NCBI GenBank assembly: GCA_000246735.1
Contig: CM001443.1
Coordinates: 1,537,880-1,579,954 of the forward strand
Length of the DNA: 42,075 bases
Source of the DNA: an uncultured Candidatus Poseidoniales archaeon
GTDB taxonomy: Archaea > Thermoplasmatota > Poseidoniia > Poseidoniales > Poseidoniaceae
Direction of reading: 5' to 3'
The position numbers and the translations under genes were made by a program. Shown piece by piece: positions 1 to 42,075 of this stretch; position 1 is the first letter of the stretch; the number at the start of each line of letters is the position of its first letter. The notes below the pieces were generated by a model. The model had not been told where the DNA came from and ran no database searches. It saw nothing but the letters and a program-made list of their open reading frames with translations.

Positions 1-210
1 TACTCTTGGTGTTTGAACTGTAACACCACCTGAGTACTCACTGATGTTGAACTCACCAACTCCATAGACACCTTCGTTTACTACGTCTTCAAAACTAAAG
101 TCTTGTTTAGAGAAGTTATCGGAGTAGTCATAAGACCAGTTAAGAACAGCGGTTGCTCCTGCACCACCAATAACAGTTACGTTAAACTTCTTAAGAAACT
201 TTAAGTTAGG
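1..210 (-). CDS. phage tail-protein-like fragment, partial, probably foreign to the contig
   Basis: The minus strand is open from position 210 to the window edge, about 70 codons, with no start codon and a TAA immediately upstream at 213-211. The peptide contains an aromatic run (VLNWSYDYSD), then GVGEFNISEYSGG and a VQTPRV end. This style resembles tail tubular/stabilisation proteins of T7-like marine phages, a resemblance recalled from memory and not searched. The DNA is visibly richer in A+T and in codons such as TTA, AGA and CTT than everything to its right. The plus-strand hydrolase reading begins abruptly at about 205-215. I read this as a viral piece joined to an archaeal contig; a real insertion is possible but less likely. 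Confidence 0.45.
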
Positions 211-783
211 TTACAAGGCTCCTGGCGACTCGAAGACCGGTACCCTCCTGTTGATGTGGAAATGATTTCAATGGATTTGGGCGGCATGTTGTCCAATGTT
301 GGCGGTGGGTCATCCGTATTGCCTGACGCAACCACCGGACCTGTGTGGGAATCTGAGCCACTGGAACAAACCATGTACATTGCGGGCACCCCTCGATTGC
401 ATGTTGATGTGACGACTGCCACGCTTGGCGGCCAGCTGTATGCACTGCTGGAGGAATGCAATGAAAACGATGAATGCATCCATATTGGTCATGCCATTAT
501 GGACTTACGTTACTACGCTGGCGGTGACGACATTCAAACTTGGACACCCCTCGTAGAAACGATCAATGCCAAAATGGAATTTATGCCATTGGATGTAGAA
601 CTTGAAGCAGGAAACAGGCTCCGTCTGAGCCTCCTTTCCACGGGCGAGGATTACCTCCCTGCGAGCACCTCATCGGTGGTCTTCATTCAGGAAGGCGAAG
701 GCTCAACGCTGCAATTGGACACGTTTAATCCGGAGGATCGAAGGTACTTCACTCCACCAGTTTGCACACACGAATTGTGCTGA
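211..783 (+). CDS. CocE/NonD family hydrolase, C-terminal fragment (5' truncated)
   Basis: About 190 codons are open to a TGA at 781-783. The fragment opens with a W-R-x-E-D-R-Y-P-P segment and continues as a beta-rich jelly-roll-like region (hydrophobic LHVDVTTATLGGQLYALLEE; later LEAGNRLRLSLLSTGEDYLP). This matches the C-terminal non-catalytic PepX_C domain of CocE/NonD and X-Pro dipeptidyl-peptidase type serine hydrolases. The alpha/beta-hydrolase catalytic part expected upstream is absent because the sequence changes character at about position 210. An in-frame GTG at 256 is not a credible start, since the homologous sequence continues upstream of it. The paired cysteines and acidic surface would fit an exported enzyme, but no signal peptide can be seen. 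The substrate is unknown. Confidence 0.6.
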   Translation, partial: LQGSWRLEDRYPPVDVEMISMDLGGMLSNVGGGSSVLPDATTGPVWESEPLEQTMYIAGTPRLHVDVTTATLGGQLYALLEECNENDECIHIGHAIMDLRYYAGGDDIQTWTPLVETINAKMEFMPLDVELEAGNRLRLSLLSTGEDYLPASTSSVVFIQEGEGSTLQLDTFNPEDRRYFTPPVCTHELC

Positions 784-788
784 GGGGA

Positions 789-2219
789 TCAGTTCCCTTT
801 GGGTGCTCGTGCGATGACTTTCATCTCAACTGCGATGGGAGTTGGAAGCGCACGAATGGCAAGTGTGGTCCTTGTTGGTCCAACCTTGCCAAGCGTATCC
901 GCCCACACTTCATTGTAACCAGCGAAGTCCCGATCCATGTCAACCAAAAACGAAGTGACATCGAGGACGTCGTCGATTGAGCCACCGGCTTCTTCGAGAA
1001 TTCTCGTGATGTTATCGACAACGGCCCTGGTTTGGGCTTTGATGTCATAGTTGAGCGGTGCACCTTGGTCGTCGCAGATTGGCCCACCTGGGATCGCATT
1101 TGTACCGGGTTGGCGAGGTCCAACGCCCGACAAGTAGAGCAGGTCGCCGACGCGACGGGCGTGCGGGTACATGCCAACAGGTTTCGGCGCAGCATCGCTG
1201 TTGACCGATGATTCACCAGTGGTTGGTTCCCACAATGCTGGGCCAGAAGAAGTCGAAGCTTTGGAAGGCTGCGGGATTTGGGCATCAAATGAAGGAGCGC
1301 CCCCTTCAGCATCGAGCACGTTTCGCTCACCGCTGAAAAATTCCACATCATCTTCGTCGTATTCTTTGTCACCGGCACCTGATGGCGTCGGGTCGAGGTG
1401 GACAACAGCGCCGCCAGCACCATGAATTGCTTCGTAAGCAAGCACATCGCCAGTGAGGTTGTTGCGGTTCTCATTCATGCCTGCAAGCCACCACATTGGC
1501 TTGAACGCGACCACCTTTTGGACGCGGATTTGCTTGTGTATGGTACGGGAGAGTTGACCCACGTCCTCAAGGCGACCTTCACCAAGGAATTCCAGAATCT
1601 TACGATTCCATTCGTCATCTTTGAGGGAATGGATTTTGTCATCTTTGGGGTCAATCGCCGTAGTGAACATACGGTTGGAGAGGGACATTGCTGTAACGGC
1701 CACTGCTTTTCTGCCCGTTGCTTTGATGACATCAAGGCAGGATTTAGCAAGAACTGTTGTTTCAGAGCGGTTCGCATAGACATTGGAAGAAACAATGACG
1801 GCAGGAATTGCATTGTCCGGGTTCAGGAGTTTGAGCGCTACAACTGAGCCGACGTCGATTGGGAAGCCGGTGTAGTTGATGGTGCGAGACTTTAGCCCCC
1901 GCTTCTTGTTTGCTTCGTCCCATGCGTGGGCGAATTCCGAATCAATGTTGAACGAATATGGAATCGAACCAAGATCGTGGAAGTCATGGTCGACCATCAC
2001 CCATTCAGGGTTTGGATCTGCTTGGATTTGATGACCGATGATGCTCGGCCAAGTGGTGGAATAGATGACGAGAAGGTCGGCGTTTGAATCCTTGATTCGT
2101 TGAGCAGCATCGTCGAAAGCGTCGCGCAAGCGTTGCCATCCTTCGTTTTGCTCTGGCACCAAGACCGTGTGAGGATGGACTGGAACGATGAACGAACCAA
2201 CAAGACGGCCTTCACTCAT
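789..2219 (-). CDS. 2-aminophenol 1,6-dioxygenase alpha-like subunit fused to RidA/2-aminomuconate deaminase
   Basis: A 476-aa protein with two parts. Residues 1-285 follow the LigB/class III extradiol dioxygenase fold and align with the downstream-acting partner encoded at 2216-3118. The first metal-ligand site reads VPVHPH, but the second, SPHW in the partner, is STTW here, so this subunit should not bind catalytic iron. That fits the non-catalytic alpha subunit of AmnAB-type enzymes. After an acidic, low-complexity linker (about 286-345), residues 346-476 form a complete RidA/YjgF domain (DLLYLSGVGPRQPG; GPTRTTLAIRALP; VEMKVIA). This family includes 2-aminomuconate deaminase, AmnD. The ATG overlaps the stop of the catalytic subunit by 4 nt, so they are co-translated. 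The fusion would tether ring cleavage to a later step of the same pathway. Substrate identity is inferred from family and neighbours. Confidence 0.8.
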   Translation of the reverse strand: MSEGRLVGSFIVPVHPHTVLVPEQNEGWQRLRDAFDDAAQRIKDSNADLLVIYSTTWPSIIGHQIQADPNPEWVMVDHDFHDLGSIPYSFNIDSEFAHAWDEANKKRGLKSRTINYTGFPIDVGSVVALKLLNPDNAIPAVIVSSNVYANRSETTVLAKSCLDVIKATGRKAVAVTAMSLSNRMFTTAIDPKDDKIHSLKDDEWNRKILEFLGEGRLEDVGQLSRTIHKQIRVQKVVAFKPMWWLAGMNENRNNLTGDVLAYEAIHGAGGAVVHLDPTPSGAGDKEYDEDDVEFFSGERNVLDAEGGAPSFDAQIPQPSKASTSSGPALWEPTTGESSVNSDAAPKPVGMYPHARRVGDLLYLSGVGPRQPGTNAIPGGPICDDQGAPLNYDIKAQTRAVVDNITRILEEAGGSIDDVLDVTSFLVDMDRDFAGYNEVWADTLGKVGPTRTTLAIRALPTPIAVEMKVIARAPKGN

Positions 2220-3118
2220 TGTGATGCCCCCTTATGGTTGCGTTCTGGCCATTCGACAATTGCATTCCCAGTCCCAATGATTGTTCCATAACCGTGCAGA
2301 ATCCCAGGGTACGATGGCGTGTCCAATGTCGATAAGAGCCATGAAAGGCCACCTCCATCGCTCTCAGCGATGGCTTGTTCAGTAAATTCGGGCATCTCAT
2401 CAAGGATCCGTTGGGATTGACCGCTTCGTATGTACTCGATCATCCGCATGTCCCAAAGATGCATTGCGTGGCTAGCAATGTGCTCTTTACTCATGTCTTC
2501 AGGGATTTCGGACTCGGTTGTGAAGTGTCGATGTGAGAGTGAATTACTTGCTATAACAACGACTTTTTTCCCGCTTTCAAGTATGGCTTCCCGTGTGACA
2601 CGCCCCAGTTCAATCATCATTTCTTGCATGACTTCCACCGAATAGTAATCTCGCGAACGGTTGCTGGAGACCACGACGAGTGGTTTGTCCCATACCGGGT
2701 TGACCATGTGACCAGTGGTGATGGTCCCATAGTCGACTCTGAAGTCTGGGTTCTCCATCATTTTCACCGTCAAACCCGCCTCAGCAGCTTTGTCGTGGAT
2801 TTTAGTGCTGAGATCGACATCAATGTTGAGGTCATAGTGGTAACGGAAGAGGTTCGGAAACACTGGATCTACTGAGAGACTCTTGAAATTTGGAAGTCCC
2901 AAAAAGTGGGTGCCGATGTAAGTCTGCCAGTGTGGAGACAAGAGGACAATTGCATCGTATTCAACATCTTTCAACGACGCTCGAAGGCGTTCATAACCCC
3001 ATCGCAACTGCTCCCAACCGCCCTCTGCAACCGGTTCATTTTGTGGAGGGTTTTCAGCATAGACCAGATGTGGTGGGTGAGGAGCCAAACACCCTGCTAC
3101 GATTTCACCTTGCGTCAT
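2216..3118 (-). CDS. 2-aminophenol 1,6-dioxygenase beta-like catalytic subunit (class III extradiol dioxygenase)
   Basis: 300 aa from the ATG at 3118. The longer open frame to 3199 was rejected because homologous sequence starts at MTQGEIVAG. Non-haem Fe(II) ligands are visible: His14 in LAPHPPH, His63 in LLSPHW and Glu252 in AIAESDGGG, the two-His-one-Glu triad at the spacing expected for LigB/AmnB-type enzymes. The conserved NSLSHRHF motif lies between them. These enzymes cleave o-aminophenols or catechols next to the hydroxyl/amino-bearing carbons using O2, in the cytoplasm. The partner subunit follows with an ATGA overlap. The dehydrogenase for the expected product, 2-aminomuconate semialdehyde, is encoded 2.2 kb upstream on the same strand. 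A catechol or protocatechuate substrate cannot be excluded from sequence alone. Confidence 0.83.
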   Translation of the reverse strand: MTQGEIVAGCLAPHPPHLVYAENPPQNEPVAEGGWEQLRWGYERLRASLKDVEYDAIVLLSPHWQTYIGTHFLGLPNFKSLSVDPVFPNLFRYHYDLNIDVDLSTKIHDKAAEAGLTVKMMENPDFRVDYGTITTGHMVNPVWDKPLVVVSSNRSRDYYSVEVMQEMMIELGRVTREAILESGKKVVVIASNSLSHRHFTTESEIPEDMSKEHIASHAMHLWDMRMIEYIRSGQSQRILDEMPEFTEQAIAESDGGGLSWLLSTLDTPSYPGILHGYGTIIGTGNAIVEWPERNHKGASQ

Positions 3119-3219
3119 AATGCAAGCCAAGCGCTTAACGGCTATATCGGCATCGGCGTTCAAACCAAACACAAAGCCTTGGACCCAAGACTCAAACAAG
3201 ACGGCGAGTTGGCATCGCC

Positions 3220-3708
3220 ATGGAGGAATCCGTGACGCTCCCGTTGGAAGCGCCCAACCCCGTTTCCATCAAGCAAGACTTGCTAACGGGGACCAAGCAC
3301 ATTCTGGCACCTGCTTTGATTGGCGCAGCCGTTGGTGGTGGGTGGCAAGTGTATGGCATTCCTGTCTTCGATTCCGTGTTCACACCAAATCCGCCGCAAT
3401 TTGCATTGCTTGTGATTCTCGCACTTACACCTTTGATGTACCGAGTCTTGGTACACACCTCGTTTGAGCGATGCCTCGAATACACGTTTGGGTTTGCCGT
3501 CCTTGCCCTTCCGTTGTGCGTTGTGTGGCTCTCAGGCTGGGGGGCCCTGTTCTGTGGGATGTATGCCATCCTTTTGTCGTGGGGATGTCTTTCCATGTTG
3601 TGGGGACGAAAGCAATTGCCACCCTTCAGTTACGGACTCTGGCATGCCATGGGCGTCGATCTGGGCGCCTTTGCTGGCGCAGTGGCAGTTTACAGCACAA
3701 TCTCATGA
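3220..3708 (+). CDS. small multi-pass membrane protein, function unknown
   Basis: A 162-aa protein with about four predicted membrane segments: near residues 30-48 ([15 protein letters not shown]), 60-75 ([14 protein letters not shown]), 90-130 (two helices around [18 protein letters not shown]) and 145-160 ([14 protein letters not shown]). There are no recognisable catalytic motifs. It is the only plus-strand gene inside an otherwise minus-strand block. It is divergent from the dioxygenase operon with about 100 nt between the starts, and its 3' end overlaps the panB 3' end by 6 nt. The divergent arrangement with the ring-cleavage genes could make it a transporter accessory, but nothing in the protein shows this. 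I do not recognise a family. Confidence 0.6.
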
Positions 3709-4524
3709 AGTGTAACTTTCCGAATCGTTCGGGAAATCACCGGAGCGAACATCCTCGCAGTAGGAAGTGATGGCCCCGTTGATGTCCTCAGCGAGGTTGA
3801 GGTAGCGTCGCAAAAACCTTGGAGAGAAGTCCATCGTAATGCCAAGGAGATCGTGAAGGACAAGCACCTGCCCATCGCAATCTGGACCAGCGCCAATGCC
3901 AATTGTTGGAATCGAGATCGATTCACTGACTCGCTTTGCAAGTTCACGTGGGATTTTTTCCAACACGATTCCGAAGCATCCGGCGGCTTCGAGTAACTTT
4001 GCATCTGCAATGAGTTTCTCAGCCTCTTCCTCTTCTTTCGCACGGACGGTGTATGTGCCGAATTTGTAAATTGACTGAGGGGTCAATCCAAGATGGCCCA
4101 TCACGGGAATTCCAGCAGTCAATATTCGCTCGATGGATTGGATAATCTCGGAACCACCCTCGAGTTTGACGGCGTGGCCTTCTGCTTCTTTCATAATTCG
4201 AATCGCAGATTCAAGTGCAATTGCTGAATTTCCTTGATAGGTTCCAAACGGCATATCGACCACAATGAGTGCACGGTCAACGGCTCGTTGAACGCACTGA
4301 GCGTGGTAAATCATATGGTCAAGGGTCATTGGTACAGTGGTGACTTGGCCGGCCATCACATTGGAGGCGGAATCACCAACGAGAATCACATCAATGCCCG
4401 CTTGATCGACAAGCTTAGCCAACGAATAATCGTACGCAGTTAGCATGGTGATTTTTTCATCAGCACGCTTCATTTCAAGAAGCGTATGTGTCGTGACCTT
4501 GCGCGCATTGCGATGTACGGACAT
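3703..4524 (-). CDS. panB: 3-methyl-2-oxobutanoate hydroxymethyltransferase (ketopantoate hydroxymethyltransferase)
   Basis: A 273-aa protein, close to the normal PanB length. It has the characteristic early [20 protein letters not shown], then [10 protein letters not shown], the DMPFGTYQ loop, [15 protein letters not shown] and [21 protein letters not shown]. These include the Mg2+-binding Asp and Glu positions of the (beta/alpha)8 barrel. It transfers a hydroxymethyl group from 5,10-methylene-tetrahydrofolate to 2-oxoisovalerate, the first committed step towards pantoate and coenzyme A. Archaea often use this bacterial-type enzyme with their own pantoate kinase. It follows the Lon-domain gene by 52 nt on the same strand and converges with the small membrane-protein gene. 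Other coenzyme A genes are not in the window. Confidence 0.95.
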
Positions 4525-4576
4525 GGTTCTTCCACCGCCACATGTGTTTTGAAACCCTCGCAGGCGGAATGCAACG

Positions 4577-5308
4577 CTATTCTTCCTCGTATGATGCAGA
4601 CAGTTGATGCATCAATTCAGCAAGGGCTTCCTCCGCATCAGCGCATGCAAGGATTTGTTGTTTGGATTCAAGTCCATTGAGCACGAGGGCTGCAACCGTG
4701 AACACTGAATTTGGATCTTCATCAATGACATGTTCAACGCGTTCTGCAACCCAAGTGTCCAAAATTTGTTCATCGATCCGGAGAACGGCCCCTATTCGGT
4801 TAAGGACGCCGTTCAACACTTCCTTGAGCATCGTTTGGTGGGCGGGCGTGGTGGGGGTGGATTCTTCTTCAAACCGAACATCGCCTGTGATGTACAGTTT
4901 CTGATGCGTCACCTCGTCAGGAATGTGTTCGAGCAATGTTTGCAAATCCGGATACAAACCGTCGTCATTCATGAGGATGGCCATTTCAGGGTGATCGAAT
5001 GGAGGAAGTGCTGGGGGAGTGACGTTCTCGACCGTGAACCTTCGTCGCCCAACAATCGAAATGAAATGGTTGCTCCCTTTGGTGTCATGCTCAAGAATTT
5101 CTGCCTCGCAGCCATGGGTTCTTGGACCATCCCAGTGGTTGCTTGGTTCGAAGGGATCATTCATCACAAGTCCGAAATTTTTGTTGTCAAGTAAGCAATC
5201 ATCCAACATCTGTCGGTAACGTGGTTCGAAAACTCGAAGTTCCTGAACCTCACCGGGCATGAGGACCATTGGAAGGACAAAGAGTGGAAGCGATGCTTGC
5301 TCTGTCAT
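4577..5308 (-). CDS. Lon substrate-binding-domain protein (LON N-domain, no protease)
   Basis: 243 aa from the ATG at 5308. The frame opens further upstream to a TTG at 5350, but that would overlap the dehydrogenase stop and adds no family-like sequence. The start of the domain is typical of the PUA-like LON N-terminal domain: [29 protein letters not shown] (split as [13 protein letters not shown], then [12 protein letters not shown]), then GLVMNDPFE, and a variable C-terminal helical half to residue 243. There is no AAA+ module and no Ser-Lys protease domain. Stand-alone proteins of this sort are common in bacteria and archaea and their function is not settled; recognition of unfolded substrates is presumed. 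It sits between the aldehyde dehydrogenase and panB with short gaps, so probably the same transcript. Confidence 0.82.
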
Positions 5309-5346
5309 ACCCAAAGATTGGATGGTCTGCTTTTGAAGATGTGTTC

Positions 5347-6810
5347 TCAATCACCGAGTTCTCGAGGGTTCATGACACAGATGTTTGTGGTCTCCGAAAA
5401 GAAGCCAAGGGACCACTGGCCGCCTTCGCGTCCAACACCCGAATGCTTCACTCCACCAAACGGAGTTCGAAGATCACGGTGCAACCATGTGTTGATCCAA
5501 ACGATACCCGTGTCGATTGTTTCGGCCAATGCCTTGCCAACTACGACATCTCGAGTCCAAATCGAACCAGCCAGTCCGTATTCTGTAGCGTTCGCCATTT
5601 CAGTCGCCTCAGCAAGACTACCAAACGTGTGAACGGTCACGACAGGGCCAAAAATTTCCTCAGTAGCGCAGCGGGATAAGTGGCTCAGCCCACCGATGAC
5701 GGTCGGGGCGAGATAGGCCCCCTCGGGCGTTGGGCCAACTCCACCCATCATCGAGCGGGTGCCACCAGTGAGGATGGTCCCGCCTTCTTCGATGGCTAAG
5801 TTGATGTAAAATTCGACCTTCTCAAGATGATCCATTGAGATAACCGTTCCAATTTGTGTGGCCTCATCGCTTGGCTCGCCAATGCGCATGGCAGCTACTT
5901 TTTCGACAAAGCGTTCGATGAACTCATCAGCGATTGAAGCATGAACCATGATCCTTGAGCCACACAAGCACACCTGTCCGGAGTTCGTAAACGCCGCTCT
6001 GACGGCACCCTGAACCGCTTGGTCAAGGTCAGCATCTTCCAGAACAATTGTGGCATTTTTCCCACCCAATTCCAAAGAGAGTTTCTTGAACATGGGTGCT
6101 GCTGTGGCTGCGACAATCCGTCCAGTTGCCGTGCCACCTGTGAACGAGATGCCGTTGATCAATGGATGTTCAAGAATGCCCTGACCAACTTCTGGACCGA
6201 GGCCATGAACAAGATTGAAGACGCCACGGGGGAGGTTCAACTCATGCAATGTTTCTGCGAGAATATTTGCGGTGAGCGGTGTCATTTCGCTCGGTTTGGC
6301 AACAATGGAGTTACCCATGAGCAACGCTGGAGCAACTTTCCAAGACATGAGGTACAACGGCAAGTTCCATGGTGTGATCAGGCCGACAACACCCAAACCA
6401 TTGCGGTGAACAAAATTCATCGCATCGCTCATTTCGAATGTCATTGGTTGCTGTTTCCTAGCAAAATCAGCAAAAAAGCGAAAGTTGTCGACCGATCTTG
6501 TTGCGTCCACCCTCCGCGCCAGCGAAATTGGCTTTCCGGTGTCAAGTGATTCGGCTTGTGCAATGGCTTCATGCTTTGCTTGCAGCGCATCAGCGATGAC
6601 ATCCAACCAGTCAGCACGCTGGTCAAGGGTGAGAGCGTTCCAATCAGATTGGGCTGATTTTGCTGACACAGCAGCGAGTTCTACATCAGCCTTTGTGGAG
6701 CGGGGAATTTGGGCGATAACCATCCCTGTTGCGGGGTTAACATCATCAATCGTTTCACCAGACTGAGCAGGTACGAAGGTTCCATTGATGTAATTCATGA
6801 GCGTTTTCAT
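5347..6810 (-). CDS. 2-aminomuconate 6-semialdehyde dehydrogenase-like aldehyde dehydrogenase
   Basis: 487 aa from the ATG at 6810 (MKTLMNYINGTF); the frame extends upstream into the previous gene and that part was rejected. ALDH landmarks are complete: TPWNLPLYL (Asn149), SFTGGTATG, LELGGK (Glu248), GQVCLCGSR (nucleophile Cys281), EEIFGPV and PFGGVKHSGVGREGG. The segment RSVDNFRFFADFA with Arg105 and the later HRDLRTPFGG are characteristic of the ALDH8A1/AMSDH branch. There, arginines hold the carboxylate of 2-aminomuconate 6-semialdehyde. The enzyme would oxidise the unstable ring-cleavage aldehyde to 2-aminomuconate with NAD+. It starts 2 nt after the stop of the asparaginase-like gene, so translation is coupled. 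A 2-hydroxymuconate semialdehyde substrate is the main alternative. Confidence 0.87.
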   Translation of the reverse strand: MKTLMNYINGTFVPAQSGETIDDVNPATGMVIAQIPRSTKADVELAAVSAKSAQSDWNALTLDQRADWLDVIADALQAKHEAIAQAESLDTGKPISLARRVDATRSVDNFRFFADFARKQQPMTFEMSDAMNFVHRNGLGVVGLITPWNLPLYLMSWKVAPALLMGNSIVAKPSEMTPLTANILAETLHELNLPRGVFNLVHGLGPEVGQGILEHPLINGISFTGGTATGRIVAATAAPMFKKLSLELGGKNATIVLEDADLDQAVQGAVRAAFTNSGQVCLCGSRIMVHASIADEFIERFVEKVAAMRIGEPSDEATQIGTVISMDHLEKVEFYINLAIEEGGTILTGGTRSMMGGVGPTPEGAYLAPTVIGGLSHLSRCATEEIFGPVVTVHTFGSLAEATEMANATEYGLAGSIWTRDVVVGKALAETIDTGIVWINTWLHRDLRTPFGGVKHSGVGREGGQWSLGFFSETTNICVMNPRELGD

Positions 6811-6812
6811 GA

Positions 6813-7928
6813 TTACATCTCCACATCGTAGAGCCATCGGTCCTGATCGGGATCCCATTCATCCCATGTTGGCAATGTTTCCAAAACCTCGAGGTAATGT
6901 GGGGGAACAATTCCAGGCACAATGAATGCTTTCTGACGGTGGAGTGGATACGGATTTCGAAGGTTGATGCCAAGCACGCCCAACACGGCTCTTGCCACAT
7001 ACCAGGTGGCCTGAGAATTCCATCCGTGAGCGATTTTTACGACAATACCGAGCCCCTTCGGATAGTCTGGGTGTTCAATTGCAAGTCCAAGCAGACCATC
7101 GGCGCCTTCTTTGGCAATGACTTTCCCTTCTCCGGCTTTCAGCACCGTTGAATCCAAGCGGTTGAATCCGCCAACGAGATCCGGGTGGCGAACCATGGCT
7201 TCCCAAATCCAATCTTTGTCCTTGTCACGAACCAAACCGGCATAGATTTGAGCCAATTCCGAAACGGTGTTCGAGACTGTTGGCAATCCACACCCGTCTT
7301 TCGCAACACGCAGTGGTGTCCAATCCGAACCCAGATAGGTGCGGATTTGCTCCATGTAGGCGTGGAACACTTCGTGAGTTGGGAGTGTGTAACCGGCTCG
7401 GTTCCATCCCTTTTTCTTGCATCCATGGAGGATTGCAGCATGTTCACCCGAACAGGTGTGGAACCACCGTCGAGGCCGTCGTACTTGACGGCCGAATTGA
7501 ATCAACGGTACATCGAGAGGTGTCAGCATGAGCGGCCATTCCGCTTCTGCGAGGAGGGATTGGGCTGCCGCCACGTGTTCCGTGTCCCCGTTGTGAGAGG
7601 CAACTGCAATCGCTTTTTGTTCCCATGTGGTCTCTTCCAACTCTTCTGTGAAAGCCTTCAACATGAACGGCTTCATCATCGAGCGACCATAGCAAAGCAC
7701 GTTTCCGCCAAAGGAATGAATCACCTCATCGCCATGAGCCCAAGCCACAGCACCGTGTATTGTGGTTTCCGAAACGCCGTTTCTTCGGTAGTCCACCAAT
7801 GGTTCCCAAGCCACTTCCCGCCCGGTCGGAATCCCCTCCACCTGCTCACCCAAAGGGCTCTTCGGATAGAGCGTGCTCCCCGGTCGACCCGGTTCCACTG
7901 CAGAAGGTGTATCGTGTTCAATTGGCAT
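6813..7928 (-). CDS. asparaginase II-like (R. etli type) protein with altered zinc-site residue
   Basis: 371 aa from the ATG at 7928, preceded by GGTGAT that overlaps the upstream stop; a GTG at 7937 is the alternative. The protein follows the Asparaginase_II family (PF06089, Rhizobium etli thermolabile type). It has GRSMMKPF with the Ser83-x-x-Lys86 pair used for catalysis, SHNGDTEHV, TCSGEHAAIL (residues 158-167) and KDGCGLPT. Family members read CSGKHA at the second-last motif, where Cys, Lys and a later Cys surround a zinc ion; here the Lys is Glu162. The usual reaction is L-asparagine to aspartate plus ammonia. Given the coupled dehydrogenase downstream and the flavin oxidoreductase upstream, a different amide or amine substrate is plausible but unproven. 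Confidence 0.78.
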   Translation of the reverse strand: MPIEHDTPSAVEPGRPGSTLYPKSPLGEQVEGIPTGREVAWEPLVDYRRNGVSETTIHGAVAWAHGDEVIHSFGGNVLCYGRSMMKPFMLKAFTEELEETTWEQKAIAVASHNGDTEHVAAAQSLLAEAEWPLMLTPLDVPLIQFGRQVRRPRRWFHTCSGEHAAILHGCKKKGWNRAGYTLPTHEVFHAYMEQIRTYLGSDWTPLRVAKDGCGLPTVSNTVSELAQIYAGLVRDKDKDWIWEAMVRHPDLVGGFNRLDSTVLKAGEGKVIAKEGADGLLGLAIEHPDYPKGLGIVVKIAHGWNSQATWYVARAVLGVLGINLRNPYPLHRQKAFIVPGIVPPHYLEVLETLPTWDEWDPDQDRWLYDVEM

Positions 7929-7937
7929 AAGAATCAC

Positions 7938-9185
7938 CTAGTTGGTCATTGAAGCTTCCACAAGTGGAACAACCTGTTCCATGTAGGCTGTCATGTCCCT
8001 ACAGACACGATCGGAGTCATGATTGAAGAAATCAAACCAAGCCATGATCCGGTCCTCGGGATGGAATCGCTCGGTGATTTGTTGTGCGACTTCTTGTGCA
8101 TTGCCGATGAGGGCATTATTGGCAGCGTTCGATACCTTGGAAGGGTCAATGGTCCCCTCGAGCGCATTCCAATACGCACCTAAAGCGGCTGTCGCTTCGC
8201 GTTTTGCGGCTTCGCTCTGTTCTTCGGCGGTCAAACCAGGTTCGGCGTTAAGGAACACAAACGAGGTCCGAGGCATGTCCCTGCGTTGCCATTCACCGCC
8301 ATCTTGATGAAAGACGTTTGACATTCGTTGATGAGTGGATTCGATCACTTCTGGTTTCGTGATTGACAAATTGAAGACTTTGACAGGCAAGAACGAGTTG
8401 AGGAATGTTTGGGCACGAGGATCGTGCGTGCCTGCAACCAATTCCAACAAGTCCCTGCGGAAGGTGTTGGGGACGATTTTCAAATCCTCGAAAACATACC
8501 GCTTTGGAATGGGAACTTCGTCTGGCAAAGCATCGAGTCCTTCAAACTCAACAGCCGCTTTTTGTACGCTTTCCCAATCTTCATCGGAACGGAAATTGGC
8601 TCTCGTCAAAATCGTCGAATAGGTGGATTCTGAATTAACGACATCACCTCGAAGCAGGCGAAGGAAAATTTCACCCGCTTCCATGAATATTTGTCCACGA
8701 AGGGCAGGCCATGCTGCTTCTTCGACAGCATTTCGAGGAACGATGCCGTAAGGCCTGGCCATAAATTCGAACCGACCTGCCGAGAAACCAACATGCAGTT
8801 TTCGGTGCTCATCTGGGTTCATCCCATGGAGGTGAAGCGTGTTTGCAATCCTCTCCGCTTGGGCAATTGGCCCACCTGAGGCGAGAATTGCCATGACCGC
8901 ACTTCCAATTTCGATTGAGCTGGTTCTGCGAAATGATTCCATGGCAAGTTGAGGGAAATCTGTGCACAAACCAACTTCACCTTGCCAGTGAGGTACGACA
9001 GGGCGTGAATTGCTCTTCTGGGTCTCTGTTGAAAGATGGGCCTGAGCAATCCATCCAACGCCAAAGCCGAGCTTGTCTGCGCACTCGAGTTGCTGAAAAT
9101 AGTTGGCAAACATTTCATCCTCAGCCGGCACACGGCCTGCTGCGTCAGGGGTCTGACTGATTGAGAAGAAGATGTCGTGGTCCAT
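7938..9185 (-). CDS. LLM class (luciferase-like) flavin-dependent oxidoreductase
   Basis: 415 aa from the ATG at 9185; a GTG at 9194 is an alternative. The N-terminus DHDIFFSISQTPD, GWIAQAHL, the RTSSIEIGSAVMAI strand, HGMNPDEHRKLHVGFSAGRFEF and the C-terminal GNAQEVAQQITERF belong to the bacterial luciferase-like TIM-barrel family (PF00296). These enzymes use reduced FMN or F420. Members are monooxygenases or F420-dependent dehydrogenases acting on many small molecules, so the substrate cannot be read from sequence. Its stop abuts the start region of the asparaginase-like gene, and that gene is coupled to the aminomuconate semialdehyde dehydrogenase. It may therefore perform an oxidation that feeds, or runs parallel to, the ring-cleavage route. 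Confidence 0.82.
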   Translation of the reverse strand: MDHDIFFSISQTPDAAGRVPAEDEMFANYFQQLECADKLGFGVGWIAQAHLSTETQKSNSRPVVPHWQGEVGLCTDFPQLAMESFRRTSSIEIGSAVMAILASGGPIAQAERIANTLHLHGMNPDEHRKLHVGFSAGRFEFMARPYGIVPRNAVEEAAWPALRGQIFMEAGEIFLRLLRGDVVNSESTYSTILTRANFRSDEDWESVQKAAVEFEGLDALPDEVPIPKRYVFEDLKIVPNTFRRDLLELVAGTHDPRAQTFLNSFLPVKVFNLSITKPEVIESTHQRMSNVFHQDGGEWQRRDMPRTSFVFLNAEPGLTAEEQSEAAKREATAALGAYWNALEGTIDPSKVSNAANNALIGNAQEVAQQITERFHPEDRIMAWFDFFNHDSDRVCRDMTAYMEQVVPLVEASMTN

Positions 9186-9253
9186 AGGTGGCACCGTTCA
9201 TCCCAGCGGGAGGCACATCATAACGAGTGTGGCTGATTTGGTTGAGATTAGAC

Positions 9254-10177
9254 TCAAGAATTGCTTCGTTTTCCAGAAGAACTGTTGAATGATGTGAGGT
9301 CTTCAATCCGTTGACGCACTGCGATTGGCGTTGGCAAGCCTGCGTTGATGAAGGCATGCAGGCAATCCGAGAGTTGGAGCATTGCCGTTTCGTAATCCTC
9401 TTCGATTTCTGCAATATCAGCAAGCCCCCACCGGGCCACAAGTTGACCGGATAAATCTTCGAGTGCAACGGCGAGTTCAAGCGATTGGCCATAGAGATCC
9501 TTGGCTGCATCAAACTGTCCGAGCGTTGCTTGACTGTGACCCATGTCCGCCATTGCTTCCATTTGCCCTTCCTCGTCCTTGAGTTTCATGAGCAACTCAA
9601 TCCGTCGTGACGCATGAACAAGTGCAGTTTCATGGCGATGTTGTTTTTTTGCCAAAGCTTCCAGAAGAGCAAGGCCGTACACAATGCCGTTTGTGTCATC
9701 GACTTTTTCACGCAACCTTAGGGACCGACTTGCAAACATTTGGGCTTCTTCATACGATTCGTTAGCCATATGGAGCAAGGCCACATGGTGAGCAACCGCA
9801 GCCGACAAGGGTTCGCCCTGTTCAATCAATTCAGCCTTCGCAGTCAGTTCAGACAATTCATCAATCGATGCATTGGTCATCTTGAGCGTTTCAAATGTGG
9901 CCCACCCGGATTCGATTTCATCGGCTGCATGGTCCTTTGCGTGAAGCAATAAGCGATCTGCGAGTGCTTCATCTTCCAACTCTAAAGCGAGAGGAATCAA
10001 ACCGAGAGCAAGAGGCGTATTGATGTCCTCCATTGCCCCGCCTTGGGTCAACATGTCCAAGATTTTTCGAGCTTGCTCGGGTGTAACCTCGCCGTCCATG
10101 AACCCCCGCTGTGCCCTCGCGTCAAGAACATATCTCTTGGCTCGTTCTTTCGATGAACCTTCATACGCAAGAGGCAT
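9254..10177 (-). CDS. tetratricopeptide-repeat protein
   Basis: A 307-aa, acidic, almost entirely helical protein with several degenerate TPR units. Examples are HHVALLHMANESYEEAQMFA (about 137-156), VYGLALLEALAKKQHRHETA (about 173-192), MADMGHSQATLGQFDAAKDL (about 217-236) and WGLADIAEIEEDYETAMLQL. Each has the small-residue/aromatic spacing of TPR helices A and B. There is no signal peptide or membrane segment, so it is cytoplasmic. TPR arrays mediate protein-protein contacts; the partner is unknown. It lies 68 nt upstream of the flavin oxidoreductase on the same strand and is divergent from the DNase gene with only 11 nt between the start codons. Confidence 0.72.
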   Translation of the reverse strand: MPLAYEGSSKERAKRYVLDARAQRGFMDGEVTPEQARKILDMLTQGGAMEDINTPLALGLIPLALELEDEALADRLLLHAKDHAADEIESGWATFETLKMTNASIDELSELTAKAELIEQGEPLSAAVAHHVALLHMANESYEEAQMFASRSLRLREKVDDTNGIVYGLALLEALAKKQHRHETALVHASRRIELLMKLKDEEGQMEAMADMGHSQATLGQFDAAKDLYGQSLELAVALEDLSGQLVARWGLADIAEIEEDYETAMLQLSDCLHAFINAGLPTPIAVRQRIEDLTSFNSSSGKRSNS

Positions 10178-10188
10178 CAGCCCCCTCC

Positions 10189-11163
10189 ATGGGCAAGTAT
10201 GATGGCTACTTGCAGGGTCTAAGTATCGCGGCGATTCTTATCCTCGCGCCACTTGCCCTCCAAACTTTACTCGCTGAGGATGATGCACAAATCGTGTACG
10301 TCGCCGTACCAGTTGATGTTGAAGACGATTCCACACCCAACGAAACAACGACGGAGGAAGCACGAGCCCCGGAACTGAACAGGTCCGAAGTGGCCCGAAT
10401 TGCAACCTTCAACATCAAAGTATTTGGCGAGACGAAGATGGGCAAACCAGAAGTCGTTTCAGTGCTTGTTGAAACCGTCTTGAGGTACGACCTTGTCGCA
10501 GTTCAGGAGATCAAAGACATTGATCAGACCGTCCCGTATGACTTCCTCGATGCGATCAACAATCAAAGTGAGACTGAGTGGGCAATGTTGTTGAGTCCAC
10601 GTTCTGGCTTACAGGAAGACGACCGCTCGTCGCAAGAGCAGTATGCGTTCTACTACAACACCGCAGTGTTCGAAGCCATGGGTAATGGGAGCCTCTACAA
10701 TGACAGCGAAAACGACCACTTTCAACGGGAGCCGTTTCAAGGCAGGTTCACCCTTTTGGACATCAACGGAAATCAAACACTCTTCGACCTAAGCCTGATC
10801 ACTGTCCACACAAAGCCTGCCGCTGCGGTCGAGGAAATCAACGCACTCGGCATTGTTGCGAGCGAATACATGGAAGCCAACCCCGATGAGGAGGATTTGG
10901 TGATCTTGGGTGATTTCAACGCAGATTGCAGTTATGCTTCTGAGCAAGACCTGTCCAATTCAGCGCTCGCGGGTGGCAACTACACATGGTTGGTTGGCAA
11001 CGACGCGGATACAACGGTGGCACAGAGTGCGTGTGCATACGACAGAATCCTTACCAACGGCGACCTAAGTGATCGGCTCACATCGAATTGGGGCATCGAC
11101 ATGGTGTTCGACAGCAGCAATGTGTCGGATCATTATCCGGTCTGGTTTGACATCCTACGATGA
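10189..11163 (+). CDS. secreted or membrane-anchored DNase I-like endonuclease
   Basis: 324 aa from the ATG at 10189. A hydrophobic segment at residues 9-29 is a signal peptide or anchor, followed by an acidic Thr/Glu-rich spacer to about 66. The endonuclease/exonuclease/phosphatase domain is strikingly close to animal DNase I. It has ATFNIKVFGETKM (metal and phosphate site Asn75), VAVQEIKD (Glu107), TVHTKP (catalytic His), ILGDFNADCSY (Asp and Asn), CAYDRIL and SDHYPVWFD (Asp/His pair). The two cysteines in ADCSY and CAYDR correspond to a DNase I disulfide. It should cut extracellular DNA to gain phosphate and nucleosides. It ends one base before the converging SDR stop. Confidence 0.88.
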   Translation: MGKYDGYLQGLSIAAILILAPLALQTLLAEDDAQIVYVAVPVDVEDDSTPNETTTEEARAPELNRSEVARIATFNIKVFGETKMGKPEVVSVLVETVLRYDLVAVQEIKDIDQTVPYDFLDAINNQSETEWAMLLSPRSGLQEDDRSSQEQYAFYYNTAVFEAMGNGSLYNDSENDHFQREPFQGRFTLLDINGNQTLFDLSLITVHTKPAAAVEEINALGIVASEYMEANPDEEDLVILGDFNADCSYASEQDLSNSALAGGNYTWLVGNDADTTVAQSACAYDRILTNGDLSDRLTSNWGIDMVFDSSNVSDHYPVWFDILR

Positions 11164-12027
11164 TCAAATACTGCGCAAGCGTCCACCATCAACGGCAAGA
11201 CTCACGCCACGGATACCACCTGATGCGGGGAGCGCTAAGAAGGTGAGAGCGGATGCAGTTTCCAGCGGGTCAATCAAGCGTTCAATTGGAACTTGATTCA
11301 ACCAACCGGATTGTACTTCATCGAGTGATTTTCCAGTTCGCTCTTGGATTGAGGCAGCAAGGGAACCCAGTCTGTCTGTGTCGGTAAAACCGGGCAGCAC
11401 GTTGTTGATGGTGATGCACGGAGCCAACTCACGGGAGAGTGACTTTGCCCACGAAGCCATGGCACCACGCAGTGTGTTTGAGAGACCAATGTTTGGGATT
11501 GGTTCTTTGACCGAGGTCGAAATGATCTGAATGATTCGACCGTAGCCTGCGTCTTCCATGCCTGGAACAATCAGTTGTGTGAGGGTGTGAGCAGCGTGAA
11601 GATGGCGTCGAAACGGTGCATCGAAGTCACTCAAAGTGTTTCCAAGCAGGGGGCCACCCGGTGGGCCAGCAGCGTTGTTGACAAGAATATGGACTGCACC
11701 ACGCTGAGAGAGAAGAAGTGGGAGAGAGGACTGAAGAGCAGCTTGGTCTTCGAGATCCAAGACAAGGCTTGCATGCTCACCGGCACCAAGGGCAGACAAC
11801 TCATCACATAATTCAGCCAGCGATGCTGCGTTTCGTGCGCAAACGGTCACATTCGCACCTGCCTTTGCCATCATCATTGCTGTGGCTCGACCGATTCCTT
11901 TGCTGGCACCGCACACAAGCGCATGCTTTCCTTGTAGGGCGTTTGAAGCGTATGGGAAGTCACTACCAAGGAGGTCCATGCCCATCGCAACGGGTGCCTT
12001 CTCATAGGTCTTCGGATGGTGGCTCAA
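11164..12027 (-). CDS. SDR family oxidoreductase with non-canonical catalytic residues
   Basis: 287 aa with an N-terminal extension of about 32 residues, the Rossmann dinucleotide motif CGASKGIG (Gly40, Gly44, Gly46), LVNNAAGPPG, and a C-terminal GGIRGVSLAVDGGR like 3-oxoacyl-ACP reductases (FabG). The active-site strand has Ser170. At the places where classical SDRs carry Tyr-x-x-x-Lys it reads Ser183-N-T-L-Arg187. The usual proton-relay Tyr and Lys are thus both replaced. This pattern may define a subfamily with a different mechanism or a non-redox role; I recall similar sequences in some bacteria but cannot verify it. The start overlaps the stop of the upstream hydrolase gene by 4 nt, so the two genes form an operon. 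Confidence 0.82.
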   Translation of the reverse strand: MSHHPKTYEKAPVAMGMDLLGSDFPYASNALQGKHALVCGASKGIGRATAMMMAKAGANVTVCARNAASLAELCDELSALGAGEHASLVLDLEDQAALQSSLPLLLSQRGAVHILVNNAAGPPGGPLLGNTLSDFDAPFRRHLHAAHTLTQLIVPGMEDAGYGRIIQIISTSVKEPIPNIGLSNTLRGAMASWAKSLSRELAPCITINNVLPGFTDTDRLGSLAASIQERTGKSLDEVQSGWLNQVPIERLIDPLETASALTFLALPASGGIRGVSLAVDGGRLRSI

Positions 12028-12770
12028 AGCCAGTCAATGATAGCGTTGAGTTGGACGAGCCAATCATCACTCGCTACATCAATCACAGAGTAATGGTCAC
12101 CGGGCAACCACAACTTTTGCACTTCAACGCCTTTGGCTTTCATAACACGAGCGTAGGTTTCTGATTGCTCCTTTGGCACATCGACATCGGTTTCTCCGTG
12201 AACAAGCAAAATCGATACATCAGCTGGGTGGTCGATCGGATTGAGTTGTCGCCAGAGGTCAGGGGATTCATTTGGCGCAGAACCAATCCAACGCCGCACG
12301 GCATCGCCCTCATCAGAGAGTTTGGCGCTGTCAGCCCCAATCAAATCGGTGATGGGGGCTTGGGCGATGGTCAACCATGGCCTTCGTTCCGCTTTCGCAG
12401 CCAACATCAACGCCAAATGGCCGCCAGCAGAGTGGCCCAAGATCATCGAACGAGTGACGTCAATGCCGGGAAGCAACGCAAGTTGTCCCCATGCACGCAT
12501 GACATCGGAAAGGGTATCCATCCAGACCCCTTCGTCGCCCTCACTCCATCCCTTGAACTCAATGTTCCATGCAGCAATGCCCGCCTCGGCCAAGTCATCA
12601 CCAATTGGACGCATCAATTCACTTGTCCATGCAGATTTCCAAAAGCCGCCATGGATGAGCATGATGCAAGGAACACCAGCAGCGTTCTCAAACGGAGACG
12701 GGTCGTCTGGCATATGCAAATCAGCAAATTGCCAAGGCTCAGCGCCCCATTGCATTCGGTCAACGCCCAT
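12024..12770 (-). CDS. alpha/beta hydrolase, kynurenine formamidase-like
   Basis: 248 aa from the ATG at 12770, preceded by AAAGGT. The open frame continues to 13046, but that extension runs under the peroxidase gene and is not protein-like. Features are the oxyanion-hole motif HGGFWK (40-45), the nucleophile elbow GHSAGGH with Ser114, an Asp near 195-197 in HGETDVDVP and His226 in PGDHYSVID. HGG[FY]W with this length (about 250 aa) is typical of the BD-FAE/arylformamidase group of esterases. That group includes the alpha/beta-hydrolase kynurenine formamidase that converts N-formylkynurenine to kynurenine. The aminomuconate enzymes about 6 kb away make a tryptophan-catabolic role attractive, but a general esterase is just as possible. 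Confidence 0.75.
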   Translation of the reverse strand: MGVDRMQWGAEPWQFADLHMPDDPSPFENAAGVPCIMLIHGGFWKSAWTSELMRPIGDDLAEAGIAAWNIEFKGWSEGDEGVWMDTLSDVMRAWGQLALLPGIDVTRSMILGHSAGGHLALMLAAKAERRPWLTIAQAPITDLIGADSAKLSDEGDAVRRWIGSAPNESPDLWRQLNPIDHPADVSILLVHGETDVDVPKEQSETYARVMKAKGVEVQKLWLPGDHYSVIDVASDDWLVQLNAIIDWL

Positions 12771-12852
12771 GGTTACCTTTGGACACCTCTTCCCTATCAC
12801 CCTTGCCTTGAACCCTACAAGAGTTGAAGACGGGAAAGCCGCAGGAGTGCAT

Positions 12853-13308
12853 ATGACCAACCCATTGGACATTGAATTTGAAGACATGAATGGAACGATG
12901 ACCACCTTGCGAAACCTCGGCGGAGAGAACACAAGTACCTGGGTTGTGGTGAATGTTGCAAGCGCATGCGGATTCACGCGCCAATACGCTGGCCTCCAAA
13001 CGCTTTCACAACAAGACGGTGTCACGGTCGTTGGCTTCCCATGCAACCAATACGGTGCTCAGGAACCAGGAACGCACGAGGAAATCTGTGAATTCACTGC
13101 CTCGACATTTCAGGTAACATTCCCGCTTATGGCCAAGATCGATGTCAAAGGTGAAGCAGCGGCCCCTCTCTTCCAAGCGCTCTCTGCATCAAGCGATGCT
13201 GGGGGGTACACAGGCGACATCCGCTGGAATTTTGCTAAGTTCGTGCTTTCAAGCGATGGCAGCATTGCCCGTTTCGCATCACGGGACGAACCCGAAGACT
13301 TGATTTGA
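12853..13308 (+). CDS. glutathione peroxidase-family thiol peroxidase (Cys type)
   Basis: A 151-aa single-domain protein of the thioredoxin-fold GPx family. The peroxidatic residue is Cys39 in NVASACGFT, not selenocysteine. FPCNQYGAQEPG carries Cys64 and the conserved Gln, and RWNFAKFVL carries the Trp/Asn of the catalytic tetrad. Cys-type GPx proteins normally reduce hydroperoxides with thioredoxin rather than glutathione. The ATG at 12853 follows GCAGGAGTG; a long in-frame extension back to 12241 lies antisense to the hydrolase gene and was rejected. The gene is divergent from the hydrolase operon and converges with the GST gene, the two stops being one base apart. GPx is uncommon in archaea, so it was probably acquired from bacteria or eukaryotes. 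Confidence 0.92.
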   Translation: MTNPLDIEFEDMNGTMTTLRNLGGENTSTWVVVNVASACGFTRQYAGLQTLSQQDGVTVVGFPCNQYGAQEPGTHEEICEFTASTFQVTFPLMAKIDVKGEAAAPLFQALSASSDAGGYTGDIRWNFAKFVLSSDGSIARFASRDEPEDLI

Positions 13309-13309
13309 T

Positions 13310-13975
13310 TCAAACATCTGAAAATGCGCCGGGCTTGAAGACCCATCGTGTCTCATCCTCTCGGTCATAGTAGGCTTTGACACGGGCGTCGTTGGCCACA
13401 AAATCGTGGTACTTGAGCAATGCAGGGTAGGGCTTGAGCATGGATTTTTCGATGCCATCGAATTGGCCAGAGAACATCATGAATGTGTTGAGGAACGCTT
13501 TGACATCTGCGAGGGTCATGTCCTCTGTATCAGCAACCCAGCCAGTGGATGAGGCTTCAATCAACGATTCGAGATCCTTGAGGCCGAGGTCAATTTTTGC
13601 ACCCTCTGCAAACAAAGCTTTCCTTGCCGCAATTTTTTCATCAAGGTCATCGATGTAGAACGTAGGTGTGAAGTCGGCACGCCATCCTTGAATCAAGTCA
13701 AGTATTTCATCCACTTTTCCTCGGATGAAGAGGTCCTCAGGTTCAATTCCAGCGAGCGCTGCAGCGTATCGCATCAATGCATTCGATTCAGCAATGGTTC
13801 CCTGAGGCGTCTTGAGGATTGGCAGATACCCCCATGGCAAATCTCCACTGTCTTTGAGCGCTTGAAAGCCGTCCCAATCCACCACGGTGTTTTTCCAAGG
13901 AACTTCCGACATCTCTAAACAAAGTCGAGTCGGTTCTGCGTAGCCAGGTGATGCGAAATAAATCAGTTCGTGCAT
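13310..13975 (-). CDS. glutathione S-transferase-like protein (sigma/mu-like)
   Basis: 221 aa with the two GST domains. The N-terminal thioredoxin-like half (1-80) begins HELIYFASPGYAEPTRLCLE, with Tyr6 at the thiol-activating position of Tyr-type GSTs. It contains the cis-Pro region LPILKTPQGTIAESNALMRY, which normally binds the gamma-glutamyl group. The C-terminal helical half (about 85-205) has MTLADVKAFLNTFM, matching the conserved N-capping box of helix alpha6 (here T-L-A-D). It looks more eukaryote-like than bacterial beta-class. The thiol is uncertain, since most archaea do not make glutathione. The gene is 45 nt downstream of aspS on the same strand and is tail-to-tail with the peroxidase gene. 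Confidence 0.82.
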   Translation of the reverse strand: MHELIYFASPGYAEPTRLCLEMSEVPWKNTVVDWDGFQALKDSGDLPWGYLPILKTPQGTIAESNALMRYAAALAGIEPEDLFIRGKVDEILDLIQGWRADFTPTFYIDDLDEKIAARKALFAEGAKIDLGLKDLESLIEASSTGWVADTEDMTLADVKAFLNTFMMFSGQFDGIEKSMLKPYPALLKYHDFVANDARVKAYYDREDETRWVFKPGAFSDV

Positions 13976-14020
13976 ATCGGTGGCTCAGTGAGGCGGTTGA
14001 TGAACGCTTCTGCTTCAACA

Positions 14021-15427
14021 TCAGGGGCTGACTCGGCGTCGGTCGCGAGGGAACAACACTGTTTCACGGACGTTCTTAGCACCGGTCAACTTCATCAGAA
14101 TCCGTTCAACACCAAGTCCCCAACCAGCGTGAGGCGGGACGCCGTGACGGAAGCCAGCAACATAGAATTCAAACTCTTCAGGATCCAAGTCCATGCCTTT
14201 GAGATTCTCAATCAAGACATCCATGCGGTGCTCTCGCTGACCACCTGAAGTGAGTTCGTCGCGGCCAAAGTTAAGATCAAAACCACGGCTGAGTTGTTTT
14301 CCAGTGCTTCCATCTTCACCCTCGACATGGTGGATGTAGAATGGTTTGAGGTCCATTGGCCACTGAGGCAGGAAGTAAAATTGCGGCAAATCTTCTGCCA
14401 GCAAATCGGAGTTCTCAGCATCAATATCGTCGCCCCATTCAATCGAGCCGCCTTTGGCCTTGATGGTTGCAATCGCATCGCAATATGACAAACGAGGGAA
14501 TGGCAATTCAGGCACAATCACTTCGATTGGCTCTTCGTCTTGGCTGGCTCGGTATTCATTGATGGTGGCGATGTGAGCAATGGACTCGGAATCCGTTGAG
14601 ACCGAGACCCAAATGTGATGGATCATTCGCTCCAATACGCCCATGACATCTTCGTCGTTGGCCCACGAGCATTCAATATCAAACGAAATGAATTCGTTGA
14701 GGTGCCGATATGTGTCGTGCTTTTCTGCTCTGAAAGCAGGTCCAACTTCGAACACTCGTTCAAGGCCGCCCGACATGCACAATTGCTTGAACAGTTGTGG
14801 TGATTGGTTGAGGAAGGCAGGCGTGTCGAAGTACATCATAGGGAACAAGTCAGTTCCACCTTCTGTGGCTGTTGCGACGATTTTAGGCGTGTGCGTTTCA
14901 AAGAAACCTTCCGAGATGAGTGCTTCTCGACCGTATTGCAAGACTTTACCTCGGAGTTTGAACATTGCATTCACTTGTGCGCGCCGAAGGTCCAAAAATC
15001 GGTTGTCGAGCCGGGTGTCCAAAGCGACGTGAACCGTATCGGTTACGCCCAACGGAAGCGGCGCTTCTGCTCGAGCGATGACCACGACAGATGTGGCAAC
15101 CACTTCGTACGCTGGCGGCGGTGTTGGTTCGCCTTCCTTGGCCTTAGGCGGTCGCTTTTGCGAGACGATGCCGGTGAATTGAAGGGTGGATTCACGGGTC
15201 ATGCGCTGAACCATGTCCAGAGATTCATCACCGATGTTGTCTTTCTTGAGAAAAATTTGCGTGGTGCCGGTACCGTCACGGAGGTCGACAAAACAAATGT
15301 ATAAAGGGACACGGTTGGCTTCCATGAAGCCTGCAACCGTGACTTCTTGATCGACAAGATCCGCTCCAAGCGCTTGAATTTGGCCCAAAGTGTGCGTTCG
15401 ATATGAGGTTGGTACCCAAGTGGTCAT
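14021..15427 (-). CDS. aspS: aspartyl-tRNA synthetase (possibly Asp/Asn non-discriminating)
   Basis: 468 aa from the ATG at 15427, directly before the OB-fold anticodon-binding domain (VDQEVTVAGFMEANR). The frame opens to 15523 but adds no conserved sequence. Class II motifs are complete: motif 2 around GPAFRAEKHDTYRHLNEF with the archaeal/eukaryal EHDT-type loop, and motif 3 GWGLGVERILMKLTG followed by LFPRDRRRVSP. It charges tRNA-Asp and, in many archaea lacking AsnRS, also tRNA-Asn for later amidation; sequence alone does not settle which. The shared region with metK (15428-15586) carries promoter-like sequence. The stop lies 45 nt before the GST start. Confidence 0.94.
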   Translation of the reverse strand: MTTWVPTSYRTHTLGQIQALGADLVDQEVTVAGFMEANRVPLYICFVDLRDGTGTTQIFLKKDNIGDESLDMVQRMTRESTLQFTGIVSQKRPPKAKEGEPTPPPAYEVVATSVVVIARAEAPLPLGVTDTVHVALDTRLDNRFLDLRRAQVNAMFKLRGKVLQYGREALISEGFFETHTPKIVATATEGGTDLFPMMYFDTPAFLNQSPQLFKQLCMSGGLERVFEVGPAFRAEKHDTYRHLNEFISFDIECSWANDEDVMGVLERMIHHIWVSVSTDSESIAHIATINEYRASQDEEPIEVIVPELPFPRLSYCDAIATIKAKGGSIEWGDDIDAENSDLLAEDLPQFYFLPQWPMDLKPFYIHHVEGEDGSTGKQLSRGFDLNFGRDELTSGGQREHRMDVLIENLKGMDLDPEEFEFYVAGFRHGVPPHAGWGLGVERILMKLTGAKNVRETVLFPRDRRRVSP

Positions 15428-15558
15428 GATACAGTGGCAGCGGGTCGAGAACATCAACCATTCGTTCGAACTTTCAGCGAGTTCCACACCCCGATGGGAC
15501 ATAAACATGCCAATTATTCCCAATAGGAATACTGTGGATGTTGATTAAGCGTTGCCTT

Positions 15559-15567
15559 CATATATCC
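15559..15567 (+). promoter_or_regulatory. TATA-box-like element of metK
   Basis: CATATATCC lies 20-28 nt before the metK ATG at 15587. At the usual archaeal distance of about 25 nt this puts transcription initiation at or within a few bases of the start codon, so the mRNA is probably leaderless. Confidence 0.5.
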
Positions 15568-15586
15568 GCGGTCGAGGCGGGAAGCC

Positions 15587-16822
15587 ATGACTGACGACCT
15601 GTTCTCATCCGAATCCGTGACCCGAGGTCACCCTGACAAGCTATGCGACACCATTTCCGATGCGATTGTCGATGCATGCCTTGCCGTCGATTCAAACGCT
15701 CGTGTGGCCGTCGAAACATGCGTGAAGGGAAAAGAAAACATTGGTCTCATCGTCCTTGCTGGCGAGGTATCACTCAACGGTGAAGCACCAGACTACGAAT
15801 CCATCGCTCGAAAGGCTGCGGTCGATGTGGGGTACAACGATCACGCCATCGGCATGGACGCTGCATCTGCCGAATGGACAGAAGTTCAGGTCCACATCAC
15901 AACTCAGTCCTCCAATATTGCTCAAGGCGTCAACAAGGACGGTCTTTCTCAAGGCGCTGGCGACCAAGGACTCATGTTTGGATACGCTTGCACTGAGACT
16001 GAGGCATATGAAGACCTCAACGGACGATTCTTCCCCCTTGCTGCTGCACTGTCACAACGGCTCACACGCCGGCTCACCGCCGTCCGAGAGCAAGGAATTC
16101 TCCCTTGGGCACGACCGGATGGAAAATCACAGGTGACCGTCGAATACGACGAACAAGGGAATGTGTCTCGAGTTCACACCGTCATTATTGCCATTCAACA
16201 CGACAAGGCCCTCAAGGACCAATTTGAAGGGTCAATCGAAGCGGAGCTCGCCCACGTACAGAGCGAAGTTCGCCGCCATGTTGTCGACTATGCCATCCCC
16301 GCTGAACTGCTAGATGAGGATTGCATTCTTGTGGTCAATGGAACCGGGCGATTTGCAGACCCTGGTGGCCCCTATGCAGATGCTGGTCTGACCGGCCGAA
16401 AAATCATCGTTGACACCTATGGTGGAATGGGTCGTCACGGCGGAGGAGCCTTCTCTGGAAAAGACCCTTCGAAGGTGGACCGCTCAGCAGCGTACGCCGC
16501 TCGGTGGGCTGCCAAGCACGTGGTTGCATCAGGATTGGCTGACCGCTGCGAAATTCAACTCGCCTATGTGATCGGTGTTGCTGAACCTGTGAGCGTTCGT
16601 GTCGAAACCTTCGGAACCTCAGAACTGACGCCCCGGGAGATCTCGACACGCGTCAAAAATGCCTTTGATTTCCGCCCTGGTGCGATTGCGAAGGACCTCG
16701 ATTTGCTCAAGCCGATTTACTCGACGACTGCCGCTGGTGGTCACTTTGGCCGAGCCCCCGGTGCAGACGGTTCCTTCCCTTGGGAAGCACTCGATGAAGC
16801 TCGACTTGCCCTCCTTAAGTGA
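15587..16822 (+). CDS. metK: S-adenosylmethionine synthetase, bacterial type
   Basis: 411 aa. It contains the bacterial/eukaryal MAT motifs in order: SSESVTRGHPDKLCDTISDA (ATP and Mg site), GEVSLNG, SNIAQGVNKDG, GAGDQGLMFGYA, the P-loop-like GGMGRHGGGAFSGKDPSKVD, and DRSAAYAARWAAKHVV. It makes S-adenosylmethionine from methionine and ATP, with a tetrameric enzyme expected in the cytoplasm. Most archaea use the highly divergent archaeal MAT family, so this gene is a bacterial-like replacement. Its length is slightly above the bacterial norm (about 385). It is divergent from aspS and followed by a hairpin. It would supply methyl groups to TrmI, encoded 4 kb away. Confidence 0.96.
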   Translation: MTDDLFSSESVTRGHPDKLCDTISDAIVDACLAVDSNARVAVETCVKGKENIGLIVLAGEVSLNGEAPDYESIARKAAVDVGYNDHAIGMDAASAEWTEVQVHITTQSSNIAQGVNKDGLSQGAGDQGLMFGYACTETEAYEDLNGRFFPLAAALSQRLTRRLTAVREQGILPWARPDGKSQVTVEYDEQGNVSRVHTVIIAIQHDKALKDQFEGSIEAELAHVQSEVRRHVVDYAIPAELLDEDCILVVNGTGRFADPGGPYADAGLTGRKIIVDTYGGMGRHGGGAFSGKDPSKVDRSAAYAARWAAKHVVASGLADRCEIQLAYVIGVAEPVSVRVETFGTSELTPREISTRVKNAFDFRPGAIAKDLDLLKPIYSTTAAGGHFGRAPGADGSFPWEALDEARLALLK

Positions 16823-16857
16823 GCGGGGATTTCTAACGGATAAATCGCCCAATCGCA

Positions 16858-16872
16858 CGGCCCGTAGGGCCG
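16858..16872 (+). terminator. hairpin after metK
   Basis: CGGCCC-GTA-GGGCCG forms a perfect 6-bp G+C stem with a 3-nt loop, 36 nt after the metK stop. No T-run follows, so a transcript-stabilising or pausing role is as likely as termination. Confidence 0.4.
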
Positions 16873-16913
16873 ATTCACTCAAGAGGTAGTGGAGCGTGGC
16901 TTGACTTGGTCTT

Positions 16914-19900
16914 ATGTCATCTCGTCCCGTTCGTGCAGTGGCCTTTGTTCTTGTTTTGCTCTTGGCCAGCCTTTCACCATTGGCGACGCCTGCATCAGCA
17001 CACAGTGCTATTTTGCTCGATGTCGATACACACCATGTGGTGCTTGAACCTGGGCAATCAAGCAATGTCACGCTGACAATCGAAAACAATGGGTCATCAA
17101 TCCGATCTTACAATGTATCCACCGACACTGGTGTTCTTTCATCCCTTTGGTCAATCACTGCGACCGAACCCGTAGTCGAGGACATTTTCCCGACATGGAG
17201 CAAGAACACCACCATTGTGGTGCAACTCTCTGTTGGCGCCGTACCTGCCGACAGTGGTTCGTTCAACATTCATGTGACTGAGCCAACCCAAAACATCACG
17301 TCAATCATTACGGTGTACGTGAGCGTCGCGCCTTCCTACGCCCCGCTCATCAGTTTTGACACAATGGGCTCATCACTCGCTTCGATGGATGCTGGCGAAG
17401 AAGCCTCTTTCAGCATCGATGTTACAAACGCAGGTTCGGTCGAAGACACATTGCTTCTTGATGTCGAATTTGAACCCGATTTGGCCACATGGTGGTCGAA
17501 CCAAGGCTCCAACTCAACGGGAAATGGCACGGGTGGTAATGGAACCGGAACTGGCAACGGGACCGGGGGCAATGGGACTGGATCTGGCAACGGAACCGGT
17601 GGAAACGGAACCGGCGGCAATGGAAGCAGCAACATCACCGTCCTCTCAAACCTCTTGATGTACGGAAACAGCTACACAGGCTACAACAACCTTGCCAGTT
17701 TGATGGAATCATTGGGCGTTGTCAACGCAGATTCAATCACACCCGGTGGGAAGATGCTGTCAGGGCATTGGGACGACATTAACACCTCCTTGCACATTTC
17801 AAACACAACGCTTCGTAATCCAAACATCGATTGGGATTATGTTGTTCTCCAAGACCAGAGTCAAGTCCCTTCCCTACCAACAACAGATACGTTTTGGCAG
17901 GCGAGTATGAATGGCGCAGTGAACATCAGCACCGAAGTTACGGCAGAAGGTTCCGAAACCGTCCTGTTCATGACATGGGGGCGCCGAAGTGGAGAATCCG
18001 GACCTCAATGGCATCAATACAGCATTAATCAAAACTACACCATCATGCAAGACCGATTGGCTGATGGGTACACTTACTACGCTGAAAACATCAGCGCTGC
18101 AGGAAATACAGTTTGGATCGCCCCAGTCGGCCTTGCATTCAAGACAATTCACGATGAGGTTATGGACAGCGGTTCTGATCCAACCCAAAGTGGAAATCTG
18201 TTTTATGACCTGTATGACGCAGACGGAAGCCACCCTTCATTGAAAGGAAGTTATCTCGCTGCATGTGTCCTTTATGCAACGATGACGGGTGAGTCCCCAG
18301 TTGGCTCAAACGACACTGTCTCCATCAATGCAACCGTGAAACTGCAATTGCAAGAAGCGGCGGCAGACACTGTGTTCAATGGAACATCCCACATCGACTA
18401 CCCATGGTCATCAACCATCACAGCCACCTCATCTGCACGTGGCCTTGGCGGTGGAATCCCAGCGGGATGGAATGTCCAATGGAGCGATGACCAACTCGAT
18501 GCCATGGCCGCAGGCACAACCCAACAAGCCACACTCGACATTACGGTCCCTGCTGATGTAGCCCCTGACTATTACGGATTCAGATTGTTTGCAGCCTCCA
18601 CACAAGGAAACATCAGCACATCGACCCTGTTGGTGGTGCACATTGATGAAGACCACAGCCTAAGCATTGCCTTCCTCGACCAAGATTCTCAATTCTTACC
18701 GGGCATGACAACGAACACTTCGGTATCGGTGACAAACACTGGAAATGCAGAAACCGACTATGATTGGAATGTTGAAGCGCTCAGCGGCCCATGCGCCTTT
18801 GCTCTACCAGACGCTGTAAGCCTGGCCCTACTGCCGGATGCAACCATTGACGTGACCATACAGGTTGACGTACCAGCAACTGCAACCATCGCAGATTCAT
18901 GTGAATTCCACTTTGAGGGCTCAACCCTCGAAGGAACAAGTGCCGTGGTGACTGGTGCAGAATCGTTCACGATCGCCGTCGATGAGCTGGTTGATTTCGA
19001 ACTCATACCAACCAATGCACAGGTCGAAGTTGAACCCGGCACTCCGCAAACTTACACCATGCGCTTACAGAATAACGGAAGCGAAACTCGAACCTTTAAC
19101 CTCCAAATTGAGAGCACAGAAGGCCTAAACACCATCATCACCTCCACAACTGACATCTCCATCCTCGCTGGGGAAAGCGGTACATGGGAGGTACAAACAA
19201 CTGCGGAAGAGGGCGCTGTCGGCATGTATGTTCAGGCATTCAGCGTGACACGAAATGGCGTCGTGTCCGAGGCATCTGTTGACATTGAGGTGCTCGCCAC
19301 ATCAGAGATCACCGTTGCTGGGCCCATCGATGGTCGAATCGTCATGCAACCTGGTACAACCTCCTCCACTGCATTCACGCTCAGCAACACAGGTACCCGT
19401 GATGTCATTCTAGTTGCATCTATGAGCGGCCTACCCTCTTCTGCTACAGCAGAAATTAGTCACTCTTCGCTCATGCTTAGTGTGGGTGAAACTTCGCAAG
19501 TGTACCTGAACATTACGTTAACCACCAACGCCGAACCGGGAACACATCCACTCGAATTTGGTTACGGCGGAACGGGTGCGTCAGCCGTTGAACAAGTGGA
19601 CTTGCAAATTCAGGACAGGTATTCCGTCCTTCTGTCAAGCACAAGCACACAAGTGGTGGCTGGTCCGTCCAACAATGCCTCCATCCTTGTCGATGTCACA
19701 AACTTCGGCACGGCAAGTGATGTTTTGCAATTGAGTTTGTCGGATTCATCCGACTCTACATGGTTCACCTACTCTCTTTCGACAACATCAGTTTCGCTTG
19801 CATCCGGAGCAACCAGCACTGTTCTCATCGAGGTGCGAGAAGTCATGACTGGCGCCACTGCAAACGGCATCACAATCACCCTTCATGCAACTTCGAGCAA

Positions 19901-20987
19901 CGATCCATCGGCCATCGACCACCTAAATTTGACCGTTCGTCCACAAGTTGCTGGTGCTGAAATCACCGTGATTGCCGATGTTGACGAAACCCCCCCAGGG
20001 GGCATCATTCGTGGCAGTGTTGTTGTGAAAAACACGGGGACTGCATACGATGAATTATTGCTGACCACCGTCGACATGGATTGTGGCGTAACCACGCTTT
20101 TCGAACTCGAAGCTGGTGCCTCTTCTTCTGCCATTCCTTGGTCGTGCACCATTGACGAGGGAGCACAATCTGGTCTTGCCAGTTTGGAGTTCCGAGTTAC
20201 AAGCACATCTCGCAGTGATTATGTCGAGACCTACGCTGAAATCTATTCAGTCGAACCAACGTACGCAAACGGAAATGTACTCGACATCACGACGGATGCA
20301 TCCACCTACAAGATTCCCTATTCAGGCGGTACAAGTGTTGTCGTGACCGTCACCAACTTGGCCAACACCCATGTTGAAGGCGTGTTAAGCTACAACGGGG
20401 AAGGCACTGGCATGCTGATTGGTCAATGGACACGAATCCTTGACGATAGTGCCGTGAACACATTCCAACTTGCCCCATTCGCATCGGCGGAATTTATGCT
20501 CACGCTTACATCAAACATTGAAAACGACGAAACAGCCAATATTGTGCTCAAGGCCACCTACGAGATTGTTGTGACAAGCACCACTGGGTCCGAGGAATCT
20601 GAGCAATTCAGCGTCGCGATTACAGGACCTGCAGAGCCGCCTCAGGGGGTCACACTCCCACTTGGAATCCAACTTGATCAAAGCACCACACTCAACACAC
20701 TGCTTGGTGGATGGGCCTTTGCCATTCTTCTGCTGAGCGTCATGTACCTCCGTCGAAATCGCAAGGTGACTCAAAATGTCGATGACGAATTTGATCAATC
20801 CGAAGAAGTGGTCGAAGAAGAGAACGATGCTGAAGAACAAACGCTTGGTTACAATGAATGCAGAATGGAAGACGGAAAGGTCAGTTGCCCGTCATGTGAA
20901 GCCCGATTGGGCGTGCCTCGTGGCAGCGAAGCACCGTTTAGATTCACTTGTCCGAAATGCCAAACGATGATCCGAGTTGTCGAATGA
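16914..20987 (+). CDS. giant exported Ig/NEW3-repeat protein with nested SGNH hydrolase domain and cytoplasmic zinc ribbon
   Basis: 1357 aa. The signal peptide is at about residues 1-30, ending near ATPASAHS. Repeated beta-sandwich units of the NEW3/CARDB kind follow through to about 1240 (e.g. NTGNAETDYDWNV, NNGSETRTFNLQIES, NTGTRDVILVAS). At about residue 200 a Gly-Asn-Thr linker leads into an SGNH/GDSL-like hydrolase domain resembling DUF4886. It has LMYGNSYTGYNNL (Ser253), DYVVLQDQSQVP and DGSHPSLKGSYLAA (Asp437, His440). Many N-x-S/T sequons suggest glycosylation. A transmembrane helix (GGWAFAILLLSVMYL) precedes an acidic stretch and a terminal CPSC...CPKC zinc ribbon, inside the cell. 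It probably sits on the cell surface and de-esterifies or binds polysaccharide; this is inference. Confidence 0.85.
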   Translation: MSSRPVRAVAFVLVLLLASLSPLATPASAHSAILLDVDTHHVVLEPGQSSNVTLTIENNGSSIRSYNVSTDTGVLSSLWSITATEPVVEDIFPTWSKNTTIVVQLSVGAVPADSGSFNIHVTEPTQNITSIITVYVSVAPSYAPLISFDTMGSSLASMDAGEEASFSIDVTNAGSVEDTLLLDVEFEPDLATWWSNQGSNSTGNGTGGNGTGTGNGTGGNGTGSGNGTGGNGTGGNGSSNITVLSNLLMYGNSYTGYNNLASLMESLGVVNADSITPGGKMLSGHWDDINTSLHISNTTLRNPNIDWDYVVLQDQSQVPSLPTTDTFWQASMNGAVNISTEVTAEGSETVLFMTWGRRSGESGPQWHQYSINQNYTIMQDRLADGYTYYAENISAAGNTVWIAPVGLAFKTIHDEVMDSGSDPTQSGNLFYDLYDADGSHPSLKGSYLAACVLYATMTGESPVGSNDTVSINATVKLQLQEAAADTVFNGTSHIDYPWSSTITATSSARGLGGGIPAGWNVQWSDDQLDAMAAGTTQQATLDITVPADVAPDYYGFRLFAASTQGNISTSTLLVVHIDEDHSLSIAFLDQDSQFLPGMTTNTSVSVTNTGNAETDYDWNVEALSGPCAFALPDAVSLALLPDATIDVTIQVDVPATATIADSCEFHFEGSTLEGTSAVVTGAESFTIAVDELVDFELIPTNAQVEVEPGTPQTYTMRLQNNGSETRTFNLQIESTEGLNTIITSTTDISILAGESGTWEVQTTAEEGAVGMYVQAFSVTRNGVVSEASVDIEVLATSEITVAGPIDGRIVMQPGTTSSTAFTLSNTGTRDVILVASMSGLPSSATAEISHSSLMLSVGETSQVYLNITLTTNAEPGTHPLEFGYGGTGASAVEQVDLQIQDRYSVLLSSTSTQVVAGPSNNASILVDVTNFGTASDVLQLSLSDSSDSTWFTYSLSTTSVSLASGATSTVLIEVREVMTGATANGITITLHATSSNDPSAIDHLNLTVRPQVAGAEITVIADVDETPPGGIIRGSVVVKNTGTAYDELLLTTVDMDCGVTTLFELEAGASSSAIPWSCTIDEGAQSGLASLEFRVTSTSRSDYVETYAEIYSVEPTYANGNVLDITTDASTYKIPYSGGTSVVVTVTNLANTHVEGVLSYNGEGTGMLIGQWTRILDDSAVNTFQLAPFASAEFMLTLTSNIENDETANIVLKATYEIVVTSTTGSEESEQFSVAITGPAEPPQGVTLPLGIQLDQSTTLNTLLGGWAFAILLLSVMYLRRNRKVTQNVDDEFDQSEEVVEEENDAEEQTLGYNECRMEDGKVSCPSCEARLGVPRGSEAPFRFTCPKCQTMIRVVE
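17511..17631 (+). repeat. low-complexity Gly-Asn-Gly-Thr linker repeat
   Basis: The coding DNA here is built from variants of GGNGTG-type units (codons ggc/gga, aat/aac, acg/acc), about 40 codons. It gives a flexible, sequon-rich linker just before the SGNH domain. Synonymous codons vary between units, so it is an old, selected repeat and not a fresh slippage product. Confidence 0.8.
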
Positions 20988-20990
20988 GCC

Positions 20991-21803
20991 TCACTCGACC
21001 GAAGTTCGTTGTGCAATCAAAAGGAAAGCAGTGTGACCAAATGGTCCGTTTACGGGACGCATGCCGCCTTTCGAGGCCTTGCCCCATTGTCGTTCCATGA
21101 GTTCTCCAGCCCATTCAACATTGAGGCCTGCTTGCTCGCATGCCTCCCAAGCATGTTCGACTTGGCTCGTCACAGGGCAATAGCAGGCAATCCGACCGCC
21201 AACGGCCAAAAGGGGTGCGACCGCAGCAATCGCTGACGGATGCTGAGGCAGATCAAGGATGATCCCATCGAATGTTTCGACATGCTTGGTGATTTCAGAA
21301 ATAACATCTTCGATTGCGCCTTCGACATGGTGATGCTCTGGAAATTCAGTCCAGCTTTGACGGGCCCTTGTCAGGTTTTTGAGACCAACATCTGCATGCT
21401 CTGATCGAGGTTCAACTGTAACATGCACACCTGAGCCACCGAGGGCACGTGCGATGTGCATCGAGAGACCTGCACTCCCAAGTCCGGCTTCGAGAATTGA
21501 ATCACCAGAACCAATGCCGAGTTTAGCAACAAAATACCCAGCATCTTTGGCGCTGATGGTTTGAGCCCTTCTCAGCATGCCTTTGGAAAGTTCAGGAAGC
21601 CGAGGTGGCAAACGCGTCAGTTGTTTTTGACCGAGAGTGACCAGTGAACCATACGGTACACCAGCGATTGTGGCCATTGCATCAAAGACACCCAAGCCCT
21701 TGATTTTTCGAACGCCCTCGATTAATTCGACAACGTGAACCTTACCTTCCGGCTCCACCAAAACAGCCCATGCATCATTGTCCATGAACCCTGCGAGTTC
21801 CAT
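20991..21803 (-). CDS. trmI: tRNA (adenine-N1)-methyltransferase, TrmI family
   Basis: 270 aa from the ATG at 21803. The longer frame to 21995 crosses the A+T-rich promoter and was rejected; an ATG at 21785 is a second choice. The N-terminal small beta domain (about 1-75) is followed by the Rossmann methyltransferase domain. Its S-adenosylmethionine motif is ILEAGLGSAGLSMHIARALG, with VTVEPR as the acidic loop and FDGIILDLPQHP as motif IV, typical of TrmI/Trm61. Archaeal members methylate N1 of A57 and A58 in the T-loop of tRNAs as homotetramers. The stop lies 3 nt from the stop of the converging giant surface-protein gene. Confidence 0.88.
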   Translation of the reverse strand: MELAGFMDNDAWAVLVEPEGKVHVVELIEGVRKIKGLGVFDAMATIAGVPYGSLVTLGQKQLTRLPPRLPELSKGMLRRAQTISAKDAGYFVAKLGIGSGDSILEAGLGSAGLSMHIARALGGSGVHVTVEPRSEHADVGLKNLTRARQSWTEFPEHHHVEGAIEDVISEITKHVETFDGIILDLPQHPSAIAAVAPLLAVGGRIACYCPVTSQVEHAWEACEQAGLNVEWAGELMERQWGKASKGGMRPVNGPFGHTAFLLIAQRTSVE

Positions 21804-21850
21804 TCGGATTTCAATCCTTTGTGAGATGAAAAGAGGACAATCGACAACAA

Positions 21851-21861
21851 GAATATATATG
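21851..21861 (-). promoter_or_regulatory. TATA-like element upstream of trmI
   Basis: On the minus strand CATATATATTC lies about 48-58 nt upstream of the trmI ATG, leaving a leader of roughly 25 nt that contains AAAGGA. A second A+T-rich element, ATAAATATAT at 21871-21880, is an alternative. Confidence 0.45.
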
Positions 21862-21930
21862 AAAATTACAATAAATATATCACAAACCCGCAGTCCAACG
21901 AATAAACTGGACCTGTCATGAGAGGGGTTT

Positions 21931-21940
21931 GTATAAATAC
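21931..21940 (+). promoter_or_regulatory. TATA box of the exported thioredoxin-like protein gene
   Basis: GTATAAATAC is a near-consensus archaeal TATA box centred about 26 nt upstream of the ATG at 21962. Transcription should therefore begin at the start codon itself (leaderless mRNA); no ribosome-binding site is seen. Confidence 0.6.
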
Positions 21941-21961
21941 CATCCAGTGTGTGTAATATCC

Positions 21962-24900
21962 ATGAAGATGCCCGCACGACTTCTCGCTCTAACAATTGTA
22001 ACTCTATTCGTCGGCAGTGTCCTTGTTGGATTCACGGCAGAGATGAATCCACTCGACAATGAAAAAACGCTTGACGAGGCGCCTGTAGTTCAACAAGCAA
22101 GTTCAGCAACGAGTCCAGGACACGTTGTGTTTGGACAATATATTTCATCAGACAACTGCGGTCACTGCTCCAAAACAGGCGGCGGCTCCGATGCACACCA
22201 CGCGGTGAAGCAACTTCACCCTGACGAGTATGTCTACATCACGTACATGTCCGCTTCCTACGGCGACACTGACACCTCCCGTGCAGGTAACGTAGCCCCG
22301 TACAACTGGGCATGGTCGACAGGCGGAGCACCAGACGCTTACTTCGGAGACCGCACCGACAAGAACCAAGGTGGGGCCTCGGCAAATTACGACACATATG
22401 ACACCCTCTTCTCTTCTGGCGGAGGAATGGCTCCAACAGTCAATGATTACGGCATGTCCGCATCGATTGGACAAACTGGAACCACTTACGACATCGACAT
22501 CTCCTACAAATACACAGGATCTGGTAGCCCAGCAAGCAACATGAAACTCTACGCTGCGCTTGTTGACAAGGATTGCACTGGATACACCTACACCTCTGGA
22601 ATCCCTCACGGCTACAACTGCTGGATGGCTTGGCTCACTGACAGTGACACATACAAATCGAAGAGCGGCGGATCCGGAAGCTCCTTCGCATCTGTCGTCC
22701 CAAGTTCAACATCCCAGTCAGTCACATGGTCAAACGTCCCAGCATCGGTCGTACCGGGTGGTCTGAACAAGGCCATCGTGGTCGGTGTCCTCATGGCTGG
22801 AAACCAAGTTTCAGTGGGCGGCACTTCTGCCCACGTGTACCACGCAATCGACTCGACGATGGGGCCTAAGATGGACCTCGCACCAGACGGTCTTACCGTC
22901 ACCAACCCAACCGGTGGCACATCGTACATTATCGGCGACACGATCACACTCGACACGACCATCAACAACATTGGCGACCTCGACTACAACGCTGGTGGAA
23001 GCATCGAATTCTTTTACAAGAACGGCGTCAATGAAGTTTCCATTGACACGAAATCCCTCAACAACATCAACACAGGTGGCTCTCAAACCGCATCCGTGAA
23101 CTTTGACACCTCTGTCCTTCCAACAAACGGATGGAAGACGACATTCGGTGTCCGCCTCACCGGACTCGTGGACGAAACTCAAAGCGCCAACAATTTGGTT
23201 CAGTCTGAACTTGACCACGACCGACCACCACTCGCAAAGAAGGCACAAGTCGAAGGCGACAATGTCATTGCTCGTGGCACACAGTTTGAAATTCTCGCCA
23301 AGGGCGATGCTGACGACAATGTCGACACCATCGACTCGATGAGTTTCAACATTGAAGTCTCCCCAACTGGAGCAAACCAATGGTCCAGCGACATTGTGTC
23401 CGGTGGCGAAATGGTCATGTATCCAGGTTCGCCAAGCGAAGGCCGTGCCTACCTCCTTAGCCCATCAATGGACATGGCCTCTGGTTGGTATGACATCCGA
23501 TCACAAACGGTCGATTCACGAGGACAAACAAGCGACTGGATTGTCACTGCAGGCACTGATGGCTTCAAACTCGCCAACGGAATCCCCTCCATTGTCGCAG
23601 AACCAATCCCATCTGTCCTTTGTGACACAACAACCAAGTTCGACCTCACCGGACACGTCGCTGACCCAGAGACGCCTTTGGAAAGCCTTGTCATTACATC
23701 AGACAATCCATCATTCGTAGCATGGCATCCATCAACAACAGAACTCGAAGTGAAGTTCTCATGGAATGAAATCAATGGATGTCCACTTGGACAACAAGGC
23801 ATGGAAATTCGAGTCGATGACGGAGGAGATTACTCCGAAGCCGGAGAGTTGCCATACGGAACACTCCTGTTCAATGTCCTCGAAAATGGTCAACCACGTT
23901 GGGAAGGACTTCCTACACAAACCATTGATGAAGGTGGCTCGGGCATCATTGACCTCCTTCCGTTCCTCTCCGATACCGACGACACTGGCCAACCCGTGAA
24001 CGCAAACACACTCACAGTGTCCATGATCAGCACATCAAATGATGATATCATTTCCTTTATGCTCGAAGGCTACGCTCTTGGCTTTGAGACAATGGACGAT
24101 GATGTCAACGGTCAGTCAATCGTGACCCTCCGGGCAAGCGATGGCGAACAAATTTCCGAACAAACCATGATTGTGCAAATCAACCCAAGCAACGATGCCC
24201 CACGCATCGATCTTGACAGCATGGAAACGATTCAACTCAAGCGAAATGAGCAGATGGTCACTGACCTCACCCCTCGAATCAGCGATATTGACGACCCCGC
24301 AGAAGAGGCGTTCCTCACCGTCGAATCTACTGAATCTGGAGCAGCCCGGTACAACCTACTTACAGGAATGCTGACCCTTCAATTCGAACAAGTTGGCGCA
24401 CAAACAGTGACCCTCACAATCATGGACAAGTACGACACGAACACCTACCAAATCATTGTGAATGTCTACGACGCACTTCCCTTAGAGATTTCAACAGTTG
24501 ATGATGGCACTGGCCAAATCTATACTGAAATGACTGACACATACATTGGACAAACGCCAACGGTCACAATGACGCTCACTGACGCAGCTCCAGTTTTCAC
24601 ATACATGATGGCAAACTGGAACGTCTGCAATGAATTGACGGGTACCTGTGATGGACTGCTCACCTACGAGTTAGATGTGACGCAATCCGCAACTGGGTGG
24701 ACCAATGTCCTCGACATGCCTTCACTCGTCTTCGAAGGCCAGTCCGCACGAGAAGATGGTTCGAGAGACCGTGATTACTACGAACTAGAGATGACGGCAA
24801 GTGACGCCAATGGTGATGATTACAAGACCCTCACCAAGATGAAGTGGACCATCACTGAAACGGCCCCTACACCAGATCAAATGGATGAAGCAATGCTTGA

Positions 24901-25405
24901 GGCTCACGTCTTCAACCTACAAGCTTCGAAGGCTGCGCTCACAGGAAGCATTGCAGAATCCACTGAGGACACCACTGAACTCGAGGCAGAACTTGCTGAA
25001 GTGGTAGAGAAACTCGAGATCGCATGTGCCGACCCACGTTCAGATTGCCCAACAGATTCGGCATCGGGAGCAACCAACACAGACACTTCTGAATCGATTC
25101 CAATGGAACTTGTCTTTGCTGGAATTGGCATCCTCATCGTCGCCCTTTTAATCGGTCTTATGTTCACCCGAAGCGGTAGCAAGAACGAAGTCGAAGACTG
25201 GAGCGCTACCATGCTCCCTGCGAGCGACATGGTTGCAAACTCCATGTACGGTGGAGCCCAAGATATCTTCCAAGCCCCTGCACCGGTTGTTCCACAACAA
25301 CAGTACGCTGGACCACCACTCCCAGCAACTGGATTACCGGCTGGATGGAGCATGGAACAATGGGTTCACTACGGACAGCAGTACCTTGATCAAAACCAAC
25401 TTTGA
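21962..25405 (+). CDS. giant exported protein with N-terminal thioredoxin-like CGHC domain and cytoplasmic short motif
   Basis: 1147 aa from the ATG at 21962; an earlier ATG at 21929 lies upstream of the TATA box and was rejected. The signal peptide spans about 1-24. A thioredoxin-like domain follows (VVFGQYISSDNCGHCSKTGG, Cys66-G-H-Cys69) and resembles domains seen in surface proteins that use a CxxC pair outside the cell. Then come CARDB/cadherin-like beta domains (IGDLDYNAGGSIEFFYKNG; NDAPRIDLDS). A coiled coil (about 985-1025, KAALTGSIAESTEDTTELEA) precedes a transmembrane helix (FAGIGILIVALLIGLMF). The cytoplasmic tail ends in GLPAGWSMEQWVHYGQQYL, a compact helical motif of unknown role. 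Confidence 0.82.
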   Translation: MKMPARLLALTIVTLFVGSVLVGFTAEMNPLDNEKTLDEAPVVQQASSATSPGHVVFGQYISSDNCGHCSKTGGGSDAHHAVKQLHPDEYVYITYMSASYGDTDTSRAGNVAPYNWAWSTGGAPDAYFGDRTDKNQGGASANYDTYDTLFSSGGGMAPTVNDYGMSASIGQTGTTYDIDISYKYTGSGSPASNMKLYAALVDKDCTGYTYTSGIPHGYNCWMAWLTDSDTYKSKSGGSGSSFASVVPSSTSQSVTWSNVPASVVPGGLNKAIVVGVLMAGNQVSVGGTSAHVYHAIDSTMGPKMDLAPDGLTVTNPTGGTSYIIGDTITLDTTINNIGDLDYNAGGSIEFFYKNGVNEVSIDTKSLNNINTGGSQTASVNFDTSVLPTNGWKTTFGVRLTGLVDETQSANNLVQSELDHDRPPLAKKAQVEGDNVIARGTQFEILAKGDADDNVDTIDSMSFNIEVSPTGANQWSSDIVSGGEMVMYPGSPSEGRAYLLSPSMDMASGWYDIRSQTVDSRGQTSDWIVTAGTDGFKLANGIPSIVAEPIPSVLCDTTTKFDLTGHVADPETPLESLVITSDNPSFVAWHPSTTELEVKFSWNEINGCPLGQQGMEIRVDDGGDYSEAGELPYGTLLFNVLENGQPRWEGLPTQTIDEGGSGIIDLLPFLSDTDDTGQPVNANTLTVSMISTSNDDIISFMLEGYALGFETMDDDVNGQSIVTLRASDGEQISEQTMIVQINPSNDAPRIDLDSMETIQLKRNEQMVTDLTPRISDIDDPAEEAFLTVESTESGAARYNLLTGMLTLQFEQVGAQTVTLTIMDKYDTNTYQIIVNVYDALPLEISTVDDGTGQIYTEMTDTYIGQTPTVTMTLTDAAPVFTYMMANWNVCNELTGTCDGLLTYELDVTQSATGWTNVLDMPSLVFEGQSAREDGSRDRDYYELEMTASDANGDDYKTLTKMKWTITETAPTPDQMDEAMLEAHVFNLQASKAALTGSIAESTEDTTELEAELAEVVEKLEIACADPRSDCPTDSASGATNTDTSESIPMELVFAGIGILIVALLIGLMFTRSGSKNEVEDWSATMLPASDMVANSMYGGAQDIFQAPAPVVPQQQYAGPPLPATGLPAGWSMEQWVHYGQQYLDQNQL

Positions 25406-25479
25406 TCTCGTGCATCTGCACCATCTTGATACATGGTGAATTGTAAACCCATAAAGGGGAGTAGCGTGGAGGACATAAC

Positions 25480-27558
25480 GTGACCGAAGAGATTGTTGAG
25501 GACGAAGCGCCTCTCACGGCAGCCGAGGATGGCGCTGATTCCATTGAGAACAGCGCACCGCTCGCCGATGATACACAAGTCACAGTGTGGGCTCCTGAAC
25601 CCTCTGCCGGAGGCGACGACATCATCGCTGAAAGCGTCGAGCAGTGGATTCAAACTGTCAACTTCGAGTCAACTGAAGATGTACCAATACCCGACCGTCT
25701 TGTTGACCAAGTCATCGGTCAGGAAGCTGGCTCAATCGTGATCAAAAAGGCAGCAGAACAACGACGCCACATGTTGATGATTGGTGACCCTGGTACCGGA
25801 AAATCGATGCTTGCACGATCCATGACAGACTTGCTTCCAAAAGACGCACTCGAAGATCTCCTTGTGTACCCAAACGAAGACGACGAAAATGAACCAAGAG
25901 TTCGCTCCGTGCCTGCGGGTCGAGGCGACCGAATCGTCAAGTTGCAAAAGGAATCAATGCGAACACAGCGCGAACGATCCCAGAAGATGCTCCTCATTGC
26001 CTTTGCAGCAGTTGGATTCCTCATCCTCATCGCAACCCTTCAGTCAGGTGACATCATCACCCTTCTGTTCGGTGGGTTTTTGCTCATGTTTGGATACATG
26101 TTCATTCGTGGACGGCTAAGTTCGGGCGATGAAAGCAGGATTCCTAAGGTGCTCGTTAAGCACGACTCCTCAGAACTCCCACCGTTCGTGGATGCGACTG
26201 CAACACTCTCAGGCTCCCTTCTTGGCGATGTACGCCACGACCCGTTCCAATCAGGTGGTATGGAAACCCCAGCTCACGATCGTGTCGAACCAGGCGCAAT
26301 CCACAGAGCGCACAAAGGCGTGCTCTACATTGACGAAGTGAACCTTCTCCGACTTGAGGAACAACAAGCCTTGCTCACAGCCATGCAAGAGCGTGCCTTC
26401 CCAATTTCAGGGCGTTCCGAGCGATCCTCTGGAGCACTCACAAAGACAGAACCTGTGCCGTGTGACTTCATCCTCATTGCAGCAGGTAACCTCGATGCGA
26501 TTCAAGGCATGCACCCTGCTCTTCGCAGCAGAATTCGTGGCTATGGATACGAAGTCTATGTCAACTCGGAAATGCCAGACACTGCCCGAAACCGACGCAG
26601 GCTCATCCGGTTCATTGCTCAAGAAGTCCGACGTGACATGGGCACAAGCCGTGAAATCCCTCATTTCGAGAAGAGCGCTGTGGCCATCATCCTCCGGGAA
26701 GCACAACGACGTGCTGGCCGCCGTGGAAAACTCTCCCTCAGACTCCGTGAACTCGGTGGCCTTGTGCGAATTGCTGGCGACCTTGCTATGGAAGAAGGTG
26801 CGCCGCTCACCACTGCAGCGCACGTGCTTGGGGCACGAAACATCGCAAAGCCACTCGAACAGCAAGTGGCTGATCGTATGATTGAGCGACGCCTCGACTA
26901 TGCGCTCGTTGTCAACTCCGGTGAACGAATTGGTCGCGTCAACGGCTTGGCTGTGTTGGGTGCAAACTCAGGGCTCTCCGATTTCAGTGGAATCATGCTC
27001 CCCGTCGAAGCACTTGTTACTCCCTCACAGGGTGGCGGCGGCAAAATACACGCCACTGGAGGGCTTTCTGACTTGGCGAAAGAGAGTGTCACAAACGTCA
27101 GCGCAGTGATCAAGAAACTAACCGGAAAGGACATTTCCGACTATGACATCCACATCCAATTTGTGGACACGCATGGGGTGGATGGCGATTCTGCATCAAT
27201 CACCATCGCCACTGCAATCATTTCCGCCCTCGAAAGCATCCCAATCCGCCAAGATTTGGCAATGACAGGCTCGCTCTCCGTTCGTGGAGAAGTGCTACCA
27301 ATCGGTGGTGTCACAGCGAAGATTGAGGCAGCTGCACGCTCAGGCATCAAGGCCGTTATCATCCCGCGGGCAAATGAACAAGATGTTTTGCTCGATACGA
27401 AGTACGAGTCGATGATCGAGGTCATTCCGGTCGACACTTTGGACGAAGTGATGGAATATGCGCTCATCAAGCACGCCGAAAAGGCCGGACTCGTCGAACG
27501 TCTCGGTGCCGTTATTGACAGGCTCACGCCTGTAACCGGTAGCGTCCCGTCTGCTTGA
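25480..27558 (+). CDS. lonB: archaeal Lon protease, membrane-anchored LonB
   Basis: 692 aa from a GTG at 25480 with GGAGG 7 nt upstream. The acidic N-terminal tail is followed by an AAA+ module with Walker A GDPGTGKS (residues 102-109) and a Walker B-like region LYIDEVNLL. Two membrane segments (about 167-205, [18 protein letters not shown] and [17 protein letters not shown]) interrupt the AAA+ module, the hallmark of archaeal LonB. The C-terminal protease domain has Ser571 in DGDSASI and Lys614 in GGVTAKIEA, 43 residues apart as in Lon. It degrades misfolded and regulatory proteins at the membrane with ATP. It follows the giant exported protein by 74 nt and may take part in envelope quality control. 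Confidence 0.96.
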
Positions 27559-27614
27559 GACTCACCAAGAGGTGAACACACACACCAAAGCCCACCCGTT
27601 GGGTACAAGAAGGC

Positions 27615-27632
27615 GGCTTGATTCGCCAAGCC
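27615..27632 (+). promoter_or_regulatory. hairpin abutting the MFS start codon
   Basis: GGCTTG-ATTCGC-CAAGCC forms a 6-bp stem with a 6-nt loop ending directly before the ATG at 27633. It could control access of ribosomes or mark a processing site; no experiment or homology supports this yet. Confidence 0.35.
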
Positions 27633-29003
27633 ATGGACACGACGAGCGATCAACCACTCCCGGTTGTCGACGCAAGCAAGGGTGCTCTTTTCGTCCTGTT
27701 TTTAGTGACCGTCATCGATATGATTGGTTTCGGTATCGTGATCCCATTTCTCACCTACTTGGTTGAGGACCTTACGCCTGCGAGCCAAGAAGCAAGCATC
27801 GGCATTTGGGTTGGAGTGCTGATGACTTCATACTCGGCTGCTCAGTTTCTTTTCTCGCCGTTTTGGGGTTCGCTTTCTGACAAAATTGGACGAAGGCCGG
27901 TGCTTCTCGTGGGCTTGGTTGGCAACACAGTATTCTTCACAATGTTCGGACTTGCCAACACCCTTTGGCTTGCTTTAGCAGCACGCTTCCTTGCAGGTGT
28001 GTTCAATGGCAATCTTGCAGTGGCCCGGGCCTACATTGGTGATGTGAGCAACCCTCAACAATTGGCGACACGGATGGGCCTTATTGGTGCGGCATTTGGA
28101 CTTGGTTTCACGTTTGGACCGTTTATTGGCGGCGAACTATCAGACCCTGCAAGTCGATGGGCATTCTTCGAAGGGACGATTTTTGACAGCCACCCTTACT
28201 TGCTCCCATGTGCTGTTGCAAGCCTCCTGTCTGTGCTCTCTCTCCTTGTTGCCCTACGAAGTTTACCAGAATCACTGCCTCCTGAGCGTCGGACGAGTGT
28301 CGATAAGAAATCAAAGGAAGGTGGCATGCTCAAGACAATGCAAAACACGGGCAAGATGCTCCGCTCCGGTAGTACCTCAGTTGTGATCTGGGTAACCATG
28401 CTGTTCATTTTTGGATTCACCATCATGCACGCTGTATTTATCCTCTACACGCAAATGATACCTGAAGATGGCGGCCTTTCTTTCTCGGAAGCTGACAATG
28501 GTCGAGTGTTTGCGCTCATTGGCATTTCAGGAATTTTAACACAAGGCCTGCTCATTGGGCCACTCACAAGGAAGTTCGGGACACGACGGCTAATTCCAAT
28601 GGCGATTGTGATCACTGGAATCGGACTGGTCCTCATCCCGTACAGCCAATATGAGTCGAGATGGCTCCACGTCCTCATTGTTGGCGTCCTGGTATCTGTC
28701 GGTAACGGTTTGTTCACGCCATCCTCATCCTCGTTCCTCACACGGATTGCAAAGTCAGAGGGATATGAATTGGGTGTCGTGATGGGGGCGCAAGAATCAG
28801 TGAGTGCCTTTTCAAGAATCATCGGTCCATTGACAGGTGGTTTTGTGTGGGTGTTGACCTACTCAAGGGATTGGCCCTTTGACTACCATACAGCGTTCCA
28901 TATTTGTGGCATTCTCATGGCGTTTGCAGCACTGTTGTCCCTGAAACTACCACTCCTTCCAGAAGACGAACCAGTCTCAGAAAGCGCTTTAGAAAGTGAG
29001 TGA
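27633..29003 (+). CDS. MFS transporter, TetA/multidrug-like
   Basis: 456 aa from the ATG at 27633; an in-frame TTG at 27618 would begin inside the hairpin. About 12 membrane helices are seen. Motif A between TM2 and TM3 reads GSLSDKIGRRPVLL, the drug:H+ antiporter signature. ARFLAGVFNGNLAVARAYIGD matches the TM4-5 region, and GLGFTFGPFIGGELSD is motif C-like, typical of exporters in the TetA/YfcJ branch. The likely job is proton-driven export of a small molecule or drug. Substrates cannot be inferred. The stop overlaps the alternative GTG start of the AI-2E-family gene by 8 nt, so the two permeases are probably co-transcribed. Confidence 0.9.
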   Translation: MDTTSDQPLPVVDASKGALFVLFLVTVIDMIGFGIVIPFLTYLVEDLTPASQEASIGIWVGVLMTSYSAAQFLFSPFWGSLSDKIGRRPVLLVGLVGNTVFFTMFGLANTLWLALAARFLAGVFNGNLAVARAYIGDVSNPQQLATRMGLIGAAFGLGFTFGPFIGGELSDPASRWAFFEGTIFDSHPYLLPCAVASLLSVLSLLVALRSLPESLPPERRTSVDKKSKEGGMLKTMQNTGKMLRSGSTSVVIWVTMLFIFGFTIMHAVFILYTQMIPEDGGLSFSEADNGRVFALIGISGILTQGLLIGPLTRKFGTRRLIPMAIVITGIGLVLIPYSQYESRWLHVLIVGVLVSVGNGLFTPSSSSFLTRIAKSEGYELGVVMGAQESVSAFSRIIGPLTGGFVWVLTYSRDWPFDYHTAFHICGILMAFAALLSLKLPLLPEDEPVSESALESE

Positions 29004-30465
29004 ACTGGACTATATTCAAGAGGGGAGTTCTCAACGAGAACCTATGCAACACGCCACCACGGCTTGGGATTCAGGCCGTTTCAATCGCAGGGTCACAACC
29101 TTTGCACATGCAATGATCATCATCAGTTTGGCCGTGGTTTGGCTGATTCTCCTGAAGGGAGTCTTGCAACCATTCTTCATTGCACTTGGCCTTTATTTTG
29201 TTCTCAAACCAGGTTCTGACTACCTCTCCACCAATGGTTTCCCGGTTATTCTCTCCTACCTCACGATGGTTATGCTGACGTTGCTCGTAGTGTCCTCAGC
29301 GGCCTTCTTTGCATATCAGCAAGCCGCGGATGTTGTCGAAGATGAGGCAAAAATGGACGAATACAACATTCTTCTCGAAGAACGGTGGCACGAATTGAAG
29401 ACGGGAACGGCTTTGTCCGCAGCGTTTGACGATGAGGCCGCGCTGAACAACACCCTTGTCGAAGATTTGGCAGAGTGGGGGGTTCTCGAAAACGATGAAC
29501 AGATTTCTGATGCCGCTGTTGGCATGCTTGCAGGCGTGGGTTCAATGCTCACAACAAGCATCACTGTGATGTTTTTCCTCATATTCATCATCTTTGAGGC
29601 GAGCTTGTTACCGGGCCGAATCGAACGTGCTTGGCCTGGTGGAGCCAGTGAAAAAGTTCAGATTGTTCGCAGCAAAATCGAAGCCAGCGTAAACACCTAC
29701 ATCGTTGTGAAGACGGGTGTTGGGTTTGGAACAGCTGTTTTTGCGGGCATCATCATGCTCGCCTTTGGAATTGAATTGTGGTTCACATGGGCGTTGCTGA
29801 CCTTCTTGCTGAATTACGTGCCATACATCGGTTCATTGATTGCTACGCTTCCACCAATCATCCTTGGACTCATTCTACTCGAACCTGCAGGACTCGCCCT
29901 TCTGATCTTGTTGCTCCTCACGAACCAACAAGTGTGGGGACAAATTATTGAAACACGATGGGCAGGTCGAGCCCTTGATCTCTCACCTGTCGTCTTGCTG
30001 CTTGTGACAGCAATTTCATTTGCAGGATGGGGGATTCTTGGCATGATCCTCGCTGTACCCTTCGCAGTGATCATCAAGATCGTCTTGGAGAACATCGAAG
30101 CAACACGCCCAATTTCGATCTTGCTCTCAGAACGAGCACCATCGATTGATGAAGCGTGGAACGAGGCAATGAAAGACGGAAAATTATCCTCCTTCGAAAC
30201 CCAATCCCTCGGCCAATTGCAAGAAGTTCTTGGCTATTCAAACCGAGAAGTCAAACTCATTTCGGGTCGCATTGCAGTCGAGCGGGTGCTCCGAAAGAAC
30301 AAGATTACAGATGATCAATTGGACCTCATCGCTGGGGTGGCAGATGAACTACGGCATCATCAAGATTTAGCAGCCGAAGTGACTTCAACACTGCACCAAG
30401 GAAAGATTACAAAGGAACTTCGCCCTTTGCTTAAGCAATTCCTCACTGCGATCGAAGAAGAGTGA
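28996..30465 (+). CDS. AI-2E family transporter (PF01594)
   Basis: 489 aa from a GTG at 28996 that overlaps the MFS stop; an ATG at 29044 (473 aa) is equally possible, preceded by AGGGGAG and a small hairpin. About eight membrane helices: HAMIIISLAVVWLILLKGVL (TM1), LQPFFIALGLYFVLKPGSDY (TM2), a long extracytosolic loop (about 110-185), then the conserved block ALLTFLLNYVPYIGSLIATL and WGILGMILAVPFAVIIKIVLE that identifies the family. Family members export AI-2 or act as Na+/H+ antiporters in different organisms. A C-terminal cytoplasmic helical extension of about 115 residues (EAMKDGKLSSFETQSLGQLQ onward) is unusual and resembles a TerB-like or SHOCT-like regulatory helix bundle. Confidence 0.87.
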   Translation: MSELDYIQEGSSQREPMQHATTAWDSGRFNRRVTTFAHAMIIISLAVVWLILLKGVLQPFFIALGLYFVLKPGSDYLSTNGFPVILSYLTMVMLTLLVVSSAAFFAYQQAADVVEDEAKMDEYNILLEERWHELKTGTALSAAFDDEAALNNTLVEDLAEWGVLENDEQISDAAVGMLAGVGSMLTTSITVMFFLIFIIFEASLLPGRIERAWPGGASEKVQIVRSKIEASVNTYIVVKTGVGFGTAVFAGIIMLAFGIELWFTWALLTFLLNYVPYIGSLIATLPPIILGLILLEPAGLALLILLLLTNQQVWGQIIETRWAGRALDLSPVVLLLVTAISFAGWGILGMILAVPFAVIIKIVLENIEATRPISILLSERAPSIDEAWNEAMKDGKLSSFETQSLGQLQEVLGYSNREVKLISGRIAVERVLRKNKITDDQLDLIAGVADELRHHQDLAAEVTSTLHQGKITKELRPLLKQFLTAIEEE

Positions 30466-30732
30466 TCACAGAACTTCTGTGAGGATCTTCTCGAGCTCTG
30501 TGTTGATCATGAGAATGAGCGTTCCAAATTCCGATGGAATGTTTGGGTCCTCGTACAACTCTTCGAGTTTGGATTGGGCCATTGCAATGCGCACATCGAT
30601 TTTTTTGGCTTTGTTAAGCAACCAGTTGTCGCATGCTTCTTTCGCTTGACGGCGAATGTTTCGTGGAACTTTGGGGTCATCAATTTGATTGATGACTGTG
30701 GCAACTTGTTGAAGACGAGTTTCGATATCCAT
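30466..30732 (-). CDS. UPF0147 family protein
   Basis: 88 aa, matching the length and features of the archaeal UPF0147 family. It is all-helical, with DDPKVPRNIRRQAKEACDNW near the N-terminus and a C-terminal EELYEDPNIPSEFGTLILMI (residues 53-72), the DPN[IM]P signature. The function is unknown; members are broadly archaeal and small enough to be ribosome- or RNA-associated. The start has AAAGGGG 8-9 nt upstream. The stop directly abuts the stop of the AI-2E-family gene on the other strand. Confidence 0.9.
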   Translation of the reverse strand: MDIETRLQQVATVINQIDDPKVPRNIRRQAKEACDNWLLNKAKKIDVRIAMAQSKLEELYEDPNIPSEFGTLILMINTELEKILTEVL

Positions 30733-30807
30733 GTTTACAGCCCCTTTGGTCGATACCTATCGCTGTGTGTAGGCCGTCTTTAAGTTGATTGCCGCCACCC
30801 GCACACC

Positions 30808-31806
30808 ATGGACTTCACTGAAAACGATCTTTTGGGCTGGTCCCGAATCTTCGCACTTGTCCTTGGAATGGGGTGGGCTGCTTGGATGGACCACAAAGAG
30901 CGAAGGGTGGGCAATGACCATTGGCTGGTATGGGTCAAACCCGCTTTGTTTCTTTGGGCGCTGGATTTGATGAACCAAGGTGCTGACTGGACCATCTACC
31001 TCACCGCCTCCGCCGTTGTCGCCTACGCGAGCGGCGCTGTCCTTGGTCGACCGTCGTTGACCGATCTTCGAAATGGTTCACGCTTGGACGGCGTTGTACT
31101 CCTTTGGTACGCCATCAGCAGCGTAGGCCTCGTTGCTGGGGCTATTGCCCACCAATCGACACAGCCGTTGGATGTGCTGCTTGGCAACGACACAGGTCTA
31201 GGAGCGCTTTGGTGGAAGACGTTGAGCGTCTTGTTCGTCATCCTGATTATTGACGGCGCATGGCGATTGCGTTTGCTCCACGGTGGAGCTGATGCAAAGG
31301 CTCTGATGTGGGTGGCATTGCTCTTCCCAAACTGGGCTACCATGCCTTTGCTCTTGTCGGATGCAACGATGGATGCAACGGTAGCGCTCCCACCAAGCCT
31401 TGCCTTACTCATGTGGGGCGGGTTGAGTTTCCTGGCCATACCATTTGTTTTGTTGGTGAAGAACATCCTAGCAGGAAACATCGTCTCATTCAGAGATTTG
31501 AGGCTAGCATGGCATGCCTTGCGGATTGACCGGACGGAAGTAGTAAACAGGCATGTGTGGCTCTTGACCACGTTGATGGAAATGCCAGATGGAACAACGA
31601 AACCTCACCACCGAACCCGTGCACCTCGAACAACGCCATCCCGTGACGATTTGGAGGCATCAATTGCAGCGCTCGAAGAAGCAGGTGTTGACCAAGTATG
31701 GGTTAGTTCGAAACTGCCTTTGTTGGTGTTTTTATTCCCAGCAATTGCACCACTCGTGTTGTTGGGTGATCCGATGGCGCTGTTAATGCCAATGCTTGGA
31801 TTGTAA
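30808..31806 (+). CDS. A24-family preflagellin/prepilin peptidase-like membrane protease
   Basis: 332 aa with about six to eight hydrophobic helices. The two aspartates of the A24 (GxGD-type) aspartic protease family are present: Asp28 in AAWMDHKERRVGNDHW, followed by the RRV-x-N motif typical of substrate-side loops, and Asp162 in LLHGGADAKAL (GGAD in place of GxGD). It is homologous to archaeal FlaK/PibD/EppA, which cleave class III signal peptides of archaellins and pilins at the cytoplasmic face. A loop of about 80 residues near 215-295 (TEVVNRHVWLLTTLMEMPDG) is a cytoplasmic addition. No pilin genes are in the window. Confidence 0.8.
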   Translation: MDFTENDLLGWSRIFALVLGMGWAAWMDHKERRVGNDHWLVWVKPALFLWALDLMNQGADWTIYLTASAVVAYASGAVLGRPSLTDLRNGSRLDGVVLLWYAISSVGLVAGAIAHQSTQPLDVLLGNDTGLGALWWKTLSVLFVILIIDGAWRLRLLHGGADAKALMWVALLFPNWATMPLLLSDATMDATVALPPSLALLMWGGLSFLAIPFVLLVKNILAGNIVSFRDLRLAWHALRIDRTEVVNRHVWLLTTLMEMPDGTTKPHHRTRAPRTTPSRDDLEASIAALEEAGVDQVWVSSKLPLLVFLFPAIAPLVLLGDPMALLMPMLGL

Positions 31807-31823
31807 GCAAAAGGTGCTGTACA

Positions 31824-31973
31824 TCATGCGCCCTTGCGCTCGATGTTCTTGGCCCGTAGACCCTTGTAGCCACACTTTCGGCAGCGTGCTGCACGAACTG
31901 CATTGCGTGCGTTGCAGCGCATGCAAATCTTGCGGTGAAGCAAGCGTGCTTCAGCTTCAGGGAATCGTGCCAT
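31824..31973 (-). CDS. rpl40e: 50S ribosomal protein L40e
   Basis: A 49-aa protein read from the ATG at 31973 to a TGA at 31826-31824. It has the L40e zinc finger: Cys17-M-R-Cys20, then Cys31-R-K-Cys34, in [10 protein letters not shown] and [15 protein letters not shown], with a basic C-terminus. It is a structural zinc protein of the large subunit. A TATAA-type element at 31995-32002 sits 22-29 nt upstream of the ATG on this strand, so the mRNA is probably leaderless. The gene converges with the A24 peptidase gene and diverges from the MBL-fold gene. Confidence 0.95.
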
Positions 31974-31994
31974 AGTCCAGCGACCAACTCCCCC

Positions 31995-32002
31995 TATTTA
32001 AT
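31995..32002. promoter_or_regulatory. TATA element between L40e and the MBL-fold gene
   Basis: TATTTAAT (ATTAAATA on the minus strand) fits the L40e promoter with initiation at its ATG. The near-symmetric element could also serve the plus-strand MBL-fold gene, giving a leader of about 45 nt. Confidence 0.5.
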
Positions 32003-32066
32003 CACAACCGAGCAGAACAATGTAAGCCTGTGCATCAGTTTGCGAGATTCTCGTCTGTCCAACTTG

Positions 32067-32873
32067 ATGCGAAGCAGTGTTGAAAGCCCACGGACCTCAG
32101 GCAGTGGTATGCGTGTGCTGCGACTGCCCGGTATTCACCACGACTCAAACGTCGTCGTGGTCACAGGCTCCGCAGGTTCGCTGCTTATCAACGCTGGAAC
32201 CTCTTGGTATCAATCGCTTCAAGTCGAGCGGGTCAAAGGCCTGCTGGGTGATGAAGCGATGCTCGACCGGGTCCTCCTCACGAGCAAGCGTTACCCATGT
32301 TCTGGAGGAGCCAAACACCTTTCAGACATGTTCGCGAATTGCCCGGTCCATATACACGAAGAAGGGCAAGCTGCACTCGAAACTGGCGACTTTTTCTCGA
32401 CGTGGGCAAATCGGTTCGATTCAGATATGCCCTCAATTGGCACCGTGCCATGCGCCAACGGTGAAGTGTTTGCGTTAGGCGATGGTGAAGTCGAAGCAAT
32501 TCATCTCCCTGGATGTTCGGCTGATGAGATGGGTTATTGGATTAAAGATCAGTCGATGATTGTGCTTGGATGCACCCTTCCAAGAGCTGATCGTCCCGCA
32601 AGGTGGGATTTACCGGGCGGTTGCTTACCAGATTTGATTGAAAGTTTAGAACGCATCCAGAAGCTGCAACCGTCTGCAATTGTGCCGATGCAAGGTCCTG
32701 CAATCAAAGGGAAAAAGCATGTTCAAAATGTTCTCAATCAGCACCTTAAGTTTCTGCGAGAATGCCTCGAGAGAGATGGTGCAACTCCCAAATCATGGGG
32801 TCGGCCTGCACAAACAGCCATGTGGTACACATCCCACCCACCGTGGCCGCTCGAGGAAAAAGAAGCGGTCTAA
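32067..32873 (+). CDS. metallo-beta-lactamase-fold protein lacking the metal ligands
   Basis: 268 aa from the ATG at 32067; an ATG at 32109 (254 aa) would start just before the domain. The fold is recognisable from VLRLPGIHHDSNVVVVTG, a strand carrying LLINAGTSWY, VLLTSKRYPCSGGAKHL, VEAIHLPGCSADEMGYWI and MIVLGCTLPRADR, which keep the register of active MBL enzymes. The canonical T-H-x-H-x-D-H-x-G-G is T72-S-K-R-Y-P-C-S-G-G here, so all four ligands are gone. The later ligands His and Asp are Cys150 and Cys169. It should not bind a dinuclear site in the normal way. It may be a pseudoenzyme, a cysteine-ligand variant or a binding protein. It ends overlapping the propeller-like gene by 4 nt. 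Confidence 0.82.
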   Translation: MRSSVESPRTSGSGMRVLRLPGIHHDSNVVVVTGSAGSLLINAGTSWYQSLQVERVKGLLGDEAMLDRVLLTSKRYPCSGGAKHLSDMFANCPVHIHEEGQAALETGDFFSTWANRFDSDMPSIGTVPCANGEVFALGDGEVEAIHLPGCSADEMGYWIKDQSMIVLGCTLPRADRPARWDLPGGCLPDLIESLERIQKLQPSAIVPMQGPAIKGKKHVQNVLNQHLKFLRECLERDGATPKSWGRPAQTAMWYTSHPPWPLEEKEAV

Positions 32874-33517
32874 GCCACAACTGGAAGATCCAGCATCAAT
32901 GGTTGAGGAGCGTCACCGCTTCGTTGTTGAGATTCTAGGATTTTCGCACGCCGATTCGCCCGTTGTTGGGCTTTGTGAGTGAATGGTTGTGTTCCATCGA
33001 TGTTCATCGTTTGTGAACCGTCCATTGAGTATGTCGCTCTGTGCCAGCCACTCTGAATGTGGATGATGCTGTTGTGCAGTCGAAGGCTCGAAACCGGTCC
33101 GTCGTAGGTGAACAGCTTCACCCCTCGGCCTGGAACGTTTGGCCCAACCATCCACACTTGACCTGCTTGGGTTGCGACAAGAAAGGAAGTCTCACTTGGC
33201 GCGGCACTGCACATCGATCGAACAACGCCCCCTTCGACTGTGAATTTGTCAACCAAATCCAAAAGCGGTAATGTGAGGAATGTTACGCCACCTTGGGCAT
33301 CACCAATGATGGCGGTTTCGATTCGATTTGTGGGCCCTTTCACAACTAACATCACTGTGGCAATGGCGTCTAGTTTTATTCTTCGATTTGTCCCATTGTG
33401 GGGCCGCCATTGCACGAGACCATCATCCATGGCAACAAGGCATCCATCTGGGGTCACGAGGCTTCGGACAACGACTCGGTTGTTCATACAACGGAAAGCA
33501 GAGCCGGAGGTACACAT
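32870..33517 (-). CDS. beta-propeller-like protein, function unknown
   Basis: 215 aa from the ATG at 33517, with GAGGGG about 11 nt upstream. The frame opens to 33790, but that part overlaps the zinc-ribbon gene in another frame. The protein consists of repeated short strands (VVVRSLVTPDGCLVAMDDGL; TAIIGDAQGGVTFLTLPLLD; FLVATQAGQVWMVGPNVPG) with the spacing of WD40/PQQ-type blades, perhaps four. A basic tail (HKAQQRANRRAKILESQQ) follows. There is no signal peptide, so it is probably cytoplasmic. It follows the zinc-ribbon gene on the same strand, downstream of tfb, so a nucleic-acid or transcription role is possible but not shown. Confidence 0.55.
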   Translation of the reverse strand: MCTSGSAFRCMNNRVVVRSLVTPDGCLVAMDDGLVQWRPHNGTNRRIKLDAIATVMLVVKGPTNRIETAIIGDAQGGVTFLTLPLLDLVDKFTVEGGVVRSMCSAAPSETSFLVATQAGQVWMVGPNVPGRGVKLFTYDGPVSSLRLHNSIIHIQSGWHRATYSMDGSQTMNIDGTQPFTHKAQQRANRRAKILESQQRSGDAPQPLMLDLPVVA

Positions 33518-33554
33518 TCGTTTCCGAGACCCCTCGGATGAAACTGAAAGTGAA

Positions 33555-33833
33555 TCAGTATGAATCCTCAGAACTACTGTCTTTCTTCCATTTTCGGTAG
33601 CATGACTTACAGACACGAACTCGGCCTTTACGTTGGGTGTAGCCGCTCTCGCCCCACACATCAATCGCATTGTCAATCGACAGCGATCGTCCACCGAATG
33701 ATTTGTCGGCGAACTTGTCACAGGTGTTGACGCCACATGGAATCTCGCCTTCTTTCTTCGTTTTCTTGCTGGTCGCGTCGTTGGTTTCACCAGCGTCTGA
33801 CTTGTGCTTGCGTGCCTTTGCCTTGAAGCCCAT
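33555..33833 (-). CDS. small basic zinc-ribbon protein
   Basis: 92 aa from the ATG at 33833; a GTG at 33872 (105 aa) is an alternative. The lysine-rich N-terminus (MGFKAKARKHKSDAGE) is followed by two cysteine pairs, CGVNTCDK (about residues 35-42) and VCKSCYRKWKK (about 74-84). This gives a split zinc-binding domain with a conserved-looking aromatic centre (DVWGESGYTQRKGRVRV). Such proteins usually bind nucleic acid or act as adaptors; I do not recognise the family. The gene lies 51 nt downstream of tfb on the same strand, so it probably shares the tfb transcript. Confidence 0.68.
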   Translation of the reverse strand: MGFKAKARKHKSDAGETNDATSKKTKKEGEIPCGVNTCDKFADKSFGGRSLSIDNAIDVWGESGYTQRKGRVRVCKSCYRKWKKDSSSEDSY

Positions 33834-33884
33834 GAGCCGAAGGACCTGTGCCCGATTCAAGAAGGTTACCACAGAAGTGGTGCT

Positions 33885-34898
33885 TCACTGTTCTGATACG
33901 TACCCGAGTTGGCTGAGCAAACCATCGATGAGACGGAGCAATCCACGGAGCGTCACTTCGGAAACATTGGCGACACCACAGACTTCAGATTGAGTGCGTG
34001 GAGAACCAGATTCCGAGGAGGCCTTGTAGATCAGTGCTGCTGCAACGCCCATCGGTTTCTTTCCTTGCCAAATGTCTTCATGGGGTTGGATTGCATTCCA
34101 CAGGTGACCCACTTGAATGTGGGTATTTGGCGGGAGCTGCAAGTCAGAAATGAACTTGTCAAAGTACTGGTCAGGGGAGGAAATCTTGTGAAGATTGAGT
34201 CTTCGAGAGACTTGGCGAATTAACCGTGACAGTTCCTTTTCGGTCACATCGAACGAACGGGACATGTCTGGAATTTGTCGTGGAAGGTTCTCCTGGCGTG
34301 CGACGAGGTAAGCGCATGCTGCGGTCACACCTGCGATTGAGCGCCCTGTGACGAATCCTTCACCTGACAAGCGTCGGTAGAGACGAGCTGCTTCTTCTTG
34401 CAGAGGCTTTGGCAGCCCTGAGTTGTCCCGGATGAATTGGTTGGCCCGGACGAGGTTGCGCTCACGGCTCTTTCGAGTTTTGGAACGTTCGTCGATCACT
34501 CGACGACGGCGCCATTCACGGCGGGCTTGGGAGGAGATTCCGTGCCGGCCTGCAGACCCAGTGTTGAGGTCCCGGACATCAATGGTGGTGTTGAGGCCCT
34601 TGTCTGCTAGTGTGTAGGTGAGAGGTTGACCGACTCGAGAGCGATCTTGGCTGCGGTCACGGTTCGTCCACTCTGCCCCAGGGTCGATTACATTCTCTTC
34701 GACGACGAGGCCGCAAGAATTGCAAGTGATTTCCCCTCGACTGTCGTCCATTTGCCAATCGACGACGCCGCACTCTTCGCACGGCTTGGTGTGTCCTTCG
34801 AGTGTCCGTCTGATCTGGTGGCTGCTGTCTGCTGCCCCCCGGGAGGTCCGTGAGGTCGTGTTTGTGCTGCCAGTCTGCGCTTGTGTGTTTTGTTTCAT
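33885..34898 (-). CDS. tfb: transcription initiation factor IIB (TFB)
   Basis: 337 aa. The Ser/Thr-rich N-terminus (1-30) is unusual; then the TFB zinc ribbon has Cys40-E-E-Cys43 and Cys59-N-S-Cys62 (CNSCGLVVEENVIDPGAEW). The B-reader/linker DRSQDRSRVGQPLTYTLADK follows. Two cyclin-like repeats follow (about 135-230 and 235-330; e.g. GRSIAGVTAACAYLVARQ and GKKPMGVAAALIYKASSE). TFB bridges TBP-bound promoters to RNA polymerase. A TATA box at 34934-34943 lies upstream with an 8-bp inverted repeat between it and the ATG. The first ATG was taken because GGAG and the TATA spacing agree. Small zinc-ribbon and propeller genes follow. Confidence 0.97.
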   Translation of the reverse strand: MKQNTQAQTGSTNTTSRTSRGAADSSHQIRRTLEGHTKPCEECGVVDWQMDDSRGEITCNSCGLVVEENVIDPGAEWTNRDRSQDRSRVGQPLTYTLADKGLNTTIDVRDLNTGSAGRHGISSQARREWRRRRVIDERSKTRKSRERNLVRANQFIRDNSGLPKPLQEEAARLYRRLSGEGFVTGRSIAGVTAACAYLVARQENLPRQIPDMSRSFDVTEKELSRLIRQVSRRLNLHKISSPDQYFDKFISDLQLPPNTHIQVGHLWNAIQPHEDIWQGKKPMGVAAALIYKASSESGSPRTQSEVCGVANVSEVTLRGLLRLIDGLLSQLGYVSEQ

Positions 34899-34899
34899 C

Positions 34900-34928
34900 T
34901 TCTCAACTCCTTGTTCAGTAGTTGAGAA
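34900..34928 (-). promoter_or_regulatory. inverted repeat in the tfb leader
   Basis: TTCTCAAC (34900-34907) and GTTGAGAA (34921-34928) form a perfect 8-bp inverted repeat with 13 nt between the arms. It spans the expected transcription start and the ribosome-binding GGAG of tfb. It is a candidate operator or RNA hairpin for autoregulation. Confidence 0.5.
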
Positions 34929-34933
34929 CCTTT

Positions 34934-34943
34934 CTATTTAAAA
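34934..34943 (-). promoter_or_regulatory. TATA box of tfb
   Basis: TTTTAAATAG on the minus strand lies 36-45 nt before the tfb ATG. It predicts initiation near 34908-34913 and a short leader of about 10-15 nt. Confidence 0.55.
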
Positions 34944-35040
34944 CCCTGTGTGGCGGTGCATGACAGTGTCTGCATGACGGCTCGTAGGATAGACGGTGTG
35001 TGTTGGGTTCTCGCTTAGTAAGTAGGAATCATGCTCAAGT

Positions 35041-35050
35041 GAATATAAAC
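35041..35050 (+). promoter_or_regulatory. TATA-like element of purA
   Basis: GAATATAAAC lies about 100 nt upstream of the purA ATG. With initiation some 25 nt downstream the leader would be about 70 nt. A clear ribosome-binding site GAGGAG is at 35135-35140. The remaining 34944-35040 shows no gene. Confidence 0.45.
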
Positions 35051-35146
35051 TGTTGTTTGAAAAACCTGAATCCATGGAAACCCTAACCAAAACTCAGGCA
35101 AGAGTTCAAAGACGGTACGCGGTGACATCCAGACGAGGAGAACACA

Positions 35147-36451
35147 ATGCCAGCAACCGTCGTTCTAGGTGCGCAATGGGGAGATGAAGGAAAAGGGAAG
35201 TTGGTTGACCGGATCGCCGAACAGGCGACATGGGTTGCTCGGTTCCAAGGCGGAAACAACGCCGGACACACAGTCGTTCTTGGCGATCAAGTGCTGAAAT
35301 TTCATCTCCTACCATCTGGAATCACTCGTAAAGAGTGCAACCTCATACTCGGCGATGGGATGGTTGTCGACCCTTGGGTCTTAGACCGTGAACTCAATGG
35401 CTGGAAGGACTCAGCAGGCGAGGACCCGCGTGGAGAACGGTTGTTCATCAGTGAGCGAGCCCACATCATTCTGCCTTACCACTGCATTCTTGATGGACAA
35501 GACAAGAAAATTGGCACCACTGGAAGAGGCATCGGGCCGACCTATGCCGACAAAATAAACAGAATCGGATTGCGATTTGGCGATCTTTCTGAAGTCGACG
35601 GTGACAGCGACTGGATGGAAGCAACCACCGCTCGGATGAACGCAAGCCTCGAGGCAGCGGGATGTCAAGACCGAATTGTTCCATCCAAGCTTGCTGAAGA
35701 CATTGCATGGATTCATTCGACCTACGCCAACAGCATTGCCAACACTGGCCTCATGCTCGACAACGCCCTCAAACTTGGTGAACACGTCATTCTTGAAGGA
35801 GCCCAAGGTTGCTTGCTTGATATTGATCAAGGAACCTTCCCCTACGTCACCTCTTCAGTCACCTCACGAGGCAATGCTGGACACGGAGCAGGCATCCACC
35901 CAGGTCACGTGAACGATGTCATCGGGATCACGAAAGCCTACATCACTCGTGTTGGCCACGGAGCAATGCCGACAGAACTCGAAGACGAAGTGGGCAACCA
36001 CCTTGGCACCATCGGCCACGAATTTGGAACAACCACCGGGCGCAAGCGGCGGTGTGGTTGGTTTGATGCAGTGGTCATGCGCCATGCCCACCGTGTCAAC
36101 GGGTTCACCGGCTTGGCATTGACCAAGTTAGATGTGCTTGGCGGTCTTGATGAATTGAAGATTTGTGTTGCCTACGAGCTCGACGGGAAAGAAATTCTCG
36201 AAATGCCGTCCAGCGCCACAGCGCTTGAACGATGCAAGCCGATCTACATTACCATGCCAGGTTTCCCTGGTCACTCCCTGCAAGAATGGCTCGGCATCGC
36301 AAAGAAGGCGAACGATGAGGGTGCAGGCTATTCAACACTCCCAGCAGCAGCCCAATTATACATCAAGAAAATCGAAGCGCTGGTTGGCGTTCCATGCACA
36401 AGCGTGGGCGTTGGACCAGACCGTGACGCAACGATCGACATGGTAAACTGA
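35147..36451 (+). CDS. purA: adenylosuccinate synthetase
   Basis: A 434-aa protein of the usual PurA length. It begins ATVVLGAQWGDEGKGK with the GTP-binding loop (residues 12-18) and the catalytic Asp13. NNAGHTVV carries the catalytic His. GRGIGPTYADK and SRGNAGHGAGIHPG follow, then the IMP/switch region TTGRKRRCGWFDAVVMRHAH and the guanine-binding TKLDVLGGLDELK. It condenses IMP and aspartate with GTP to adenylosuccinate, the first dedicated step to AMP. The start ATG has GAGGAG 6 nt upstream. It is divergent from tfb and followed by tRNA-Ala 64 nt downstream. Confidence 0.97.
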   Translation: MPATVVLGAQWGDEGKGKLVDRIAEQATWVARFQGGNNAGHTVVLGDQVLKFHLLPSGITRKECNLILGDGMVVDPWVLDRELNGWKDSAGEDPRGERLFISERAHIILPYHCILDGQDKKIGTTGRGIGPTYADKINRIGLRFGDLSEVDGDSDWMEATTARMNASLEAAGCQDRIVPSKLAEDIAWIHSTYANSIANTGLMLDNALKLGEHVILEGAQGCLLDIDQGTFPYVTSSVTSRGNAGHGAGIHPGHVNDVIGITKAYITRVGHGAMPTELEDEVGNHLGTIGHEFGTTTGRKRRCGWFDAVVMRHAHRVNGFTGLALTKLDVLGGLDELKICVAYELDGKEILEMPSSATALERCKPIYITMPGFPGHSLQEWLGIAKKANDEGAGYSTLPAAAQLYIKKIEALVGVPCTSVGVGPDRDATIDMVN

Positions 36452-36515
36452 GGATTCATTTCAGTCGATTCAAGGTGAAGACTCAAAAAGGTGAGGCTCA
36501 ACCGTTGGCTTACAG

Positions 36516-36588
36516 GGGCGTTTAGCTCAGTTGGAAGAGTGCTTGGTTTGCAACCAAGATGTCGTGGGTTCAAATCCCACAACGTCCA
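36516..36588 (+). tRNA. tRNA-Ala (UGC anticodon)
   Basis: It folds into a standard cloverleaf. The acceptor stem GGGCGTT/AACGTCC contains the G3:U70 pair that identifies alanine tRNAs. The D-arm is GCTC..GAGT, the anticodon stem CTTGG/CCAAG encloses TTTGCAA (anticodon TGC), and the T-arm GTGGG-TTCAAAT-CCCAC matches consensus. The discriminator base is A at 36588 and CCA is not encoded. No intron is present. Confidence 0.97.
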
Positions 36589-36681
36589 TTTCCCTGCTCA
36601 AAAGGCCCATACCCGTGAGGCATGAACCCACAAGGCTTGCCGGCATCAACACTAAGAGGAGTCGTACAGATTGAACCTTGA

Positions 36682-37134
36682 GGCGATTTAATCACATCAG
36701 AGATTCCGGGAAGAAACTCTCTTAGGGATCGACAGTCGATTCTCGCTCAAGCAACAGCATTGGGTTTGAAACTGAGTGAAGATGGCCAAGATTGGATTCC
36801 AATAGAGACGAATTCAACAAATATTCCGAGAGAGGGTGTTCAAACGTTAAATGTTGAATCTGAGCCTTCGCCCGTACTCCCACTTCTTGGCGGTGCTGCC
36901 GTTGGCATGAACATTGGATTGTCTCTAGTGCTCATGTATCTGCTTGCATCGATTCTAGGACCAATTTTATTAATCTTATTTTTTTCTGGTTGTTCCTTAT
37001 GGCAATCGGCGGGGGTCCAATCGAATCAATGTTATACATATTGGACTGGTTATTCGGCTAGTTATTCAACTGATAAACTGTTCATGGCTCACAACAGGTG
37101 CAACATCCTTCGCAGTGGCGCTCGGTGTGACTGA
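36682..37134 (+). pseudogene. decayed remnant with one hydrophobic stretch, unrecognised
   Basis: A frame is open from 36682 to a TGA at 37132-37134. Its only candidate start is a TTG at 36760. The part up to about 36870 reads like a soluble C-terminal region (RDRQSILAQATALGLKLSED). A hydrophobic segment follows (NIGLSLVLMYLLASILGPIL), and the rest is Cys/Tyr-rich and not protein-like. I take it as a broken exported-protein gene; it could also be chance. The flanks 36589-36681 and 37135-37297 are A+T-rich and hold no gene I can support. Confidence 0.3.
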
Positions 37135-37297
37135 CTGAAGCGGAAGCGACCGTCAAGATTGGTTTGTGGATGGGGTCTGTTGCAACAAAAATGCGTAAAA
37201 GGAGGACTGAGGAGAGATTAGGGATTTGAAAAAGACGCCTCGAACTACCAATCTTATTTTCCGTTTTCCGACATGTAGTGACCTCAGAACATACAAG

Positions 37298-37309
37298 AGA
37301 ATATATTCT
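37298..37309 (+). promoter_or_regulatory. palindromic TATA element of the permease-EF-hand gene
   Basis: AGAATATATTCT is a perfect 12-bp palindrome containing a TATA-like core, 57-68 nt before the ATG at 37366. It could be both promoter and operator. GGGGGA at 37355-37360 is the ribosome-binding site. Confidence 0.45.
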
Positions 37310-37365
37310 AAGTCTGCTTGAGCGAGGATATACGACCCTATGGCGTCGTTATCCGGGGGATTATT

Positions 37366-38997
37366 ATGGTCAAATCCAACATTGAATCTTTGGTCGAAAC
37401 CATCACAGAGGAGGTCAAGTCGAAATTCACGAGAACCATCGGGTTGGTTGGCGTGATCATCATCTCACTCTCAGCAATGCTTCCGGGGATCTTTGTAACC
37501 CCAACTTTTGCCGCAGAAATCATGGGACCTGGAATCTGGCTTGCCTATTTGGTCGCAGCATCAGTGGTGCTTCCTGGCGCTCTATCCAAGTCCGAGTTAT
37601 CTTCTGGCATGCCGTCAAGCGGAGGATCTTATGTGTACTTAGAACGAACCTATGGACCCCTTATCGGAACCATCAGTGGGCTGGGATTGTGGGCCTCGTT
37701 CCTCCTCAAGTCTGCCTTTTCACTCATTGGTTTTTCTGCTTACTTCATCGTGGTCACGACGTACTTCGATATCGAGATGGAATTGAGGACGCTCTCGATG
37801 AGCGCACTGGTTTTGATTGTTGTAGTCAACCTCCTTGGCGTTTCGAAAGTCAAGGCTGTTCAAGCACCGATTGTGTTCATGACCGTAGCCCTTCTGACTC
37901 TGATATGCATTGCTTCTTTCTTCAGTGATGGTTTCGATGCCAGCATCCCCATCGATGGAGCCATGAATGCGAATGGGTGGAAACTTGCGGAGGCAGCAGC
38001 CTTTGTGTTCGTCGCCTACGCTGGCGTTACGAAGGTTGCTGCAATCGGAGGTGAAGTGAAAAACCCAGAGAAAAATTTGCCAGCCGGAATCTTGCTTTCC
38101 TTGCTCATTGCAACGGTGATTTACTCAGCCATTGCCTTTTTGATGATGGCAGCCATCCCAGGTGACCAGTGGTGGATTGGCGGAGATGGCAAGGTTGTAG
38201 AGAACCCAATTTGGGTCTTCGCTGAAACAGTTGCAGGAACGAAGTTTGGCGTCGTAGCCGCCGCACTTTCAGTTCTGACGATGATTTCGATGGCACTTGC
38301 AGGTATTCTCGCTTCCTCGAGATTCCTGTTCGCAATGGCTCGTGACAACCTCCTCCCACAAGCCCTCGAAGAAGTGAATGTCAAATTCGAGACCCCTCAT
38401 TGGCCGATCATCTTAACCGGTGCCGCCATGGCTCTGGCCATATTCTACGTCCCACTCGAGGACGTCGTTAAGCTCGCTTCGGGCTTTAAAATCATGATAT
38501 TCATGATGATCAACTCATGCGTGATCATCCTTCGCCAAACCAGTAAGGAGCATGATTGGAACCCATCCTACACCAGTCCAATGTATCCCTATATCCAGGT
38601 ATGGGGTATCCTAGCTGGCGCAGTTCTCATTGCCTTTATTGGAAACAAGGCGTTTATTGGCGCTGCTGCTGCTGTAGCAGCAGGTGCTGCCACATACTAC
38701 CTCTACGGACGAAAGCACGCAGTCCTGCAAACGACTCCAATTGCATCATTCCGTAAGCAGTTCAAATCGCCTTCATCTACCGAGCATCAACGCCGAGTAA
38801 CTGCGTTCCATGCTGCAGACATGGGAGGCAAGAACCATCTGACAATTCGAGAATTCCAAAGTGCACTACAAGCGCTTGGATTCAATTACTCTTCTGATGA
38901 ATCACGCGTGATCTTCCATTCCGCTGATGCAGATGGAAATGGCGTGATTGACATCGATGAATTCTTCGATTCCGTTGAAATCACGAGTGACGAATAA
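37366..38997 (+). CDS. amino acid permease (APC superfamily) fused to C-terminal EF-hand pair
   Basis: 543 aa from the ATG at 37366, with GGGGGA just upstream; the frame extends to a TTG/GTG-region start at 37318 without a ribosome site. Residues 30-440 form about 12 helices of an APC amino-acid transporter: GLVGVIIISLSAMLPGIFV, SSGMPSSGGSYVYLERTYGP and FVFVAYAGVTKVAAIGGEVK (TM6-7 with ExxNPxKN-like PEKNLP). After a short linker comes an EF-hand pair. The first is degenerate (loop Asp485, DMGGKNHLTIRE); the second is canonical (521-532, DADGNGVIDIDE). The second loop should bind Ca2+ in the cytoplasm, so uptake may be calcium-gated. I know of no described archaeal APC-EF-hand protein. The gene starts after the decayed region near tRNA-Ala. 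Confidence 0.9.
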   Translation: MVKSNIESLVETITEEVKSKFTRTIGLVGVIIISLSAMLPGIFVTPTFAAEIMGPGIWLAYLVAASVVLPGALSKSELSSGMPSSGGSYVYLERTYGPLIGTISGLGLWASFLLKSAFSLIGFSAYFIVVTTYFDIEMELRTLSMSALVLIVVVNLLGVSKVKAVQAPIVFMTVALLTLICIASFFSDGFDASIPIDGAMNANGWKLAEAAAFVFVAYAGVTKVAAIGGEVKNPEKNLPAGILLSLLIATVIYSAIAFLMMAAIPGDQWWIGGDGKVVENPIWVFAETVAGTKFGVVAAALSVLTMISMALAGILASSRFLFAMARDNLLPQALEEVNVKFETPHWPIILTGAAMALAIFYVPLEDVVKLASGFKIMIFMMINSCVIILRQTSKEHDWNPSYTSPMYPYIQVWGILAGAVLIAFIGNKAFIGAAAAVAAGAATYYLYGRKHAVLQTTPIASFRKQFKSPSSTEHQRRVTAFHAADMGGKNHLTIREFQSALQALGFNYSSDESRVIFHSADADGNGVIDIDEFFDSVEITSDE

Positions 38998-39016
38998 GGC
39001 CACCACATACCACCTG

Positions 39017-39034
39017 AATGCATCAGTGCATTCT
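39017..39034 (+). terminator. hairpin after the permease gene
   Basis: GAATGCA-TCAG-TGCATTC is a perfect 7-bp stem with a 4-nt loop, 20 nt after the stop. No T-tract follows. The remaining 38998-39219 contains nothing else I can support as a gene. Confidence 0.4.
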
Positions 39035-39219
39035 CGTACTTGGCGTAATCAAGGTACGGCGAAGTCAAAAAACGAAGAAGCCAAGTTCAATCCACTTCAT
39101 GAGGGGATTAACAATTTCAGAGCGGAAGGAATCAAACCACAATGGACTGGTCCAACAGACCAAAGCTGCCAGAAGATACTCAATACCAATTGATTCCTCA
39201 TGAGGGTAGAGGGTGGCCA

Positions 39220-41865
39220 TCATTTCACCTTCGTCCACGAACCATCAGCGCCAACATTCCAGAATTGAATCTCTTCGCTGACATCGACATACCATCCGGA
39301 TTCGCCTTGCACCGAGCCAGGGGCAGCCTGCATCACACCAACTTCTGCCGCTTGTGCAGCAAGGCTTGCCTTCCGTTCGGGACTGAGGTCGATCGTTGTG
39401 TCGGGAGACGGCGTTTGGTTGTGTGAAGTATCGGACGGTGTTGTGTCGTCATCATTCTCGTAGTCCGCATCTTCTGCGTCCTCGTACTCTTCTTCGAAGG
39501 CATGTTCAACCCATTCTTCATTCTCTTCTGCATTGTTCACACGCCGGACAAGCACAATCAAGGTAACTAAAATGAGACCGAGAAGGAATGACCCAAGCGT
39601 CATAGCAGTGTTCGTCGAACCAACCGCCCCACCAAGGAGCACAGGTTCAACATCAAAGAATCGTTGAGTGATGAGTCCATTCCAGTTCACTGTGCACGAA
39701 CGGTCATCGCCTGCAGAACTGACTTTGACCTCCCATGTATCACCAGTGACGTACTTTGCTTTTCCAGCACTACAAGAAATCGATGTGTTTTCAGGCTCAA
39801 CAATCACGAGGTTATCGTACTTGTCAACGCCTTGTAGTTGCAGAAGCACCGTATCGCCCTGGGCGATGTCAAAGCCGTCAAGTTCGGCTACAACCCGCAC
39901 AGCAGCCCCTGGTTGGATGAGTAAGTCGATGGTGTGAACCGCATCATCAGACATCAAGATGAGTTGGTAAGACCCCGATGTCTTTCCTGTGAAGTCCCAA
40001 TATCCATTTCCCGAGGGAGAGGCTTCAATCACGCCAAATGTTGCGTTCAAATCAGTGCTTACATTTGTTGCCGGCGCCATATTACCATGGGCATCAATCA
40101 CTTGAATGTACAGTTCTGAAGGCACACCGGCATTGACGGTAAGCCCAAGTTCTTGATCGGTGACCAAATTACGAGCCTCTCCGGCGACCACCGTAAGACG
40201 AATGGTAGCGAAAATACCATCTGCGTTTGCACGGATTTCATGGCCACCGACGTTGGTTGGCATCCAAAGGTAGTCTGAAAGAAGAAGTTCAACGGTTGCG
40301 TCCACCCCATCAACCGTCCAGTTCAAGCCGATTGGATCGAGTGGATTTCCGAAACCGTCGAAGAACTGTGGGTCGAGATCAAGTGGTACATCCGAGGCAA
40401 GAACTTCGTTCGCTCCGTTGAGTTCGATAAAGGCCAATTGGCCGGTGAGGGTGCTTTGCTGGAAGGAAGGTTCGAAGCGAATGTTTGTCAAAGCATCATA
40501 CCATGAACCTTCGATTCGCCACATCTCAAGAACACGTGGTGAAAGGGTAGCATACCCTTCGTAGGACTGGAAATGACTTGCGTTTCCTCCAAGCAGTTCC
40601 ATGGTCCCATTGACCAGCCATTTGTTGCCCATTTCATCGACTGCCCAGAACGAGAGTGTGCTTTGTTGTCCGACACGGAGGGTTGATGGTTCCAATTCGA
40701 GAACAGCGTCGATGGCTGTTCCATGATGGATTTCGACATCAATAGTCGATGCAGCACCTTCATCGATGACATTCAACTGGTGAGTTCCCATCGTGCCTGG
40801 CGTCCAATAAACTCGCCCGTCTGCGAACGATAATCCGCCACTTGAAGTGGTGAAGTTCTCCAAAGGAGGTGTAAAGGAACCAGTGTAGCCATTCGCATCC
40901 GTGCGCATTGTGACGAGTTCATAGGTCTCACCAGCGGTGTAGGTACTGTGGTCACCAACAATCGACAGTTGCGAAAGAGATGCATCAGCAGGTACGACTC
41001 GGATGGTTGAGGTCCCAGTCACATTTCCAGCACTGACGGTGAGGTTCCAGACTCCTGGATACGTCGCTGTATATCGACCAACAGGGCTCATCGTACCATT
41101 TTCCGAGGTCCAGGTTTTGTAACCTGCATCGGTATGATTCATTTCAAATCCATATTGATCGATGAGGCTGACTGTGAGGTAAACTGATTCTCCGCTACGA
41201 AGCAGCAGATTGTCGTCAAATTGGAACTCATAGGGATCACCTGCGACAACTTCCACCATACGATTGTCTTCCATTTGGTTCAAGCGAGCCTTCACATGGA
41301 CATCGCCTAATTCGGTGGGCGTCCATTGGGGTGTGCCCACCCCTGCATAAACCCCATCAAGGTCCCAAACAACATCTGTTGCTGGTTTTGAATTTCCTCG
41401 CGCATCGATTAGATTTGCCTCAAGGGTGTTCGCCACTTTCGCTTGTGCTTGAGAGGTCATAATGCGCAAGGTCTGTCCGACACCGGCTTGCACAGTGATA
41501 TTGAAGACATCTGTTAGGTTTCCACTAAAGGCTTCAATGCTGATGGTGCCCGCACTCCAAGGGTAGAACGTTCCATCGCTGGTGATTGTTCCGTTCGAGC
41601 AGGCCCAGTTCACTTGTTCCGAAACCACGTTGTTAACGGCGTCATACAGCGTTGCTTCAAACATCACAACCTCATCCGCTGTAAGCGAATAGACTGGTGA
41701 TGTAATGACAACCCTCGTCGCCGAAGATGAACTGTAGAGGGGCGATAATTGGTCTTCTTCCAATGATGATGCAGACGGCAATGATTGCCAAGCTTGCGTG
41801 CAGAACAAAGCCACAAGAAGCAGGGTGACCAATGGCCGCATTCCCTGAATCATTGGTCTTCTCAT
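39220..41865 (-). CDS. giant exported Ig-like repeat protein with membrane anchor and aromatic tail
   Basis: 881 aa from the ATG at 41865, preceded by GAGGGTG. The signal peptide spans about 1-30 (VTLLLVALFCTQAWQSLPSA). About eight to nine Ig-like units of the bacterial Big type fill residues 45-740, each ending in strands such as GTISIEAFSGNLTDVFNITV, GVWNLTVSAGNVTGTSTIRV and TVVAGEARNLVTDQELGLTV. Sequons (N-x-S/T) are frequent. A transmembrane helix (TLGSFLLGLILVTLIVLV) is near 765-785. The cytoplasmic tail is acidic (EEWVEHAFEEEYEDAEDADY) and ends in a compact aromatic motif, GWYVDVSEEIQFWNVGADGS. It probably builds the cell surface, perhaps as an adhesin or S-layer component. A related gene lies immediately upstream. 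Confidence 0.82.
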   Translation of the reverse strand: MRRPMIQGMRPLVTLLLVALFCTQAWQSLPSASSLEEDQLSPLYSSSSATRVVITSPVYSLTADEVVMFEATLYDAVNNVVSEQVNWACSNGTITSDGTFYPWSAGTISIEAFSGNLTDVFNITVQAGVGQTLRIMTSQAQAKVANTLEANLIDARGNSKPATDVVWDLDGVYAGVGTPQWTPTELGDVHVKARLNQMEDNRMVEVVAGDPYEFQFDDNLLLRSGESVYLTVSLIDQYGFEMNHTDAGYKTWTSENGTMSPVGRYTATYPGVWNLTVSAGNVTGTSTIRVVPADASLSQLSIVGDHSTYTAGETYELVTMRTDANGYTGSFTPPLENFTTSSGGLSFADGRVYWTPGTMGTHQLNVIDEGAASTIDVEIHHGTAIDAVLELEPSTLRVGQQSTLSFWAVDEMGNKWLVNGTMELLGGNASHFQSYEGYATLSPRVLEMWRIEGSWYDALTNIRFEPSFQQSTLTGQLAFIELNGANEVLASDVPLDLDPQFFDGFGNPLDPIGLNWTVDGVDATVELLLSDYLWMPTNVGGHEIRANADGIFATIRLTVVAGEARNLVTDQELGLTVNAGVPSELYIQVIDAHGNMAPATNVSTDLNATFGVIEASPSGNGYWDFTGKTSGSYQLILMSDDAVHTIDLLIQPGAAVRVVAELDGFDIAQGDTVLLQLQGVDKYDNLVIVEPENTSISCSAGKAKYVTGDTWEVKVSSAGDDRSCTVNWNGLITQRFFDVEPVLLGGAVGSTNTAMTLGSFLLGLILVTLIVLVRRVNNAEENEEWVEHAFEEEYEDAEDADYENDDDTTPSDTSHNQTPSPDTTIDLSPERKASLAAQAAEVGVMQAAPGSVQGESGWYVDVSEEIQFWNVGADGSWTKVK

Positions 41866-41904
41866 GCTGCACCCTCACTCATTAACCCGTATCAAAGCCG
41901 CGCC

Positions 41905-42075
41905 TCATTCAGTCCATTCAGACCATTCGGTCTCATCCGTTTGGCGGTAGTACCATGTGCCGTTTTCATCTTCAGCCCACTCTGTACCATCATCGTCCAC
42001 ACGGTGATCTGCCATCCATGATGTGTCCTCTTCGGGCTCTGCTTCAGGTTCCACCTCAGGCACAACCTTTGGCGC
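41905..42075 (-). CDS. C-terminal end of another exported-protein tail (cut by window edge)
   Basis: 56 codons, open to the window edge. An acidic Pro/Glu stretch (VVPEVEPEAEPEEDTSW) is followed by a tryptophan-rich motif (TEWAEDENGTWYYRQTDETE, then WSEWTE) and a TGA at 41907-41905. The motif resembles the tail of the giant Ig-like protein encoded 39 nt downstream, so the two are probably tandem relatives in one operon. The function of the tail is unknown. Confidence 0.75.
   Translation of the reverse strand, partial: APKVVPEVEPEAEPEEDTSWMADHRVDDDGTEWAEDENGTWYYRQTDETEWSEWTE

Follow-up and report, generated by a model that had tools for sequence, protein, structure and literature searches.

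Domains nested within other domains are common. In a survey of ECOD domains, insertions of the form A1-B-A2 were found in 20% of multidomain proteins, and the inserts were usually smaller than their hosts (median 115 vs 199) (PMC13114784). In the lipin/Pah phosphatidic acid phosphatases, an Ig-like domain is built from two separated regions of the enzyme; it lies packed against the catalytic domain, which it stabilises, and in lipins the linker is both long and variable. The available part of the source describes no exchange of cargo for this family (PMC7066176). In the archaeal order Ca. Poseidoniales, a horizontally acquired copy of proteorhodopsin replaced the resident one in place, possibly by homologous recombination (PMC6461757).

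Here, we describe a locus that shares something with each of these systems. The window, by which we mean the whole 42,075-nucleotide stretch of DNA analysed, comes from an uncultured Ca. Poseidoniales archaeon and encodes a large predicted surface protein (hereafter, the scaffold protein) in which an SGNH hydrolase almost certainly interrupts a NEW3-type beta-sandwich. As in the A1-B-A2 insertions, one domain interrupts another, and, as in lipin/Pah, an Ig-like domain in a protein with an enzyme is drawn from two separated regions. Unlike the surveyed insertions (PMC13114784), a single orthologous point holds several unrelated inserts or a spacer only, with linkers predicted to be disordered and contents that appear to be exchanged between species; moreover, the hydrolase insert (about 255 aa) exceeds its host (about 125 aa) in size, the reverse of the surveyed trend. 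The packing of the Ig-like domain onto the catalytic domain sets lipin/Pah apart from the present case (PMC7066176). The proteorhodopsin replacement is a fixed-site substitution in the same order, but it concerns a whole gene (PMC6461757), whereas here part of a gene within a domain loop is concerned. Compared with the NEW3/NPCBM_assoc domain (PF10633) and residues 404-502 of 1wcq, the fold is the same, and so is the profile once the flanks are joined; the difference is the interruption by a cargo slot.

What would be new is that, in two families, one and the same position inside a domain takes up unrelated cargo. We found no report in open-licence papers of an archaeal surface protein with a slot that stays in place while its cargo changes, and the scaffold protein is not mentioned in the available parts of PMC6864105 and PMC6461757, which treat adhesion and horizontal transfer in this group. 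Such a slot would amount to a natural domain-insertion experiment with the exchange visible in DNA, and it would offer a genomic handle on the surface variation of uncultured, abundant marine archaea; its loop is a candidate site for surface display. The original prediction, made from the sequence of the window, envisaged an enzyme nested in a sandwich and held rigidly at the cell surface. The nesting stands, the rigidity is not supported, and the changing, exchanged contents of the slot in relatives had no place in it.

The split NEW3 sandwich and its hydrolase

The features of the locus are collected in Table 1. The host genome of the scaffold protein is a single contig of 2.06 Mb, and the open reading frame has no internal stop. 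Among the 80 of 143 relatives of the protein that were listed, most of the named ones belong to the Ca. Poseidoniaceae (Marine Group II). The four Cys residues of the C-terminal ribbon are conserved in 10 of 10 aligned relatives. The choice-of-anchor T family (NF041740) scored 48.4 bits against the scaffold protein, under its cut-off of 70, and an NCBIfam search with the downstream methyltransferase-like protein gave no match. A neighbouring gene (21929-25405, +) encodes a 1158-residue predicted surface protein with a hydrophobic C-terminal segment (by eye); it is present downstream in many relatives and found no match in NCBIfam.

Table 1. Positions of the features of the scaffold gene and its neighbours in the window.
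Feature	Positions	Strand	Residues	Basis
Scaffold protein: signal peptide (by eye), serial NEW3/Ig-like domains, TM helix (by eye), acidic linker, CxxC...CxxC zinc-ribbon tail	16914..20987	+	1357 aa	
Domain 1, intact NEW3-like sandwich	17016..17333	+	35-140	model, profile-profile
N half of split NEW3 domain 2: first strands and start of short helix	17334..17501	+	141-196	model, profile matches
N-side slot linker, N-G-T repeats, 9 sequons	17502..17648	+	197-245	sequence, pLDDT
Cargo, DUF4886-type SGNH hydrolase, presumed triad Ser253/Asp437/His440	17649..18413	+	246-500	fold and Pfam matches
C-side slot connector	18414..18458	+	501-515	pLDDT, relatives' lengths
C half of split NEW3 domain 2, five strands	18459..18659	+	516-582	model, profile matches
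Further NEW3/Ig-like domains, presumed stalk	18660..20639	+	583-1242	Pfam, profile-profile
Presumed transmembrane helix	20703..20762	+	1264-1283	by eye
CxxC...CxxC ribbon, presumably cytoplasmic	20886..20960	+	1325-1349	Zn-ribbon models below cut-off; Cys kept in relatives
metK, conserved upstream neighbour, marks orthologous locus	15587..16822	+		NCBIfam search, neighbour table
Methyltransferase-like gene (name by eye), conserved downstream neighbour	20991..21995	-		neighbour table

The first half of a NEW3-like unit had been proposed to end near residue 195 and the rest to resume near residue 515. The motifs at these two places are DLATWW (residues 189-194, 17478-17495) and PAGWNV (516-521, 18459-18476). 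In a Pfam search with the whole protein, the NEW3 (PF10633) match opens at profile position 30 right after the slot (residues 515-554, 40 bits), which indicates that the slot is followed by half a domain. When the flanks were joined, PF10633 matched continuously over profile positions 3-69 of 78 (32.7 bits, cut-off 24.4), whereas the C half alone matched positions 31-70 and the N half alone gave no match to this profile. Similarly, in profile-profile comparison with the protein's own intact domain 1, the N half corresponded to 6-45, the C half to 40-105 and the joined sequence to 6-105, with a score of 61.6 for the joined sequence vs 38.3 and 34.9 for the halves. By both measures, the split lies where it had been predicted, beyond chance.

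AlphaFold2 models were built for the window protein (residues 35-700; 41 sequences, namely the window and 40 of the 41 hydrolase-bearing references, with L086 left out; pLDDT 82.8) and for L131, a relative with an empty slot (13 sequences, from 13 of the 15 no-hydrolase references; pLDDT 78.5). Neither reference list includes rows with X or any G-handle locus. The two models share one strand order, the slot being preceded by four strands with a short helix and followed by five strands. In the empty-slot model, 98 residues in the range 106-284 superpose on the continuous sialidase domain 1wcq 404-502 (rmsd 1.8 A, Z 12.4), and this match must span both sides of the slot because the halves have only 59 and 66 residues. 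In the window model (pTM 0.45), the packing of the halves was judged from strand order and low-precision alignments, such as that with 7som_D, in which 303 residues over 1-666, some possibly in the hydrolase, align with chain range 34-340 at an rmsd of 12.2. Foldseek alone was little informative past 4s1p, as its multi-domain rows have an rmsd above 11.

Thus host residues lie on both sides, the insert is a complete domain, and the host also occurs without it, its flanks joining as one domain in L131. We conclude that residues 141-196 and 516-582 almost certainly form one NEW3 beta-sandwich interrupted by the hydrolase; the proposal of a complete SGNH enzyme nested in a beta-sandwich loop is borne out by halves that match parts of one NEW3 unit and by the agreement of both models, neither of which places two complete beta domains around the slot. 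A tandem arrangement with complete beta domains on both sides, to which the long linkers beside the hydrolase would lend the look of ordinary inter-domain spacers, is scarcely credible, as each side matches only its own half of a NEW3 unit and the 98 residues across the empty slot match one 99-residue domain.

The nested enzyme carries the motifs GNSYT (residues 251-255, 17664-17678) and DGSHP (437-441, 18222-18236). In the window model, its fold matches 4i8i (Z 23.1, rmsd 2.5, 220 residues aligned) and 4s1p (Z 21.4, rmsd 2.3, 179 aligned), and it shares with these DUF4886 (PF16227) SGNH hydrolases the positions of the Ser and of the DxxH motif; we found no description of 4i8i or 4s1p as inserted in a sandwich. 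DUF4886 scored 30.7 bits against the excised domain and 25.8 bits, just under the cut-off of 26.7, in the whole-protein search. The presumed triad, S253 in Block I with D437 and H440 in the DxxH of Block V, is present in the window hydrolase and is intact in all 16 free hydrolases and in 47 of the 49 slot hydrolases in which each of its positions can be read (of 50 rows, one has a gap at the Ser); the QDQSQ motif is nearly invariant. The two exceptions, L097 (T/N/E) and L098 (S/N/N, vs S/D/H), are sisters in the hydrolase tree. Catalytic activity is therefore not needed everywhere, and these sequences suggest that cargo may be retained past the loss of catalysis. A review (PMC9487903, in the part available) gives no known activity for DUF4886. 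From its fold and setting, the window cargo may tentatively be regarded as a carbohydrate esterase.

Contents of the slot at one orthologous locus

A survey of slots, which dropped ORFs with a missing or incomplete anchor, passed 97 ORFs representing 72 distinct slots. The scaffold gene has metK directly upstream in 61 of the 72 and a methyltransferase gene directly downstream in 69 (both hand counts), which marks the locus as orthologous. Among the 11 without metK, five have a flank of at most 134 bp and six have aspS adjacent in its place; all three misses of the methyltransferase gene have a flank of at most 490 bp. The absence of metK between aspS and the scaffold gene in L090, L091, L103, L105, L119 and L147 looks like a small local rearrangement.

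The 71 rows of the scaffold tree, from which L014 was excluded as a partial duplicate of L086, comprise 49 hydrolase slots, 14 with a spacer only, three with Ig-like A cargo, three with Ig-like B cargo, one with a propeller-like cassette and one with a propeller-like cassette plus a hydrolase. Gaps within the slot range over 0-447 and 0-272 aa, and at every other site they reach at most 28 aa; overall, the slot loop accommodates about 50 to 680 inserted residues. In G001, the slot holds Ig-like A followed by propeller-like repeats, read on two contigs that break within the slot. The slots of g11 genomes are of a different make-up (325-330 aa, in all five genomes read) and include an InlB-B-type domain in both of the two, of these five, given to Pfam. 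A Pfam search of the g1 and f2 Ig-like cargo gave no match. The term Ig-like was assigned by eye, apart from this InlB-B-type domain and from a similarity between the g1 cargo and the beginning of that of g11 (30% over 111 aa, E 3e-18). The propeller-like cassette consists of seven 48-residue repeats and is named from these repeats, not from a structure. Its Pfam matches to Gp5_trimer_C, Glyco_hydro_30 and PUD are mutually discordant and were set aside as likely chance hits on a repeat. The 48-residue repeats are also seen in further large proteins of related genomes that appear to be secreted (L171, L172, L173, L174 and L175), and these may serve as a reservoir for the cassette in the slot.

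Exchange of cargo between lineages

The propeller-like cassette is far more similar between lineages than the scaffolds that carry it. Between L086 and L134, the cassette is 88.7% identical in nucleotides (83.9% at codon position 3), whereas the scaffolds share 53.3% on the left and 43.5% on the right (35.0% and 29.0% at position 3). Similarly, L038 and L134 share 95.3% of nucleotides over five cassette repeats vs 46.8% in the right scaffold. Across these comparisons, position 3 ranges over 82-91% in the cassette and 29-35% in the scaffolds, and the closely similar DNA starts and stops at the linker-coding repeats.

The hydrolases tell a comparable story. In the hydrolase tree, the window groups with L083 and with lineages remote by scaffold. 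AU tests, made on clades picked after the trees were seen, showed that the hydrolase data reject three scaffold clades (p = 1.6e-4, 5.3e-6 and 3.6e-4) and that the scaffold data reject the hydrolase grouping (p = 3.3e-6); the trees were inferred under LG+G4 and include some long-branch rows (L041, L119). Furthermore, L083 is a mosaic: its amino acid identity with L017 is 78-100% outside the slot and 36-58% inside residues 234-425, where its identity with the window is 72-83%. Its right crossover lies near 431-443, within the catalytic DGSHP block. The similarity between the window and L088 is confined to residues 307-465, which suggests that part of the exchange is gene conversion within the enzyme and not replacement of whole cassettes.

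Could these patterns arise without an exchangeable slot? Ordinary gene-wide homologous recombination between species, with the hydrolase included by chance, would suit the right crossover of L083, which falls inside the hydrolase and not in a linker. We consider it rather unlikely, as four control segments of the gene (its left half and three on the right) all reject the hydrolase grouping, each of them either recovering the three scaffold clades or not rejecting them, and as cargo types change, not just hydrolase alleles.

One ancient insertion followed by vertical inheritance and lineage-specific loss or decay, with no exchange, is unlikely. It would account for the presence of a hydrolase in the slot in both families, for the grouping of slot hydrolases together against most free ones, and for the clustering of cargo types on the scaffold tree, where cargo state requires seven changes over the 71 rows (0 of 200 shuffles gave as few). 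The clustering itself indicates that exchange is occasional. Against purely vertical descent stand the similarity of the propeller-like cassette across genera, the mosaic L083, the L099 hydrolase within a spacer-only clade of the scaffold tree, and a conflict between hydrolase and scaffold trees that is restricted to the slot; for the tested clades, the contrast at codon position 3 and the segment controls already refute it.

Assembly or binning chimaeras at the repetitive linkers, which could mimic changes of cargo, are very improbable: contigs do break inside the slots of G001, G105 and G102, and several slots contain runs of N, but the L086 and L134 slots lie within contigs of 618 kb and 141 kb, many independently made assemblies have spacer-only, Ig-like or hydrolase slots, and the window's own tree conflict sits in a single-contig genome.

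The evidence argues strongly that the loop of domain 2 is an exchangeable cargo slot; the combined reading of a split domain with an exchangeable slot is also highly probable. Exchange probably proceeds by homologous recombination, whose seams would be the repeats that encode the linkers and conserved blocks of the cargo, DGSHP among them. The crossover positions suggest that linker DNA is the seam for whole cassettes, whereas a hydrolase seam can sit on one side in a conserved block. The idea that a virus carries either cargo found no support: a scan of viral_contigs with single hydrolase or propeller-like cassette proteins, which finds close relatives only, confirmed no relative.

Linkers, display and hydrolases outside the slot

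Is the enzyme held rigidly at the cell surface? The predicted N-G-T linker between the N half and the hydrolase was recovered, and it contains nine of the protein's 28 N-x-S/T sequons (0.18 per residue vs 0.015 elsewhere); its DNA contains imperfect tandem repeats of 33 and 15 bases. In the window model, pLDDT is below 50 at residues 199-242 and 500-513. Such predicted disorder on both sides of the enzyme speaks against the rigid hold originally envisaged and makes a flexible tether the more likely arrangement. In 46 slots with a hydrolase, linkers on the N side measure 18-92 aa (median 38.5) and connectors on the C side 9-21 aa, and the median sequon density over 59 slots is 0.19 per residue in the linkers vs 0.018 elsewhere. 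The STT3 oligosaccharyltransferase (PF02516) is above the cut-off in the window's genome, and the slot linkers may be N-glycosylated.

As regards the working of the protein, a membrane-anchored stalk of NEW3/Ig-like sandwiches would bear the cargo near its N-terminal, presumably membrane-distal end, with the loop of the second domain, ahead of its last five strands, acting as the permissive slot. We propose that this socket tolerates large inserts because the linkers decouple the folding of the cargo from that of the sandwich. A flexible tether, whose N-side linker is dense in sequons, would then present the hydrolase at some distance from the membrane, and the window cargo would perhaps act as an extracellular esterase on acylated polysaccharide or other ester-bearing organic matter, in accord with the degradative life of the group (PMC6336850).

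Hydrolases are also found outside the slot. In the order, 199 of 318 genomes match the hydrolase at E 1e-8, 192 of them once (hand count); among the seven with more than one match, some matches are pieces or duplicated contigs. Where the slot, read in whole or part, holds other content, the hydrolase, if found, lies near the N-terminus of another protein (G001, G007, G016, G043, G054 and G057; likewise G061, G063, G077, G078 and G086). In G042, it is on another contig and cut by the contig end, and G038, with an Ig-like slot, has no hydrolase match. Several spacer-only g12 genomes also lack a listed match, for which genome incompleteness may account in part. Among 20 loci picked from these matches, eight are slot hydrolases and 12 are not. 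We do not claim a strict rule by which a hydrolase in the slot rules out a second copy, given the seven multi-match genomes and G018, which has a possible second copy that is interrupted by N and perhaps a contaminant.

It is conceivable, though we put it forward with considerable reserve, that the locus is a dedicated domain-exchange platform across Ca. Poseidoniales. A standard socket, with sequon-rich linker DNA as the recombination seam, would allow in-place swaps to change the presented function (esterase, propeller-like, Ig-type or bare glycosylated spacer), and a single hydrolase copy would shift, over evolutionary time, between the socket and an N-terminal place in other secreted proteins.

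The free hydrolases (L178-L182, L185, L189-L192, L196 and L197) are preceded by an apparent signal peptide and followed by varied partners. In L182, almost nothing follows the hydrolase before the contig end; the partner in L178 consists of SBBP-like repeats (below the cut-off), and others carry NEW3-like stretches by eye.

Follow-up and report, generated by a model that had tools for sequence, protein, structure and literature searches.

An order-wide fusion of an APC-type carrier and a calmodulin-like EF-hand pair in Poseidoniales archaea: a candidate calcium-responsive transporter

An APC carrier that runs in frame into an EF-hand pair

The fusion of an APC carrier to a pair of EF hands is real and is found order-wide in Marine Group II archaea. 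The gene studied here lies in a stretch of 42,075 nucleotides that was analyzed as a whole (the window), corresponding to positions 1537880 to 1579954 of a single-contig 2.06 Mb genome. We think it somewhat probable that the encoded protein is a Ca2+-responsive APC-type amino-acid carrier in which the cytoplasmic C-terminal tail serves as a self-contained regulatory module. The features on which the following sections draw are, in window coordinates:

37298 to 37309, + strand: AGAATATATTCT, a TATA-like AT box, palindromic by chance, read in the sequence 57 bp 5′ of the start codon
37366 to 38997, + strand: carrier gene, 543 aa, APC domain with EF-hand tail (open frame, Pfam, full-length homologues at 43 to 90% identity)
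37429 to 38709, + strand: 12-TM APC transport domain, residues 22 to 448 (AA_permease_2, match to GkApcT 5oqt, and 5oqt as top Foldseek match of a low-confidence model)
37477 to 37494, + strand: unwound TM1 segment MLPGIF, where the common GSG/GTG substrate motif is one residue shorter (alignment, tree, and mapping to G42/T43/G44 of GkApcT)
38734 to 38766, + strand: TPxx(S/T)FRxxF helix, residues 457 to 467, a candidate transmitter (alignment, listing of 65 homologues, helix in both models)
38800 to 38970, + strand: calmodulin-like EF-hand pair, residues 479 to 535 (EF-hand_7, E of 4e-9; calmodulin, E of ~1e-9; modelled EF topology)
38818 to 38853, + strand: EF1 loop DMGGKNHLTIRE, degenerate, residues 485 to 496 (position 3 is G in 43/55 tailed members, position 5 is K in 42/55)
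38926 to 38961, + strand: EF2 loop DADGNGVIDIDE, a canonical 12-residue Ca2+ loop, residues 521 to 532 (ligands kept in the 55-member alignment)

The frame at 37366 to 38997 is open, and its 543-residue translation consists of a 12-helix APC carrier followed by the EF-hand pair, so that the initial annotation, which described a complete APC transporter continuing into EF hands, was right in both coordinates and architecture. Both parts score above curated Pfam cut-offs (AA_permease_2, E of 3e-37 over residues 26 to 426; EF-hand_7 over residues 479 to 535). The membrane domain reaches 129 bits for AA_permease_2 (cut-off of 27) and 108 bits for AA_permease (cut-off of 24.6), which places the carrier in the APC superfamily; the NCBIfam family TIGR00909 (2A0306) was the best of 18 families at 182.9 bits, short of its cut-off of 556.8. 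The nearest solved structures are GkApcT for the carrier part (5oqt; E of 5.6e-34 over residues 22 to 455) and calmodulin for the tail. A full-length AlphaFold model (mean pLDDT of 59), for which the top Foldseek match was also 5oqt, confirms the APC fold only, and at this confidence contacts between tail and carrier are unreadable from it. The loop charges (12 K+R inside versus 2 outside) fit the positive-inside rule when the tail is placed in the cytosol, and this pattern, together with homology to GkApcT, supports a cytoplasmic location of the C-terminal EF tail.

A palindromic TATA element had also been proposed upstream of the gene. The AT box exists, and a TATA-like element at this site is plausible, but its symmetry is unexceptional: perfect palindromes of 12 bp or longer number 7 in the window, compared with ~10 expected by chance (42075/4096), and a relative at 90% identity (L050) keeps the AT box and not the palindrome. 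On these grounds, a palindromic TATA as a regulatory signal is ruled out. Further upstream, between purA and the carrier gene, lies a tRNA-Ala (TGC) at window positions 36516 to 36588, overlapped by a spurious minus-strand open reading frame starting MWDLNPRHLGCKPSTLPTEL.

Distribution, gain, and loss of the EF-hand tail

A homologue was found in 54 of 60 relatives, with most matches reaching residue 507 or further, and the same genome encodes a second APC carrier, 63% identical, that has an EF tail too. A search through 84,980 species genomes, which reaches close relatives only, returned 38 loci. Thirty-seven of these are from MAGs of Poseidoniales, the nearest named relatives being Candidatus Poseidonia and Poseidoniaceae MAGs, which places the source of the window in Marine Group II (Thermoplasmatota, Poseidoniia, Poseidoniales); the single match from outside the order is a distant permease without EF hands. 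A search for the architecture in other genomes, which the initial annotation had proposed, thus succeeded: the EF tail is present in 55 and absent in 10 of 65 distinct Poseidoniales homologues, with both families represented, in a set from which near-duplicates were removed and in which best hits are mixed with chosen cases, so that these counts are not population frequencies. No paper naming an APC-EF-hand fusion was found in a literature search.

A quick-search tree of the membrane domain only, which has several long branches, requires 8 switches between tail types across its 70 sequences, and well-supported branches force 7 changes involving the tail-less state. The simplest account would be that Poseidoniales gained the EF tail once, at the base of the order or close to it, and then lost it repeatedly; since the tail-less and long-branched L102 diverges at a basal fork that the tree leaves unresolved, the gain may fall just after L102. 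The losses are clean, in that tail-less members end shortly after TM12. No EF remnants were seen downstream of them in three frames over up to ~400 nt, which rules out hidden remnants 3′ of these carriers. In two tail-less members, L074 and L103, different and mutually similar C termini replace the EF pair (compare INIQDSVVIDSEISKSSEEE and ISINDSVVTDSVITNSSEEA).

Outside Poseidoniales, among the matches listed in the phylum, none aligns past residue 480, and no homologue was found in five genomes of another family of the same class. Five non-Poseidoniales homologues were translated fully. Pfam identifies a terminal PTS_EIIA_2 domain in L095 and L096 and tandem Usp domains at the end of L098; the tail of L097 resembles those of L095 and L096 by eye (no domain scan), and the tail of L094 has no Pfam match. 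That the equivalent site can hold PTS-EIIA-like or tandem Usp domains suggests that it serves as a slot into which cytoplasmic regulatory domains are placed.

One canonical and one degenerate EF hand

EF-hand_7 scores above its cut-off and the modelled topology identify the tail as a paired helix-loop-helix EF module, with pLDDT of ~83 to 90 over the EF part when the tail is modelled alone. Foldseek searches with the tail returned calmodulin-like matches at a probability of 1.00, with a best E of 1.4e-3 and none below an E of 0.001; the regulatory domain of an ATP-Mg/Pi carrier (4zcu) is among these structural matches and is not significant alone. When the loops were compared with the canonical pattern (ligands at positions 1, 3, 5, and 12 and G at position 6), loop 2 alone conformed, and loop 1 departed from it at positions 3, 5, and 6. 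The second loop had been singled out as an ideal 12-residue Ca2+ loop, and its ligands are indeed kept in nearly all of the 55 tailed members: D at position 1 and G at position 6 are invariant (55/55 each), position 5 is always N, D, or S (55/55), position 3 is D or N in 53/55, position 9 is D in 51/55, and position 12 is E in 53/55. Position 2 varies freely, while the ligand positions are nearly invariant. The EF1 loop retains D1, L8, and E12 but not the customary ligands of positions 3 and 5, and has the signature DxGxKNHLT. Given the G at position 3 and the K at position 5, normal Ca2+ binding by EF1 is not expected, and EF2 looks to be the sole Ca2+-competent loop of the pair. The EF-hand pair recognized initially therefore stands as a fold and not as two competent sites. 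Since EF1 loops are more canonical in a few members of the other family (L049, L110, L113, and L107), EF1 likely degenerated within Poseidoniaceae.

The EF module is under purifying selection, with dN/dS well below neutrality (0.00 to 0.26 for pairs with measurable dS). Values for the carrier part are usually lower (0.03 to 0.13), and comparison of the window carrier with L050 (76% identity in the EF module versus 93% in the membrane part) also indicates that the EF module evolves faster.

The TPxx(S/T)FRxxF helix lies between TM12 and the EF pair. T457 is nearly invariant and P458 invariant in the alignment of homologues, and the motif is retained by some tail-less members (L071, L072, L105, L102, and L104). 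Although the helix is conserved, its amphipathicity is no higher than that of its own shuffles (P = 0.27), and we therefore set aside an amphipathic transmitter helix and keep the motif as a candidate transmitter only. That candidacy rests on analogy, since Ca2+ moves a linker helix in ATP-Mg/Pi carriers (PMC6283063).

Divergence of the transport domain from GkApcT

GkApcT, of the CAT/SLC7 branch, shares with the window carrier the APC fold over residues 22 to 455, cytoplasmic termini, and an arginine (R319 equivalent to R327 between the two proteins). It differs in having no EF tail and in TM1, where G42 of GkApcT is deleted and T43 is replaced by P40 in the window carrier. The shortened motif, PG instead of GSG, is common to the subclade of the window carrier (32 sequences, support of 100), while the other APC carrier encoded by this genome retains GSG; the shortening suggests different substrate handling. 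Two lysines, K115 and K223, are invariant in 65/65 Poseidoniales sequences and present in 4/5 others. In GkApcT, E115 and D237 are proton-coupling residues and K191 is the TM5 lysine (PMC5803215). The equivalents in the window carrier are S111, T222, and T173, and with these residues replaced, GkApcT-like proton coupling is not supported and proton symport of that kind is ruled out.

EF hands and the calcium setting in Poseidoniales

EF-hand_7 matches occur in 24/24 Poseidoniales of a phylum sample (5 to 17 per genome in family f1 and 1 to 5 in f2) and in 11/92 of its non-Poseidoniales genomes, mostly as a single weak match. The 60 relatives have 1 to 18 matches per genome, and members of the genus have 5 to 18. 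The initial view that EF hands are rare in archaea thus fits the phylum sample outside Poseidoniales and fails within the order. The accessible part of a family survey reports calcium-binding domains in Poseidoniales-specific modules and does not name the APC-EF-hand fusion (PMC9258230). In bacteria, EF-hands are fused to many domains (PMC7016017).

In the same genome, EF hands also occur on A/V-ATPase subunit I, on GyrA, and on a ZnuA-like protein, among others. Subunit I of the A/V-type ATPase (L011:1971-4385; C1 ~672970-675385) has an EF-hand pair at residues 341 to 399, inserted within its N-terminal part. In most genomes of the genus, a 170-aa query from this protein matched from end to end, and f2 matches covered only the post-insert flank; this insertion is possibly more surprising than the permease fusion. 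A 660-aa polytopic membrane protein (L013:203-2182; C1 ~333202-335181) has a C-terminal EF pair genus-wide, ~60% identical to that of subunit I, and no Pfam or PDB match was found for its membrane part. DNA gyrase subunit A (L017:239-3037; C1 ~728238-731036) has one EF-type loop (DTDNDGVVTREE) at its C terminus; two close relatives match to the end of the query, and matches in more distant ones mostly stop earlier. The ZnuA-like metal-binding protein (L014:2-2503, − strand) has long His/Asp-rich stretches and several EF loops, and a zinc-ribbon protein (L009:2226-4067) combines hydrophobic stretches with two EF pairs; a relative of this zinc-ribbon protein (L133 in G025) has seven EF-type loops in the reading frame that was translated. 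The genome also encodes two CaCA-family exchangers, which make a low resting cytosolic Ca2+ plausible.

Proposed calcium regulation and alternative explanations

If the carrier is Ca2+ responsive, then in the plasma membrane of Poseidoniaceae EF2 would bind Ca2+ as its cytosolic concentration rises and the EF pair would rearrange, with EF1 probably acting as the structural partner of EF2. The TPxx(S/T)FRxxF helix might relay this change to the inward gate and so alter carrier activity. Calcium-gated uptake, as first proposed, would be one form of this reading, since Ca2+ might activate or inhibit the carrier, which might import, export, or exchange its substrate. With EF1 degenerate in most of the proteins, a monomer would be expected to hold no more than one Ca2+ and to show less cooperativity, and the several tail losses imply that the tail is dispensable for transport. 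We count in favor of this reading the presence of the fusion in 55/65 homologues, the retained EF2 ligands, purifying selection, the predicted cytoplasmic tail, the other cytosolic domains found at the same site (L095, L096, and L098), the two CaCA-family exchangers, and, by analogy, the precedent of the ATP-Mg/Pi carriers with their EF domain and linker helix (PMC6283063). Against it we count the degenerate EF1, the repeated tail losses, the faster evolution of the EF module than of the membrane part, and a linker not amphipathic above shuffles.

EF2 could instead be permanently loaded with Ca2+ or Mg2+ and stabilize or traffic the carrier, with no dynamic sensing. A single canonical loop with a degenerate partner fits such a structural metal module, as does the D at EF2 position 9 in 51/55 members, a residue often linked to Ca2+/Mg2+ structural sites, and this lineage places EF hands on many unrelated proteins. 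However, the tail occupies a site where relatives carry signalling-type domains, and a stabilizer would be expected to show fewer losses than the tree does; we regard this explanation as rather unlikely. Somewhat less likely again is a docking or scaffold tail, in which the EF pair would bind some other protein, possibly one of the further EF proteins found in this lineage, and Ca2+ would be incidental. Conservation of the non-Ca2+ signature DxGxKNHLT in the EF1 loop suggests a role other than metal binding, yet the Ca2+ ligands of EF2 are kept in members down to ~43% overall identity. Finally, a misassembly or misread frame fusing two genes near 38760, which the initial annotation had allowed for should no other genome have the fusion, found no support and is refuted by the identical junction in dozens of independent assemblies and in the second paralogue of the same genome.

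Building on a Ca2+-responsive carrier, one could imagine a cytoplasmic Ca2+ signalling layer in Marine Group II, in which EF modules in the carrier, in A-type ATPase subunit I, and in the further polytopic membrane protein jointly adjust nutrient transport and energy conversion, an independent counterpart to the Ca2+-regulated carriers of mitochondria. We offer this as a speculative and improbable extension. Poseidoniales are abundant in the surface ocean. Since they are also implicated in protein degradation (PMC9258230), the way in which their amino-acid transport is controlled matters for the turnover of organic matter in the sea.

Comparison with known systems

Amino acid permease-Usp fusions have been described in Archaea (PMC12159084). 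Like the window carrier, archaeal APC carriers with Usp or PTS-EIIA-like ends (L095, L096, and L098) have a cytosolic regulatory-type domain after TM12, but that domain is not an EF pair and has no Ca2+ site. The EF pair itself matches residues ~13 to 70 of the calmodulin N-lobe; it differs in that one of its two loops is degenerate and in being covalently joined to its presumed target.

The best-described solute carriers under direct Ca2+ control through built-in EF hands are mitochondrial. In ATP-Mg/Pi carriers, the EF domain and a linker helix gate transport through a Ca2+-dependent locking-pin mechanism (PMC6283063). These carriers and the aspartate/glutamate carriers (AGC; citrin and aralar) resemble the window carrier in combining a solute carrier and an EF-hand regulatory domain in a single chain. 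They differ in having the SLC25 fold instead of an APC carrier domain, in carrying at least four EF hands at the N terminus, where the window carrier has two at the C terminus, and in being an independent fusion. Without the SLC25 fold, the window carrier lies outside the ATP-Mg/Pi and AGC class, yet it may work alike. A conserved archaeal case would represent independent evolution of built-in Ca2+ control and would make cytosolic Ca2+ as an archaeal signal testable on one expressible protein, with tail-less relatives as natural controls.
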